From NCBI RefSeq assembly GCF_030247195.1, contig NW_026683366.1:1-64000 (forward strand): a DNA stretch of 64,000 nucleotides, given 5' to 3'. The DNA is from Topomyia yanbarensis. Lineage: Eukaryota > Arthropoda > Insecta > Diptera > Culicidae. The position numbers were made by a program, and so were the translations under genes. Position 1 is the first letter of the stretch, and each line of letters starts with the position of its first letter. Positions 1-64,000 of the stretch are shown here, piece after piece. Below the pieces are notes generated by a model. The model made no database searches and was not told where the DNA came from. It saw nothing but the letters and a program-made list of their open reading frames with translations.

Positions 1-1250
1 TCGTGAAGCTAGCGTCCGAATTTAACATTTTGCACCGTCATAAGCCTCCGATGTGTGTATCAAGGCGTTGTGGAGCGTGCAGCTTAGAACGTATTTTGAG
101 CATTTACGATTCTGTATGACACATTTAAATATTATGTGTAATTTTTAATGCCAAATTTTTAATAACATTACTCCACTGAGCCTGTAATTATTGTTATCAG
201 AAGTCTTGAATCATTTGGATAAACGAGTTCGAATATTACCCCACATCAAATTCTCTCAAAATTCTTCAATTTACTTATTTAACAGAATTCTGACAGAGAA
301 TCTCTCATATATTATGAAACAAACCCTAGAAAAAACTGGAATCTAGACGGTTCAATAAGTTGAACCAGAGATACTCAAAAATCTACATTCTACAAAAAAT
401 TGAATAACTTTCACAATTTCCATCCGATTTAACCCAATAAGTGCTTATTTTTATTGGTTATTAGCAGGCTTTAATTTCCCATGAAAATATAATTTTTAGG
501 ATAGCTTTATCTTACCCAAAATATTGACCAAACGCTAATTTTCATTCAAAAAATGACGAAAAATTAAGAAAAAGTTCAATAAATTCGTAAATAACGCCAG
601 AATAAGTAGTCGTACTGAAACAAAATGTTCTAGCGATCGAAAGGGAATTCAATTACCTTTAATTCAACATTATAATATTTCATATCGATGCACTAAAACC
701 GAAGATATTTGGATTTTACTGAACGTACTTTTTATTTTAAATGTAAAATTCACTATAACTCGAAAACTGTTCTACTGTAAATTTTTTGGACCTCATTTTC
801 GGATTCAGCACACGATTTTACATTGAAAATGACCACCAGTTTATTTAGTTCAAAAATGCTATAAACTAGTGTTATTTGTAGGTATTAAAACGATCACTTA
901 ACCCTTTGCGACACAGTGGGACGTATACGTCCCACCTACTTTTCCTAAGTTTTTATTGGACTTCTAGTTAGTGTTGACATATCACTACACAGAAAAAATA
1001 TTTTGTGATTTTAACTTTATTTTCATGCACATATTGGGAGCATGAATATAAATAAAAAATTAAGTTTCATCACAAATACGCACGATTTGTCGTGCTTTCT
1101 TCACGAATTTTATTATAGTTTTACACGTGGATTGAAAATTACAGTTTCTTTAAACGGAAATCCAATGCACTGCAATGTATTTTTATTCGAATATTGCTGT
1201 AAAATAAATGACGATTTTTTTAGAACTTATTTATCAAAACTTATTTACAT
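1..1250. other. AT-rich stretch without a recognised gene
   Basis: No reading frame here resembles a known protein; the longest frame (1042-1281, 79 codons) has no recognisable motif and low-complexity AT-rich composition. The only distinct structure seen is the 20-bp palindrome at 916-935. The final part runs into a repeat related to the fold-back element at 7828-8487. Confidence 0.5.
916..935. repeat. Perfect 20-bp palindrome
   Basis: The sequence GTGGGACGTATACGTCCCAC is its own reverse complement. It follows a stretch reading AACCCTTTGCGACACA. A similar context (TTAACCCCTTCATGACC) precedes a 16-bp palindrome at 34926-34941, which suggests the two belong to one dispersed repeat type. No function can be assigned. 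Confidence 0.8.
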
Positions 1251-1254
1251 TTTA

Positions 1255-1450
1255 GTGCATCATTTCAATAACACGCTGTAATTTTTCTATGCAATAATAT
1301 CGATATACGACTCGGTGACGAAGCTTTTGTATAACGTCTCTGGAAAAACCTGATTTGCGGTGTTACTTGCCATTCAAAAATTACTTAACCGATTTCTTTC
1401 AAACTTTGCATACATATTGTATGTTAAAAATACCTAACCCCTACGCTAAG
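1255..1450 (+). repeat. Partial copy of the 7828-8487 fold-back family
   Basis: This stretch matches the arms of the fold-back element at 7828-8487. Shared blocks include CATTTCAATAAC, a CTCTGGAAAAAC...GATTTGCGGT block, GATTTCTTTCAAACTTTGCA and the CCTAACCCCTACG block. Only one arm is present, so it is a decayed or truncated copy. Confidence 0.65.
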
Positions 1451-1539
1451 TTTTTGAGATAAATAGTTCTCAACAGTTGAAATCTCAGCAAACACTTTTT
1501 TTTAGCTGAGGTATCAGTAAAAATGACGTTTGATAACTG

Positions 1540-1640
1540 AGACTCGGAAAATATTGCGGCCCGGAGAGCTGTCTGTCATATACCATTCGACTCAGTTCTT
1601 CGAATTCGGCAAATGTCTGTGTGTGCGTATGTATGTGTTC
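1540..1640 (-). repeat. End of a mosquito dispersed repeat, reverse orientation
   Basis: Read on the minus strand it gives a CA-rich microsatellite followed by CAGACATTTGCCGA, GAACTGAGTCGAATGGTATATGA and a CCGGGCC block. This is the same terminal module seen on the plus strand at about 7340-7440, 15850-15920 and 16980-17100. Confidence 0.6.
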
Positions 1641-1893
1641 TTTTTCAGAGAGCAGTAAAAAAAAATTTCAGGAGAACCCTGAGACCTGAGGGAAACTGTA
1701 CAAAAACCCCAATGTCTCAGGGAACGGGTTTGGGCTGCCATCACCCGACCCGCTAAAAAACCACTGCTCTTGCCCAGAACCGGATTCCTTTCCGGCACTA
1801 CCTTACGGCATTACTTCGGGGAGGGGTTTTTATGTACATAGCACACACTCTAATTCAACTACTTACTAGTTCGTTTCTTCCACAGGGTTACAG

Positions 1894-2090
1894 TTACCCC
1901 CCAAAAGTAATACCGAGAGGTAGTTCCTGGGAGGAACGATGGCGGAGCGCAATGGAGTTTAGTCGGTATTAATGGCAGCGTCACCACTCGAGCCCGACAC
2001 GCCCCCAGTGCACCCCGTGCGATAGCTTGGACCTTACCAATAGCACGTGTACTGGGCTAGGACGTAAAGGTCTTCTTCATTGTAAAAAAA
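1894..2090 (+). mobile_element. 5'-truncated R1-clade 3'-end insertion with target duplication
   Basis: The sequence matches the 3' untranslated region of the R1-like element ending near 55370: both carry AGTAAT-CC-GAG, GTTCCTGGG, GATGGCGG, CAATGGAGTTTAGT and TCGAGCCCGACAC blocks. It ends in GTAAAAAAA. The 12-bp sequence ACAGGGTTACAG occurs immediately before (1882-1893) and after it (2091-2102), a target-site duplication. This is a dead-on-arrival copy carrying only the 3' end. Confidence 0.8.
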
Positions 2091-2247
2091 ACAGGGTTAC
2101 AGCACCACTCCTCGACACAGCACCAATTCTCCACCATCCACACAGACTGGCAATTTCTGTATGGCAGTCGGAAAGCTGGCTGTGAGTCGAGACTTAGTGC
2201 TCCTCCCCTGCGAAGACAATCTGGGCGGCAAACTTCAGACTGTCTAA

Positions 2248-2343
2248 GGGTCGATTTATTCACCCTCGCTTAACTTTTAAACCAGGTTCACCAGTACGTT
2301 TAAACCTGACTTAAGCGTTAAGCGAAGGTGAAGAAATCGGCCC
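2248..2343. mobile_element. 96-bp MITE, PIF/Harbinger-like
   Basis: About 27-bp terminal inverted repeats occupy 2248-2274 and 2317-2343, starting GGGTCGATTT and GGGCCGATTT (read inward), with few mismatches. It is flanked by TAA on both sides (2245-2247, 2344-2346). A TWA duplication with TIRs beginning GGG fits the PIF/Harbinger superfamily. It is too short to encode anything, so it is non-autonomous. Confidence 0.8.
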
Positions 2344-2439
2344 TAATTCACCGAGCCCTTCGGCTCCCTTGTGCCATTTAGCACCGCAACTCCCTTCTCG
2401 CACCACTCAGCGCCGTTTACTCGTTGAGCACCAGACTTG

Positions 2440-2990
2440 TTCGCGAACTACTCGGTCTAGTCCCCGACGATGGACCTAGCCTACTCCGACAGAGAATTCC
2501 CCGGCGAGAGAAGTTCTCCCGAAACCGAGCCAACCAACCGGGTGTCGAGGTCAATGGATCTAGCCTATTCTCCTGCAACCGAGCGGTAGATTTCTCCTGA
2601 TTCCGATGTTCGTTTTTGTGAGCCATTTAGCTCTCCGCGTCGTCCCGATCTACTCGATTTAGTCCCCGGCGGTGGATCTAGCCTACTCAACGGGCCATAC
2701 AGTAGGTGTTGAGGTCTATCCGGCGATTCCGGGTGGAGCGTAACTTCCGGTTCACCAGCGCCCCAACGACCCACTGCTAGCTCTGCGACGCGGTTTACTC
2801 GGTCTAATCCCCGGCGGTGGATCTAGCTAACTCACGAGCTACCCGGTAGGGTGTCGAGATCGGTTCGGCGATTCCGGTGAAGCTTGACGTCCGGTTTACA
2901 GGCGCCCCGACGACCCAACTCGGTGCTACGTCACGTACTACTCAACTGGTCCCTGGCGGTGGACCTAGTCTACACATTTGGAGAGTTCCC
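2440..2990 (-). repeat. Degenerate ~145-bp tandem repeats in R1-type 3' region
   Basis: The core TCCCCGGCGGTGGATCTAGC recurs with changes near 2461, 2663, 2808 and 2950, at spacings of roughly 200, 145 and 142 bp, each followed by CTACTC/AACTC-like sequence. Intervening sequences (GTGTCGAG, CGGCGATTCCGG) also repeat. The array lies in the untranslated tail of the minus-strand R1-like element. Confidence 0.6.
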
Positions 2991-3019
2991 CAGCGGTGGA
3001 ATTTCTCTCGAAACCCGAT

Positions 3020-3570
3020 TTGTGGCTTCTTGTTGGTCTCTTCGCCACTTCCTCTGCAGCTCGGAGAGTATGCTCGAGACCACTCTGTTGACAGCGTCCC
3101 AGGTATGTTCGTCACGGCACATCTCTTCGACGATATTGTCCACTGTCATACCAGGTCATACCCTACGAACTTCTTCGAACCTAGGGCACTCGAAGACCAC
3201 GTGTTCCGGTGTCTCCTGCACAGTCGCACACTTCCTTTCTCCGCGTTGTCCCACTCCTGTTGCCATTTAGCCAACGAGTCCGCTCGGACCAGTCTCCTAG
3301 CGTTACGTGCTATTCTCCGCTGATAGCATTCCACGTCCTCCGCCAGGGTAATGCAGATGGGGATCATCCTGGCGATAACGCATACTGCCTCCGAGGATAT
3401 TGTTCTGTAGGCACTCGCGACTCGTACGGCCATCAGCCGGAATGTCCTGTTTAGCTTTTCACGATTCCGCTTGGTTTTCAGGCAGGAACCCCATATCGGA
3501 GTATCGATGACGAAACAGTAGATAGCAGACGTCTCGTGCTGCTTCTCGGGCCGCAGTTTATTTTTCATGG
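3020..3570 (-). pseudogene. R1-clade ORF2 C-terminal fragment
   Basis: The minus-strand frame 3568-3146 contains the post-RT region typical of R1-clade ORF2: FRLMAVRVASAYRTISSEA, then a CVIARMIPICITLAEDVECY-like run, then SLAKWQQEWDNAEKGS. Directly after that the frame shifts, and the adjacent frame gives ETPEHVVFECPRFEEVRR, the second half of the C-terminal zinc motif (H...C). The segment that should lie between, including the first two cysteines, is missing. So it is an internally deleted, frameshifted and 5'-truncated remnant. The catalytic RT core and endonuclease are absent. A comparable internal deletion occurs in the R1-like copy at 52-55 kb. Confidence 0.75.
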
Positions 3571-3583
3571 CTTGTGGTTAGCA

Positions 3584-4290
3584 CGGTCTCTCGAATTGCT
3601 GAACTGAAAATTATGGAATAGAAGTTAATTTTAGTATTCTTTACAGATTTAACTCGCTGGGCAAATGGCTCTGAATGAGACCCGCTGGTGCCTTAAGACG
3701 ATTTCGCTAGATTTTCAGAGCACTGTGCACCCAGTGCATTAACGCAAGTGACGGAAGGTTATCGAAAAGTTTCGTGAAAATGAAAATTCCAGTAATGATG
3801 ATGATTTTCCCAAACAGTTTGGTTTCGAGAGGTTTTCATTTGTTCTTTGGCATTAGGATTAGCGATAATAATTCAAATCAAGGATACTACTGGGAAGGCA
3901 CTTTTAGAAAAAAAAAAAAGTCAATGTCGAAGTAAAGTTTTTGAACTATGCACGTATGCACTTCAGAGGTAGCGTGATATAAGGAGCTGCGATTTCAATT
4001 CTTAGTTCTCAGTCGCGTTGGAAATTTGAGTAAAGTATAAACTTCAAATCGATTCAAAAAAAAATCGATTTTTTTGGTTCAGCACAATATATAACCTCTT
4101 TAGGAAAATTCAGTTTTCCCACCACAATACATTGATTGAGGAATTTGGATATTTGGTTTAAAGAGCAATAGCAATAATTCGTTTGTATGTCTATCTTATG
4201 GGACATTTTTTCGCTTTCCCATTGATTTGGTTTGAGATTCCTAGCACTGATGTTGTCCTATGCAAATTTGAGCGTTTCTCTGAGTCTTGC
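3584..4290. other. No feature recognised
   Basis: AT-rich sequence with poly-A runs near 3910 and a short A/T inverted repeat around GATTCAAAAAAAAATCG near 4050. No coding frame or terminal repeat is seen. Confidence 0.4.
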
Positions 4291-4299
4291 CACTATCCC

Positions 4300-6915
4300 A
4301 TGTAGTAGGTATGTTTACATGTTTACATGTTTATGTTTACATGTTTATGTTTATGTTTATTACCTTCACCAACAAGCCCCTTGGCCCCAATGGTGGTTGC
4401 TTAAACTAATTACATTTTAAAATTGACAACATTTTCACTTTTATCGCATTCCGCGTCCTATTGAAGTCAAAGGCCGTCGCCACACTGTTAAAAATTCGTT
4501 GAAGTCCGGTAACAGCGCTCTGGCAACCATAGTTGGTTCTCCTGAACGGAACTCTCAGAAGGGAGTTATTGCGTAGAGCTCGAACGCGGACTTGAAGATC
4601 CAGACGTTCGAGGATTGTAGGGCAATCCACTCTGGCAGAGAGTAAGTCCGAGACGAACAGGGCTCGAGAGCAGTCCCTCCGAATGCTGAGTGTATCGAGG
4701 TGTATAAGCTGGCAACGGTTTTCATAGCTCGGCAGCTGAAATCTGTTTCGCCATGGGAGATGACGAAGGGCGAAGCGTATGAACCTGCGTTGGACAGCCT
4801 CGATTCTGTCAATCCCGTTCTGGTAGTACGGATTCCAAACAGCTGAACAATATTCTAACGTTGAGCGGACCAACGCGCAGTAAAGCGATTTAAGACAATA
4901 TACGTCCCTGAAGTTTTTCGCTATTCGGAAGATGAACCCAAGCTGTCGTGATGCCTTATCCACGATGTATGACGTATGTGGTTTGAATGTTAATGCCGAA
5001 TCCATGATGACTCCGAGATCTTTGATGTGAGAGTGTCTTGGAATGCTCGAGCCGAAGAAATGGTAGTTAAACTGAGTCGGTTGGCGTTTCCGCGTGAACG
5101 TAACGATTGAGCATTTGCTCGGGTTTAAAACCATTCTGTTTTGATCACACCACGTGCTAAAGCTGTCCAGATCCCTCTGAAGAAGCTCGGCATCGGTTTT
5201 ATCCCGTATTTGTTGAAAAATTTTCATGTCGTCGGCGAAAGAAAGGCGGGGTCCTTGTAATGTGAAATTGACGTCATTAAAGTAGAAGAGGAATATTACT
5301 GGACCGAGATGGCTTCCTTGTGGTATGCCGGATGTAGCGAAGAATGGTGCAGATAGACAGTCCTTAATGCTGATTTGGAGTTGCCTTCCATCGAGGTAGG
5401 AACGAAACCAGCGCAGAAGTTGTCCATGAATGCCGAGTTTGTCCAGCTTCGCTATTGCGATATCATGGTTGATTTTGTCGAAGGCCGCAGATAGATCCAT
5501 ATAAATAGCATCGGTTTGCAATCCGTCAGCGAATCCATCCATTACATATGTTGTGAACGAGAGCAGGTTTGTCGTTGTCGATCGTTTAGGCATGAAACCG
5601 TGTTGGTCATCTGCAATGTAGTGTTTGCAGTGAAAGAAAATAGGATCTAACACAACCAGCTCGAACAGTTTTGATACAGCACTTAAACACGAGATTCCCC
5701 GATAATTGTCAATGTTCGATTTGTTTCCTTTTTTATGAACTGGAAACATGTGCGCTGCTTTCCAGCAGGAAGGGAATGTACCAGTAGTGAGTGATAGCTC
5801 GAAGACTCGCCGAAGTGGTTCAAGAAGCCCGCTGATGCACTTTTTGACAAAAATCGAGGGAACACCATCTGGACCTGGGGAACAAGATGCTTTCAGTTTG
5901 GCATTTGCTGCAAGAATGGCAGCATTATCGACACAAATTCGGTTGATGGTTCGTCCTAGAGAAGGAGTTAAATTAGCGGCGGCAGCGACTTGTTGTGGTG
6001 GCAAGCGCTCGTTGGAAAAAACGCTTGAAAATTTGTCGGAGAACAGTTGGCAAATTTCCTTAGTGTCGGTGCCTAAAACTCCATTAAACGACATACAAGA
6101 TGGCAAACCGGATTCCTTTCGCTGCTCGTTAACATACTTCCAGAACGACTTGGGCTTGGATTTCAGTTGACGCTCGACGTTTCGCTGGTGTCTAAAAAAG
6201 GCGCGTCTGCTTTGTTGTTTGTATTCGTGGTTGAGTTGAAAGTAGTGATTTCGTAATGCAAGTGTCTTATGCTTCGAGAATTTTTTAAATGCAGCTCGTT
6301 TGGCAGATTTTAAACGTCTTAGGACGGTTGATTGCCAGGGAGGGTGTTCATCGGTACTAATTGTTCGTTTTGGTACATGGCGGTCGATAAGGTAGTTAAG
6401 AATACTAGAAAACGTCATCGCTGCTTCGTTCGCGTCGTCATTGTTAATATTTTCGTCCCAGTTTATATCCAACAGCGTGCTAACGATGCTGTCGTAGTCA
6501 GCGTTTTTAAAATCGTAGACGATAGAGCTTGAGACGTCTTCAAAATTCACTCCTAAGTTACCAGCGAATACAAGATGTAGTGGGGGATGATGACGCACCT
6601 GCTTGACTAAAGGAGTCGGTGCAGTGCAGCAGTACGGAGCGCAGTCCCGGGCACTTACAAAGCAGAGGTCCAATGTACGTCCATTCTCGTTGGTGACATT
6701 ATTAATTTGCCGAAGAGTTGCGCTGCTGTAGTTGTCCAAAATACAACTGGCATTGTTAATAAGCGCAGATTTTTCGATATCCAATTGTAGAAAACCATTA
6801 CTTGCTTGGCACCACGTCAAGCCAGGTAAGTTGAAGTCGCCCAGTATAACGATATCATCAGACGGGGCGGCGATCGAGGTGTTATGTGTTATCAAAAACA
6901 TCGCGAAGCATCAAG
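4300..6915 (-). mobile_element. CR1/L2-like non-LTR retrotransposon, 5'-truncated
   Basis: On the minus strand the element holds a truncated endonuclease, a complete RT and a 3' tail built of short ATAAACA/TGTAAACA repeats (about 4310-4362). A simple-repeat tail rather than poly(A) is usual for CR1/L2-type elements. The 5' boundary near 6915 abuts a different repeat. Two decayed relatives lie on the plus strand at 20480-21470 and 45056-45945. No target duplication was found. Confidence 0.75.
4406..6901 (-). CDS. Truncated endonuclease-reverse transcriptase (CR1/L2-like ORF2)
   Basis: An 831-codon frame without interruptions. The first ~100 residues are the C-terminal part of an APE-type endonuclease (ILGDFNLPGLTW near residue 20, then an HHPPLHL motif instead of the usual SDH). 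The N-terminal catalytic half is missing. RT motifs follow: PVHKKG...NYRGISCLS, MDLSAAFDKINH, SGIPQGSHLGP and SFADDMKIF, the last holding the catalytic aspartates. The C-terminal region (SYLDGRQ earlier, then RTNYG...RIFNS) resembles CR1/L2 clades, and no RNase H is present. The ATG at 6901 is only the first methionine after the truncation, not a proven start. Without a complete endonuclease the product is unlikely to support its own retrotransposition. Exact clade within the Jockey/CR1 group is uncertain. Confidence 0.8.
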   Translation of the reverse strand: MFLITHNTSIAAPSDDIVILGDFNLPGLTWCQASNGFLQLDIEKSALINNASCILDNYSSATLRQINNVTNENGRTLDLCFVSARDCAPYCCTAPTPLVKQVRHHPPLHLVFAGNLGVNFEDVSSSIVYDFKNADYDSIVSTLLDINWDENINNDDANEAAMTFSSILNYLIDRHVPKRTISTDEHPPWQSTVLRRLKSAKRAAFKKFSKHKTLALRNHYFQLNHEYKQQSRRAFFRHQRNVERQLKSKPKSFWKYVNEQRKESGLPSCMSFNGVLGTDTKEICQLFSDKFSSVFSNERLPPQQVAAAANLTPSLGRTINRICVDNAAILAANAKLKASCSPGPDGVPSIFVKKCISGLLEPLRRVFELSLTTGTFPSCWKAAHMFPVHKKGNKSNIDNYRGISCLSAVSKLFELVVLDPIFFHCKHYIADDQHGFMPKRSTTTNLLSFTTYVMDGFADGLQTDAIYMDLSAAFDKINHDIAIAKLDKLGIHGQLLRWFRSYLDGRQLQISIKDCLSAPFFATSGIPQGSHLGPVIFLFYFNDVNFTLQGPRLSFADDMKIFQQIRDKTDAELLQRDLDSFSTWCDQNRMVLNPSKCSIVTFTRKRQPTQFNYHFFGSSIPRHSHIKDLGVIMDSALTFKPHTSYIVDKASRQLGFIFRIAKNFRDVYCLKSLYCALVRSTLEYCSAVWNPYYQNGIDRIEAVQRRFIRFALRHLPWRNRFQLPSYENRCQLIHLDTLSIRRDCSRALFVSDLLSARVDCPTILERLDLQVRVRALRNNSLLRVPFRRTNYGCQSAVTGLQRIFNSVATAFDFNRTRNAIKVKMLSILKCN

Positions 6916-7480
6916 TTCCAAATGTTCTCAAACGGTATAATATCCGAAGAGAGTGATAAGATCATCACACTATTAGGTGGATTAAAAGCGTTTTTGCTCT
7001 TGATTCTGGCTATGGGAAATGATAAAAAAAATTCGTCCGTATTTAATGTTAAATATTTCTTTTGATAATGATCCGATTTCAAAAATCAATAGCTCGTTCG
7101 ATAGGTATTCATATAAACTTTCAAAAAATATATGAAAGGTTTACCTACATCGTCAGCTTCGGCAGATAATCTTAAAAAACTGCGAAAAACGCAATTTTTA
7201 CATTTTGAAGCATTCATATCTTGGAAACTAAACATCAGAATCAAAAACAAATTAATAGCGTTCTGTCTGAGTGGTAGGCCTTTCATTTAAAAGTGGTTTG
7301 GATAAGATCGGTTCAGCCATTGCTGAGAAATACGAATGAGAGTTTGTCCGTTACATACACACACACAGACACACACAAACATTGTCACAAATCGTCGAGT
7401 TGAGTCGATTGGTATATAAGACTCGGCCCTCCGGGCCTCGGAAAATAATCTTGAAAGTTTGAGCGAATTCGATACATTTC
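6916..7480. repeat. Dispersed mosquito repeat remnants
   Basis: Near 6975, read on the minus strand, is CGCTTTTAATCCACCTAATAG, the same opening as the repeat at 9858 and 62065. From 7270 the plus strand shows GGCCTTTCATTTAAAA, ATCGGTTCAGCCATTGC, an ACAC microsatellite (7351-7380) and GACTCGGCCCTCCGGGCCTC, the terminal module also found near 15900 and 17080. No coding content. Confidence 0.6.
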
Positions 7481-7827
7481 TTTTATAAATATTTATAAAC
7501 CGGGTTAATTGCGAAATCCACACAAAACACAACTTGTTCAAATATCGACAAGTATTTTGCCTTCAAAAGGATTTTGAATATTTTTACCAAAGCAATTGCA
7601 AAATCTGAAACTATCACTTTTCCAAAGTCGTCGAAGTCTTTTGAATGCAATGTAATGCGGTTTTTTGCACCGTTTTTGGAATTAATTTCTTTTGAGTCTC
7701 AAAAAAATTCTTTTGAGTCTCAAAAAATCAATAAAGGGGCCACATTGAATATAAATCTTATACTCAAATTGTAATATTCTGTTCTTCTTGTACATTACAT
7801 ATGCTTTATTGGTCAATTTACTTATTA

Positions 7828-8487
7828 GGGGGGAGGGTAAGGGTTTCACCGTAAAAAAATCAGTTTCTTTGTCAAATTATTTTAGAAAGATGGGTGAAGT
7901 GAATTGATCGAAACTTTTGTACATTATACTACATCGTTTCAATAACATTCTGTAATTTTTTCATGCAAAAATATCTACAAGTGACTTGGTGATAAAGCTT
8001 TTGTGGAACTTCTCTGGAAAAACACGATTTGCGGTTTTTACACATTCTATGTAAAAAATTCTACGTTGAGTTTTTGAGATAATTTTTCAATTTTTTTTTG
8101 CTAAAAAAAATGGCGGGATCGCTGTTTTTCAAGAAAAATTTCGTCATTTTATGAGTAAAAAGCCTCTTAATTGAAAAATTACCCAAAAACTCAACGTAGG
8201 GGTTAGGATTTTTTACATAGAATGTGTATGCAAAGTTTGAAAGAAATCGGTTAAGTAATTTTTGAATGGCAGGTAACACCGCAAATCATGTTTTTTCAGA
8301 GACGTTCCACAAAAAGCTTCGTCACCGAGATGCTAGTTGATATTTTTGCATGAAAAAATTACAGAATGTTATTGAAATGATGTAATATAAAGTACAAAAG
8401 TTTCGATCAATTCGCTTCACCCATCTTTCTAAAATAATTTGACAAAAAACTGATTTCTGTTTTTACGCTGGAACCCTTACCCCCCCC
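7828..8487. mobile_element. 660-bp fold-back element with TTA duplications
   Basis: Nearly the whole element is two inverted arms. The ends read GGGGGGAGGGTAAGGGTTTC and, inward from the other side, GGGGGGGTAAGGGTTCCAGC. Arm similarity continues through AAATTATTTTAGAAAGATGG to the centre near 8150. TTA flanks both sides (7825-7827, 8488-8490), consistent with PIF/Harbinger-type insertion. No transposase frame is present. A related partial copy lies at 1255-1450. Confidence 0.8.
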
Positions 8488-8490
8488 TTA

Positions 8491-9829
8491 AGCGTATAAA
8501 ATCTGATCAATAATATCATGATTTTAAGCATTCAGTTTCACTTTAGGATGCTTCTCGAATACCGGTATTTTTCCGGTACTACCGTTACTGAGGGAGTACC
8601 GTGGAACTGGTTCTCGCCAATAATCCTCGGTCGTGATGAAAAGATAAGTACACTGAAATGAAAATATCTTTTGTATTTTTTAGATTTGTCATATGAATCA
8701 TACCACTATTCTTTGTGTAGAATTTATATGAATTCCTATGAATGTTACACAAAATTCATGTTAAACCTCAGTGATATCCAATAAATTTGAATCTTGCGCG
8801 GTCAATATCAATATGATTAGAACAACATATTCAAGTTATATGAATAGCTAATGAGCTCAATCATCTCGTGGGTGTAAGTAGTGGGTTGTAAAACGAAGCC
8901 TGACAAGAAAAACGAAATGGTGTACCGAAAGCAAATGTTTTTGTTTGGTAAGGGTTTTTATCAAAATTAAAATGGTAAAGATACGTTCTAATACAATTTA
9001 TTTTTGATTTCCTTCAGGTAGTGGTTCCAAATTACACGTGTTGGTATTCTCTTCAACAACTAACCACAGAAAACAGCCGTCAATTTCGAGCTTTTAATTT
9101 GTTTAAAAAATAAAGGCCTATTCAAAGGTAATTGAACTATCACCACCAAATTCAAAACTGTCGCAATTTCGTTTAGTAGGTGAGTGTTACTGAATTTATA
9201 GCTGGTCATATAGAAATTAAAAACGGACAACATAGTTATGCGATAAGTTATGCGCCTAGTTAGGATAGGCTGGTATGGCGGCGTAATAGTTTTGACATAT
9301 ATCAGTTGAAATGTTTACACAAGTACTTTAAACTTGTTCTAACATGGATCTATGTTCTTTGTAATACAACTATCAACGGTCAATATTATCGTTGATAACC
9401 TGCCAATTGAAACTTCTACGATATCGTGTGCAAAGGGTGATTCCAGATAACCTACAGGTTTACCGAAACGGTAATTGAAATTGGGTTGTGTACAGGGCAC
9501 GACCACGGTGACATGAAAAATTAGTTTTTGGAGAGAGTGTGATGTAATTCGCAAATGAACTTTAATCTATCAAACAAAACTATCGTCTCATCTCAGGACG
9601 GGAGACTATATAGTAGACCGGCAACAATTTTGACTTTTGTTTCTCGGAACACTGCTAATTCAAATGGTAATTGGATGCACAGATCATATGCTAAATATGA
9701 GCTTTTTCCGATAGCTCTAGTTCACCCACAAGAGGTTTCAAGTTTCAATAGTAATATATAGGGAAACTCGGAAATAAAAACTTAAAATCCAATAAAAAAT
9801 TCCACAGTAATTTCACAGAGAACAGACAT
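8491..9829. other. No gene recognised
   Basis: AT-rich sequence. Short frames at 9339-9554 (minus) and 9555-9761 (plus) show no known motif. A CCGGTATTTTTCCGG inverted motif lies near 8562. No terminal repeats were seen. Confidence 0.4.
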
Positions 9830-10111
9830 CCATGATCGAACAAAAATATTTAAAAACCTGTTTTAATCCACCTACAGGTGCAATTGTGCCTTTCTCATCT
9901 CTCCAAACTATGATTTAATAGCTGGTTTGTACGATATAACATTATGGAAATGTCTTTCATTCTTATTACGCTTGGTAAGTATATATGCACCTTTTTGCAT
10001 TCATCGCGGTATCGGTTTGAATCGGAGTTTTCTATGTGATCGCACTCCACAACCCGTAACTCCGGAGCCAGAAGTCGGATGGAGATGGAATTTAATATCA
10101 GTTTCCGGGGA
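9830..10111 (+). repeat. Left copy of 282-bp direct repeat flanking the LOA element
   Basis: This 282-bp block recurs at 14594-14875 in the same orientation. By eye I count two substitutions (T/C in GCTGGTTYGTACG, T/A in CGCGGWATCGG). It is part of the dispersed repeat that continues to the right of the second copy, and it abuts the LOA 3' tail directly. The simplest reading is a very long target-site duplication. Confidence 0.9.
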
Positions 10112-13100
10112 ATCAGGAATCAGAATATATTGGCTCAAATGGCACGTTCCCCGTACATAGTCGGGGATTTGTGCCTTGCCGTGTGTTTTCATCATTTCCT
10201 GAGCGGAAGGAAAGGACAAGGACGTGTGAGGAAGTAGAATTGGAAGGGTGGGAAAAATAACAGCACAAAACAAAAATAAACAACAGGTAAGTTAAACTCA
10301 CAAGTAGTTCAACTTGCCTGCGAATAAGCCTAAAGCTCTTTACCACATTGGATAAGAAACTTTAGTATGTCTCTGAGTTTCAGTCGACCAAACATGGTTT
10401 CGTCTATATAAGGACGGCTGAAGACTCGAAATCGCAATTGCGCTACCGCTGGACAGTTGCATATCAGATGATATGAGGTTCCGTAGTCGGATTCACAAAG
10501 ATCACATGAAAAAGACTCAGCGCGCTGAATAGTTGCCATGTGATAATTGAGTTTGCAGTGGCCGGTTAAAGCCCTGGTCAGCATGCCGCAGTGGAGCTTC
10601 GAAAAATGTAAGAGATTTTTCGAAACCACTGGGCATGGTTGTTCTAGAAACGCCTTTGTTTGGCGACACGTTTGTAGATTTCTCCAATAATTGCGGTGCT
10701 CGGACGAAGCCCAGGACCGTATTTTTTCCCGTATCCAACTTGTCGAAATTGGCAGCGCGGGCTCAGGACCAACGAAGTCAATCGCTGAACCTGCCCTGGC
10801 CAATTCGTCAGCCCATTCATTTCCAGTAATACCGCAATGTCCGGGCACCCAGACAAGGTAGATAGTGTTGACAATGCTTAGTTCTTCGATTTGGGTTCGG
10901 CACGCGATCACTAGCTTGGACCGGGATTTGTCTGAGCTAAGGGCCTTGATTGCAGCCTGACTATCGGAGCAGAAGTTTATAACTCTGCCGGACAAACTCA
11001 GTTGAAGGGCCGATTGCACCCCGCACATAATCGCAAAGATTTCTGCTTGGAATACAGTACAGTATCTACCTAGTGAGTGAGATTGTTCCAATCTCATTTC
11101 ACGACAGTAGACACCAGCACCGGCACGTCCCTCCATCAGAGAACCGTCAGTGTAACAGACTACTTGCGTTTGTTGTTGTCTTTCCATAAAGCCAGACAAC
11201 CACTCCTCTCGAGAGGGAATCTTCACATGGAATGTCCTGTAAGGAAAACTACAAGTGAGTGTAATATCGCTGGGAGCAAGAATATCTTCACCCCATGTAA
11301 CCATTTGTGACCACAATCGTGTATGAGTGGTAGCAAGATCAACATGATTACTGTTCCAAAGCCCAGTAACCTGCAGTCTGTATGCACATGATAGTGCTTC
11401 TTGTTTTAAGTGTATGTGTAATGGTTTGATATTTAAAAGTGCCTCAAGAGCAGCAGTCGGAGTCGTGGTGAAAGCACCAGTCAACGCCATGAGCGCCATT
11501 CTTTGCAGATGGTTTAGCTTTGACTGGACTGTCACCACCTCTCCCCTCTGCCACCACACAAGGCATCCGTATGACAGTATTGGACGTACAATTGTCGTGT
11601 AAATCCAATAGATGTATTTAGGTTTGAGACCCCAGGTCTTTCCAAAAGTTCGTCTGCACTGCCCGAAAGCCATGCACGCTTTCTTGACTCTGAACTCAAT
11701 GTGAGCAGACCAATTCAGTTTGGAATCCAATATGACTCCAACGTATTTGACTTGATCTGCACACAGTAGCTCAGAATCAAAGAACTGCAAGGGACGAACT
11801 CCGGTTGTTATTCGCTTCTTCGTGAAAAGAACCATTGAAGTTTTGCTTGGGTTAACTGATAGTTTAACCTGTCGACACCACTGTTCGACGGCTCTTAATG
11901 CCTGTTGCATTACGTCAAAGATTGTTCCGATGCAAAATCCAGTAATTAGTATTTGGTAATCGTCAGCAAACCCGTAGGTTGGAAATCCAAGCTCATTGAG
12001 TTTCTTCAACAAGCCGTCAGCTACTAAGTTCCATAACAAAGGTGACAGAACGCCGCCCTGAGGACAACCGCAAATACTCAACTTCCGTATCTCAGCCTGT
12101 CGCAGTGACGAGCAAAGTATGCGGTTACTAAGCATTGCGTTTATCCAACCTGAGATACATGCAGGTATCCCATGACCGCGCGTCGCTTCCAGAATGGACT
12201 GGAAGGACACATTGTCAAAAGCACCCTCAATATCTAGGAATACACCCAAGCTAGATTGCTTGAGCGAGAAGGCTTTCTCAATGTTGTAAACAACATCGTG
12301 AAGCAGAGTGATCGTGGATTTCCCACACTGATATGCATGTTGCATTTTGTGCAGTGGATATTCAACTAAACTAACGTTCCTGATGTGATGATCGATTATC
12401 CGTTCCAAAGCTTTCAGAAGAAAAGAACTTAAGCTGATAGGCCTAAAACTCTTGGCTTCTTCATAGCTTGAGCGCCCCCCTTTGGGAATAAATCTAACAG
12501 TTATTTCTCGCCATGCTTTCGGGATATACCCGGTAGCAAGACTGGAAAGCAAAATCTTTTTCAAGACATGTTTAAGAATATCAAATCCCTTTTGTAGTAG
12601 CACGGGAAGTATTCCATCTTTTCCGGGTGATTTGTATGGAGCAAAGCTGTCAACTGTCCACTTGACCGATTCAGTGGAGACCAATGTGCGTGCTAACGCC
12701 CACGAGTCCGAATCACCAGAATGAGATCTGTGAACATTGTTCAACTCAGGATCGATACAACCTGGAAAGTGTGTGTCGAAGAGACAATTAAGAACATCTT
12801 TTTCGTCCGTCACATAAACACCATCTCTGGTTTTTAAGGAGTTCATCTGAAAATCATTCGATTTGGAGAGAATTTTATTTAATCTGCTAGCCTCGTTCAG
12901 ACTAGAGACATTAGTGCATAGGCTTTGCCAGCCAGCCCGTTCTGCAGATCTAAGACATTTCTCATATGCACTACGAGCTGACCTGAAAGCCCTGGAGTCA
13001 TCACGCTGACGCCGGTTCCAAGCTCTTCTTATAACTTTCTTCATTCTTTCAAGCTCAGCCCTCAACCAAGGGGTTCCCCTAGTCGATTTAACAGTACGAA

Positions 13101-14593
13101 GTGGACAAGCTTCTTCGTAGGATGCTAATATGAATGAGTTTGTCGTATCCACGACGTCATCTAAGTCGTCTAGTTGACTAATTGTTGGAAAATATCCATG
13201 AAATTTAGTCGCCAAGTTTTCCAAAAAGAGGTCCCAGTTAGTAGATTTAGGATTACGATATGTCACCACATTGAAGGTGACATCAAAATGATCGAAAAAT
13301 ATATATTTATGATCGGATAGAGACGGTTCAGTTTCATTTGGAACCTGCCAATTTCCCAGTTCATGCAAAATTCTATCAGAGCAAAGTGTTATGTCTAACA
13401 CCTCCTCCCTACCAGACCTCGCAAAAGTTGGTCGGTTTCCCACATTCAGAATATGGAGATTTGTACTACTTATGTACTCCATCAGTTCAGAGCCTCTCAG
13501 ATTGATGTCCGAGCTGCCCCAAATGATGTGATGAGCATTCGCATCACTGCCGATAATGAGCGGAAGCCCATTTCTGCTACAATATGATACAACGCTTTTG
13601 AAATCATCAGAAGGAGATGATTCGTTATGCGGTAGGTATGCTGAACAATATATATATTTTTTGTCTACGTTTCCGACAGTCAGTGTAACTGTGACAACAC
13701 AGATATCGCGAGTTGTGAGCTCCGATATGAGACACGCGTCAATAGCCTTATTTGCAAGAATGCAAGCACGAGGCATTTCACGTGGGTTAGTCATGCCTGT
13801 CTTGTTGTAAGCAATGATGGCAGTGTTAAGTAACTTTCCAAAATAGAAGTTTCCTTTATGGAAATACGGTTCTTGAACCAATGCTATGGAAGCTTTACCT
13901 TCCTGCATTAGTCGAGATAAATTCATAGTTGCTGTACGTTTATGTTGGAGATTGATTTGTGCTATTCTAACCATTGTTGATTAAAGAACTGTACATTTCA
14001 TCTCCAACACAAATTGCACAACAACTAGAGGACACCAAGCGAGTTGGGATGTTAACGCATATAGCGAGCCATATCAGGTTTAAATGGGACATGATCATTT
14101 AATTCCCACGATTTGCGAAGAAAATAATGGTCCACTGTGTCAGAGATTCGCATAACACAGTAAGGGCAAAACCCAAAATGCTCCGTGCGCGACTGGCATA
14201 TTTTAGACCCTCCAGTCATTAAGTCCTCGGCACGGAACTACACCTTGACTTAGGGTCTCCTACTTTCAGTCGCCTCCTACGACATGGGAGCAGGACTCCA
14301 GTGGCTCAATTCTAGGCCGGATACCACACGGCCTCTGGGCAGGTTCATATGTACACATCGAAATTTGATAATCGAAACTCAACAAAACTTCACCGAACTA
14401 CAATCAGCTGAGAGTCTCAGCAAACCCCCAGCCAACAAAAATTCGGCAAAATTAAGTGGATCATCGGTGAAAAAAAAATCGGTGTGTAGAGTGAACGTTC
14501 CGCTGCGTAATGCAGCATACTGGGGAGTTAGCCCAACTCTTCCCAGGCTCCGTTCGCCATTGAGAATGTTTTAAACCCCCTAAACAATTTTAC
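10112..14593 (-). mobile_element. LOA-clade (Lian-like) non-LTR retrotransposon, apparently complete
   Basis: About 4.5 kb on the minus strand: a ~620-bp leader (13975-14593), one long ORF (10330-13974) and a ~220-bp 3' region. The 3' region ends in a short tandem tail of TGATTCC units (about 10112-10130) rather than poly(A). A direct repeat of 282 bp flanks it exactly. Only one ORF is seen; there is no gag-like ORF1 with zinc knuckles in the leader. Domain order APE-RT-RNase H plus a C-terminal zinc motif, and the lack of ORF1, recall Lian of Aedes aegypti. Confidence 0.8.
10330..13974 (-). CDS. LOA-clade polyprotein: endonuclease, reverse transcriptase, RNase H
   Basis: An intact 1214-codon ORF starting at an ATG, with the endonuclease beginning within the first residues (AQINLQHKRTAT). 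APE endonuclease: catalytic-type E35 in LVQEPYF, GSDANAHH 142-149, SDH 220-222. RT: about 440-760, with DIEGAFD 581-587, GCPQGGVLSP 636-645 and FADD 669-672. RNase H: about 938-1065, with CYTDGS (D943), FQAEI (E978), CSDSQAA (D1004) and NEWADELA (D1056), so all four acidic residues are present. The C-terminus carries CX2CX8HX4C (C1157, C1160, H1169, C1174). These activities together perform target-primed reverse transcription. The frame has no stop or shift, so the copy may be young. Clade assignment (LOA rather than R1 or Ingi) rests on RNase H plus RT motif style. Confidence 0.85.
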   Translation of the reverse strand: MVRIAQINLQHKRTATMNLSRLMQEGKASIALVQEPYFHKGNFYFGKLLNTAIIAYNKTGMTNPREMPRACILANKAIDACLISELTTRDICVVTVTLTVGNVDKKYIYCSAYLPHNESSPSDDFKSVVSYCSRNGLPLIIGSDANAHHIIWGSSDINLRGSELMEYISSTNLHILNVGNRPTFARSGREEVLDITLCSDRILHELGNWQVPNETEPSLSDHKYIFFDHFDVTFNVVTYRNPKSTNWDLFLENLATKFHGYFPTISQLDDLDDVVDTTNSFILASYEEACPLRTVKSTRGTPWLRAELERMKKVIRRAWNRRQRDDSRAFRSARSAYEKCLRSAERAGWQSLCTNVSSLNEASRLNKILSKSNDFQMNSLKTRDGVYVTDEKDVLNCLFDTHFPGCIDPELNNVHRSHSGDSDSWALARTLVSTESVKWTVDSFAPYKSPGKDGILPVLLQKGFDILKHVLKKILLSSLATGYIPKAWREITVRFIPKGGRSSYEEAKSFRPISLSSFLLKALERIIDHHIRNVSLVEYPLHKMQHAYQCGKSTITLLHDVVYNIEKAFSLKQSSLGVFLDIEGAFDNVSFQSILEATRGHGIPACISGWINAMLSNRILCSSLRQAEIRKLSICGCPQGGVLSPLLWNLVADGLLKKLNELGFPTYGFADDYQILITGFCIGTIFDVMQQALRAVEQWCRQVKLSVNPSKTSMVLFTKKRITTGVRPLQFFDSELLCADQVKYVGVILDSKLNWSAHIEFRVKKACMAFGQCRRTFGKTWGLKPKYIYWIYTTIVRPILSYGCLVWWQRGEVVTVQSKLNHLQRMALMALTGAFTTTPTAALEALLNIKPLHIHLKQEALSCAYRLQVTGLWNSNHVDLATTHTRLWSQMVTWGEDILAPSDITLTCSFPYRTFHVKIPSREEWLSGFMERQQQTQVVCYTDGSLMEGRAGAGVYCREMRLEQSHSLGRYCTVFQAEIFAIMCGVQSALQLSLSGRVINFCSDSQAAIKALSSDKSRSKLVIACRTQIEELSIVNTIYLVWVPGHCGITGNEWADELARAGSAIDFVGPEPALPISTSWIREKIRSWASSEHRNYWRNLQTCRQTKAFLEQPCPVVSKNLLHFSKLHCGMLTRALTGHCKLNYHMATIQRAESFSCDLCESDYGTSYHLICNCPAVAQLRFRVFSRPYIDETMFGRLKLRDILKFLIQCGKEL

Positions 14594-14875
14594 CCATGAT
14601 CGAACAAAAATATTTAAAAACCTGTTTTAATCCACCTACAGGTGCAATTGTGCCTTTCTCATCTCTCCAAACTATGATTTAATAGCTGGTTCGTACGATA
14701 TAACATTATGGAAATGTCTTTCATTCTTATTACGCTTGGTAAGTATATATGCACCTTTTTGCATTCATCGCGGAATCGGTTTGAATCGGAGTTTTCTATG
14801 TGATCGCACTCCACAACCCGTAACTCCGGAGCCAGAAGTCGGATGGAGATGGAATTTAATATCAGTTTCCGGGGA
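14594..14875 (+). repeat. Right copy of 282-bp direct repeat
   Basis: Second copy of the 9830-10111 block. Here the sequence runs on without a break into GCAACACCTTTCATTTGAG, the natural continuation of the dispersed repeat. This shows the element inserted inside that repeat. Confidence 0.9.
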
Positions 14876-15975
14876 CGCAACACCTTTCATTTGAGACTAA
14901 GTTGATCAAATCGGTCTAGCCATTTTCGAGATACCAATATAACCGTTATTCTGAATTTGGATACTTCAGGATCCGTCGATGGTGGCCAGTGTGGCCAAAG
15001 AGACTTTGAATGACTGTTGGGGACCTAGATCTACAAATTCAACAGTTGTGTTTACATTTTGGAAAAAAAATCACCTTTTTACATTCATCGTAGAATTCGT
15101 TAGAATCGGGATTTGCTGCGTGATCGTATGTATTACCCTGTAATTCAGGAACCAGAACTCGGATCCACACAAAATTCAACAGCAGCTGATGGACCTTTCA
15201 TTTAAAATTAAGTTTGTCAAAATCGATTCAGAAAATTCCGAGAAACCGATGTGGACAAATCAACAAATTTTGTTTTGTAACCATTCAACTCCTAATCCGG
15301 AACAAGATGTCGGTTGAAAATGAAATTCAATAGCAACCTATGGGAATATTATGCCTTTCATTTGAATCTTAGTTTGTAAAAATCGGTTCAACCATCTCCG
15401 AGAAACCGATGTGGACATGTTGTTAACAAATCCGCACATACACACACACATACATACATACATACATACATACATACATACATACATACATACATACATA
15501 CATACATACATACATACATACATACATACATACATACATACATACATACATACATACATACATACATACATACATACATACATACATACATACATACATA
15601 CATACATACATACATACATACATACATACATACATACATACATACATACATACATACATACATACATACATACATACATACATACATACATACATACATA
15701 CATACATACATACATACATACATACATACATACATACATACATACATACATACATACATACATACATACATACATACATACATACATACATACATACATA
15801 CATACATACATACATACATACATACATACATACATACATACATACATACATACACACAGATATTTTGCGATCTCGGCGAACTGAGTCGAATGTTATATGA
15901 GACTCGGCCCTCGGCCTCTGGTAGAAAGTCGGTTTTTGGAGCAATTGCATAACCTTTCTATATGAGAAAGGCAAA
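14640..15975 (+). repeat. Dispersed repeat with GCCTTTCTC inverted ends
   Basis: It starts near TGTGCCTTTCTCATC and ends with ATGAGAAAGGCAAAA, giving short inverted ends. Inside, a degenerate module (CCTTTCATTTGA...AAATCGGTTCA...GAGAAACCGATGTGG, plus GTAACTCCGGA-CCAGAAGTCGGAT) recurs near 14884, 15194 and 15355. A long CATA microsatellite follows. Non-coding, probably a non-autonomous element or composite of several copies. Confidence 0.6.
15449..15853. repeat. CATA tetranucleotide microsatellite, ~100 units
   Basis: About 405 bp of nearly perfect ACAT/CATA repeats preceded by an ACAC stretch. It lies inside the dispersed repeat just upstream of its GACTCGGCCCTC terminal module, the same position that holds short CA arrays in the other copies, so it probably expanded from that CA tract. 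Long open frames across it on both strands are artefacts of the repeat. Confidence 0.95.
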
Positions 15976-16240
15976 AGAATAATATTTAATTGGCTTAATA
16001 AGCATGAGTTCAATGTTATCTTCATGTGATTATATTTTGAAATGTTGGTGGAATGGGTTTGAAAGTGGAGGGAATGGGGGGTTAGTAGAGTGGGAATGGA
16101 GGATGCGTCAGAAATTCTTCATCTTATTTCGGTATACGGGGTGGATGAAGGAAATGCGGGCGTGAGGATGGTCCAAGGGGAGGGGAGTGATGAAGGAAGG
16201 AGGTGTAAGGGCAAGGCATCGGCGACGCAATACGCAACTG
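15976..16240. other. Short unassigned stretch
   Basis: Purine-rich (GGGAATGGGG, GGAGGGGAGTGATGAAGG) sequence between two blocks of dispersed repeat. No coding evidence. Confidence 0.35.
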
Positions 16241-17150
16241 CATATTTTGCCTTCGATTTGAGACTTGGTTTGAGAAAATCGGTTCAGTCATCACCGAAGA
16301 ACCGAAGTGACTTTAATTGTGGAATATGCCCGGAGTTCCGGACTTCCGGAATCGTCGATAGTGGACAATATATTCAAAGAATGTTTGATTGGCAATCAGT
16401 GATCTAGATCTGCGATTAGAAGTAATTTGGTGACCATTTCAATAGTTTTTAGCCTCTGAGGTATTACGATTGTACCGATTTATATGGGAAATTCCAGTGT
16501 ATCCTTACTAACACCCCTGTAACTCCGGAAGCAAGAATCAGAACCGAATGAAATTTAGCAGCAGTCAATGGTATTACTGTATCTTTCATTTGAAATCAAG
16601 TTTGTAAAAATCGTTTGAGAATTCGTTGGGGAATGGGTGTGATATTAGCTTAGGAACTTGGCGGGTTCCCCGGGGGCGTCATGAACCGTCATAGGTGGCC
16701 AATGTGGTCAAAGCTGCTTTGATTGATCATTAGTGATCCAGACCCGCAAACTAGAGTAATGTTACATCAATTTTAATATGTTTTACATCATTTGAACATC
16801 ATGGTGGTACCAGTTTATATGGAAATTTGCTGTGTGACCGCACTCTTCAACCCGTAACTCCCGAACCGGAAGTCGGATCAACTAAAATTCAACAGCAGCT
16901 TATGGGAGCGTTATACCTTTCACTACTAAGTTTGCGAAAATCGGTTCAGCCATCTCTGAGAAAATTGTGTTAGTTTAAATGACACACACATACACACCCA
17001 CATACACACACACATACATACACACACAGACATTTGCCGATCTCGACGAACTGAATCGAATGGTGTATGACACTCTGCCCTCCGGGCCTCGGTTAAAACG
17101 TCGATTTTTACAGTGATTGCATAGCCTTTCTTTATACGAGAAAGGCAAAA
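16241..17150 (+). repeat. Further copies of the dispersed repeat module
   Basis: The TTTCATTTGA-AAATCGGTTCA module recurs near 16250, 16585 and 16918, each preceded by a GTAACTCC-GGA-GCA/CCGGAAGTC block. The stretch ends with a CA-rich tract (16981-17028), the GACTGAATCGAATGG...CCTCCGGGCCTCGG module and CGAGAAAGGCAAAA. It is a second composite copy of the 14640-15975 repeat, without the expanded microsatellite. Confidence 0.65.
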
Positions 17151-17199
17151 ACGTGTGTAAACATTTGAATTAATATACAATAAACACTAGCGCCGCCAC

Positions 17200-17385
17200 A
17201 CCAAATTATCCCAACTATCCGACAAATCCATTCCGGAACCGGTTAGAAATCCTGAATGGATTCAGTATGGAATCTTGCTCAAAGAAAACAACCGATTCCG
17301 ACTCGGTTGTTGCATTTTAGCTGTAATTCATGCTGGAAGTTCGAACCGGTTCCGGGCTAGTTTGACTGGGTAGAGGAATAACCGC
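17200..17385 (+). repeat. Dispersed repeat shared with 52076-52165
   Basis: The block GTTGTTGCATTT-AGCTG-AATTCAT is shared with 52080-52107, and the flanking CCGAACC/TTGACTGG sequences also match. A GGATTCAGTATGGAAT-like segment here is inversely related to CATACTGAATCCATTC at 52107. Nature (MITE or SINE fragment) unresolved. Confidence 0.45.
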
Positions 17386-17524
17386 TGTCAGTTCTGTCGA
17401 ACTCAGCCACAAAAAACATGACGACAGTAGCGCACCTGGTTTGGATATCCCAACTACCTTCGAAACCGTTAGAGGTTTTACACAAGTTGAATGCTGAAGA
17501 TAAACGTCTGTTCTCTGTGATTAG

Positions 17525-17930
17525 GGCATGTTCAGGAGTGTTTCAGTTCTAGATTCATAATTTTGACAGTTCTATAATATAAAAATTTTAAAACTAGAGT
17601 TTGCTGTCCCCAGCAGCAGTTTTAGAAGGTGTTCTATTCAGTTTAAAATTCATGTCTCGCCATGTCTTCAGAATTACTGCATTCAAAATTGTTTTTCCCC
17701 AGTCTATCGGGTTTAAGTGTCTGTGCTGAAAACTTTGAATGTATTTAAAACACAGTTCTAAACGTCTTTTAAAATACGCAACAAATAGAACGGCGTCGTA
17801 TAACAGTTTTAAATTTTAAAACAAAACTCTTCGAAATTAAAAAACAAAACGCTCTGCTGGGGATGTGAATGTTTCAGTTCCAATTCTACTTTGAAACTCC
17901 TATACAAAATAAAACACTCCTGAACATGCC
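17525..17930. mobile_element. ~406-bp MITE with GGCATGTTCAGGAGTGTTT ends
   Basis: Terminal inverted repeats of about 19 bp: GGCATGTTCAGGAGTGTTT on the left and its reverse complement (AAACACTCCTGAACATGCC) ending near 17930. Subterminal sequence is also partly inverted (GCTGTCCCCAGCAGCAG versus CTGCTGGGGATG). No coding frame; the target duplication is unclear. Confidence 0.75.
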
Positions 17931-17934
17931 ATAA

Positions 17935-18320
17935 CGGTATGCTACCAGGCCTACAGAACGTAAAAATCAATAGATGGACAAAATAACAGTTGGAGCTCAG
18001 TGTTTGTTTAGTTTTATTATTTCGGGTTTAGCTGTGTACTTTATTTTTGCATAATCTGCGTTTTAGGGCTACTGCTTAAAACTATCACAATCTTCCAAAT
18101 ACAGGCTAGCGAATGATCAGATTTCCATAATTTTCGCCGGCATTTTATTTCCTGTAAACTGTGTCTCAATGGTCAGACTACACAATTATCGTTATCCCAT
18201 GTCAGTATTATAACACAATCATTAGAACTATGTCATGTAATCTCACCTGAGTATAATAAGGGGTCCACATAGTGGATCGTCAGATGTGTGATGTAGGGGG
18301 TCCTATACTGCCTCAAGGTA
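17935..18320. other. No feature recognised
   Basis: AT-rich sequence between a MITE and a retrotransposon remnant, without frames or repeats that I can support. Confidence 0.35.
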
Positions 18321-18324
18321 CAAT

Positions 18325-19060
18325 ATGATTATATACTGATGGTTCTAAAATGGTTGAGCTGACTGGCTCGGGAATCTACGGACCAAGAATTAAAGAAGCG
18401 ATATCAATGGGAAAGTGGCCTACAGTTTTCCAGGCAGAGGTATATGCAATATACACCTGCTCGGGGGTCTGTAGGAAACGAAACTACAGACATACAAAAA
18501 TCGCAATCTTTTCGGACATCCAGGTCGTCGAAATGTGAGTCCCAACTGGTTTTGGAGTCATCACATTTTTACAACAACTGGCAACTCGGAATAAAGTAAT
18601 GATATTCTGGGCACCTGGCCGCCACCAAGGAATCGATGGTAACGAAGTGGGCGACGAATTAGCCAGGCGTGGTTTATCAAACATGTTTGTTGGACCAGAA
18701 CCATTTCTAGGTATATCTACCTGTGACATTAAACTAGAACTTTCGACTTGGACTAAACGACTGGCGTAACGTAGAAGGCGCTCGGCAAGCTAAGGAATTC
18801 ATACATCCAGATACAACGATAGCTAAAAAACTAATGGATCTAAAACGTAAAGACTTACGTATAATCACAGGTTTATTTACAGGACATTGTCCTGCTAAGT
18901 ATCATCAGAAAAAAATTGGCAAAAGTCAAGATGACATTTGTCGATTTTGTAACTACGAGCCCGAGAGCACGGAACATATTCTCTGCCAGTGTGCAGTACT
19001 ATTTCTTCGAAGGGAGCGATAATTCGGAAGGCATCTTATGACGCCTCACGAGATATGGCA
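18325..19060 (+). pseudogene. RNase H and zinc-motif remnant of a LOA-like ORF2
   Basis: Three frames together recall the C-terminus of an RNase H-bearing non-LTR element. Near 18333-18540 are YTDGSK, VFQAEVYAI and IFSDIQ motifs. Near 18600-18700 the frame gives MIFWAPGRHQGIDGNE...DELARRGL, the last RNase H helix region. From 18834 it gives LFTGHCPAKYH and then CRFC...TEHILCQC, a CX2CX8HX4C zinc motif spaced as in the intact LOA ORF at 10330-13974. Stops and frameshifts separate the blocks. The remnant is interrupted at 19061 by a TIR element and appears to resume at 20276. Confidence 0.7.
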
Positions 19061-19062
19061 TA

Positions 19063-20273
19063 GGGTGATGTGCCTATTATGACAGTAGAGCCTATTGTGA
19101 CCCTATTTCGTACCCCTTGGTTTCGAACCAAGCATATGAGATAATATGAGATAGATAAATCGATAGTGTTTTGGCTAAAACAGGTGAGAAAAAATAAGCT
19201 CAAGTTATATTCTTTATTTGTTGTGCACATATTTATATTTAGAACTATCCTCTAAATCCAATTTTTAATTAAAACAAAATCACCTTATTGAAATATCTAC
19301 TAATACGCCTCACTCACGTAGTGAACCGAAACTGGATGCAACGGCGCTTAGCAAAATAAACAATTACGAGCCAGCATTTACCGCCTCATATCTCGTTATT
19401 CCAGCACAAATATACTAAACATTGCACTGATACATACCTTTATTTTAGCTGGAGAACCTTTTTACGATAATTTCACTTTAAAATCACTCGTCAAACACTA
19501 GAATAGGCCTAGTGTTATAATAGGATAAAACTAAATACGGGGGTTCCTATTATTGCCATGTTTTGCTGATACACTACCACAATCAAAACCAACTGTTTGT
19601 ATCCAACATACAGAAAAGAATCACCAGTGCGGCCAAACCAAAACATGAACTTGTAAATATAATGTAATGCAATTTCAGGTATAAGTAATCAATTACTTCA
19701 AGTTATTCAACTAATTGTTGAATGCAGATATTTTATTTTCATCTGCACATACAATTCGGATCGGGAGAAAGCAATGTGTGATGTGAAATTTGTCATTCCA
19801 GTTGCTAACCTTCGAATGGTTTTTTTCTGCGTGCGCAATTCTGGGCGCTCTTCTACTAACAGCTGATGAGTTTCATTGATGTGCGTGATGTTTACGTTTG
19901 TTTTGATCGGCTGAAAAAAGCAGAATGATTCGTTTTACAAATCACACGTTGGCGTCCATGATCTGGATACCTAGTTAGAATCGACGCAAATGGAATATGA
20001 GGCATTGCGTTTCAACTAGATTGTTTTTCGATGAGGTGGAAATTGGCACACCCATGAGGCGATAATTGGATCGTTGAGGTGGGAATAGATGCACAGAATG
20101 GAACATTTATTTTCATTTATGCAATTCTGCTAAATAAGCATTATATAGATGTTTAAGAAACAGTACACTGATACTTTATTCTGAGAAAGTTTATAGATAA
20201 TATGGCTTCTTTTAAAGTTGTTCAAAAATAGTGTGACCCTCTCCCTAATGGTGCCAAAATAGGCTCATCACCC
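19063..20273. mobile_element. 1.2-kb TIR element with TA duplication, non-autonomous
   Basis: The left end reads GGGTGATGTGCCTATTATG; the right end read inward gives GGGTGATGAGCCTATTTTG. TA lies on both sides (19061-19062, 20274-20275), and removing the element joins AGATATGGCATA to CCTATTCC, plausibly continuous retroelement sequence. Longest frames are about 65 codons with no transposase motif. A smaller element with related ends lies at 42597-42889. Confidence 0.75.
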
Positions 20274-20275
20274 TA

Positions 20276-20470
20276 CCTATTCCAAACGGATCTTCAGTTA
20301 CATTAATAATGTACTACCCAGTTGAGACGACACATGTGGACAAACAAACAACTCGCTTCCAACTACATTGGATTCGCGCAATTTGTAACATGTAGAACAA
20401 ATAGGGGCCACAAAAGAAAACCTGAATAGTGGTCGCAGTGGCAAAGTTTCCCCTAACAAAAAAATCCCAC
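20276..20470 (+). pseudogene. Probable continuation of the LOA-like remnant
   Basis: By position this is the part of the 18325-19060 remnant displaced by the TIR insertion. It holds no clear motif and is probably the last codons plus 3' untranslated sequence. Confidence 0.35.
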
Positions 20471-20479
20471 TGACGCACC

Positions 20480-21470
20480 TTTTTAATGTGTCACTTCAGC
20501 AGCAAAAATTTCCCGTTGTCAGTCATGTTTCCGGTACACAAGAAAGGTGACAAAAGTAACATCGGAAACCACCGGGGAATCATTTCGCACTCAAAAAATT
20601 TCGAATCGCTTATCAACGAGGTGTTGTTTTCTGCTAGTAAACATTACATAAGCACTTGTACTCTGGTCTATCGGTTGAGACGAATCTAGTGAAGCTATCA
20701 CATCGTTTTGCATAGAAAAAATATTCAAGAAACTCCAGGCGGACACGTTTAACACTGATCTTAAGGCCGATTTCGACACAGTTAACCACGAGATACTGCT
20801 AGCAAAGCTTGATAAACTAGGATGTACCACGAGATTCTGCCAGGCCGTCGTGCAAATTGGTGACAACGTGTCGGAAATCTTTTTTTAATAATTTCGGAGT
20901 ACCTCATGGTAGTACACTTGGTCCGTTACTATTTTCATTATTCGTAAATGATGCGGTTTTCATTCTAATACGTGGAGGGAAACTTTTTCGCTGATGACTT
21001 GAAAATATTTCTTGTCATAAGGAATGAAGCCGATCGCCGTGAGTGAGTGTCTCATCGATACATTTTTCAACTGATGTCAAAAAATATGTTGATTCTTAGT
21101 GTTTCGAAATGTTTTGTCATTAGTTTTCATCGTACAAATGGCATGCTTAATTTCAACTACAATATTGCTGGAACTCAGTTACAACGCGTTGACCATGTAA
21201 AGGACCTAAGCGTTATTCTTGATGACAAAGCGATACGATTGCAGGGTTTCATGTTTTAAATTTCCAGCCAATTCCGAGATCCTTTGTGTTTCAAGGCTTA
21301 TATTGCTCACTTGTGCGCTCGTAGTTGGAATTTGCAAACATTGTCTGGTGCCCTTATCATGCAACGTGGAGTTAAAGGATTCAAACTGTCCACCGCAAAT
21401 TTATACGATATGCTTTACGTCAATTGCCCTCAATGACCCGTGAACTTGCCACCATATGAAAACCGTTGCA
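20480..21470 (+). pseudogene. Decayed CR1/L2-like reverse transcriptase
   Basis: Broken frames follow the order of the RT at 4406-6901: MFPVHKKGDKSNIGNHRGI near 20525, TVNHEILLAKLDKLG near 20780, a degraded PHGSTLGPLLFSLFVND near 20903, and LNFNYNIAG-QLQRVDHVKDL near 21147. Several stops and frameshifts interrupt it and the FADD region is destroyed. It is a 5'-truncated, inactive plus-strand copy. Confidence 0.75.
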
Positions 21471-21539
21471 GGTTATTGCATTCTTTGCAAGAGCGCAGAC
21501 TCACTTCCCACACACTCAATTGCATCTTCCTAGCTCGGC

Positions 21540-22380
21540 AAATAATTTAGCTGAGATATGTCGGTAATACCAAAAATTGCTGACATTTCAGTGTTTTCTG
21601 AACATTTCCGAAAATCGTTAGTTAATTTTACCGAACGATCGTCATCTAAAGCGTTTTAACGAGAATTCGGAAACTAAAATACCGAGAACACCAGCAATTT
21701 TGTCAAGAACCGAGGTCAGCATACCTCATTGCCGTAAAACGGTATACTGGTTGGCATTCATTAGATCCGCCATATTTTTTTCGTTTCACACGCGGCGTAA
21801 GAGTTCTTGAAAGTGTGTTTAAAAATTAACAGTTCAAAGATGGACTGTGCATGCTATACAGCACTTGGAAATCGAGGAGGAGTCAATAAAGAGTCGTATT
21901 CTCCAATTATTGAGTAAGTTAACATATCAATACTATCTTAATTTTTAGATATCCAGTGAAACTGACAGCTGCAAAGATAGCATAACCCTGTCGTTAAAGG
22001 AGGAGAGAGACTCGAGAGCGACAGAAATGCTTCGTATCGTGGTATCAGTTCAACGATGATTTAATTGATGCTTTGAGTTCTCAATAAAAAAACTAACAGT
22101 GGAAATAAAAAGTGCTCGATGTTATTTTATGATTTTAAAGAAAAATATTCAATAGCCAAACATAGTAAACATTTTCTTTTTAGATTTACCGTAAATATCA
22201 GTTGAAATTAAACTGAGCCTTCGGCAAAGTTTGACAGTTCTGAGTAAAATCCAATTACCGAGATTTCAGTTATTTAGATGTGAGTGTTCATTTACCGAGA
22301 CTATTGCTGAACAGTCGGCTGTTTGATTCTCAGCATTTTGTTTTGCTGACTTCGGCAAAAAAATTAAGTGTGCAGGCCAT
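21540..22380. repeat. Possible decayed inverted-repeat element
   Basis: Motifs CTCGGCAAATAATTTAGCTGAG and TCGGTAATACC near 21534-21575 are loosely mirrored by ATTACCGAGATTTCAG and GCTGACTTCGGCAAAAAAATT near 22253-22370. Many CGGTAA/CCGA-type motifs recur between. Arms are too degenerate to define ends. No coding evidence. Confidence 0.35.
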
Positions 22381-23426
22381 TTTCATAGTAAAGCTTATGT
22401 TGACTGAGTACGATGTACCCGTTCTTCTTGGACAAATCAACCTCTACGCTTTAACCCGAGTTCTTCGCCCTCGGACATAGCTACACATCGAAATGTGAAA
22501 CACTCACTATGCTGCCAATAGACCGATTATAGTGATGGTTCGTCGCTTCCATGAGTTTACCGAGCACTTCGACTTCGATACGAATCATCACCGTTTGCTG
22601 TTAGGTTAATTATTTTTAGTTGAGTTTTTAGTTGAGAAATGTTGCCACATCTGCTATAATGTATTGTAATGTACTGAGAACAAGAGCTTGAAAAAATTGA
22701 CATCCCTGTGTGAACTTAAAAAAAATCAAAATTCAATTGATGCCCGCCACGATGGATGATAAGTTTGGTTCGATCCCCTCGTCATTCGTTCTCCCGACAC
22801 AGTGCATTAAGGTTTGGACATGTTCGGTTTCAGAAGCAAACTGAATTTTGTTTCCATTCTACCTATGAGAGGGATTTTTGAGCAAAAGTGCACCAGATAT
22901 ATATTACGCAGTTCACTTATGCTCGAAAATGATAAAACGGTACTACTAGCGATAATACTAATTTAGTATTCTGTATCTACTTTTTGAATTTTCAGGACGA
23001 GTAGTCTGCAAAAGTTTTAGAGCCTCAAAAAAACTACAAAAACTTCCTTCAATCAAAAGTTTCATCTCACCATTTTCACCCTAATATAACTATACAAATA
23101 TGTTCTGAATTGAAACCATAAAATATTTATCTTTTCTTTAGATTATTGTTGTTTCATTGCAGTTCAAGAATGACTGCATTATTTTAATTAGGAAAAATAA
23201 GACAATCGGTATACTATAAATACCATAATTTTGGAGTACATCCGAAAACAATCAGTCCAGATTAATATAAATATTACGTGGAAAAATCTCTCTATCAAAA
23301 TAACTAACATTTTTTATAGATTTAATAAACCATCATATGCTTTAATACGTTAAACATTACCTATACATTTAACAAAGTGCCTTATACATTTCAAAACAAA
23401 TTGCACTCAAAGCGGCTTCAAATCAT
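22381..23426. other. No feature recognised
   Basis: AT-rich sequence with no supportable frame, terminal repeat or array. Confidence 0.4.
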
Positions 23427-24855
23427 TTCTCCTTAGTGCAGAAAATTTAGCTGAAAACTATTTTTTCTCCACTAAGAAAAAATTATTTAAAACCACATTT
23501 GCGCGTTAAGGTCATAAAACCTATAACCTTCTTCTCATCCGTTAAGTAGGTAGAGCATCAACAATTCCCGTCTACCCTATCTTTTATCCTTCTCCGGGAA
23601 CGATGGTGATGGGGGCGGCCGGAAATGATGGCTATCATGCTATTGAAGTTTTAATATGGGTCGGGTTGGTATGAATTCTTACTTAGGGGCCGTGCATAAA
23701 TGACGTAGCTTTTTTCGGCGATTTTCGACTCCTTGCTCCCCCATCGTAGCATTTGGTCACAAAATTCTTACCTCCCACTTGCAAATAACGTAGCATTTCC
23801 AACCTCCCCCCCCCCTCCAACGCGGCCAGAGGGTAAAAAAAATTAAACATGTTTTACAATTCTTTCAAATATTTCTCCTTACAAAATGTTTAACTGCTTT
23901 TATCATCATTTTCATTATAACAACAAACTACGTCCAAAATAAACACATTTCATGACCAATATAGTATTGATAGTTTGTTTTGAATTTTATATATCATGAA
24001 GCATGAAGAGAAGTACTCTCAGTTCACAACCATGCAGCTGTCAATGATTCTAAGAAGCATACGTTCAACTAAATTACTGTATTTTGTTTGGTTGAACCTA
24101 AGACAAAATTTAATTTAGCTAACAAACCAAGTCTACCAGTTAGCAAAATTAGCTAACTAATGTAACATATCCCCATAAAAAAACCTTTTTGTTTTTTTTG
24201 CTAGCTTGCATGAAAAGTAACTTGTGTGAATTTAAATTTATTTCTCTTAGGAATGGAGGAACATTATATTGTTTTATCTAATAAATGGGTTTTAAAGCCC
24301 ACCAAAAACAACTTAATGCTACGTCGCACAACTTCTGACCGTACCCTCCCCCTCGTCACACTTCATCACAAGTTTGGTATACCCTCCCTACCCCCAAAAA
24401 TTCTACATCATTTATGCATGACCCCTTACCACATGATGAAGTCAATGTGCAATCCGCCAAAATCATCGTCACAACGCAACGCAACGCGTATCGACTTCGT
24501 CTCATCAGAATACGACACTAACTTAACGACGGGACTAAGCTAGCGTTGAATTGAATTGACTTTTGTTTCTGAGCAAACCTCTAGTTCCGTGTGATGTCCC
24601 GTAAGAAGGTTTGCTAAAAAACACAAACCATGTTTAGGTTTTTTTGGAGCTAACGTCATTCCGGCGCAAGCTTAGTTCTGTCACTAAGTTAGTTTCGGAT
24701 TCTGATGAGACGAAGTCGAACCGCAAATTCTATAACTAATTTAGTTATAGGTTTTGTGCCCTTAACGCGCAAGTGTGGTTTTAATAAATTTTTTTCCTTA
24801 GTGGAGAAAAATAATGTTTACCTAAATTTTTTCCACTAAGGAGAAAATAATAAAG
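23427..24855. mobile_element. Fold-back element split by a later insertion
   Basis: Outer arms 23427-23535 and 24740-24855 are inverted copies sharing CTCCTTAGTG, TTTTTCTCCACTAAG, AAAACCACA, TGCGCGTTAAGG and AAAACCTATAAC. Inner arms 24487-24545 and 24663-24724 share CGACTTCGTCTCATCAGAAT and the CTAACTTA-GAC-G-ACTAAGC block, inverted. The left half is interrupted by the TTA-flanked element at 23686-24425. No transposase frame. Confidence 0.65.
23686..24425. mobile_element. 740-bp PIF/Harbinger-like TIR element
   Basis: The left end is GGGGCCGTGCATAAATGACG and the right end read inward is GGGGTCATGCATAAATGATG. TTA flanks both sides (23683-23685, 24426-24428). TWA duplication with GGGG ends fits PIF/Harbinger. 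The interior has only short frames, so it is non-autonomous. It lies inside the older fold-back element 23427-24855. Confidence 0.8.
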
Positions 24856-24859
24856 TGAT

Positions 24860-25379
24860 TTACAATACCCGTAATCTTTATACCGGTAATCTTAAGCTCG
24901 ATTTAGCCGGTTTGTAAACCGAAATCTTCAGCAACAAACATAAGCCAGTACAAACATTCCCGATTTGAACTGTCAACATATTGGCAGGTATTTCCCACCA
25001 TCTAGACTATCCTAAAAGGAAAACTTTTTAAAGGCATTTCACGAGTTAACCCTTTACCACTAACTGCGAGAAACGTGATTTGGGGTTAATCCAATCGTCC
25101 TCGAGAGGGAGCATTGTCCACTTTCAAGCCGAGATTACGTCCCTCGCCCGAGTAAGCCAATTCGTCGTTCCGGTTAGTTCGTAATCATTCCACTCACGTC
25201 CAAACGACATAATGCGAAACAAAATTTTTGAATATCCTCGTTCTTTTTTTTGCCTACTCCTGACGAAAAAAAAAGTAAAGGGGTAAAAGATCCTTTGGTT
25301 GTGATAATGGTTAGCTAGATTATATATGTTTGCAATATTAACGTCAGCCTTTTCCTCTCGGAAGTCATTCAAAGTGGTT
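24860..25379. other. No feature recognised
   Basis: Mixed sequence including GTTAACCCTTTACCACTAACTGCG near 25046. The minus-strand frame 25372-25124 shows no known domain. Confidence 0.35.
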
Positions 25380-27340
25380 TAGGTCACAGTTTGTAAAGCG
25401 GGGACGTTCAAAATTCGCCAAACGAACTTTCCGACGATATTCACAGTGTTACTCAAAACGGCAAAGCGCCTACATCTATTCGATCACCTCTAGCCACCGA
25501 ATATGACTGCAGTAATAAAACCATGACGAACATTCCATTTCACTGGCGCACTGGTCCGATTCGTCCGTAAAAGAGTATGACATTTTGCTGATGCCGGCGT
25601 TAAATGGTCACTTAGAACGGGTGGCGCTTGGTCAAGCAGAAGTTAACCAACGAAAAAAAAACAGCTCCCTCTCTGTCTCTCTAAACCAAAGCCGCCGCCG
25701 ATTCGGTTGCGTCTTTGTGGGCGGTGGTCCTTTACGATGCGGGTCAAAATTCGGGGCACCATTCGCCCATTCTGTTGCCGCTGCGGGCCTGCCTTTCGGT
25801 CCCGGTTTATTTCTGGAACGGGTCCCGACTTTCTCCGTGAGTTTCTGACGTGAATAAAAGCGTTGATGGGGCCGCTATTTTCCGAATACGGCTTTGACGC
25901 ACACACCCGGTCCAACGTCCAAAAGAGAAGTTTTCTGCTTTTCCGGCTGATGTCCATTTTTTTGCTTTCTTCCGTTTATTATTTCATACTCCATTCTGGT
26001 TGGCTCGATTATGAACCAGATACCAGGATGATTGTGATGATGATGATGAAAATTTTACTGCTGCTCGTTCCGGTTGAGAATGCTGGTTGAATTGCTAAAA
26101 AGGTTGACAGCTAGCAAGGCAAGGCGTGGCGATAAGGCTTGTCGATTTCAATTTTCGCCTCCAGATAGTTTGTTGGTCCGGGTGCATAAAAGGGTCTGCC
26201 GGAGAGCCATTTTCCGGCGTGTTCAGTTAATCGGAGATTGTGGAAACTTTGCTATAGGAGTGGGCTTCGGTTGAGGCGTTCGTTGTCGAGGGTAATGAAT
26301 TGTTATACGAACAAAACTGTCCATTCGACAAGAACAGTTGTAGGTGGGTTGAGAGGCGAATAACGAGCCATATCCGGATTCGATGAATGATTTGGCATGA
26401 AAGTTTTTGGAACTTTTACGCCGTCTAACAACATCACCATTCATGAGTTCAGCTCAGAGGGATGACTGGCTTTGAACTGATTACAAGATTAACTGCGCAA
26501 ACACAGATTAGTGGGTTCGAGAACATGCTCAATCGAATCACGATTAAGGATACTCTTATATTGAGAATTCTCTTTTAAAATGACTAACAGGCTTTTGAAT
26601 TTAGTCACTCTCGTCTCGCACCTACTACAACCTTCAATACCGATATTTTACGTTACAAGGAAATTTGCAACAGAATTATTTATTCACTCGTGATTTAACA
26701 TCTTCGTCTTCGGTTATCCCATTCCTGACCACCAACCACAAAGTGCTCAAACCGAAGTAATTTAAACCGCCATGATCCGCAAGCAAAGTAAACAATCAAC
26801 GCATCCATCGCCGCCGAGAAGAACGCTGGCAAAGATGGTTTGGTACTAAACCATGCGAAGATACATTCCCCTACCTTCCCCCCATGAGTGTGGGCTAACG
26901 CTTCATCAGAGCAGTCGAGCAGGCGAAAAGCGGAACTGTTTACGTGCTTACGCTTTCGAGAGGGAAGTTCTTAAGCTCATTTTCGAAAATCCACTAATTA
27001 ATTTCGGCTTCCTCCGGTACCGGTGCCACTGTGCTGCCAACTGTCAAAGGTGCCGAGGGCGATGAGGTTTCCAGCAGGAGATATATAGCACACAACGAAG
27101 CATCATCTTGGCCGGGTCTTATCTCCTATCGAGCTAAGGAAGTAAGGAAGGTAAAGAACTCGACTCGTTTAGTACTTAAAACGGACCATTTTTCGCTGTT
27201 TGTCTTCCTGGTTGGAGAGGGAGAAGGTCTTCTGGCTGACAGTAGCCGTAGTGGGAGGCTGTACGGAAGCCACCGGGTGGTAAAGTTTTCCACTTTCGCT
27301 CTATGGGTGTGCGTGTATGAGTGCGTATAAAGTGAAAACT
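25380..27340. other. GC-richer, repeat-poor stretch without a recognised gene
   Basis: Base composition is visibly richer in G and C than the surroundings, and I see no TIRs or retroelement motifs. Several short overlapping frames (for example 25585-25848, 26074-26274, 27031-27330) carry no recognisable domain. It could be unique host sequence such as a promoter region or non-coding exon, but nothing here proves that. Confidence 0.35.
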
Positions 27341-28187
27341 TTTAAAATTTTAATCTTGCTTATGTTAGGGATTACCGCTAACTGCCAACGGCAGCTCAAA
27401 ACAGCACAACTTTGTACAGGTCGTAACAGTCACTTAAAAATAATAATTAAATTTATACACAATGGAACGGAGCGACTGTTGCGGGGGAGGTCTAGGAGGT
27501 GAAGCTCATTTGTCTGATGGTGATATCCTGTACATTTTAGTAAGCCCTAGAAATAGGCTGTTTGAAACAACGCAAACATGATTTAAATAAGTTGATTTTG
27601 TGAAGCGGGGCCCTGTTCCGTGAAAGCAGAGTAACTGACTCCAAAACAATAACATGTTTATTTTAGTAACATCAACAAAAACCATATCTGTTCATTACAT
27701 GGCCTATGGTTATTCGGCGAACTAATTCCAGTCTCGGATGTTCAGCCATCAGTGGAAATCGAACAGATAACCTATTTAAATCAGTATCTAATTATTAAAT
27801 CATTTATAGATGTATAAAGTTGGATTTTTGTGTTTTTAATCCATCTCGTCAGTTACTATCACCAACTTGAGCCCAAGTTAGATGATGTATCTAAGCTAGT
27901 ACCCAAATTAGCTCTAGTTAGACACTATAACCAAAGAGTCACCGCCTAAAGCAACTGACAAGTTCCGAGTGATGTCCAAGGAAGCAAAGCCAGATGCCCT
28001 GGTTGGCTGGCGAGAAAGCGAAAAAGAACGAGCTTTTGATTAAGGAACCAAACACCTGTCACTATGCAGCATGTATTCCCCAAAAAGGAAAAAATAGACT
28101 AAACCAATCTGCGCGTTAAGAAGAGGTTCTCATTCAAAATTTTCAAGAATTTGGTTTTTGGAAAGATATAAATATCTACTATACACT
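27341..28187. other. No gene recognised
   Basis: AT-rich sequence. The 27840-27960 stretch has partly palindromic TTAG/CTAA motifs (TAAGCTAGTACCCAAATTAG), and TGCGCGTTAAG near 28112 recalls the arms of the 23427-24855 element. No coding frame is supported. Confidence 0.35.
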
Positions 28188-28327
28188 CAGGTTTTTTCTT
28201 TGCGCGGTATTTTTTATGCCGTTTTTACGCGGATTTTTGAATTTACGCGGTTTTCATTTACGCGGTTTTTTTTAAATTTACGCGGTTTTCATTTGTGCGG
28301 CCTGTATCCCCCGCGTAAAAAAACCTG
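28188..28327. mobile_element. 140-bp MITE with CAGGTTTTTT ends
   Basis: Left end CAGGTTTTTTCTTTGCGCGG; right end read inward CAGGTTTTTTTACGCGGGGG. The interior consists of repeated TTTACGCGGTTTTCATTT units. No coding capacity. Confidence 0.7.
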
Positions 28328-28403
28328 ATTGTATTGTGTTAAACTGGTTTTTCGATCCGCGCATAAAAAAAGTTACTACATGCCATTATTCGAAGCGGCA
28401 TCG

Positions 28404-28431
28404 CACAGTGGGGCCGGGCCGGCCAAAACCT
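28404..28431 (+). promoter_or_regulatory. 12-RSS-like transposon end
   Basis: Heptamer CACAGTG at 28404-28410 matches the canonical RSS heptamer exactly. The spacer is 12 bp (28411-28422, GGGCCGGGCCGG). The following CCAAAACCT (28423-28431) matches the canonical nonamer ACAAAAACC at 6 of 9 positions. If functional it would be the transposase binding and cleavage site. Confidence 0.5.
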
Positions 28432-30166
28432 CCAAAATTTATTGTCGATTTTCACACCTTTTATATTTTTTTCTAAATGTACATTACCTAAAGCTGTATT
28501 CGCCAAATTTTTGAGTCAATCGATTGAAAAATATAAGTGCTACATTTTTTTGAACCGTATAAGGTCTTGAAAATCTGCAAGAATTTGAGTGACAAAAAGG
28601 TTTTGTTCATTCTAATTCATCTCGCTTTAATAGGTACTACCACGTTAATTTAACAACACATATAGGCGTTTCTAATAGAAAATCATCTCAGGAATTCAAT
28701 GGAGTATTTAGATTTGAGAAATAATGAGTATTTAAAAAGTTACCAATAAAATCATTATAACTGTTGTTTAACGCGGACTTATTTACATTCACAGTGTCAT
28801 CTCTTTATCGGTAAAACCGTGTTGAAGGATCTCACCTAGTACAACTGACGTACAATTTTATCTAGTTTTCAAGAATCATAGTGCCATATTGCGCCGTTTT
28901 GCGCCGAAAGTTGATATTTGGACATTTGTAAAATTAGTTTTTTCATGGAGACGCATGGTATTTTTTGATTTCTTGAAGTTTTACATTATTATTCACCGGT
29001 GGATTTCTTTTCTGAACACTGCTTGTAAATTCAAGGTTTGGGGCGATTTCCTTGATACAAATATAAGTATGCCTTAACCGTCCTGCAAATATAACTCTTG
29101 TTTCTACATTTTCACAGTTATCTGCAGTATAGAAAAATTCAAATAAATACAAGCCAACGAGGCAAACTAACTGCAACTATTATTATATCTTTCTATAAAT
29201 CCTATCTCGTTGGTAGGTATTGGTCGTTAGCTTTACTGGTGACCGATGTAAAGTAAACACGTGAGTGTGAGAAGTGTTCTTTTTTACCCGATTTTTAGTT
29301 ATTGGCAAGTAATGCAACATTTATTTTCAAGTGCAAACTCCCTATTGAATCTATCACAATCAACAATCAAATTCAAAATCTCCCTCAATAATTCACTTCC
29401 AAATTGGTGAGAGTTTCATGCAAAAACGCTCAGGCCTCTATTTCAAAGCATAAACATACAGTGCAAAGTATAGGAAGGAATATGGTAAATGTTTTCGTAC
29501 GCAAAACCAAGTCAGTACCCACAAGGAGAGATATTCATATCATAATTGGAATTGAAAATCAATGGAAAAGTATTGTACGGCTTAGCTGTAGTATGCATCG
29601 TATGATCAACTGTGAATAGAGCATAGTAGAGCATGATTTGAGATCTTCATCAAAATCAAATAAACCTGTCATCTTTTAATAGCTTTGGCGATAACTATAA
29701 ATAAATAAACCAATATAAATTTAAGGCATTCTATCAAACACCTTAAGATATGCTAACTTTTATAACTATTCTAATCGCTTCTAATCGCATACGTTTATAA
29801 ATAAGTAAAAAAAGAGATATGAAGGGATTATTTTTTCTACGGTGGTATTCAGATTGGACTGAAGATCTACAAAAAAAATTATAAAATTACATCATTTTTT
29901 ATTCACCAGATTTCGATAAATTGGAACCACCTTATCTAACTCGATACTAAGGACTACCCAAGGAAATCAAAATGTTTCTGTTCACCTACGAAGTATCTGT
30001 TTTGATAAGTTAATAAAATTCACTTTCGCGAAATTTAAAAAAAATACTTTTAGAACCACCCTTGGCTATCTAATTTTCATTTTAGCGTCCTAATTTAATC
30101 AAAATCGAGTTCAGCGCACCAAAATTACCCTTAGATGATATTTTCAGACATTTTAAACTACTTTTG

Positions 30167-30205
30167 AGGTTTTGTCCAGCTTTTGTATGGAGTGGATCCA
30201 CTGTG
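30167..30205 (-). promoter_or_regulatory. 23-RSS-like transposon end
   Basis: Read on the minus strand: heptamer CACAGTG (30205-30199), a 23-bp spacer (30198-30176) and ACAAAACCT (30175-30167), which matches the canonical nonamer ACAAAAACC at 7 of 9 positions. The string CAAAACCTC is identical to that at the left end but lies 11 bp further from the heptamer. Confidence 0.5.
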
Positions 30206-30210
30206 CATCG

Positions 30211-30865
30211 TGGCCGTCATTTCGGCTCGAGCCGCGCTCCTCCTTTTCATGGCATTATGCATGTTCCCAGAATACTTCGGGTTGCACTGTACATGTGTAC
30301 AGGTCTCGAGAACAAGGTTTGATCTGTAGAGGCATCGCGGCCTAATCGTAAGCTATCAAAAAACCACAGAAAACGGTAAAAAACCGAAAAATTTTGGTCA
30401 AAATTGTTAAAGTCACATTTTAGTCCGCCATATTGGAATCGATATGTTTAAATTTTTGATTTTGATGCATATTAACTCAAATTCGTGTTTATAAATCACA
30501 AAAATCTTTTCTTCTCGATTTTGGCTGATCTACAACTTATTTACTTAGTGAGGGTGCGGCATATTGGATCGGCCATTTTGAATTTCGAAAAACTGACATC
30601 AGATCCGAAATCAGCGATATTCAAAACCCACAATTTCAAGAATTTGTTACAAAATTATGACGTTCTACCACGAATAATTCATCTAAAGTCTCAAAACATT
30701 AAACGTGTTTATCTCAAAACATGATTTTTCAAAACTGCGCACAGTACATTCACTGATAATATAAACTCGTAAATATAGTGAAATCGATCATGCAATGCAC
30801 GAATTAATTCGTTGTTTTCTGCAACGAAGTATTTTCGTGCATTGTAGATAGTAGGTTTCGTTCAT
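30211..30865. other. No feature recognised
   Basis: Starts with a GC-richer piece (CGTGGCCGTCATTTCGGCTC) that was joined to 28381-28403 before the insertion, then AT-rich sequence. The 79-codon frame at 30485-30724 shows no known motif. Confidence 0.35.
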
Positions 30866-30869
30866 TTCA

Positions 30870-32010
30870 TGAAGAAGAATGCCTGCTTGGTGAACGAAAG
30901 CTTTCGTAAATTTTACATATTTAATGTGCACTGCACGAATATTATCGTTGATAATGACATTATTTTTCGTGAACGAAACGAAATGTTTTGTTTATTTTAA
31001 TAAGCATTTGTGTATATTACGTTGGTGGCACGAATTCATTGCGTTTATCTTTGAAAAGCTTTCGTGTATATTAGCCTCTTATTGTTTTCAGTCGATCTTT
31101 TGGGATCGATCTTTGACAACATCGGTTTTTTAATTTAAAAAAATCGATGTGGCTAAATCGATTTACGAAGAAATGACCGCTTGATGAACGAAAGTTTTCG
31201 TAAATTTTACTTATTTAGTTTACATTGCACGAATATAATCGTTGAAAACGACATTATTTTTCGTGAATGAAACGAAATGTTTTGTTTATTGTAATAAACG
31301 TTTGTGTATATTACAAACGACTTCGTTGGTCGCATTCGATCTTTTAGGATCGATGTTTGACAGCACCGATTTTTTTAATTAAAGGGACCGATCTGGCAAA
31401 TTTGATTCTCTTTCAACATGCTCATCACTATTGATAACCAGAAAGATTGTGGTGTGAAGAAATGGCAGCTTTGTGAACGTATGTTTTCGTAAATTTTATT
31501 TATTCAGTGTACATTGCACGAATGTTATCGTTGATAACGACATTATTTTTCGTGGATGAAGCGAAATGTTTCGTTTATTTTAATAAACGTATATGTATAT
31601 TACGAACGATTTTGTTGGTCGCACGAATTCATTTCGTTCATTTTAGAAAAGTTTTCGTATTTATTAGCATACTATTTTTTTCAATGGATCTTTTAGGATC
31701 GATGTTTGGCAACAACGAGTTTTTTTAAACAAAAGGATCGATCTAAAAAAAATCGATTTTTCAACTTGATTAGAAAGATTGTGGTGTGAAGAAATGGACG
31801 CTTGATGAACAAAAGTTTTCGTATATTTTACTTATTTAGTGTACATGGCACGAATGTTATTGTTGATAACGACATTATTTTTCGTGAATGAAACAAAATG
31901 ATTCGTTTATTTCAATAAATGTTTGTTTATATTACCAGCGACTTCGTTGGTCGTACGAATACATTTCGTTCATGTTAGAAAAGCTTTCGTATTTAATAGC
32001 ATATTGTTTT
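30870..32010 (+). repeat. Satellite-like tandem array, four ~290-330-bp units
   Basis: The marker GCACGAATRTTATCGTTGAT and the following GACATTATTTTTCGTG recur starting near 30933, 31227, 31516 and 31848 (spacings about 294, 289 and 332 bp). Each unit also holds GAAGAAATG-C-GCTTGATGAACG, TTTTCGTAAATTTTACTTAT, TTTCGTTCAT and TCGATCTTTTAGGATCGAT-like inverted motifs. Units differ at many positions, so it is an old array. Non-coding; short frames recur because units repeat. Confidence 0.85.
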
Positions 32011-32431
32011 GACATTGCTCCGGCAGAGAAAAACTCAAACTTCTTCATTCAAAACCAACGAGCAGTTCGCGATGGCTCAACTGAATCCGTACTGCTCCGG
32101 ATTCTGGATCAGGGAAATAGGTTCAGGAAATCTTCCTGAAACCGGCGGACACGGATACGGCTACTAAATAGTCAGACCGATACCGTCGTGATGATCAACA
32201 ATCCTCTGCCGTATAGCAACAAGGACCCCACATTGAAGCTCTTTTGACGTTGACGGTTTGACGAATTGTACTCGTAAATATTACAAAGATATTCGTATAT
32301 AGCAGCGAACAATTCGTTTGCCGAATGAAGCTGTTTCGTAATAAGCCAACGAAAGTCGTTTCGTGGTTTTCACGAAAAACTCGTAATAAAAAATAAAAGT
32401 GATTCAATAGAACTACGAACGATTCATTATA
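32011..32431. other. Array-adjacent sequence
   Basis: After the last unit comes a unique-looking piece (32011-32250), then sequence rich in TTCGTA/TACGAA motifs (32250-32420), probably derived from the same repeat. A TA-flanked element interrupts it at 32432, and TACGAAAAATTCGTA-type sequence resumes at 34040. Confidence 0.45.
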
Positions 32432-34036
32432 CAGGGTGTTTGGTTCATGGTTAAGAATCTCTCGGGGGGGGGGGTGATAGACTGTCATATTTGGAGAAAA
32501 AAATTGTTCTACACATACACTCAAATCTTAACCGTTACAGAGTTATTGAACTTTTTGTGTAAAAAAATTATTTGTCTTAAAATTCCTCTAACTTTAAAAG
32601 TATACTTTGTATTTTAAATGTTTTAGTTCCATTCGAATGGTGAGAAAATTTCCTATTGAATGGTGTTCTCATATTTTTTAGTTAAGCAGTTTTAATTACC
32701 TTTTAGCTGTAAAGTAGTTAAAAGTTAGTGTTTTTGAGGAGGTTTTTGCTAATTTTCTCGAAATAATGAAGTATGATTATAGCAATATCCATTATCCAAA
32801 AGCTGGATTTTAGGACGAATCATAATTTGTTCTTGGACGTCACATTCCTATCTCTTCTAATTTCTTTGTAATTTATTACTATACTTTACCTGTAACCGAC
32901 TTGCAAGTGCTTAAAAGACTCTAATCTAAAAAATATGCTTTATATCGTTATTTACAAGATTTCATTGGAAAGCTGAGAAAATGTCCTCTCAGTGTATGTA
33001 CAAATATCTTTTAGTTAAGTGTACTAAATGATTTTTTACTAACGAAATAACTCAAAATTTGTGTTTTTTGGAGAGTTTTTTAATTATTCTAATTATTAAT
33101 CAACAAAATTTATCGTTAGTCTTATTCATTTGATGCCTCTTAATGTTCTCTATAACTTTTTATTTGACACTTTGTCTATATCTCTTTTCATTTTGCTGCT
33201 ATTTCATAGTTAACACAGCATGACCTCGCCACAAATGTAGTGAGTTCGAAATCGTTATTTTTGCATATGAAACGATGTGATAAAAACGATTTTGCGTCGA
33301 AACCAAAAGAGATAATTGGAAGGAATCAAAGAAAGAACTGTAGAACTTGCTGAGATGCATTATTTGATAATAATGGTGATGTTTATTATTTACTATTTTA
33401 AGAAAATTAACAAAAATGCTAATAATAGCACTAACTTTAAACTAATTTACTTCTAAAAGAATACTAAATTCACTTGACTGAAAGGTATTAATACATTTTT
33501 CTCTGTAAAATTTTCCTGACTTTCGAATAAAAAGAAAAAAAGTGCAATAAGTGCCATACTTTTTCAATTAGAGCTGATATTGGTGAAAATGAGATGAAAA
33601 TATCCAAGTTGAATAACCTAAACTCATAAAAATAAGAAAAGGTAAGTGTATCATGTCAAAGAACGAATTATGCAGCTCTTCAAGACCAACAATCTGGATT
33701 ATTAAAATGATGAGGTTAACTATTAGGATTTTCAAGAAATGAACGAAAAATCGATTAACATTGTTAAATTTTCAATAAATTATTTTGAAAAGGCTACTTA
33801 AACTCATTAGCTGAAACATGTAACGGCATCACTCAATGCGAAATTTTCTCACCTTCCCAGTGGACCTAAAATATTTGAAATACAAAGTATACTTTTTGAG
33901 TTAGAGTTATTTTAAGACAAATAAGTTTTTAACACAAAAAGTTCAATAACTTTGTGATGGTTGAGATTTGATGGTATGTGTAGAACAATTTTTTTCTCCA
34001 AATATGACAGTTCTTAACCATGAACCAAACATCCTG
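32432..34036. mobile_element. 1.6-kb TIR element with TA duplication
   Basis: Left end CAGGGTGTTTGGTTCATGGT and right end read inward CAGGATGTTTGGTTCATGGT. Similarity continues for about 170 bp through ATTGTTCTACACATAC, TTATTGAACTTTTTGTGT and AAGTATACTTTGTATTT. TA flanks both ends (32430-32431, 34037-34038). The left arm carries a 12-G run and extra bases absent from the right. No transposase frame is seen; it is non-autonomous, of Tc1/mariner-like or other TA-targeting type. Confidence 0.75.
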
Positions 34037-34038
34037 TA

Positions 34039-35181
34039 TGTACGAAAAATTCGTATATATTATGAAACTTTTCTGTACGAATCTAATTCCTAGCGATTTA
34101 CGAATATATTCTATCAGTGTTCTAAAACGGTTCAATATAAAAATTTCATCTTTTGACCTCTCGAAAAAAAACCTTTTTCATTGGAGGAATGATCTATAAA
34201 ATCTTCAAATTCTTTGAATTCACTATTTTTAATGAAGTCTTTAAGAGGTTGAAAAGTTTTAGATCCCACCATTACGTCAAATTTGAAGTTTTTTGCCCGC
34301 TCTTTGGCCATTACTCCAATAAATAAATATTTAACTTTCGAGGCTCATTATTAGTTTTGTGTTTCAGATCAATCCTAAGGCAGTAGGCTGTATGCAGTTT
34401 TGGAATTCCACGTACACCTAACCTTAAATAGAACGTCATCACGGACGCCATTTCATTTTTTCATCTTGAATAAAATGTAAACAAAGACAAGAACATAAGC
34501 CTTTTGAATCCTAAAACCGTTTTCTTCTATGTTTTTTTTTCCATTCGCGCACAATTGTCTTTTTAGTCATTTGAATGAAAACTTTCCGTTAGGGCACAAG
34601 ACCCAACATAAATTAATCGATTGAACCACCCTCGGTTCATGTGAACACTCCTAATTTTAACAAAACAAATAAATCTCTGGCACTGTTTGAACAAGAAACA
34701 ACCAACGAAAGCCTGATCAGAATTTTCACGTTATCTGACTCCTGATTCCATGGATTCGCAGCTCATGTCTAATATGCACTTTGTGAAACAAGATGATCTC
34801 TTTTATCAACTTTTTGGTGCAGATGGAAGACCATCCTTCTGTACGACAAATAAAAATATTTTCATTCTTTCTGGTGTGGTTTTCATTTAGTGGCAGGGTT
34901 GCCACATTAACCCCTTCATGACCATGTTGTTTATAAACAACAACGTTTTTAAACGGCTATAACATTTGGTTTAGAGAAGATTTTCTCACAAAAACAAGTA
35001 AGGCTAATTAATGTGACTATTACTTTTCATTTAAGCACTAATAGTATTAGCTCTAGAACTGAAGTTATTGCAAGTAGCCTGATTGGATTTCGAAGGAGCA
35101 GTGCTGCCATGGACTAGTTAATAAAAGGAATTTTCTTAATCAATTCTTTTTCCATTATGTATTCGTCCTTGCTGATAACTG
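34039..35181. other. No gene recognised; contains a 16-bp palindrome
   Basis: AT-rich sequence. The perfect palindrome GTTGTTTATAAACAAC lies at 34926-34941 after TTAACCCCTTCATGACC, a context like that of the 916-935 palindrome. No frame is supported. Confidence 0.4.
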
Positions 35182-35446
35182 CCCGAGCAAACGAAAAGCC
35201 CATAAGGCCCCCATGATCATGGTCCAAATTCACCCCTACTGCATGGTATTTTGATAGCGTTTGGAATGGGTTCAACCCATGAAAACACCATCACCATGGT
35301 CCGGAAGATCCCATTTGAAAACCATATTCTGGTGTATATATGGGTTTTTGAGACCAATTCATGGTGTTTTGAAATTTGGCGCGGACCATATTCATGGTAT
35401 TTTTATGGGGTTGTATGGTGTTTGAACCCATGAAAATTTGCTCGGG
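35182..35446. mobile_element. 265-bp MITE with CCCGAGCAAA ends
   Basis: CCCGAGCAAA begins at 35182 and its reverse complement TTTGCTCGGG ends at 35446. The interior repeats CATGGT, CCCATG and ATGGTGTTT motifs in both orientations, so it can fold on itself. No coding capacity. Confidence 0.65.
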
Positions 35447-35691
35447 TGTCTTGTGATACAGGACGAGAATCCTATGAAACTATTTGAGCCTTTCCTGCAC
35501 GACTAAACGCACTGCATAAACCAGTAATTCGCCATCTCGCTTTTGTTCCGCTATCGTCGCTTGGAACTGCGGGCAAAATCCTTCCAGTACACACAAACGC
35601 TCCACTTCCGTGGCTCGTATCAAATGAAAGATATAACAGATATCCTGCCAGCAGCAGTAGCGATAACCTACCTCGTTTTATCAGCAAAGTA
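35447..35691. other. Short unassigned stretch
   Basis: Moderately GC-rich sequence between two MITEs. The minus-strand frame 35699-35472 has no recognisable motif. Confidence 0.3.
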
Positions 35692-35938
35692 CTGCCCATA
35701 AAAGCATAGTCCCAGAATGAAAAACAGCAAGCCGAGAAAAACGCTGTTCAAGATTTACATCTTCATTGAGCCTTATGGGATGGGACAACCATGTTTTGGT
35801 ATTTTTTCGGTATTTTTTAAACAAATCTGGTAATCCTATATGTGCTTTGTGATTCAGTGGTGATACAGAATACAATCCAACAGATAACTCATTTCCGACA
35901 AAAATCCATATGGGACTCTTATGCTTTTATGGGCAGAG
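35692..35938. mobile_element. ~247-bp MITE with CTGCCCATAAAAGCATA ends
   Basis: Left: CTGCCCATAAAAGCATAGTC. Right read inward: CTCTGCCCATAAAAGCATAA, with GAGTCCCATA further in. TA flanks each end (35690-35691, 35939-35940), suggesting a TA duplication. Non-coding. Confidence 0.65.
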
Positions 35939-35940
35939 TA

Positions 35941-36728
35941 GGTATGGCAATGAAAGAATTCGTTCAGAAACATTCCTTTTATATCAATCGATGAAATATG
36001 TCAGACGTTTATGAGTGTCGAGATGAGGTCTGTGTTAGGGAAAGTGCTGTGCAAATTTATGAAAATTGCATGTTTTCCCTATTTTTCTGCGGATTTACGG
36101 ATTTTTAAATAGTGTGCTGATAAAATACACGGATAAATTTGATAACAATTTTTTTGACGATTTTCTGAATCGATTGGTGTTTGAATCATAAAAATCCATC
36201 AACAATTAACAAAACGTAAGTGAAAACTTAGTCTGTTTTCTTACATTTTCTTAATGGATTTACAATAATACGAATTTTTTGATAGTGTACAGTTAAACAC
36301 CAATTTAAAGTTGCAATTAATTTCTAATTTGGACTTCTCTGAATTGATTGATATATAAATGAGCGCTACAGTCGTTTAAAATTATGCCACATTTTCGTGA
36401 CGCGGGACGAATTTTTGATTTTAGTTTGACACCTAGTCCCAGCCTCATAGGAAACCATTTTCAATGCTAAAAACCTTCTAATTTGGACTGATTCAACTAC
36501 GTTTTCCACATAATTGGACTATTGTATATATTCTAGATTGTATTGAGCACAGGAAGGTAAAAATGATTAAAACGGAATTTTCGTGTTTTAATGCCCCAAC
36601 AGTTCTAAGAAATAATAATTTTGAAGCCTTATATAACATATAAATAAATATAAAATAAATATATATATAAAAAATTGTAAACATAATATAGAATAATACA
36701 TATCAATATGAATATATGAATAATATAT
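35941..36728. other. No feature recognised
   Basis: AT-rich sequence with an AT microsatellite-like tract near 36640-36720. No frames of note. Confidence 0.35.
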
Positions 36729-37484
36729 CGTCGCTGTTTTGCTATCTTATGACAATCGCCATTTAGCACATTTCGAGAAAAACGATTTTTAAAGTTTGAG
36801 ATTGAATATCTTGAAACTTATAAATGGTATAAACAATCCAAAGAAGACAATTGATGCTTCTATCTATTCTGCATTAATCCCTCAAATATTACGAAGATCG
36901 GTTGACTATGTTGCGATTTTTTACTATGAATGTAAACAAAAGTCGTACTCACACGTGTCATAGGCGTGTATTGATGACAAAATTTGTATGACGTGTCATA
37001 ATCGTGCAGGGAAAATTTTCCATAAAAAAAAATCATAAATTTTTAACTTTTATTCATATCGTTGCGTTCATATGGTCTAGAAACAATCGGTGAAATGCAT
37101 TTTGAAATAAATGAGTCAGGGAATCTAGAAAAAATTGTTATTTTTGGTAACAGTGTTGCCAAATATCCTTTATTTTCAGTTTAAAACTCACAACTCGTGT
37201 AATTTTCTTTTGAAAATATTTATGCCATTGTGTTCTTCAGACATTTTCACACATAAAACATCTAAAACTTCAATATAACTAGAGCAAATCCCTAGAAACA
37301 GTGATTTAAAGCAAAAAACTCACAATTTCTTATCATGTTTCTCGCTATATGTATCTAAGTAACCAAGTAGAATTTCAAAATTCTGAAAACGCCACTTTGT
37401 AGAGATTTTTCAAACAAGTAATGTGGCATATTTAACTCAGTTTACCCCAAAATGGCGTTGTCATAAGATAGCACAACAGCGACG
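36729..37484. mobile_element. 756-bp TIR element with CGTCGCTG ends
   Basis: The left end CGTCGCTGTTTTGCTATCTT...ATGACAATCGCCATTT is mirrored at the right by AAATGGCG-TTGTCAT...AAGATAGCACAACAGCGACG, about 40-bp inverted repeats with few mismatches. Flanks read AATATAT on the left and AATATG on the right, so a short duplication is possible but not certain. No transposase frame. Confidence 0.75.
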
Positions 37485-37801
37485 AATATGTCGTCATCCG
37501 TCGATGGTCGATGGAAACTATCCACTATCACGACTATTCGCGAAAAAAGTAGTCGAATGAATTCCGAACGAGGCAGAAATTTTTCACTTATCGATTTGTA
37601 CATCTCAATACAATCTCACACCCATACATTGCAATGTATGGTGTCTTGCTATTCCGATCTGAGCTTCGTATGCCGTCAATAGGTCTCGCGCGTCTAAATA
37701 TTTCTCTCGCCCGAACAACCGCGAATCGTGCATACACACATACGCTTGCGGGTGAGCTAAAGTTCATTCCATCTGAACGATGATAAATAAATTTCACATC
37801 G
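37485..37801. other. No feature recognised
   Basis: Short stretch between two TIR elements with no supported gene. It ends in CATCG, the left target duplication of the next element. Confidence 0.35.
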
Positions 37802-39796
37802 CACAGTGGTCAAAATGAGCAATTTCATTACTTTAATTATTTTGCGGCTAAACCATAAGGTTTTGAGTTTTGGTGACTTAGGACAAGTTTTTGGAGTTAT
37901 TAAGACAGATTTTCAGAAGTAGACGACCATGTTCCAATATGAAATGTAAAGGCATTTTTGAAATGTAACTTTTTACGGGAAGGAGATAGACATTTGAGTC
38001 AAAGTTGCAGACAATATTATTTTTAGTAATTTAACTGAAGATAATAACTCTCTATCTACAGCCGTTTCGTTGTTATGAGAAGTTTTCCAATGAACCCCAT
38101 AAAAATCAGATTATTTAAAATAACTTTTGTCGTATTCATTTCTCTACAACAATGTTCTTCACAATTTTTTAGATAGTGTAAAAACCCATAACTTTGTTGA
38201 ATGTTTTAAGACAATCCGATGTTTATAGAAAGAGTTAGGCTGTTTCTTTGATTTAAAATGTTTTCTTAACAAGTTTTCTAAAAAAGTTCTCTACTACTAC
38301 TACTACAAAACCCTAAAGGAGTGGTTAGTATCTGTTAGTATCCAAGAATGTTATAAAAGAATGAAACGGCGAGCATTTGAGTTTTTTCTTCAGCGCTATC
38401 TGGCTTCATTATATTCAACCATTTTGTATGCATTGTATCCAAAATTATTTTAGTTATTATACTCACTTAATGAATTATTGTAAAAGTAATACCATAATTT
38501 AACAAAAAGTGCTCGTAGTTCCATTGGAAATTGTGTGAAGAAGTACTGTACAAAATTTTGAAATAATTGTTCCAGTAGATTCTGAATTATGATGCACACC
38601 TATTTTCTTAAAGTCTCCTCCACAGATTCACTCTCAATTATTTTCAATATTTTGCCACGAAAATTAGAGAAATTAAGTTCAAATTAATTTGCATTATTAT
38701 ATGGAAATTGACTAACGCTTTGTGTATCATCAAAATCTATTAAAAGCAATTTTCACCGAATGAACCTAATCTCTTACCCCCCTCGTCGATATTTACATAA
38801 ATATTTGTTTGGTATATTGTAAACTGTGTATAAGTGAAAAATTGAAATAAAACAACTTCTATATTCATTATTCATCGGATGTTTCTATTCTATTTGATCT
38901 ATGTATTACTGACAATAAATTTTATATTAGGCATTCCAGTATGCTTTCAGTTTTTCAAGCATTTTCATGTAGCCGTTTATTAGTTAGTGATTTTGTTTGT
39001 CGTCCAAACTGGTAAACGTAAGTTGCTGCAGTTTTCGAGTAAAACCGAGGAAGATCCAACTAAAAGTTTAAATAACAACGCAGACAACAGTTCATTGAAA
39101 GAGGATAAAATAACTAGATCATCAACATTCTATTGTAGACGTTTGCTACTTTCCCATTATTTAAGATTGAATAGAATATAAACGCCGTTAGAACTCAAAT
39201 ACTCGCTGTTTCATTTGTACGCAACATTCTTGGATACCAACGGATAATAACCATTCCTTCATAACTTTGTAGTAGATTGATAGTACTTTTTAAAAAATAC
39301 AATATCACCTGCATATTTTTTAGAAAACTGGCTACGAAATATGACATTTTTAATCAGAAAAACATCTCTAACTCTTTATATAAGCATTGAAGCGTCTTAA
39401 AATGTTCAACAAAGTTGTGGCGTTATACAACATCTAAAACATTGCAGAGAACATTGTTGTAGAGAAATGAATATGACAAAAGTTATTTTCAAAAAACAGA
39501 TTATTGAAGGGTGCTAACGAAAACTTCTCATAACAGCGAATCGGCTGTAGATAGAGAGTTAGTATCTTCAGTTAAATTACTTAAATAATATTCTCTACAA
39601 CTTTGCTGAAGACTCAAACCGCCTATCTCCTTTCAGTAAAAAGTTATATTTCAGAAATGCCTTTACACTTCATTTTGGAACATGACCGTCTACTTCAATA
39701 ACTCCAAAAACTTTTCTGAAATCACCAAAACTCAAAACCCTATAGTTTAGCCCCAAAATAATTAAAGGCATGAATTTGCTCATTTTGACCACTGTG
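37802..39796. mobile_element. Transib-like element with ~490-bp inverted arms
   Basis: Begins CACAGTGGTCAAAATGAGCA and ends with its reverse complement; CATCG flanks it on both sides (37797-37801, 39797-39801). The arms (about 37802-38290 and 39310-39796) are inverted copies over almost 500 bp, sharing TTTAATTATTTTG, TTTTGAGTTTTGGTGA, TAACTTTTTAC and CTCTCTATCTACAGCCG. The loop has only short frames. Terminal CACAGTGG plus 5-bp duplication links it to the elements at 28404 and 59899. No nonamer-like motif at 12 or 23 bp is evident. Non-autonomous. Confidence 0.75.
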
Positions 39797-39848
39797 CATC
39801 GGTCTGAATTTTAACCCCATTGTGCACACGTTAAAACTCAGACCGATG
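39797..39848. repeat. 19-bp inverted repeat at the insertion site
   Basis: CATCGGTCTGAATTTTAAC (39797-39815) and its inverse GTTAAAACTCAGACCGATG (39830-39848) pair with one mismatch around a 14-base loop. The first five bases are the right target duplication of the preceding element, so the element inserted at the foot of this hairpin. Confidence 0.75.
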
Positions 39849-40390
39849 CACATACATTAGCAAGCCGCTATCTGATCTTAGGTTCGGTCGTTCTGTGACT
39901 CGGTAAAATTCCTTCACACGCACACGTACTTTCAGGTAGGAAACTGAACGCAGGATAGATTCGGAGTTCAGGGAAAATCATTGCAATGTAGACTTCGAAT
40001 ACTTTGAACGTATTAGCGTCTGTTGGTTTATTCCTTCTGAATCCTGAGAATGTCGAAATCGACTTTTTTATCCACTTAATTGCTAATTTTGAACCACTAG
40101 AATTTTCTCATGCGATCTCGGTGGCCACGCTGATCTTCTATTGTTTTGAACAGCCATACATTCCTCACGCGGATTTGCTATAACACACGCAGATTTTATT
40201 CTATCAGCAACAATTTTAGAAAAACTGACAGCGATAGAAATACAGTGTAAACAATACACTCTAAACTACTTCTACTCAAAATTTCAAGAGAAAATACCCA
40301 ATGGATCATTTTATACAGCGTTTTTTCCGTGATGCAATTTGAAGTGGGACACCATTTAACAGTTATGTGTCCAACAAAAAAACACCTTTA
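39849..40390. other. No feature recognised
   Basis: AT-rich sequence between two transposons, with no supported gene. Confidence 0.35.
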
Positions 40391-41062
40391 ACAGGCCAAC
40401 GTGGTTACCCGGGTACCCACAACTTGAAATGCTCATAACTATGGCTTCCTTTAGCCGATTTGGACACTTTTAGATATTTTGGATTCGTTCACTTTTTGAT
40501 TCTGTACAATAGAACCGGAATAATGGATCTGGTTTTTGGTAATCCGGATTTTCCGGAGTAATGTTCCAGTACTAAGATATGATTTGTAAATTTTAATAAT
40601 GTACTAGCAATATGAGTATCAAAACTCTTCAAATTGTCTCGGAAGTCTGTTTTTTATTGTTACGGGACCCTATGGCAATTTGAAAAATGGAATTGGAATG
40701 GAATGGCCACTCACGGCCCCACGGGAACCTGCTCCGGAATGTCCGTTCCGGGGTCAAATCACCAAATGGTTCCAAAACTACGAGATACAGCCTACTGATG
40801 CAATTCCAAGAATTGCATCAGTAGGATACCCATATTGCTAGTATTCCATTGATGTTCGCAAATAGTACCCCAGCACTGAAACCTGCTTCCGGAAACCCGG
40901 ATTCCCGGGAACCGAATGAAGTAACCCGATTCATTTTTACCAAGTCCAAAAGTGGATGAGTTCCTGAATCCAAAACGGCCAAAAGTATCGAAATCGGTTG
41001 TATATTACCTTAGTTACGGGCATTTTAGTTTTGTTGGTACCCGGGTACCCACGTCGGCCTGT
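40391..41062. mobile_element. 672-bp TIR element with CCCGGG-palindromic ends and TA duplication
   Basis: The left end ACAGGCCAACGTGGTTACCC and right end read inward ACAGGCCGACGTGGGTACCC continue through GGGTACC and AC-CATAAC-type subterminal sequence. TA flanks both ends (40389-40390, 41063-41064). A central hairpin lies at 40791-40825. A partial extra copy of the right end (GGTACCCGGGTACC, 41227-41240, then GCGTCG) lies outside. No coding capacity. Confidence 0.75.
40791..40825. repeat. Perfect 16-bp hairpin with 3-base loop
   Basis: CCTACTGATGCAATTC (40791-40806), loop CAA, then GAATTGCATCAGTAGG (40810-40825). It lies near the middle of the 40391-41062 TIR element. Confidence 0.9.
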
Positions 41063-41064
41063 TA

Positions 41065-41784
41065 CGTAGTAAAAAAAAATCAGGAGCCCCTCCTCACTCC
41101 CACCCTTACTATATCAACAATATTATTAACCCAAAAGCTTGACTTAGTGAAGTTCTAAGATGTCACAACGTTTCAATTTCCAGCTAAGGATAAAACATAG
41201 GAATTTAATTAATTGAAACTTAAAAAGGTACCCGGGTACCGCGTCGTACACACAACGGTTAATAGTGTTTTTCTCGAAACCGCGTTTTTCAAGATTTGGC
41301 ACGATAACTCAAAAACTTGACGAATTGACTTGATTTTTTTATGAGAATGCGCAATATGTGTAGCCTGTCGATGAACCACAGAAACCCGAATAAAATTTTG
41401 TTCTCCCCATTATTTTGAAGAAAAGTGAGCGAATTTTATAGTAAAATATAAGGTTTTTGGATTCTCATTAAGCCAAAAACTCGAACTTTTTTCTTACATC
41501 GAGTAACTGAAAGTCTAAGCTTTACAAATCTTATTGAATTTCCTGTATCAGACAATTTTATAAAGAGTTATCGGTGCGGCGCTCTTCGACGTGGAAAAGG
41601 AAAAGGAAATCTTGGAACGCTCGTATGTGTAGCTCTGCGTGACTGAAATTTTGTTTTCGTACTCCATGATCTCATAAATAAATCTTAACATTACACAAAA
41701 GATCCATTGTTGCTCTGCCATCAAAATCGTAAAAAAATAACTTTTGGATTGAGTACTTTACACCAGACGCCCATCTTCCAAAGA
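41065..41784. other. No gene recognised
   Basis: Contains the 14-bp palindrome GGTACCCGGGTACC at 41227-41240, related to the TIR of the preceding element; otherwise AT-rich without frames of note. Confidence 0.4.
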
Positions 41785-41875
41785 ATGACTAATTCTCGCG
41801 TTTTTTTATGAACGGTCAATAAGCATGCTGTCAAAATTCACTTTGAGAGGAAATTCTAGACAAACCATTAATCTA
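41785..41875 (+). repeat. Single arm of the 56792-57038 MITE family
   Basis: TTCTCGCGTTTTTTTATGAA, GGTCAATAAGCATGCTGTCA, then ACTTTGAGAGGAAATTCTAG and ACAAACC match the arms of the MITE at 56792-57038. The second arm is not seen, so it is a solo or truncated copy. Confidence 0.7.
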
Positions 41876-42594
41876 GGGTGACCACATCAAGCGAGTGAAA
41901 ACTCAAGACAGTCGACGGGGGACTGCCTTCCCCCGATACCTCTCAATCGACTGTACCTTCTCCTCAGGTTTTCGGCAGTTAAAAAGTTCTATGGGTGTTG
42001 AAATTTTTGGAATTTTAACTCATGTCATATAATACAACAAAAAAACCGACGGCTGGGTGAATATTCTTCAACGAATACGATGGCAGGGAACTTGTACATA
42101 TTCTCGGAAATCTGTGTTTTATAGTGATTGGATATGAAAACCGATAAATTTTTTGTCTCTAGTCAACGAACGAACGGTATCTATTCCATAGACTTAACCA
42201 GCCCACTCGCTTGGCATTAGACAATGGGATTATTTGTATGCATATATTGCTTTGCCTCATGTCGCTGCTTATTGTGAACACTTTCAAGAGACCTATAGAA
42301 ATCGACACCGAAGCGAATAGAAATAGGAAAACACTCGCAGCACGAGATCATTGTTCGTGAACGCGATTAGAATTCAATTTCAAAAAGTGTTTTCTTCTGA
42401 AGAATCGATATTACTGTTTCTTACTGTGTCTCTTTGTCAGCGTTGGCTAGGCGTGTATAACGTTATAGATAGATACAGCGTAAGTGATTGGAAATGAAGC
42501 GAACCATCCAAATTCGTTGTCTGAAGGATTTACTTACGCATAATCGAACAAATCCAGGAGATTATCTTGTCAAGGTCAAATCAAAAAATGATGA
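41876..42594. other. No feature recognised
   Basis: No supportable frame, inverted repeat or array. Confidence 0.35.
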
Positions 42595-42596
42595 TA

Positions 42597-42889
42597 GGGT
42601 AAAGTGCCTTATTAGGAAGGATCTTTCATTGCTTCGTACATTAGTAGGCCTATAATCGGTGGAATTCATATAAATTGGCATCAACATCGTTACTTCGTTC
42701 TTAAGAACTAAAAAAATAAAGCACATGGCCTGAAAACGATAAAATATTCGTGTTTGGGCGCAACACAACTCGATTCGAAGGCCCCAATTATCGCCATACC
42801 ATTTGAACCAAAGCGTTGAACAAAGATGACAGACGTCGCTTTCAAACGGGTAGGGTAACAGAAACATGGTGAAGAAAGGCTCATTACCC
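42597..42889. mobile_element. 293-bp MITE with GGGTAAWG ends and TA duplication
   Basis: Left GGGTAAAGTGCCTTATTAGG and right read inward GGGTAATGAGCCTTTCTTCA, with TA on both sides (42595-42596, 42890-42891). The ends are related to those of the 1.2-kb element at 19063-20273 (GGGTGATGWGCCTATT). Frames across it are chance. Confidence 0.7.
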
Positions 42890-42891
42890 TA

Positions 42892-43970
42892 TATGTTTCA
42901 TCCGATTGGATTGAACAGATTCCATGGAATGACGTTATCTGACTGAATTGCACAATTTTAAGCTTTGCTAGTAGAGACGAAAACATGCACAATTCCCATA
43001 ATAGTAGAATTTATTAGCTTACTCCCATTGCACTCATAATTGTGCCCAAATACCGCTCTACTCTTGTGTCGGATTACAGCAGAATAAAAGCACACTCAAA
43101 ACCAGATGCTTCCCATAAACAAACGCACCTCATTCACAGTCGACCAAAACGAGACGTACATGTAGGTACGATGAAACGTCATGGCTTTTCCTTCCTACAG
43201 CAGCAGCGCGCGGGCGAAAAAGCTGGTTCGGGTGGGTGACCTTGTTTACGATCTTCACCGCTTGGATTTAGCAGATTTGATGAAAATATGTGTGTTTGGA
43301 AAATGCCAGACGACGACGACGGCGACAGCGACGAGTTCGCATCAGGCACAGCGACGGCGATAAGCCCGGGAAGCAAAACCGATCTTCCAGCATCACCTCC
43401 CCACCGACTGCGCAATTTCACCCACGCTGTAGTATCACAACTCAGCAAGTAGATGAATCTGACAGTGATTGAATGCACACATGATGTATGTTTTGCCACG
43501 CCACCGCACGATGGCGCCCCGCTTTATAGCACATCAGGAAGAGCCATTGCGCTTTGTTGCTCGCGACGCGACTGTAAGATCCATTGAGACCGACCTGGCA
43601 GTTGATTCCGGGAGTGATAAATGCTGAATACAGATGGTTTTCTACACCGCCCCCCCCCATTAGAGCAACTTCCTAAAAGTTAAATTTAACAATAAACCCA
43701 ATTATATGGTCTCTAGAAAAGAATTATTGGTTTTTAACGTTCGATGATCTATTCGCTCTAGTTTATGAGAAAATTCTGGTGCAAATTCAACATAAAATTG
43801 GTAATTAACAGCAATTCAATGATGATTTTACGGTGTTGAATTATGAACTGAAACAGTATTCTTGACTTCGCTCGAGCGAATCGAGTGGATGTATTAAAAG
43901 ATCATTTTACTAGAAAATTACGTATGCCTTAGAGCTTGCCACAATCAGAGTTGCTCTATCTAACATTTTA
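42892..43970. other. No gene recognised; GC-richer centre
   Basis: The 43180-43660 part is GC-richer with GACGACGACGGCGACAGCGA-type low-complexity sequence and several overlapping short frames, none with a domain I recognise. It could be unique host sequence. A C-run lies near 43651. Confidence 0.35.
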
Positions 43971-43974
43971 GGTG

Positions 43975-44248
43975 ACAATAATCTAGAATTTCAAACGGCT
44001 TTTTGCAGTCCTTAGTGTATTAAACCAACTTGTTTGTTTTTAAATCCCAACGTTTCGACATCTTGTTTGCACCTTCTTCAGGGGAGAAAAAAACTGATTA
44101 TTAATATCACGAGGAACGAAAATCAGTTTTTTTCCCCTGAAGAAGACGCAAACAAGGTGTTGAAACGTTGGAATTTAAAAACAAACAAGTTCTTTTAATC
44201 CACTAAGGACTGCAAAAAAGCCGTTTAAAATTCTAGATAACAATAATC
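43975..44248. mobile_element. Near-perfect fold-back MITE
   Basis: Two arms (about 43984-44105 and 44112-44239) are inverted copies almost end to end: ATCTAGAATTT, CGGCTTTTTGCAGTCCTTAG, ACTTGTTTGTTTTTAAAT, CCAACGTTTC, CTTGTTTGC and CTTCTTCAGGGG all recur inverted, with a short centre. ACAATAATC is found at both outer edges (43975-43983, 44240-44248), a possible 9-bp target duplication, although ATC could instead belong to the TIR. Non-coding. Confidence 0.8.
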
Positions 44249-44596
44249 CAGTAGGAAGTCCATAAAATTACATATAATCTACACTCAAAACGAATCATCG
44301 GGAGCGTAAATTCATCTGTTTTTTTGCATTCGGACTCTGAGCGAAAAGATTCCAAATAATTCGTTAGTTTTCAACCAACCAAATACTTATGCAATACCAT
44401 ATCGATCCCAATGATAAAAAATTTATATAGCTCATACGAAGAGAGAATGAGTAATGGTGTATCGTTGTGGAATTGGGTATAAGGAGGCGTTTTCAACGAG
44501 TAGATATTTGTCGATTCTAGTCTTGATGCTGCCCGCCAGCCATTTTTTTCTAGTAATGCTTACTTCCCAACACATACATACCAATGGGTTATTAAC
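44249..44596. other. No feature recognised
   Basis: Sequence between two MITEs without supported content. Confidence 0.3.
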
Positions 44597-44889
44597 ACAG
44601 TGAAGACCCGACGTGATCGGCCCTGGATTTTGCCTACCCCGTTTTAGTCTACCACCGGTTTCGTCAGCATTTTCACTCGATTTTGTCAGTCTCATATGAA
44701 AATATGTTCAATAGACTCTAGCAGACGAATTTTTATTATCTTTAATATTCAAAATATGAGATTATGTTTAGGGAACAAAGAAGACTGTTTCAACAGCTTC
44801 GGTTCATGAAAAAAAAAGAAAAAAAAAAGATATCCCGAATTTATCAGTCCAAAGTGAACCAAGGGCTGATAAAAACGGGTCTTCACTGT
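44597..44889. mobile_element. ~293-bp MITE with ACAGTGAAGACCCG ends
   Basis: ACAGTGAAGACCCG at 44597-44610 is repeated inverted at 44876-44889, and the subterminal ATCGGCCCT/ATCAGCCCT blocks also match. An A-rich tract (44807-44829) lies inside. Target duplication not determined; no coding content. Confidence 0.65.
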
Positions 44890-45055
44890 AACAGTGCGGG
44901 AAAGTGGTACAAAGCCAAATGTGTCAATAGCGATGCTGAAAGATTGGCAGCGTGGAGGCAAACGAAATCGCCACACTGAAGTTTGTTTGTGATCTACGTG
45001 TCACCCAAAGGTGTGAAACCCCTCCTACACTCTGGCCAGTAGCGTGTTGCAACAT

Positions 45056-45945
45056 GATATATCGCTATAGCGAAACTGGACAAACTAGCTATTCATGGAC
45101 AACTCCTGCGCTGGTTTCGTTCCTACTTCGATGGAAGGTAACTCCAAAACAGCATTAAGGACTGTCTATCTGCACCATTCTTCGCTACATCCAGCATCCC
45201 ACAAGGAAGCCATCTCGGTCCAGTGATATTTCTCCTCTACTTTGATGACGTCAATATCAAATTAAAAGGACCCCGTCTTTCTTTCGCCAATGACATGAAA
45301 ATTTTTCTACAAATACGGGATAATACCGATGCCGAGTTTCTTCCAAGTGAACTGAAGAGCTTTAGTACGTGGTGTGATCTAAACAGAATGGATTTGAACC
45401 CGAGTAAATGCTGCGTCGTTACGTTTACGCGAAAACGCTATCCGACTCAGTTTAACTACAATTTCTTCGAATCGTGCGCTAACGTTCAAACCACATAGTT
45501 CATACATTATGGATAGGGCATCAACAAAGCTGGGGTTCATCTTACGAATTGTCCATGAAAAACTTTAGATGCGTATACTGTTTCGAATCACACTATTGCG
45601 CGCTGGTTCGTTCAACACTAGAATATTGTTCTGTCGTTTGGAATCGGCACTACCAGCACGGCGTTGACTGAATCAAGGCCGTCCAACGCCGGTTTACTAG
45701 CCTTGCACTCCGACACCTTCCACAGCAAAACAGAGAGGTAAGAAAACCGTTGTCAGTTTACAGCTCGATACTCTAGGCATCCGGAGAGACTACTCTCGAG
45801 CCCGTCTCGGATTTACTGTCTGCCAGGGTGCAGTGCCCTACAATCCTAGGACGCCACACGTTCGAGCTTTAAGCAATAACTCTCTGTTGCGAGTACTTCA
45901 GCGTATTTTTAACAGTGTGGTGACGGTTTTTGACTTCAACCCGTT
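45056..45945 (+). pseudogene. CR1/L2-like RT fragment, target of the I-clade insertion
   Basis: It parallels the minus-strand element at 4406-6901 closely: AAACTGGACAAACTAGCTAT, then SIPQGSHLGPVIFLLYFDDV (45193 on), LSFANDMKIF (FADD altered to FAND), DLNPSKCCVVTFTRKR, ALVRSTLEYCSVVW and the final LQRIFNSVVTVFDF. It is 5'-truncated, carries stops and frameshifts, and the altered FADD motif would abolish RT activity. Similarity ends at GACTTCAA (45932-45939), exactly where the I-clade element's target duplication lies. Confidence 0.85.
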
Positions 45946-46410
45946 TTTTATTTTTTTTTATTCAAATCGTTTATTTGATAAGGCACGTTGCGTTAGCTTA
46001 AAGGTGCCAATTTTGTTTTGTTTTACATTTTAAATTGCTTAAAACTAGGGGATTACATATTGATTTTTTAAAAATGAAACTAATGCGATTTTATAGCTAT
46101 CTTATATATCTACACAAGGGGATAATATTGTTTTCGTAAGATTAGGGGGGTCATTTAGTTTTTGTGGCAATATGGTTTGACATTTTTATCAGTGAGATTA
46201 TTGGAGCAAATAATGTTTAATTAAGGGGGACAATTTTTTACGACTAACTTAAAACTAGGCATAACTAGAGGGCATGATTGAGTTTTGTAAAGATTCGTAA
46301 TTATAGTTATTTTTGTGGGTAGTAGAGTTGGGCAATTTCAACGAGATTATATAATATAATAGTTAAAACTAGAAGAGACAAGAAGAGCTAAATGCTTCGT
46401 GATGATATTG

Positions 46411-46428
46411 GGGGGGGGGGGGGGGGGG
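46411..46428. repeat. 18-base G run in the I-clade 3' region
   Basis: Eighteen consecutive G on the plus strand, so a C run in the element's transcript, followed by TGGGGTAGGGG. It lies about 355 bp downstream of the ORF2 stop. Sequence length here may be unreliable. Confidence 0.85.
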
Positions 46429-46782
46429 TGGGGTAGGGGTGTTACTTCTGGGTATAAGAGTCAGGGGAGGGAGGGTAGACAAAGATGGCAGGGAGAGAAA
46501 ATTATTTCAGTTTCAGGCATCGTGAGATCAACGGATGGATTACAATCTCGGGTGGCCTTCATCAGGAGAATCATGTACTGGGACGCCAGGTGGTCCTCCT
46601 CAAGATGGCAGGGGTTTTTCCAGACGATTTCGTAGTACGGCTCAGATGTGGATCGGCTACATTTCGAGTTAAGCGTGTTATGTTCGTGCCGTAGGTCCCG
46701 TGTTTGTTGGCTCATTCGATACAGATGGTTTGATACAGGTGGAAGAGCGTTCTGAGAATGATAAGGAGATAACAAGGGGCAG

Positions 46783-49700
46783 TTAGACTTGTATATTGAT
46801 GGTTTTCACAAAGGTGTATATAAGGGACATATAGAGAACATCGCGGCTTGCCAGCACATCTCGAACCGGGACGTTGGTTGGTCTTCCTCGGGCCCGCAGG
46901 GTATCCATTAGCCGAGACCTAGCGGAACTGTACTCGGTGCACGCCCAGACAATGTGCTCGATGTCGTGATAGCCGTCGCCACAAGCGCAGATACCACCAT
47001 CCACGAGCCCAATACGCCGGAGATGTGCATCCAGCGTGTAATGGTTTGCCATGAGTCGGGACATCACACGAATGAAGTCACGACCCACATCCATCCCCTT
47101 GAACCAAGGTTTCGTCGATACCTTAGGGATTATCGAATGTAGCCACCTTCCCAGCTCTCCACTGCTCCACGAAGTTTGCCAACTTTCGAGGGTTCTCTGA
47201 TGAGTAATACTGAAAAATTCGCTGAAGCAAATTGGTCTTTCGTAAACGTCTCCTTCTAAGGCACCCACCTTAGCTAAGGAGTCTGCCTTCTCATTGCCCG
47301 GAATGGAGCAATGAGAAGGGACCCATACCAAGGTAATCTGGAAAGAGTTGTCAGATAAAGCACTCAGTAGCTCCCGTATTTTCCCCAAAAAATACGAGGA
47401 GTGCTTGCCTTGTTTCATCGAGCGAATAGCGTCAATGGAACTGAGGCTATCCGAAACGATGAAGTAATGGTCTGCGGGTAATGTTTCAATGACTCCAAGG
47501 GTATACTGAATGGCAGCTAGTTCTGCGGCGTAAACTGAAGCAGGGTCACTGAGTTTGTAGGAGGCGGTGAACTTTTGATTGAAAATACCGAAGCCAGTGG
47601 ATCCTTCGAGGTTTGATCCGTCAGTATAAAACATCTTAGAACAGTCGACTTCTCGGAATTTATTATAAAAAATGTTTGGAACCACTTGTGGGCGTATGTG
47701 GTCCGGAATTCCACTAATCTCGTCTTTCATGGATGTGTCGAAGAAAACAGTAGATTCAGAAGTATTTATGAAATGCACACGGTTGGGATTGTAAGAAGAA
47801 GGGTTAATATTCTGCGCCATGTAGTCAAAGTACAGGGACATGAAACGGGTCTGAGAATTGAGCTCAACAAGCCTTTCGAAATTTTCAATCACGACCGGGT
47901 TCAAGATATCGCATCGAATGAGCAATCGATATGAGAGTTCCCAAAATCGATTTTTCAACGGGAGAACGCCCGACAGCACTTCGAGACTCATCGTATGGGT
48001 CGACTGCATGCACCCTAAGGCGATACGCAAACAACGATACTGAATTCTTTCGAGTTTGATGAAATGTATGTTCGCGGCGGAGCGAAAGCAGAAGCATCCG
48101 TATTCCATTACCGACAGTATCGTTGTTTGATACAACCTAATTAGGTCTCCTGGGTGGGCACCCCACCATGTTCCGGTTATTGTACGAAGAAAGTTGATCC
48201 TTTGTTGGCATTTCTGTTTCAGATACCGAATATGGCATCCCCAAGTACCTTTCGAGTCGAACCAGACCCCTAGATATTTTACTGTGAAGACCTGAGCGAT
48301 AGTTTGACCCATTAATAGAAGCTGTAGTTGTGCTGGTTCACGCTTCCTTGAAAATACAACTAGCTCAGTTTTCTCCGTGGAGAATTCGATACCCAGCTTA
48401 ATAGCCCAAGCAGACAAATTGTCCAGGGTATTCTGTAATGGTCCTTGTAGATCGACAGCTTTGGGTCCCGTAACAGACACCACGCCATCGTCTGCAAGTT
48501 GCCTTAACGTGCAGGAATTGTCAAGACATTCATCAATGTCGTTGACATAGAAATTGTATAAAAGGGGGCTTAGACATGAGCCCTGGGGAAGGCCCATGTA
48601 GCTAAATCGTGATGTCGATAAGTCACCATGCGAAAAATGCATGTGCTTTTCCGACAACAGGTTTAGTAAAAAGTTGTTTAAAGTCGCTGAAAGACCATGC
48701 TGGTGCAGCTTCTCTGAAAGAATGTTGATCGAAACTGAATCAAAAGCCCCCTTAATATCTAGGAACACTGATGCCATCTGCTCTTTGCTAGCATAGGCCA
48801 TTTGAATTTCAGTTGAGAGCAACGCAAGACAATCGTTCGTCCCTTTGCCTTTGCGAAAGCCAAATTGTGTATCTGACAGTAAGCCATTTGCTTCGACCCA
48901 ATTGTCGAGGCGGGATAGGATCATTTTCTCGAACAACTTCCGGATACAGGATAACATTGCGATCGGACGGTACGAATTGTGGTCGGAGGCTGGTTTTCCT
49001 GGTTTTTGGATGGCGATGACCTTCACTTGTCTCCAATCGAGTGGGACAATGTTAGCCTCGAGAAACTTATTAAATAAGTTCAACAAGCGTCTCTTGGCAG
49101 AGTCAGGCAGATTCTTCAACAAGTTGAATTTGATTCTGTCTGGCCCCGGAGCTTTATTGCTACACGACAAGAGAGCAAGTGAGAACTCCACCATCGAAAA
49201 AGGTGTTTCGTTCGCGCTATCGTGAGGAGACGCGGCGCGGTAAATCTTCTGTGCCGGGGCGGAATCCGGACAAACCTTCTTGGCGAAATCGAATATCCAA
49301 CGGTTTGAATATTCCACGCTCTCATTAGTACTGTTTCGATTTCGCATACGTCGGGCTGTTCCCCAAAGAGTGCTCATCGATGTTTCTCTCGTTAATCCGT
49401 CGACGAACCGGCGCCAATAATCGCGTTTTTTGGCTTTCATCAAACTCTTCATTCGCTTGTCTAACGTCGCGTACTGTCGAAAACTGGCGGGTAACCCGTC
49501 GTTCCGGAAGGTCTTAAACGCGGCGGCCTTCTCTGCGTACACGTCTGAGCACTCTTTATCCCACCAGGGATTGGGAGAACGTTTTTGTATGTTCGCGCCG
49601 GGTACTGGCCTAGTCTGAGCTTGATTCGCGCTGTCGAGAATCAAGCCAGCCAAAAAGCTGTACTCTTCCTCCGGAGGAAGTTCTTGGGTAGATTCGATGT

Positions 49701-50469
49701 TGTCGGATATCGCGGCAGCATAGCTCTTCCAATCGATATTTCGTGTGAGGTCATACGAAATATTGATTGATTTCAATGGCCTTGAACCGTTATTGATTGA
49801 GACTACAATCGGCAGATGGTCGCTGCCGTGGGGATCAGGAATTACCTTCCACGTGCAATTTAACCGCAGCGATGTTGAGCAAAGGGACAAGTCTAAGGCG
49901 CTCGGGCGCGCTGGAGGAGCAGGAATCCGTGTCATTTCACCCGTGTTTAAAATTGTCAAATTGAAGTTATCGCAAAGATCCTGAATTAAGGAAGACCGGT
50001 TATCATCATAGAGGCAACCCCATGCTGTACCGTGAGAGTTAAAGTCTCCTAAAACTAGTCGCGGTGCAGGCAGGGATTCTAAGATGTCTTGTAGCCGTCG
50101 GTGCCCAACCGCGGTGTTGGGGGGAATATATATGGAAGCTATGCAAAGGCTTTTGCCTTTGGTTGTTACTTGACAAGCGACAACTTCAATACCTGTTATC
50201 GAGGGAAGGTTAATTCTGTAGAAGGAATAGCACTTTTTGATCCCCAAAAGCACTCCTCCATAGGGGGTGTCTCGATCCAGGCGAATAATATTAAAGTCGT
50301 GGAAGTTGAGTTCTATGTCGGAAGTTAACCAAGTTTCACATAATGCAAATGCATCGCAACTCAAATTATTTATTAAAATTTTGAAGGAATCGATTTTCGG
50401 GATGATACTTCTGCAATTCCACTGTAGAACAGTGATCAAATCCGTGACCTCGTTCGATGAGTTAGCCAT
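46783..50469 (-). CDS. I-clade ORF2: endonuclease, reverse transcriptase, RNase H
   Basis: 1228 codons from the ATG at 50469 (MANSSNEV); a frame extension upstream of it has no ATG. APE endonuclease: LQWNCRS near 15-21, E45 in LCETWL, GDFNSHG 141-147, SDH 216-218. RT: about 430-720, with FLDIKGAFDS near 570-577, GLPQGSCLSP 626-635 and LADD 658-661, where leucine stands in the usual F/Y position but both aspartates are kept. RNase H: about 945-1072, with FYTDGS (D950), AAELAA (E983), VSDSLSS (D1007) and NEKADSLA (D1063). C-terminal zinc motif CXCX8HX4C (C1161, C1163, H1172, C1177). It carries out target-primed integration of the element RNA. The ATG overlaps the ORF1 stop, so translation by reinitiation or coupling is likely. 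Confidence 0.88.
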   Translation of the reverse strand: MANSSNEVTDLITVLQWNCRSIIPKIDSFKILINNLSCDAFALCETWLTSDIELNFHDFNIIRLDRDTPYGGVLLGIKKCYSFYRINLPSITGIEVVACQVTTKGKSLCIASIYIPPNTAVGHRRLQDILESLPAPRLVLGDFNSHGTAWGCLYDDNRSSLIQDLCDNFNLTILNTGEMTRIPAPPARPSALDLSLCSTSLRLNCTWKVIPDPHGSDHLPIVVSINNGSRPLKSINISYDLTRNIDWKSYAAAISDNIESTQELPPEEEYSFLAGLILDSANQAQTRPVPGANIQKRSPNPWWDKECSDVYAEKAAAFKTFRNDGLPASFRQYATLDKRMKSLMKAKKRDYWRRFVDGLTRETSMSTLWGTARRMRNRNSTNESVEYSNRWIFDFAKKVCPDSAPAQKIYRAASPHDSANETPFSMVEFSLALLSCSNKAPGPDRIKFNLLKNLPDSAKRRLLNLFNKFLEANIVPLDWRQVKVIAIQKPGKPASDHNSYRPIAMLSCIRKLFEKMILSRLDNWVEANGLLSDTQFGFRKGKGTNDCLALLSTEIQMAYASKEQMASVFLDIKGAFDSVSINILSEKLHQHGLSATLNNFLLNLLSEKHMHFSHGDLSTSRFSYMGLPQGSCLSPLLYNFYVNDIDECLDNSCTLRQLADDGVVSVTGPKAVDLQGPLQNTLDNLSAWAIKLGIEFSTEKTELVVFSRKREPAQLQLLLMGQTIAQVFTVKYLGVWFDSKGTWGCHIRYLKQKCQQRINFLRTITGTWWGAHPGDLIRLYQTTILSVMEYGCFCFRSAANIHFIKLERIQYRCLRIALGCMQSTHTMSLEVLSGVLPLKNRFWELSYRLLIRCDILNPVVIENFERLVELNSQTRFMSLYFDYMAQNINPSSYNPNRVHFINTSESTVFFDTSMKDEISGIPDHIRPQVVPNIFYNKFREVDCSKMFYTDGSNLEGSTGFGIFNQKFTASYKLSDPASVYAAELAAIQYTLGVIETLPADHYFIVSDSLSSIDAIRSMKQGKHSSYFLGKIRELLSALSDNSFQITLVWVPSHCSIPGNEKADSLAKVGALEGDVYERPICFSEFFSITHQRTLESWQTSWSSGELGRWLHSIIPKVSTKPWFKGMDVGRDFIRVMSRLMANHYTLDAHLRRIGLVDGGICACGDGYHDIEHIVWACTEYSSARSRLMDTLRARGRPTNVPVRDVLASRDVLYMSLIYTFVKTINIQV
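50462..50469 (-). other. ORF1/ORF2 overlap ATGGCTAA
   Basis: On the minus strand ATGGCTAA holds the ORF2 start (ATG, 50469-50467) and the ORF1 stop (TAA, 50464-50462) in different frames, an 8-base overlap. Such overlaps allow termination-dependent reinitiation in some non-LTR elements; here that is inferred. Confidence 0.85.
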
Positions 50470-51781
50470 CGAAGGATACAATCGCTGAGAGGAGGGGCCA
50501 TTTAGCAGTCAACTGCTTCAAAAATGTTCTCACTGTAGGGAGAAAAGCTAACATAAGACTTTTAATAGGATCAGTAATATTGAAAGTTTTTATTATCCAG
50601 TCCACTATGTCCGAGAGTTTTATAATTCCAGTGCTGTGATTACTCTCGAACTGAAACAAAGGAACACTTGGGATTTTTGATGTTCCTGGAAGTGCTGGGA
50701 ACTCCTTCTCTGAGCTTAATCCTCCGAGACCAGGAGCTAATTGCTTCGGTTTGGTTGCAACACTTCCAATAGATGTGACTTTCGGAGCCCCCTCAAGGGA
50801 CACCTTCTGGCCTTTACAAGGAACTTTACGAGAGGAAGTGTTCCTCCTCTTCCTATAAATTCTAGGCACCCTAGTAGATGTTCCCTCTTGTGGGTTACCA
50901 GCCTCGCCCTCGTCAGGAGGCAAGTGAGTATAGATGTTTGCTGAGGATGGTGGCGTAGCATTCTTTAACATTTCTGCGAAAGAATGTTTGGATCGTCCCG
51001 CAAGGGAACGTTTCAGTTTATCCCCGCGTAGTTTGTACGCGGGACATGCCGAGATATCATGCAGACTCTCCGCACAGTAAGGACACTTTTCGGCTTGCTT
51101 ACTGCACGAATCATCTAGATGATTCTCCCCGCATTTTCCACAGCGGGCCTTATTGCTACAATGGGTGGCTGTGTGACCCAGTTGTTTACACTTTGTGCAA
51201 TTCATGACCCGCGGCACAAACAGACGCACAGGCAGACGAACCTTGTGCAAGAGGACGAAATTTGGCAAAGCGGTACCAGCGAAGGTCACCCGATAAGAGT
51301 TTGATTGGGGGTACGTTTTTGAACCATCCCCCGCAACTACTACTGAGTGCAAACGTTTGCACTCAAGTATTTTAACTGGCTGAAGTAAGCGGTCTCTGAA
51401 TCGGCCAACCCCGTACTTCAGCAGATCCTCGCACGTCAAACTCTCATCGGTTACGACGCCTTCGGATTGTACTCTTACAGCCGGAATATACACGTTATAA
51501 TCCCGCGTAAAGTGCTCACAGCAAGCAATATCGTTTGCCTGCTTTGAGTTGGCTAGCAACACCCTTATCTTGTCCGAGCGGACCTTTGAAATTTCGGTCA
51601 CAGCCGAGAACCGTTCCGTCAGGTCTCTAGAAATCTGAAGAAGATTCAGTGATTTAGTCTTGGGCCGAAAGAAGACCACAAATGGACCAGTTGAGAGTTC
51701 TGGATAGCATTTGGGCCGGGGGGGAGCCTTAGAAGTTGAACCCGATTCAACTTCCATTTGACCATCCGGAGAGGGAACCAT
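50462..51781 (-). CDS. I-clade ORF1, gag-like nucleic-acid-binding protein
   Basis: 439 codons from the ATG at 51781 (MVPSPDGQMEVESG). The frame is open a few codons further upstream without an ATG, so this start is chosen. Three retroviral-type zinc knuckles sit mid-protein: CTKCKQLGHTATHC (CX2CX4HX4C, residues 195-208), CGKCGENHLDDSC (CX2CX3HX4C, 214-226) and CPYCAESLHDISAC (CX2CX4HX4C, 233-246). The N-terminal part (VVFFRPKTKSLNLLQISRDL...) resembles the RNA-binding-like region of mosquito and fly gag proteins. The protein is expected to coat element RNA and accompany ORF2 into the nucleus. No stops or shifts are seen. Confidence 0.85.
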   Translation of the reverse strand: MVPSPDGQMEVESGSTSKAPPRPKCYPELSTGPFVVFFRPKTKSLNLLQISRDLTERFSAVTEISKVRSDKIRVLLANSKQANDIACCEHFTRDYNVYIPAVRVQSEGVVTDESLTCEDLLKYGVGRFRDRLLQPVKILECKRLHSVVVAGDGSKTYPQSNSYRVTFAGTALPNFVLLHKVRLPVRLFVPRVMNCTKCKQLGHTATHCSNKARCGKCGENHLDDSCSKQAEKCPYCAESLHDISACPAYKLRGDKLKRSLAGRSKHSFAEMLKNATPPSSANIYTHLPPDEGEAGNPQEGTSTRVPRIYRKRRNTSSRKVPCKGQKVSLEGAPKVTSIGSVATKPKQLAPGLGGLSSEKEFPALPGTSKIPSVPLFQFESNHSTGIIKLSDIVDWIIKTFNITDPIKSLMLAFLPTVRTFLKQLTAKWPLLSAIVSFDG

Positions 51782-52066
51782 AGAAAACGTCAACGCACGG
51801 GGTCAGCGCCCGCGCAGACGGAAGAAAGCAATAAATGTGTTACAAAAGACAAAAACCACTTAGCTTTAAACTGGTGTCCAACGACGAACCGATCCAGCTT
51901 ATACAGCTGGCTATTGTTTAATCCTCACACGCGAACAAAAGACTGAGGACCGAACCGAACTGGCAAAATAACCTTGAATGCGGATTAAAACTATTCTTTA
52001 TCGCCTCACACAGCACTACGGACTAGAAAAAACAACCTCTGTCTCGATGGAGAGCTCGAAAACGAA
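51782..52066 (-). promoter_or_regulatory. I-clade leader (5' UTR, presumed internal promoter)
   Basis: 285 bp between the right target duplication and the ORF1 ATG. On the minus strand it begins TTCGTTTTCGAGCTCTCCAT. Elements of this clade use an internal, TATA-less promoter at the extreme 5' end; that is family knowledge, not shown here. Confidence 0.55.
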
Positions 52067-52081
52067 TGACTTCAACCCGTT

Positions 52082-52165
52082 GTTGCATTTGAGCTGGAAT
52101 TCATACTGAATCCATTCAGACTTCCGAACCTGTTTCGATCGGCTTTGACTGGTTTGGTTGTGATT
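52082..52165 (+). repeat. Dispersed repeat fragment related to 17200-17385
   Basis: GTTGCATTTGAGCTGGAATT and following CATACTGAATCCATTC, CTTCCGAACC and TTGACTGG match the repeat at 17200-17385. It is the sequence that adjoined the CR1-like fragment before the I-clade insertion. Confidence 0.5.
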
Positions 52166-52249
52166 TTTTGAGGTACATGCTTTCAGCAATTGCAGCATGC
52201 AGAAAGAATCTGGCAACGATGGCCGCTTATTGTCTTTGTATTTTGGACA

Positions 52250-52620
52250 GGGCACAATGGAGAAAATTAAGAAGAACAGAAAGCCTGTTTCGACACTTCC
52301 GCAAAGCCATATCAAATCTAATTTTCCCGAAGCGCGTCGACCCGAGAAGGTGACTTCTCGACCCAAGAAGGCGAAAGGCACCAACCGGGCGCAAAGTGCC
52401 GGGCCATAAGTGGATATCAGCCAGCCGGTGCCATCGGCACAAGGGGGCGAAAATCCCTGGCAGTTGGTGGTCAGCAGGGTTAAGCAGCTGGTGAGGAGGG
52501 ACACAAGGCGCAGGAATGTGATAGGGTATCAAAATGCCTTATCTGCGCCAGTAAGAAGCAAGACCGTAACCATGTTATGGGTGGACCTTCGTGTCCCTTC
52601 GGTGAGGCCAGTAAGAAGAA
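52250..52620 (+). pseudogene. R1-clade ORF1 remnant with zinc-knuckle end
   Basis: Frames here read like the basic N-terminal part of an R1 gag (KIKKNRKPVSTLPQ, RPKKAKGTNRAQ, then NPWQLVVSRVKQLVRR), with a stop at the codon before VDISQP. At 52537-52596 one frame gives CLICASKKQDRNHVMGGPSC, a CX2CX8HX6C motif of the kind ending R1-clade ORF1. The region between is deleted. Non-functional. Confidence 0.6.
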
Positions 52621-52623
52621 GCC

Positions 52624-54879
52624 GTGCAGCTGCCGTGGCAGTCGGTCTCGGAGTCGAGGACAGATGTCGCCCTCCTATCCGACCCGTACAACGTCCCTGC
52701 CGATAACGGCAATTGGGTGGCGGACGGGTACAGAATGGCGGCAATTTGTACAACGGGACGGTTCCCGGTCCAAGAGGTAGTACACTCCTCTACGGAGGGT
52801 GTCGCGATTGCCATGATCAATGGTGTGTTCTATTGTAGCTGCTATGCCCCTCCAAGGTGATTCAACCAGATGATCCACAGGCTCTCATCCGACCTAGTGG
52901 GTCGGAAGCCGTTCGTCATAGCGGGAGATTTCAACGCTTGGGCAGTGGAGTGGGGCAGCCGGTTTTCAAATAGCAGGGGCCAAGCGCTACTGGAGGCGCT
53001 TGCGAAACTCGACGCAGTGCTAGTCAATGATGGCTCCGCTAGCACATTCCGTAGGAATGGGTTCGAGTCATGGATTGACATAACGTTTGTCAGCTCGGGT
53101 CTAGTTCCAGACATGGACGAGGGCTACACTCATAGTGATCACCTAGCAATACGCTTTAGGATCAACATCCGAGGGCGGGTGATCCCTGCCAGGTACGCGG
53201 GTGGAAGACCAAACACTTCGACAGCGAAGTTTTCACCGCGATCCTGGGACTGGAGGCCAACACCGACAGTCAAAGCGGGGATGCGCTGGTAGCTGTCCTA
53301 TCACGCGTGTTCGACGACACCATGCCGAGAAAAACCCTGCCAAGAAATTTCAGACGCCCGGTATATTGGTGGAGTGCCGTGATTGCAGGCCTACGATCAG
53401 TTTGCCTCAAAGCTATAGACGTAGGACGCAACGAACCCGCACCGAGGAGGTAATAGCGGACCGCCGTGAAGTGTTTCGATCTGCGAAATTGGCCCTTAAT
53501 AAGGCCATTAAGAACAGCAAGATAGCGTGTTTCGATAACCTGTGCGAGGGTGCCAACGCGAATCCGTGGGGTGACGCCTACAGGATCGTGATGGATAAGA
53601 CCAAAGAGGATTCTTCACCCCCAGAAGGTCTCCGGACCGGTTGACGAGGATTATAGAAGTACTCTTCCCGTCTCGAGACACAAGCCTCTAGCCACCTGCA
53701 CCACAAGAAATTGTGGGCGCGACCGAAATGGTGGCTCCGGTGACGTATAAAGAACTACTCGCAGTGGTTGATTCCCTAGCAACGAACAAAGCTCCAGGGC
53801 CGAATGGAGTTCCAAACAGCGCTCTCAACGCAGCGATCATAGCGAACCCGAACATGTTCAGGCTAACTATGCAGAGATGCCTTGACGAGTGCCGCTTCCC
53901 CGATCGATGGAAAAGGCAGAAATTGGTGCTGTTGCCGATGCCCGGGACCGTACAGACCAATTTGACGGGCAAACTGTTTGAGACGATCATCCTCAACAGG
54001 CTAACCCCGTACTCAGAAGGCACGGACGGCCTATCAAGCAATCAGTTTGGTTTTAGAAAAGGTAAGTTCACGGTGGACGTTACCAACTCAGCGGTAAAGA
54101 CCGACGAGATAGCAATCCAACGGAAAAGGCGAGGTATTCGATACTGTGCGTTAGTGACACTTGATGTGAAGAACTTAGCCTGGCGGTGGGTTTGTACCGG
54201 ATCTTGGAAAGCTACTTCCAGAACCGTGTTCTACTATACGAGACCGATGCCGATCAGAGAAGCGTGCCTATTACCGCAGGAGCCCCGCAAGGCTCGATTC
54301 TGGGCCCGGTATTATGGAACCTCATGTACGACGGGGTTCTGAGACTAAAGTTCCCTCCTGGTGTCAAGATCTTCGGTTTCGCCGATGATGTAACCTTGGA
54401 GGTCTACGGGGAATCAACCCCCGAGGTAGAACTGCCTGCAGCACACGCGATCATGACTGTGGCGGAATGGATGAGCGCGAGAGGCAACGGAGCTCGCTCA
54501 ACATAAGACGGAGGTCGTTATCGTCAGCAACCGTAAGTCGGTACAACATGCAGTTATTCAAATGGGAGAAGCCATGATCACTTCAAAGCGGAGTCTGAAG
54601 ATTCTTGGGGTCATCATAGATGACATGTCGACTATGCGTAACTGCCCAGGTTTTGACGAAACTGCGGAGCACATACTGTTCGTATGTCCCCGTTTCGACG
54701 TCGAAAGGAGAACAATGCTAGACGTCTGCGTCCGGGGCACAACCCCTGATACCCTTATCCAGAGGATGTGTCAAGCGGTGGAGAAGTGGAACGCAGTCTC
54801 GACTGTAACCACTCAGATTGCCTGCAGGTTGCAGAGGATCTGGCGCGCCGAGCAGCTATCGACAAGATTGGTTAGTTAG
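52624..54879 (+). pseudogene. R1-clade ORF2 pseudogene (endonuclease, RT, zinc motif)
   Basis: Endonuclease: 52624-53292, with GVAIAMINGVFYCSCYAPPR, an in-frame TGA at 52858-52860, then FVIAGDFNAWAVEWGS, SWIDITFVSS and THSDHLAIRF. RT: 53713-54160 gives NKAPGPNGVPNSAL and LSSNQFGFRKGKFT; a frameshift near 54175 is followed by GAPQGSILGPVLWN and FGFADDVTLEVYG (54186-54506). The C-terminal frame 54562-54879 reads KILGVIIDD and then jumps to CPGFDETAEHILFVCPRFD, a CCHC-type zinc motif missing its usual lead-in, so several hundred bases are deleted. Stops, shifts and deletions make it dead. R1 clade is indicated by the GDFNAWAVEWGS and FADDVTL styles and lack of RNase H. Confidence 0.8.
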
Positions 54880-55375
54880 AGCGGAAAGGGCTAAGCGTGG
54901 AGAAGTGAGCGAATGGTCTGCGCATGCTGAGGTAAGTGTGGCGCAGCGGGTGGCAATCGCGGTAGTCACACCGAAACATGGCAGAAGAGTGAGTGAATAG
55001 AGTGGCAGAGGAGTGTAGAGTGAGCGTCCAAGTCAGTCTCATATGGTATGTAAAAGGTAAGCACATAAGTAAGCCTCACATGGTGTGGCACGGGTGACCA
55101 CCCAAGTAAGCCTCACATGGAGTGTCAGAGCGAGCGTAAGAGCGAGCACCCAAGTAAGCTTCATACTGGATGTGAGCGTGCGTGAGCGAGAGTGAGTGAG
55201 TACATTAAGTACTGCCATCCCCCCACAAGTAATGCCGGGAGGTGGTTCCTGGGGGAAAGATGGCGGTGCCCAATGGAGTTTAGTTGATATTACCCGTTAG
55301 ATAGCTTAGTTCTGGTCGAGCCCGACACTCCAGTACACTTCCGTGTGGTAGCTAAGTACAGTACAAAATCAACAT
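54880..55375 (+). mobile_element. R1-clade 3' untranslated region
   Basis: Begins with GTGAGCGA-type and TAAGCCTCACATGG short repeats (54900-55200), then the conserved block AGTAATGCCGGGAGGTGGTT, GATGGCGG, CAATGGAGTTTAGTTGATAT, TCGAGCCCGACAC. The last block matches the solo 3'-end insertion at 1894-2090. The exact end is uncertain because no clear poly(A) tail remains. Confidence 0.65.
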
Positions 55376-56243
55376 ATTGACAACAGTGTTGTGTTACTTT
55401 CAACAGAGGTCATCCAAATAAAAAACTTTTTTTTACTCGGAAAATTAAGTCAGCTGGCGGATCCTTCTCTAGCACGACCAGAAATATTGAAAATGAGTCG
55501 GTGCTCTGACATTCATCTATCAGATTCAAATGCATTGAAGAACAACATCGAATTCAAATATTTATGCTTGCCTGCTGCAAGAATCAATTAAGGATGAACG
55601 AAGAATGGTGCAAAAATCGAAAAAGAAAAAAAAACACCGTACCTATTCTAGATCTCCATAATAATCATTCAGCAGTACCTACTATAACAATATTCTACAT
55701 AAGCTGATTGATTTTCACTAAGATCGAACAGACGGTATGGAAATTAATTGCTTTTTTCGTTTTTGATTTTCGTTCCATTCTCTGTGTCTCCTTAAGCCTT
55801 AGTAATATGAAGACAAAATATATTGAGCTCTTGGAAAACAAATAATATTGTTTGTGAAGTGTTGTCCATAGCTGCGACTCCCGCCAAAATACTATCGAGA
55901 CCAATGGAAATGTGCTGAAGAAAATCGAATCTAACTCATTATCGCAAATTTTCAATAAGGTTGTTGCTTTGGTTATCAGTTCACACCATACAGACAGTCA
56001 AGGTGTTTCGTACGCCAATGTTGTAAAATATAATTGTTGTAAAAATCAGCCGAAGAACTCGTCGGGGCCAAAATACACTACCAGTGCAGGAAAATTTAAT
56101 TTCATTCAATCGAAACTGAATGAACGCAGTCAACCAGTCGTCTACGGTAGCATTCATATTCATTTAACGCATCAGATGCTGTGGATCTGAAGCTCGGTTC
56201 ATGACTCTTCACTCACCGTCGCTTTCAAATGAGTCGCAATTCA
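55376..56243. other. No feature recognised
   Basis: AT-rich sequence. The frames 55695-55955 (minus) and 55912-56190 (plus) show no known motif. Confidence 0.35.
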
Positions 56244-56245
56244 TA

Positions 56246-56666
56246 CCCGAATAGAACCGTACAGTAACAGAACCATGATTTTCACTGTGACAGTACAGTA
56301 ATTTTACAATAATTTACAGTAAGTTTTAGTGTTACGCAACAATACAAAAACAATAAACTTTAACGTTTTTACAGTAAATTTCAATGTAAAATAGACTTTT
56401 ACAGTGAAAAAGGGGGGTGGTTATGTATCTTAACAATAAAAAAATCAATTTTTCTTCATACATTTTTTTATCGAAAACAGTAAAATTAAATGTGAATGCA
56501 CTGTATCAATTTTTTGCTGAACAGTGAAATTTATTGGTACATGAAATTTTATTGTAAATCTACTGTAAGAACTTGGCATCGAACAATGTTGAAACAGTAA
56601 TAACTATAATATTTATTGTTTTAAGATTGTTTGTAGGGTAAGTGCTATTGTAAAATTCTATCCGGG
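56246..56666. mobile_element. 421-bp MITE rich in ACAGTAA motifs, TA duplication
   Basis: Left CCCGAATAGAACCGTACAGT and right read inward CCCGGATAGAATTTTACAAT, with TA on both sides (56244-56245, 56667-56668). The interior repeats ACAGTAA/TTTACAGT in both orientations. Non-coding. Confidence 0.75.
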
Positions 56667-56791
56667 TAGTCAACCTCCTTCGTTTGATCTTCCCAAATGA
56701 AGATCCGCTTTCAATTTACCCAGTGAGCACCAGTAAAATGAGATCCGGATAAGCCTAAAACAAGAAGAGACAACTGGCTTTGTGTTTTTGG

Positions 56792-57038
56792 TTATCTCAC
56801 GCGTTTTTTTTTTAAAGAGCCAATAAGTCATCCTGTCAAAATCCACTTTGAGAGGAAATTGTAGACAAACCTTTAATCGCCGATTATAAATCACAGCATT
56901 AAACGAAAGAGACAACTTTTCTCTTTCATAAAACATTAACATCCATTCTCGACGAATTACGGTTTGTCTGGATTTTTCTCTCAAAGTAAATTTTGACAGT
57001 ATGCTTATTGGCCGTTTACAAAAAACACGCGAGAATCT
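56792..57038. mobile_element. ~247-bp MITE with ~78-bp inverted arms
   Basis: Left arm 56792-56871 (CTCACGCGTTTTTT, GCCAATAAG, CTGTCAAAATCCACTTTGAG, AGACAAACC) is mirrored by the right arm 56961-57038 (GGTTTGTCT, CTCAAAGTAAATTTTGACAG, CTTATTGGCC, AACACGCGAGAA). A single arm of the family lies at 41785-41875. No coding capacity. Confidence 0.8.
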
Positions 57039-57785
57039 TGCCTTTCTTGTGCCAGATGACAGATGAGTGTATGCAGCTTACGAGGTTGGCAGTTCAGCCA
57101 ATTTCTTTGTCTTATTTAGACATGTTGCTATAATATACATAATAATCACGGTTTTATTAACACACATTTCGCCAAAATTTATCTGATACTAATCAATCCA
57201 ACATTTTTATTACATACTTTATGTTTCTAGCAAATTTGGCCAGCATAACAGTCTATTCATCAGAACCAAATTTGCAACAAAAATATAATAGTGATGAACG
57301 TACTACCAAATACGTTTTTCATTTCAACCAGTTCCAACAAGCTGTTATTACTAGATTCATTATATTTTGTCTGAAATGTGCGATTTTAAGAAATTTTGAA
57401 AAATAATTATGACAGCCGCAATATGCTATCATTATTGTACGAAGCTGTCAAATTCATTGCTAAAATCAAATATGTAATTCAGCTATTTTCTTTGCACCTC
57501 TACCAATATTTTCCTGTTCCGATGACACGGTAAAGGGGTAAAACACCTCCACACTGGTTCTATAGGAACACATTACGAGCACAGTCTACAGACCCGAGAA
57601 TAGTCGATGTTCTCCATCAGAAATAATTCGAAAAGATTTTGCTCGACATGAATGCTATAAACAGGTCATATTGATGGTGGGTTTATTGATTTGAAGTAAC
57701 CAAAAGTCGCCATATTGGATTGATTGCAAAATGTCCTCAATCATCAGTTTCCGTCATCTACTGACCAGCCTTGTAAAAGCGATAT

Positions 57786-58055
57786 AGATATATCTAGCCA
57801 AACATGTCAAATGGTCCTAAGTGCAAATGACAGTTTCTCTTTGTTTACTTTCTCTTTCGCTAATAACTCGGCAGTTTATACGTTTGTTATTCAACTCTTA
57901 GCAGAATAAGCTAGTCGACATCAGAGTTTTTCGATATATCCTGAAACAATATTGAAAAGTTTTAAGATGACGCCGTAATAATCGAAAGAGAAAATAAACA
58001 AAAAGAGACTCTCATTTTCACTTAGGACCATTTGACATGTTTGTCGAGATATATT
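57786..58055. mobile_element. Nested fold-back MITE
   Basis: Arms 57788-57860 and 57982-58055 are inverted copies sharing ATATATCT, ACATGTCAAATGGTCCTAAG and TTTCTCTTTGTTTACTTTCT (with small changes). It sits inside the 57057-59090 element. Ends are AT-rich, so exact borders are uncertain. Confidence 0.65.
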
Positions 58056-58339
58056 GATTAAGGTTTTCGCTTTAGTGGTTACCGGAAACCGCCACCTTTG
58101 TTTTCATGATGGCCTTGGTTCATAAATTCCGGTGTTTATGACTACTTTAAATGATACCCATATTGATAGTTGTTTTCACTGTTTCTTAGTAACCAAAGGC
58201 CGTCATCTTGGATTTCAAAATAGCCTCACCTCCTTTTAAATGGTATCCATGTTGCCCTCATCTCTTCAACCATCGAGCTTGAGCTTTACCTTGTGCGACC
58301 TCCCCTGGCTGCCACTCCGTTATCGGACTAGCTGAGGTT

Positions 58340-58720
58340 GCAAGGGAATCAGAAGGTAATTATGCTTGGGATTAGGGAAACATCTTTCAATGTGCAACTC
58401 CTGGTAATCCTAAAATGTTTATTGATCAAAACCGGCATCGGCCAGGCCCGAACGTAGATCGCAGAAGAAACGTTCGTCCGATACTTGCTTTTGCTAAAGG
58501 CCGTATATACTACTGCGCACTCCACAAGTATCACGGGAGGAGGATATTTGTTAGTAACTAGATATCGACCCATCAACTCATGGACCGGAATCCAACAGCC
58601 TTACATCCCTTCCGAAGGAAGAATTTTCACCTCAGAAAAATCTCGACGACCTCGGCTGGGATTGAACCCAGACCAACTGGGATGGGTGGCTGTCACGCTT
58701 ACCACTCAACCAACTGCGCC
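58340..58720 (-). mobile_element. tRNA-derived SINE
   Basis: On the minus strand it opens GGCGCAGTTGGTTGAGTGGT (from 58720), giving a pol III A-box-like TGGTTGAGTGG (58712-58702). About 35 bases on comes a canonical B box GGTTCAATCCC (58668-58658). A non-tRNA body follows (GAGATTTTTCTGAGGTGAAA, GGTCGATATCTAGTTACTAA). The organisation resembles tRNA-related SINEs such as Feilai of Aedes; family identity is not established. The 3' boundary is approximate. It is nested in the 57057-59090 element. Confidence 0.7.
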
Positions 58721-59090
58721 TTCGTTTGAAATGACTTTAACCATCGATTTCCGTTATCTATCATCTTGGACCTTTAACGAGTTCGACCGTTTACTCCTAA
58801 GACAAGACAAGGCAACTAGTAATACGATTTCTGTATTTTGGTAGTACGTCCATCTCTATATAAATTTTTGTGGCAAATTTGATTCTGATGAATAGGCTGT
58901 TATGCTGGCCAAATTTGCTAGAAACATGTAGCACGTGATAAAAATGTTAGATTGATTAGTTCCAGATACATTTTGGAGAAATGAGAGTTAATAAAACGGT
59001 CATTATTATGTGTATTATAGCAACATATCTAAATATGACAAAGAAATTGGTACACTGCCAACCTCGCTAGCTGCATACAGTCATCTGTCA

Positions 59091-59893
59091 ACAATTATTC
59101 AGCAGGGTGCTCCCAGATCAGGAGAAAGAAAGGTTCGGAACATTTGTCATTTTTGAGTGTATTTGTTTTATACTTGTAAAATAAAGCATGGCCACCGGGC
59201 CCCTGGTGGTAAACATAATCATCTGGACGAGCATCCCGATTCTTTGGCGTACAATGAAAAGAGAGAAAAGGCCGGGTTTTACCTATTTATCTGGAAACTA
59301 CTGATAAAAAATTACTATTACCAAACCAAAACAAAACTTATATTAACAGAAAAGCCCACTACGTCATTTGATTATTCTTTTTTTTCATATCCTCCTGATT
59401 TATCAGCTTCATAGAAAAAAAAAATGACAACCTCACTCATACAGAGAAAAAATGTTCCTACCTGTATCCGTCTTGAGTTGTCTCGTCTTATCATAGCCTT
59501 TACCCTATATGTATTTATTATCTTGGTCGGAGTTATTTTCATATCAGTGAGTGTTCATTCATATTCATTTGTGAGTGGTTCATTGGAATGGCTCACTTCC
59601 ATTAACTGAGACCGTGCTAATGTTAGGTTGGTTTTCAATAGAAACTAAACTGGCAAAAACGTCAAATGACCAGAACCTTTGTTATTCAATTGACAGTGAA
59701 CTCTGAGTGACTCAAACGAAGACGGCAGCAGAACTCAACTGATATAGTGGTGGTATGCTTACAGTGAAAGACTCACAGTTTCAATTGAAACGATTATTTT
59801 CGTTTGAAATTGATATTTTACTGCGCTGTACACTACTGTAAGGAAACTCGAGCGAACAGTTATAATTAAGTCTAAAGCAGTGGCGAATCCAGG
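59091..59893. other. No feature recognised
   Basis: AT-rich sequence with an 85-codon frame (59157-59414) lacking known motifs. Confidence 0.35.
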
Positions 59894-59898
59894 GATTG

Positions 59899-61459
59899 CA
59901 CAGTGGTCGGAAACGCCAAAAACGTGAACTTAATTCACTAGAGGCCAAAACATCGAAAATATTCACAGGGTGTCTTTGGAGGAATTGTTCGTATAAATAT
60001 TTCCCACAATCTGATAACAATTGAAATTAGGCATGGCTTACTATGATCGAACTAAAAAAATTAACTTTTTATACTGGCGAGATAGAAAGTTGGTGTGTTC
60101 GACAAAGTTTTAGGAATGCTCATAGCGAACAATTTTGTTGAAGAACTTGAGCTTGTAGGAGTAAAGGTTATCGATTTATAAGACGTTTTCTATGACAACC
60201 CCCTTAAATCTAGTTTTTTAATATAACTTTTTTCATTGTAACTTTTCGTGCAAACTATGTATAACACAAATGTGTAGGTATCAAAACTACATAATATTGT
60301 CGAAGACTGTATGTAAAAATACTCATTTATTTCAAAGTTATTGAAGATTTTTACATTTTTTTACACCAACTTCAACTACATATAAGAAAGAAAGGTGCAA
60401 ACCAAAATGCATGAACAGGCACTTTTTTAACTCTATAAACTATGCACAATAAATCTAAGAAGGTTTGGTGCGTGGCACTCTAGAACCCTATGAATAGGGT
60501 AAGCTAACTTTATCATGTTTTTAGATTTTTTCCATACAAAAATGAGCAAAAAAATTTTTTTTCCATTTTTTCCGTAAAATTTAATAAATAAAGGTATGAC
60601 ATTCTTTTGTAAGCATTAAATTCATTATGACATGTCTATTTGAGTATATATTAGTTTGGAATCTGCAATGATATTAAAAACTTTACATTTTTGTTCCCAC
60701 GTTTATAAAATCTGAAATATTCAGGTATAAGAGAAAATAATACTTGTAATTGAACATTGAACCAAGAATTTCAAAAATTGGGGCAAAAAAACTTAAACAT
60801 TTTTTTTTGCTGATTTTTGTATGGAAAAAGTCAAAAACCATGATAAAGTAATCTAAAGCTATTCATAGGGTTTTAGAGTGCCACGCACCAAACCTTCTTA
60901 GCTTTATTGTGCATAGTTTAGAGAGTTAAAAAAGTGCCTGTTCGTGAATTTTGGTTTGCACCTTTCTTTCTTATACGTAATTGAAGTTGGTGTAAAAAAA
61001 ACGTAAAAATCTTCAATAACTTTGAAATAAATGAGTATTTTTACATACAGTCTTCGACAATATTATGTAGTTTTGATACCTACACATTTGTGTTATACAT
61101 AGTTTGCACGAAAAGTCACAATGAAAAAAGTTATATTAAGAAAACTAGATTTAAGGGGGTTGTCATAGAAAACGTCTTATAAATCGATAACCTTTACTCC
61201 TACAAGGTCAAGTTCTTCAACAAAATTGTTCGCTATGAGCATTCCTAAAACTTTGTCGAACACACCAACTTTCTATCTCGCCAGTATAAAAAGTTAATTT
61301 TTTTAGTTCGATCATAGTAAGTCATGCCTAATTTCAATTGTTATCAGATTGTGGGGAATATTTATACGAACAATTCCTCCAAAGACACCCTGTGAATGTA
61401 TACGATGGTTTGGCCTCTAGTGAATTAAGTTCACGTTTTTGGCGTTTCCGACCACTGTG
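59899..61459. mobile_element. Transib-like fold-back element with ~640-bp arms
   Basis: Begins CACAGTGGTCGGAAACGCCA and ends with its reverse complement; GATTG flanks both sides (59894-59898, 61460-61464). Arms 59899-60540 and 60830-61459 are inverted copies for over 600 bp, sharing AATTCACTAGAGGCC, GTGTCTTTGGAGGAATTGTT, AAGTTGGTGTGTTCGACAAA and GTGCGTGGCACTCTA, around a ~290-bp loop. Terminal CACAGTGGTC is identical to the 37802 element, but the body is different. A CCAAAAACG string follows the heptamer after 10 bp at both ends. No transposase frame. Confidence 0.75.
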
Positions 61460-61464
61460 GATTG

Positions 61465-62402
61465 GTTTCAGGGGCTCGGAACGCTTCCAAAACTTAATGA
61501 AAATTTTTAAATTTATTTGAATTTTATATTAGTTTCTAACTCAAAATCTTTTCAAACTCAATTTAACCAGCAATACTGATTTCCATTGAATGAGGTTTTT
61601 ACGCATTACGTTTAGTACAATGATCTGAATTTTCGGATTCATTTATTCAGATCGTCTCGTTAAAAGTTTGAATTTTATCAACTGTAACAATTTTGCCTCC
61701 CTTGGGAAACGTTTGAATGGTTTTGGGTTTTTCAGCAGCTTTACAACCCACCCTAGATAAAAGCCTTAGCCAGGCTCGCCAACCTCTTTTTGGCGAAGAG
61801 TGGGGCTGATTGCACAATTCAAGTACATTCGTTATAAATTAAGGAAATCAAAAACCAAAAAGGAAATATGAAAAATATACTACAGTTTTTTTAAGGGGAC
61901 CAGAAGCAATTTCAATCCATGTCTCTTTTTTTGTACAGGAGCACGAAGCCGATTGATCGGAATTTCGTTCAAATTCAAAATCTGCCAACTTCCTCCGATT
62001 CTCACACTCCAAACATGTGCACTGAGTTAGTTACCAGTAGAAGGTAAACATAAAAAACCGATTTAATCCACCTAGTAGTGAGATGAGACATTTCTTACAC
62101 ATATCACTTTTGGATCATCCATTATTTTGCAGAACTCATGTGAAGTAGGCACTCAACTAGAGGTAGGATGAAAACAGTTTCTAGTCCTGCACGAATAAAA
62201 TCTCAAATAAACTGAATAAATTATAGAAAATCAATAAAACGAACGAAATAAAAAATAAAGCAAAAAATGAAATAAAAGGTGTTCAAATTCATAAAATGAG
62301 TAGAATGATTATTGTAAACCAAAATTATACAATACACGAATCAAATTAGATTAGTTCATTAAATGAAAATTTAAACAACATTTAGAAAGAGAGTGGTGTA
62401 CC
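61465..62402. other. No gene recognised
   Basis: AT-rich sequence. Near 62063 the motif TTTAATCCACCTAGTAGTGA resembles the opening of the dispersed repeat at 9858. No frame is supported. Confidence 0.35.
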
Positions 62403-62403
62403 C

Positions 62404-62510
62404 CATTAGGCATAAGTACGTTAGGCATACGGACGTTTGGCATACGTATGCTAGGCATAATAGACGTTAGGCGTAATGGACGATTGGCATAATGGTCGTT
62501 AGGCATAAAT
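62404..62510 (+). repeat. 16-bp minisatellite, about seven units
   Basis: Units of 15-16 bp built on CGTTAGGCATAAT-GA recur about seven times (variants TTAGGCATA, TTTGGCATA, CTAGGCATA, TTAGGCGTA, ATTGGCATA). There are no separating unique spacers, so it is a minisatellite. Confidence 0.85.
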
Positions 62511-62519
62511 TACCACATT

Positions 62520-63270
62520 GAAGTATCACTCAACAGAATTTAACAGTAGCTGATCAAACTCGATCATAATATTATTCTACTGTATATACTTAAAGAAATC
62601 TTTGCTCAAATTAACGAAGCAAACCGAATGCTTGGCATACGGAAATACAGCCTGTGTGAATTACTCGACGCACAGCCGATAAATTGCACCTAACTAAATA
62701 GATTCAATCCGTTTAAGGAGGTTTTATGCCTGTTGGAGAGAGATTTTGAATGAAAGCTCCAGAAGGCTTTTACCTGCTTCAAATAAATATATAAAACAAA
62801 ATAATAAAATCAGTCTCATTTATTTGAGGGTATGATTAACGCACATTAACTTTGATTAGTTCTTACATACGTGCATGGTGCAATTGTTCAAGAAGAAAAT
62901 ATATATCTTGGCGAACAGTTCATGAAAGAAAGAATGATAAATTTGTTGCTTCTATATTGATTATCTCCCATGATATTCAGTCCAATAATTATATTCTTGA
63001 GGCCATCAAAGATAAAACTACGGAAACTGTCAGATACGCAGCGGAGTTTTTCCGTGTACTGTGAAGAGATACCGAAACAATAAAGATTTGGGTACAAACG
63101 TAACATCCGTACCCTCAGTCTCTTTTCAACCATCAAAGACAGCGGTCACGATACTCAGTGTGCTCCTGCTTCTATCCGAGCCAGTGCAAAGCGAACGGAA
63201 AAAAACAGTTACTTGTGTGCATTGTTTGAAGAACAAAGGATACTGTTATTTTTATTCTTGCGTGATCTAT
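62520..63270. other. Probable leader of the downstream retroelement, otherwise unassigned
   Basis: No supported frame. The last few hundred bases precede the gag-like ORF1 at 63275 and may be its 5' untranslated region. Confidence 0.35.
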
Positions 63271-63274
63271 CAAG

Positions 63275-64000
63275 ATGACTGAGTCTCATCAACAAAACGT
63301 GTTTATTCGGCCTAACACAGTAGCCATTGACTTCAGGTCTTTTCGCATAAGACCAAGTCTTCGTGATGTGGAACATCTGCTGAAATTGAAAATGTAGCTT
63401 CGGTTTTCGGAAGTCACCTTTATACAGCTTGAGCACGTCAGGCATGCGGTGCTGATCACCTTCAACAAATTCGCCCAGGCGAAAAGGTTTATTTCGCAGA
63501 ACAACTTAAAATACGTGCTTGTTTGTGACCACAGTGAAATCAAGATCCCTATATACATGGATAATGGAAATATTGAAGTTAAATTACATGATTTATCTCC
63601 ACTTACTTGCAAAGTGGCAATTAAAAGATTCATGTCGTATTTCGGAGCAGTGGAATCTATTACGGAGGACACATGGAGAAACTACTTCCCAGGTATTTCA
63701 AATGGTGTCTTTGTGGTGAGAATGCGGGTAGATCAACCCATTCCCTCCTACCTTACACTGCAGTACAAAACAAAAGGGTGATACCATTACACAGCGAACT
63801 CTTTGTACATATCAAGGACAAACGAATACTTGCCAATTCTGTAAACAAACGGCACACTACGGACAACCCTGCCCAAAAACCGCTGAGCAAAGCTCACCTG
63901 CAGAAAGAAATGCCAACACCCAAGCTCCAATATCTTCATCTGAACCGCAAACGGTTGTCAAGATTGTGGCTGCTGTTCAGGCAATAATGACAACTGTAAC
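63275..64000 (+). pseudogene. Broken gag-like ORF1 of a non-LTR retrotransposon, cut by window end
   Basis: From the ATG at 63275 the frame reads MTESHQQNVFIRPNTVAIDF, then meets an in-frame TAG at 63395-63397. It continues in the same frame (FSEVTFIQLEHVRHAVLITF...) to a stop at 63780. A one-base frame change then leads to TLCTYQGQTNTCQFCKQTAH, whose CX2CX4HX4C zinc knuckle (63831-63872) identifies a gag-like nucleic-acid-binding protein. At least one nonsense mutation and one frameshift make this copy inactive. The rest of ORF1 and any ORF2 lie beyond the window. Clade not determined. Confidence 0.7.

What the first reader, a model, noticed from the sequence alone, without database searches (positions are those of the whole stretch)
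28404..30205. Insect transposon whose two ends look like a 12-RSS and a 23-RSS
Seen: both ends start with CACAGTG, the exact V(D)J recombination heptamer; a 5-bp CATCG duplication flanks the element. The left end carries CCAAAACCT after a 12-bp spacer and the right end ACAAAACCT after a 23-bp spacer. Beyond the first 8 bp, CAAAACCTC is the only clear shared block, displaced by 11 bp, one helical turn. Known: Transib elements give 5-bp duplications, have RSS-like termini and encode a RAG1-related transposase; the 12/23 rule governs RAG synapsis. Inference: an asymmetric 12/23-type pair may exist in a mosquito Transib lineage, implying paired-end discrimination outside vertebrates. Nonamer matches are only 6/9 and 7/9, and one copy cannot exclude chance.
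Basis: partly seen in the sequence, partly recalled or inferred. Interest (0 to 1): 0.9.

Follow-up and report, generated by a model that had tools for sequence, protein, structure and literature searches.

The report
Mosquito-like Transib transposon with RSS-like ends
This is a non-coding mobile element of the Transib family, the relatives of the enzyme that assembles antibody genes, and its two ends carry a shared motif at different distances from the tip, much as antibody-gene signals do; that kind of asymmetry has been reported in mosquitoes before, and whether it controls end pairing is untested.

Summary
In detail: a 1,802-bp element with CACAGTG ends, a CATCG duplication, and a CAAAACCTC block 12 bp (left) and 23 bp (right) from the heptamer. 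The genome holds 342 matching right and 260 left ends, so it is a transposon family. Terminus CACAGTGG and 5-bp CNNNG duplications match seven two-ended Transib elements read in the same genome; one frame matches HzTransib at E=1e-116. Yet a diverged relative nested in another copy repeats the layout: block at exactly 12 on one end and 23 on the other, the right block 18/18 identical against 31/55 around it. The seven transposase-bearing elements are symmetric. No partner with this element's ends was found in the part searched. Asymmetric 12/23 Transib ends in Anopheles and Drosophila are already in print (PMC8355894, citing 2005 work). Verdict: Transib membership well supported, conserved asymmetric spacing likely, a 12/23 pairing rule unproven; new member of a known kind.

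The parts
28399..28403 (.). left target-site duplication CATCG
   Evidence: read directly; repeated at 30206-30210
28404..30205 (.). 1,802-bp non-autonomous Transib-type element; no ORF of 100 aa or more listed inside it
   Evidence: no significant match to the L079 Transib frame
28404..28410 (+). left heptamer CACAGTG
28411..28422 (+). left 12-bp GC-rich spacer GGGCCGGGCCGG
28423..28431 (+). left inner motif CCAAAACCT (6/9 to the nonamer ACAAAAACC) at spacing 12
   Evidence: the diverged relative has ACAAAACCT at the same spacing
30199..30205 (-). right heptamer CACAGTG
30167..30175 (-). right motif ACAAAACCT at spacing 23 (7/9)
   Evidence: conserved 18/18 with its flanks in the diverged relative
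30206..30210 (.). right target-site duplication CATCG
37802..39796 (.). second non-autonomous Transib-type element, symmetric long inverted repeats, CATCG duplication; its ends match the transposase-bearing family of L089 at 39 and 41 of the first 45 bases
59899..61459 (.). third CACAGTGG-ended element, symmetric long inverted repeats, GATTG duplication; subterminal similarity to Transib loci L079 and L081

Best explanation
A non-autonomous Transib family mobilised in trans by a RAG1-like Transib transposase. Each end is bipartite: a CACAGTGG tip that is cut, and an inner block GG(A/Y)CAAAACCTC that is probably a transposase contact. The inner block lies 12 bp from the heptamer on the left and one helical turn further, 23 bp, on the right, where a second, weaker copy also remains at 12 bp. 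The right end probably arose by an 11-bp insertion or tandem duplication of the block. Shown: family, ends, target duplications, Transib transposase genes in the genome, spacing kept in one diverged relative. Inferred: that the block is a protein site, that spacing matters, and which transposase acts.
For: 342 right ends and 260 left ends within 3 mismatches, reversed controls 0. 26 of 37 aligned copies have duplications matching at 4 or 5 of 5 bases (18 of 37 exact); the left duplication begins with C in 26 of 26 and ends with G in 23 of 26. The same genome has Transib elements ending CACAGTGG with CGGCG or CATTG duplications; the 718-aa frame of L079 matches HzTransib (6pqn) at E=1.3e-116 and passes the Pfam RAG1 cut-off. 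The relative N100, nested in L100, has the block at exactly 12 and 23; right block 18/18 identical against 31/55 around it (Fisher p=0.0002), left 11/12 against 37/60 (p=0.04); the block limits were drawn after seeing the sequences.
Against: N100 is a single copy and its ends are homologous to these, so the layout may be inherited rather than selected. TCCATACAAA in the right spacer, which contains the core of the 12-register motif, is also conserved 10/10. No partner with these ends was found (11 of 66 weak PF12940 places and 6 long left-right pairs examined). Within the family the left motif is changed in 12 of 234 cells, no less than positions 40-58 (25 of 494), and the right 23-bp motif in 5 of 234 against 8 of 494.
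Confidence: 0.6

Rival explanations
1. Both ends work in the same register (12/12): the transposase reads an A-rich motif about 12 bp inside the heptamer at each end, and the 23-bp copy on the right is a bystander duplication with no role.
For: Right ACAAAAGCT at 12 scores 7/9, as good as the 23 copy, and is as well conserved in 26 copies (4 of 234 cells changed against 5 of 234). Six other Transib-type ends of this genome have A at positions 20-22 in 17 of 18 cells, reached by 0 of 20,000 random offsets (positions chosen after looking, families partly related; the two ends of the 37802 element, not counted, read AAT and AAA, and the L094 end, not counted, reads GAA). The seven two-ended transposase-bearing elements are symmetric.
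Against: Between the two related families the 23-register block is 18/18 identical while the 12-register motif is 5/9. The left block with its flanking GG matches the right block at 23 better than the one at 12 (read by eye).
Confidence: 0.28
2. The inner blocks and their spacing have no function; the transposase needs little beyond the CACAGTGG tip, and the resemblance to RSSs is chance plus descent.
For: Most Transibs, including Hztransib, are reported to have symmetric ends, the latter with little or no similarity to the nonamer (PMC8289069, passages). Nonamer scores of the other Transib ends vary widely in height and position. A T081-like end in L094 has the ACAAAAA motif about 7 bp nearer the tip (counted by eye).
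Against: Excess identity of the block between diverged families; A-run at position 20 in other families.
Confidence: 0.1
3. The element belongs to another superfamily and its Transib-like tip is convergent.
For: No partner found; beyond the first 8 bp the ends resemble other Transib ends only weakly (2 of 10 comparisons exceed all 60 simple shuffles, z 2.9 and 3.7).
Against: Identical 8-bp terminus, same kind of 5-bp CNNNG duplications, and a TAGGGTGGTTCTAA motif about 130-145 bp inside the right end that also occurs near the end of T080 (sequences).
Confidence: 0.02

Closest known systems
Asymmetric 12/23 Transibs: Transib5 of Drosophila melanogaster, Transib2, N1, N2 and N3 of Anopheles gambiae (as listed in PMC8355894; legend and one section read)
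   Same: Transib ends with heptamer and nonamer-like motifs at about 12 and 23 bp
   Different: This family is from another genome; its right end holds motifs at both 12 and 23. Letter-level comparison was not possible: the 2005 paper is not held
Hztransib of Helicoverpa zea (PDB 6pqn; PMC1852546 and PMC8289069, passages read)
   Same: Transib with 5-bp duplications; its transposase is homologous to those in this genome
   Different: Symmetric ends with little or no similarity to the nonamer, according to PMC8289069
ProtoRAG of amphioxus (PMC8289069, passages read)
   Same: Asymmetric bipartite ends with spacers of set length
   Different: 27/31-bp spacers, two RAG-like proteins, and function shown by experiment
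Vertebrate 12-RSS and 23-RSS
   Same: Exact heptamer; nonamer-like motif at 12 and 23
   Different: Nonamer matches 6/9 and 7/9; the right end is compatible with both registers; no pairing rule shown

Membership tests
Transib superfamily | 5-bp target-site duplication | tested here: met
   26 of 37 copies with duplications matching at 4-5 of 5 bases, 18 of 37 exact; C first in 26/26, G last in 23/26
Transib superfamily | CAC-initial RSS-heptamer-like terminus shared with transposase-bearing Transibs of the same genome | tested here: met
   CACAGTGG here and at both ends of T079, T080, T081, L088, L089, L091, L092
Transib superfamily | RAG1-related transposase in the element or in a partner with the same ends | tested here: inconclusive
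   none in the element; no partner in 6 long left-right pairs or at 11 of 66 PF12940 places; a genome-wide protein search did not complete
12-RSS / 23-RSS pair | heptamer CACAGTG at both ends | tested here: met
12-RSS / 23-RSS pair | nonamer at 12 on one end and at 23, not 12, on the other | tested here: not met
   the right end scores 7/9 at both 12 and 23
12-RSS / 23-RSS pair | spacing conserved in related elements | tested here: met
   one relative only, one copy: N100, exactly 12 and 23
12-RSS / 23-RSS pair | recombination prefers 12 with 23 over like pairs | not testable with these tools
   needs a cleavage or excision assay

The most novel reading that the evidence does not exclude
A mosquito-type Transib lineage in which end pairing truly depends on a one-turn spacer difference (12 with 23), conserved across at least two families in a genome whose other Transibs read here are symmetric: a RAG2-free precursor or parallel of the 12/23 rule, with right ends that keep both registers and so record how a 23-type signal can arise from a 12-type one.
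Probability: 0.2. Interest if true: 0.85.

Novelty: new member of a known kind. Interest (0 to 1): 0.45.

Why it matters
How the 12/23 rule arose is open; PMC8355894 says that 12/23 asymmetry outside V(D)J recombination is known only in some Transibs. Here symmetric and asymmetric Transib families sit in one genome, and a right end carrying both a 12- and a 23-register motif suggests a stepwise origin by an 11-bp duplication. It gives defined substrates for a direct test, since a purified Transib transposase (Hztransib) has been studied in vitro (PMC6941560, passages).

Tried and rejected
Within-family conservation as a test of function: set aside, because copies drift from one source. In the 26 copies with matching duplications the interior is changed in 3.6% of cells, the first 50 bases in 2.9% (left) and 2.0% (right), and the motifs do not stand out from their neighbours. 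My own first counter-reading, that both ends are simply 12/12, was weakened when the nested relative N100 turned up; it is kept as the main rival. Longer left-right pairs as possible autonomous copies: all 6 fetched are this same family with insertions and no transposase match. PF12940 as a probe gave nothing at E<=0.001 and 66 weak places at E<=10, of which 11 were fetched. tRNA and Rfam scans of the window gave nothing. Never answered because the genome search stayed busy: all Transib transposases by protein query (13 calls from 70 to 97), copies of N100 by DNA query (11 calls from 117 to 140), and a count of heptamer-12-ACAAAACCTC (6 calls from 108 to 119).

Full report
What is there. The element at 28404-30205 is as described: CATCG duplications, CACAGTG at both tips, CCAAAACCT after 12 bp on the left and ACAAAACCT after 23 bp on the right. 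No ORF of 100 aa or more is listed inside it, and the L079 Transib frame has no significant match in it.

It is a transposon family. A DNA search scored 40 of 1,572 candidates and listed 46 matches, of which 28 span bases 1-1802 at 89-100% identity. Exact-pattern scans found 342 right ends and 260 left ends within 3 mismatches, with reversed-pattern controls of 0. All 30 right-end places fetched, of 342, carry this family's interior. I fetched 39 further places listed (one of them twice). L026 was dropped as the shorter cut of the place held as L048, and L009, L012 and L029 because their flanks duplicate another row, which leaves 37 rows with the window copy. Of these, 26 have duplications agreeing at 4 or 5 of 5 bases (18 exactly); the other 11 have a truncated or shifted end or more mismatches. 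The left duplications read C-N-N-N-G: C first in 26 of 26, G last in 23 of 26.

It is Transib. A Pfam RAG1 (PF12940) scan of the genome gave no match at E<=0.001 and 66 weak places at E<=10. I fetched 11 of these 66. L079 holds a 718-aa frame matching the HzTransib chain 6pqn at E=1.3e-116, and the L079 and L080 frames pass the Pfam RAG1 cut-off. A protein search found 549 relatives of the L079 frame at E<=0.001, the named ones among the 120 listed being insects. Seven of the 11 loci show both ends (L079, L080 and L081, extended as T079, T080 and T081, then L088, L089, L091, L092), and all begin CACAGTGG. L093 shows the same inverted repeat as L089 with one tip not matching, and L090, L094 and L095 show one end each. 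Duplications are CGGCG, CATTG, CATTG and CATTG for T079, T080, T081 and L088, one mismatch for L091 and L092, and 3 of 5 bases for L089. The seven fall into four families, with inverted repeats of about 610-920 bp that are 95-99.7% identical, hence symmetric. Whether any of them is still active is not known; the L079 frame reads Asn at the second catalytic position, and L080 and L081 are split into several frames. The window's own element at 37802 has ends close to the L089 family (39 and 41 of 45 bases), and the one at 59899 resembles the subterminal sequence of L079 and L081.

The right end is CACAGTG-GATCCACTCCAT-ACAAAAGCT-GG-ACAAAACCT: a motif at 12 bp as well as at 23, each 7/9 to the nonamer. 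In 26 copies the two are equally conserved, 4 and 5 changed cells of 234. Six other Transib-type ends of this genome have A at positions 20-22 in 17 of 18 cells. The positions were picked after looking, the families are partly related, and the ends left out (37802: AAT and AAA; L094: GAA) fit a little less well. So a 12-bp register at both ends is a serious alternative.

What revives the asymmetry. Pairs of left and right ends lying unusually far apart were picked by eye from the partial listings, and six were fetched. None has a transposase match; each is this family with insertions. In L100 the insertion is an 867-bp relative, N100, with duplications CACCG/CAACG (4 of 5). Its ends are CACAGTG-ATCACCTTCCATACAAATCTCGG-ACAAAACCTCAAAAGT and CACAGTG-TCGCCTAGCCGG-ACAAAACCTCAAAATT: the block at exactly 23 and exactly 12. 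BLAST found similarity to this family only at its ends. Against this family the right block (positions 29-46) is 18/18 identical, positions 8-28 are 11/21 and 47-80 are 20/34 (Fisher p=0.0002); the left block with its GG is 11/12 against 37/60 elsewhere (p=0.04). The block limits were drawn after seeing the sequences. Ten of the 11 spacer identities are TCCATACAAA (10/10), which includes the core of the 12-register motif, so the right end in both families keeps both registers.

Mechanism. Most likely a Transib transposase cuts at CACAGTGG, hairpins the flank and excises the element (reported for Hztransib in PMC6941560, passages), while a second domain contacts the inner A-rich block. One end offers that block at 12 bp and the other at 23 and, weakly, 12. 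Whether pairing prefers unlike ends is not shown. The 11-bp repeat (ACAAAAGCTGG / ACAAAACCTCA) suggests that the right end arose by a one-turn duplication.

Relation to the literature. PMC8355894 (legend and section read) lists Transib5 of Drosophila and Transib2, N1, N2 and N3 of Anopheles gambiae as having 12/23-asymmetric ends, after Kapitonov and Jurka 2005, which is not held here. PMC8289069 (passages) says most Transib families, Hztransib included, are symmetric, and that ProtoRAG uses 27/31-bp spacers and prefers asymmetric pairs. PMC7204232 (passages) expects invertebrate RAG-like elements to be relatively insensitive to asymmetry. PMC4411706 (passages) notes that autonomous Transibs are typically present in one or a few copies, which may be why no partner was met. 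So the kind is known; this is a further member, with two added facts: spacing kept in a diverged relative, and coexistence with symmetric families in one genome. The full-text searches made were seen as listings, and no listed title or abstract start describes this family; that is not a proof of absence.

Limits. One relative, one copy of it; no partner with these ends; the protein and DNA searches that would have settled family spread did not complete.

Noticed in passing
window 37802-39796: Non-autonomous Transib-type element with long symmetric inverted repeats and CATCG duplication; the L089/L091/L092/L093/L095 family is its likely coding partner (ends 39 and 41 of 45 bases alike).
   Followed up: partly
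window 59899-61459: CACAGTGG-ended element with long symmetric inverted repeats and GATTG duplication, similar to subterminal parts of L079 and L081.
   Followed up: partly
L081 with L086/L087 (T081) and L088: Transib family whose both ends carry ACAAAAACA, 8/9 to the RSS nonamer, at exactly 23 bp: a 23/23 layout. A related end in L094 has the motif about 7 bp nearer the tip.
   Followed up: partly
L079:805-2958 (-): Open 718-aa Transib frame in which the residue aligned to the second catalytic Asp of HzTransib reads Asn (alignment; catalytic residue numbers from PMC6941560, chain offset worked out by me).
   Followed up: no
window right subterminal region; T080, T081: TAGGGTGG-type motif about 130-145 bp inside the tip in this element's right end and in two transposase-bearing Transibs (sequences printed).
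   Followed up: no
window 912, 14133, 27027: Single CACAGTGG sites followed by palindromic or AT-rich sequence, possibly ends of further truncated elements.
   Followed up: no
G000 C145 and C157: The stretch of 4.8 kb around the window's copy is 99.9% identical on C157, flanks included (L001 against L002), so the two contigs are probably alternative haplotypes or a duplication.
   Followed up: partly
window 10330-13974 (-), 46783-51793 (-), 4406-6901 (-): Long ORFs that look like non-LTR retrotransposons (reverse-transcriptase-like motifs; label recalled, not tested).
   Followed up: no
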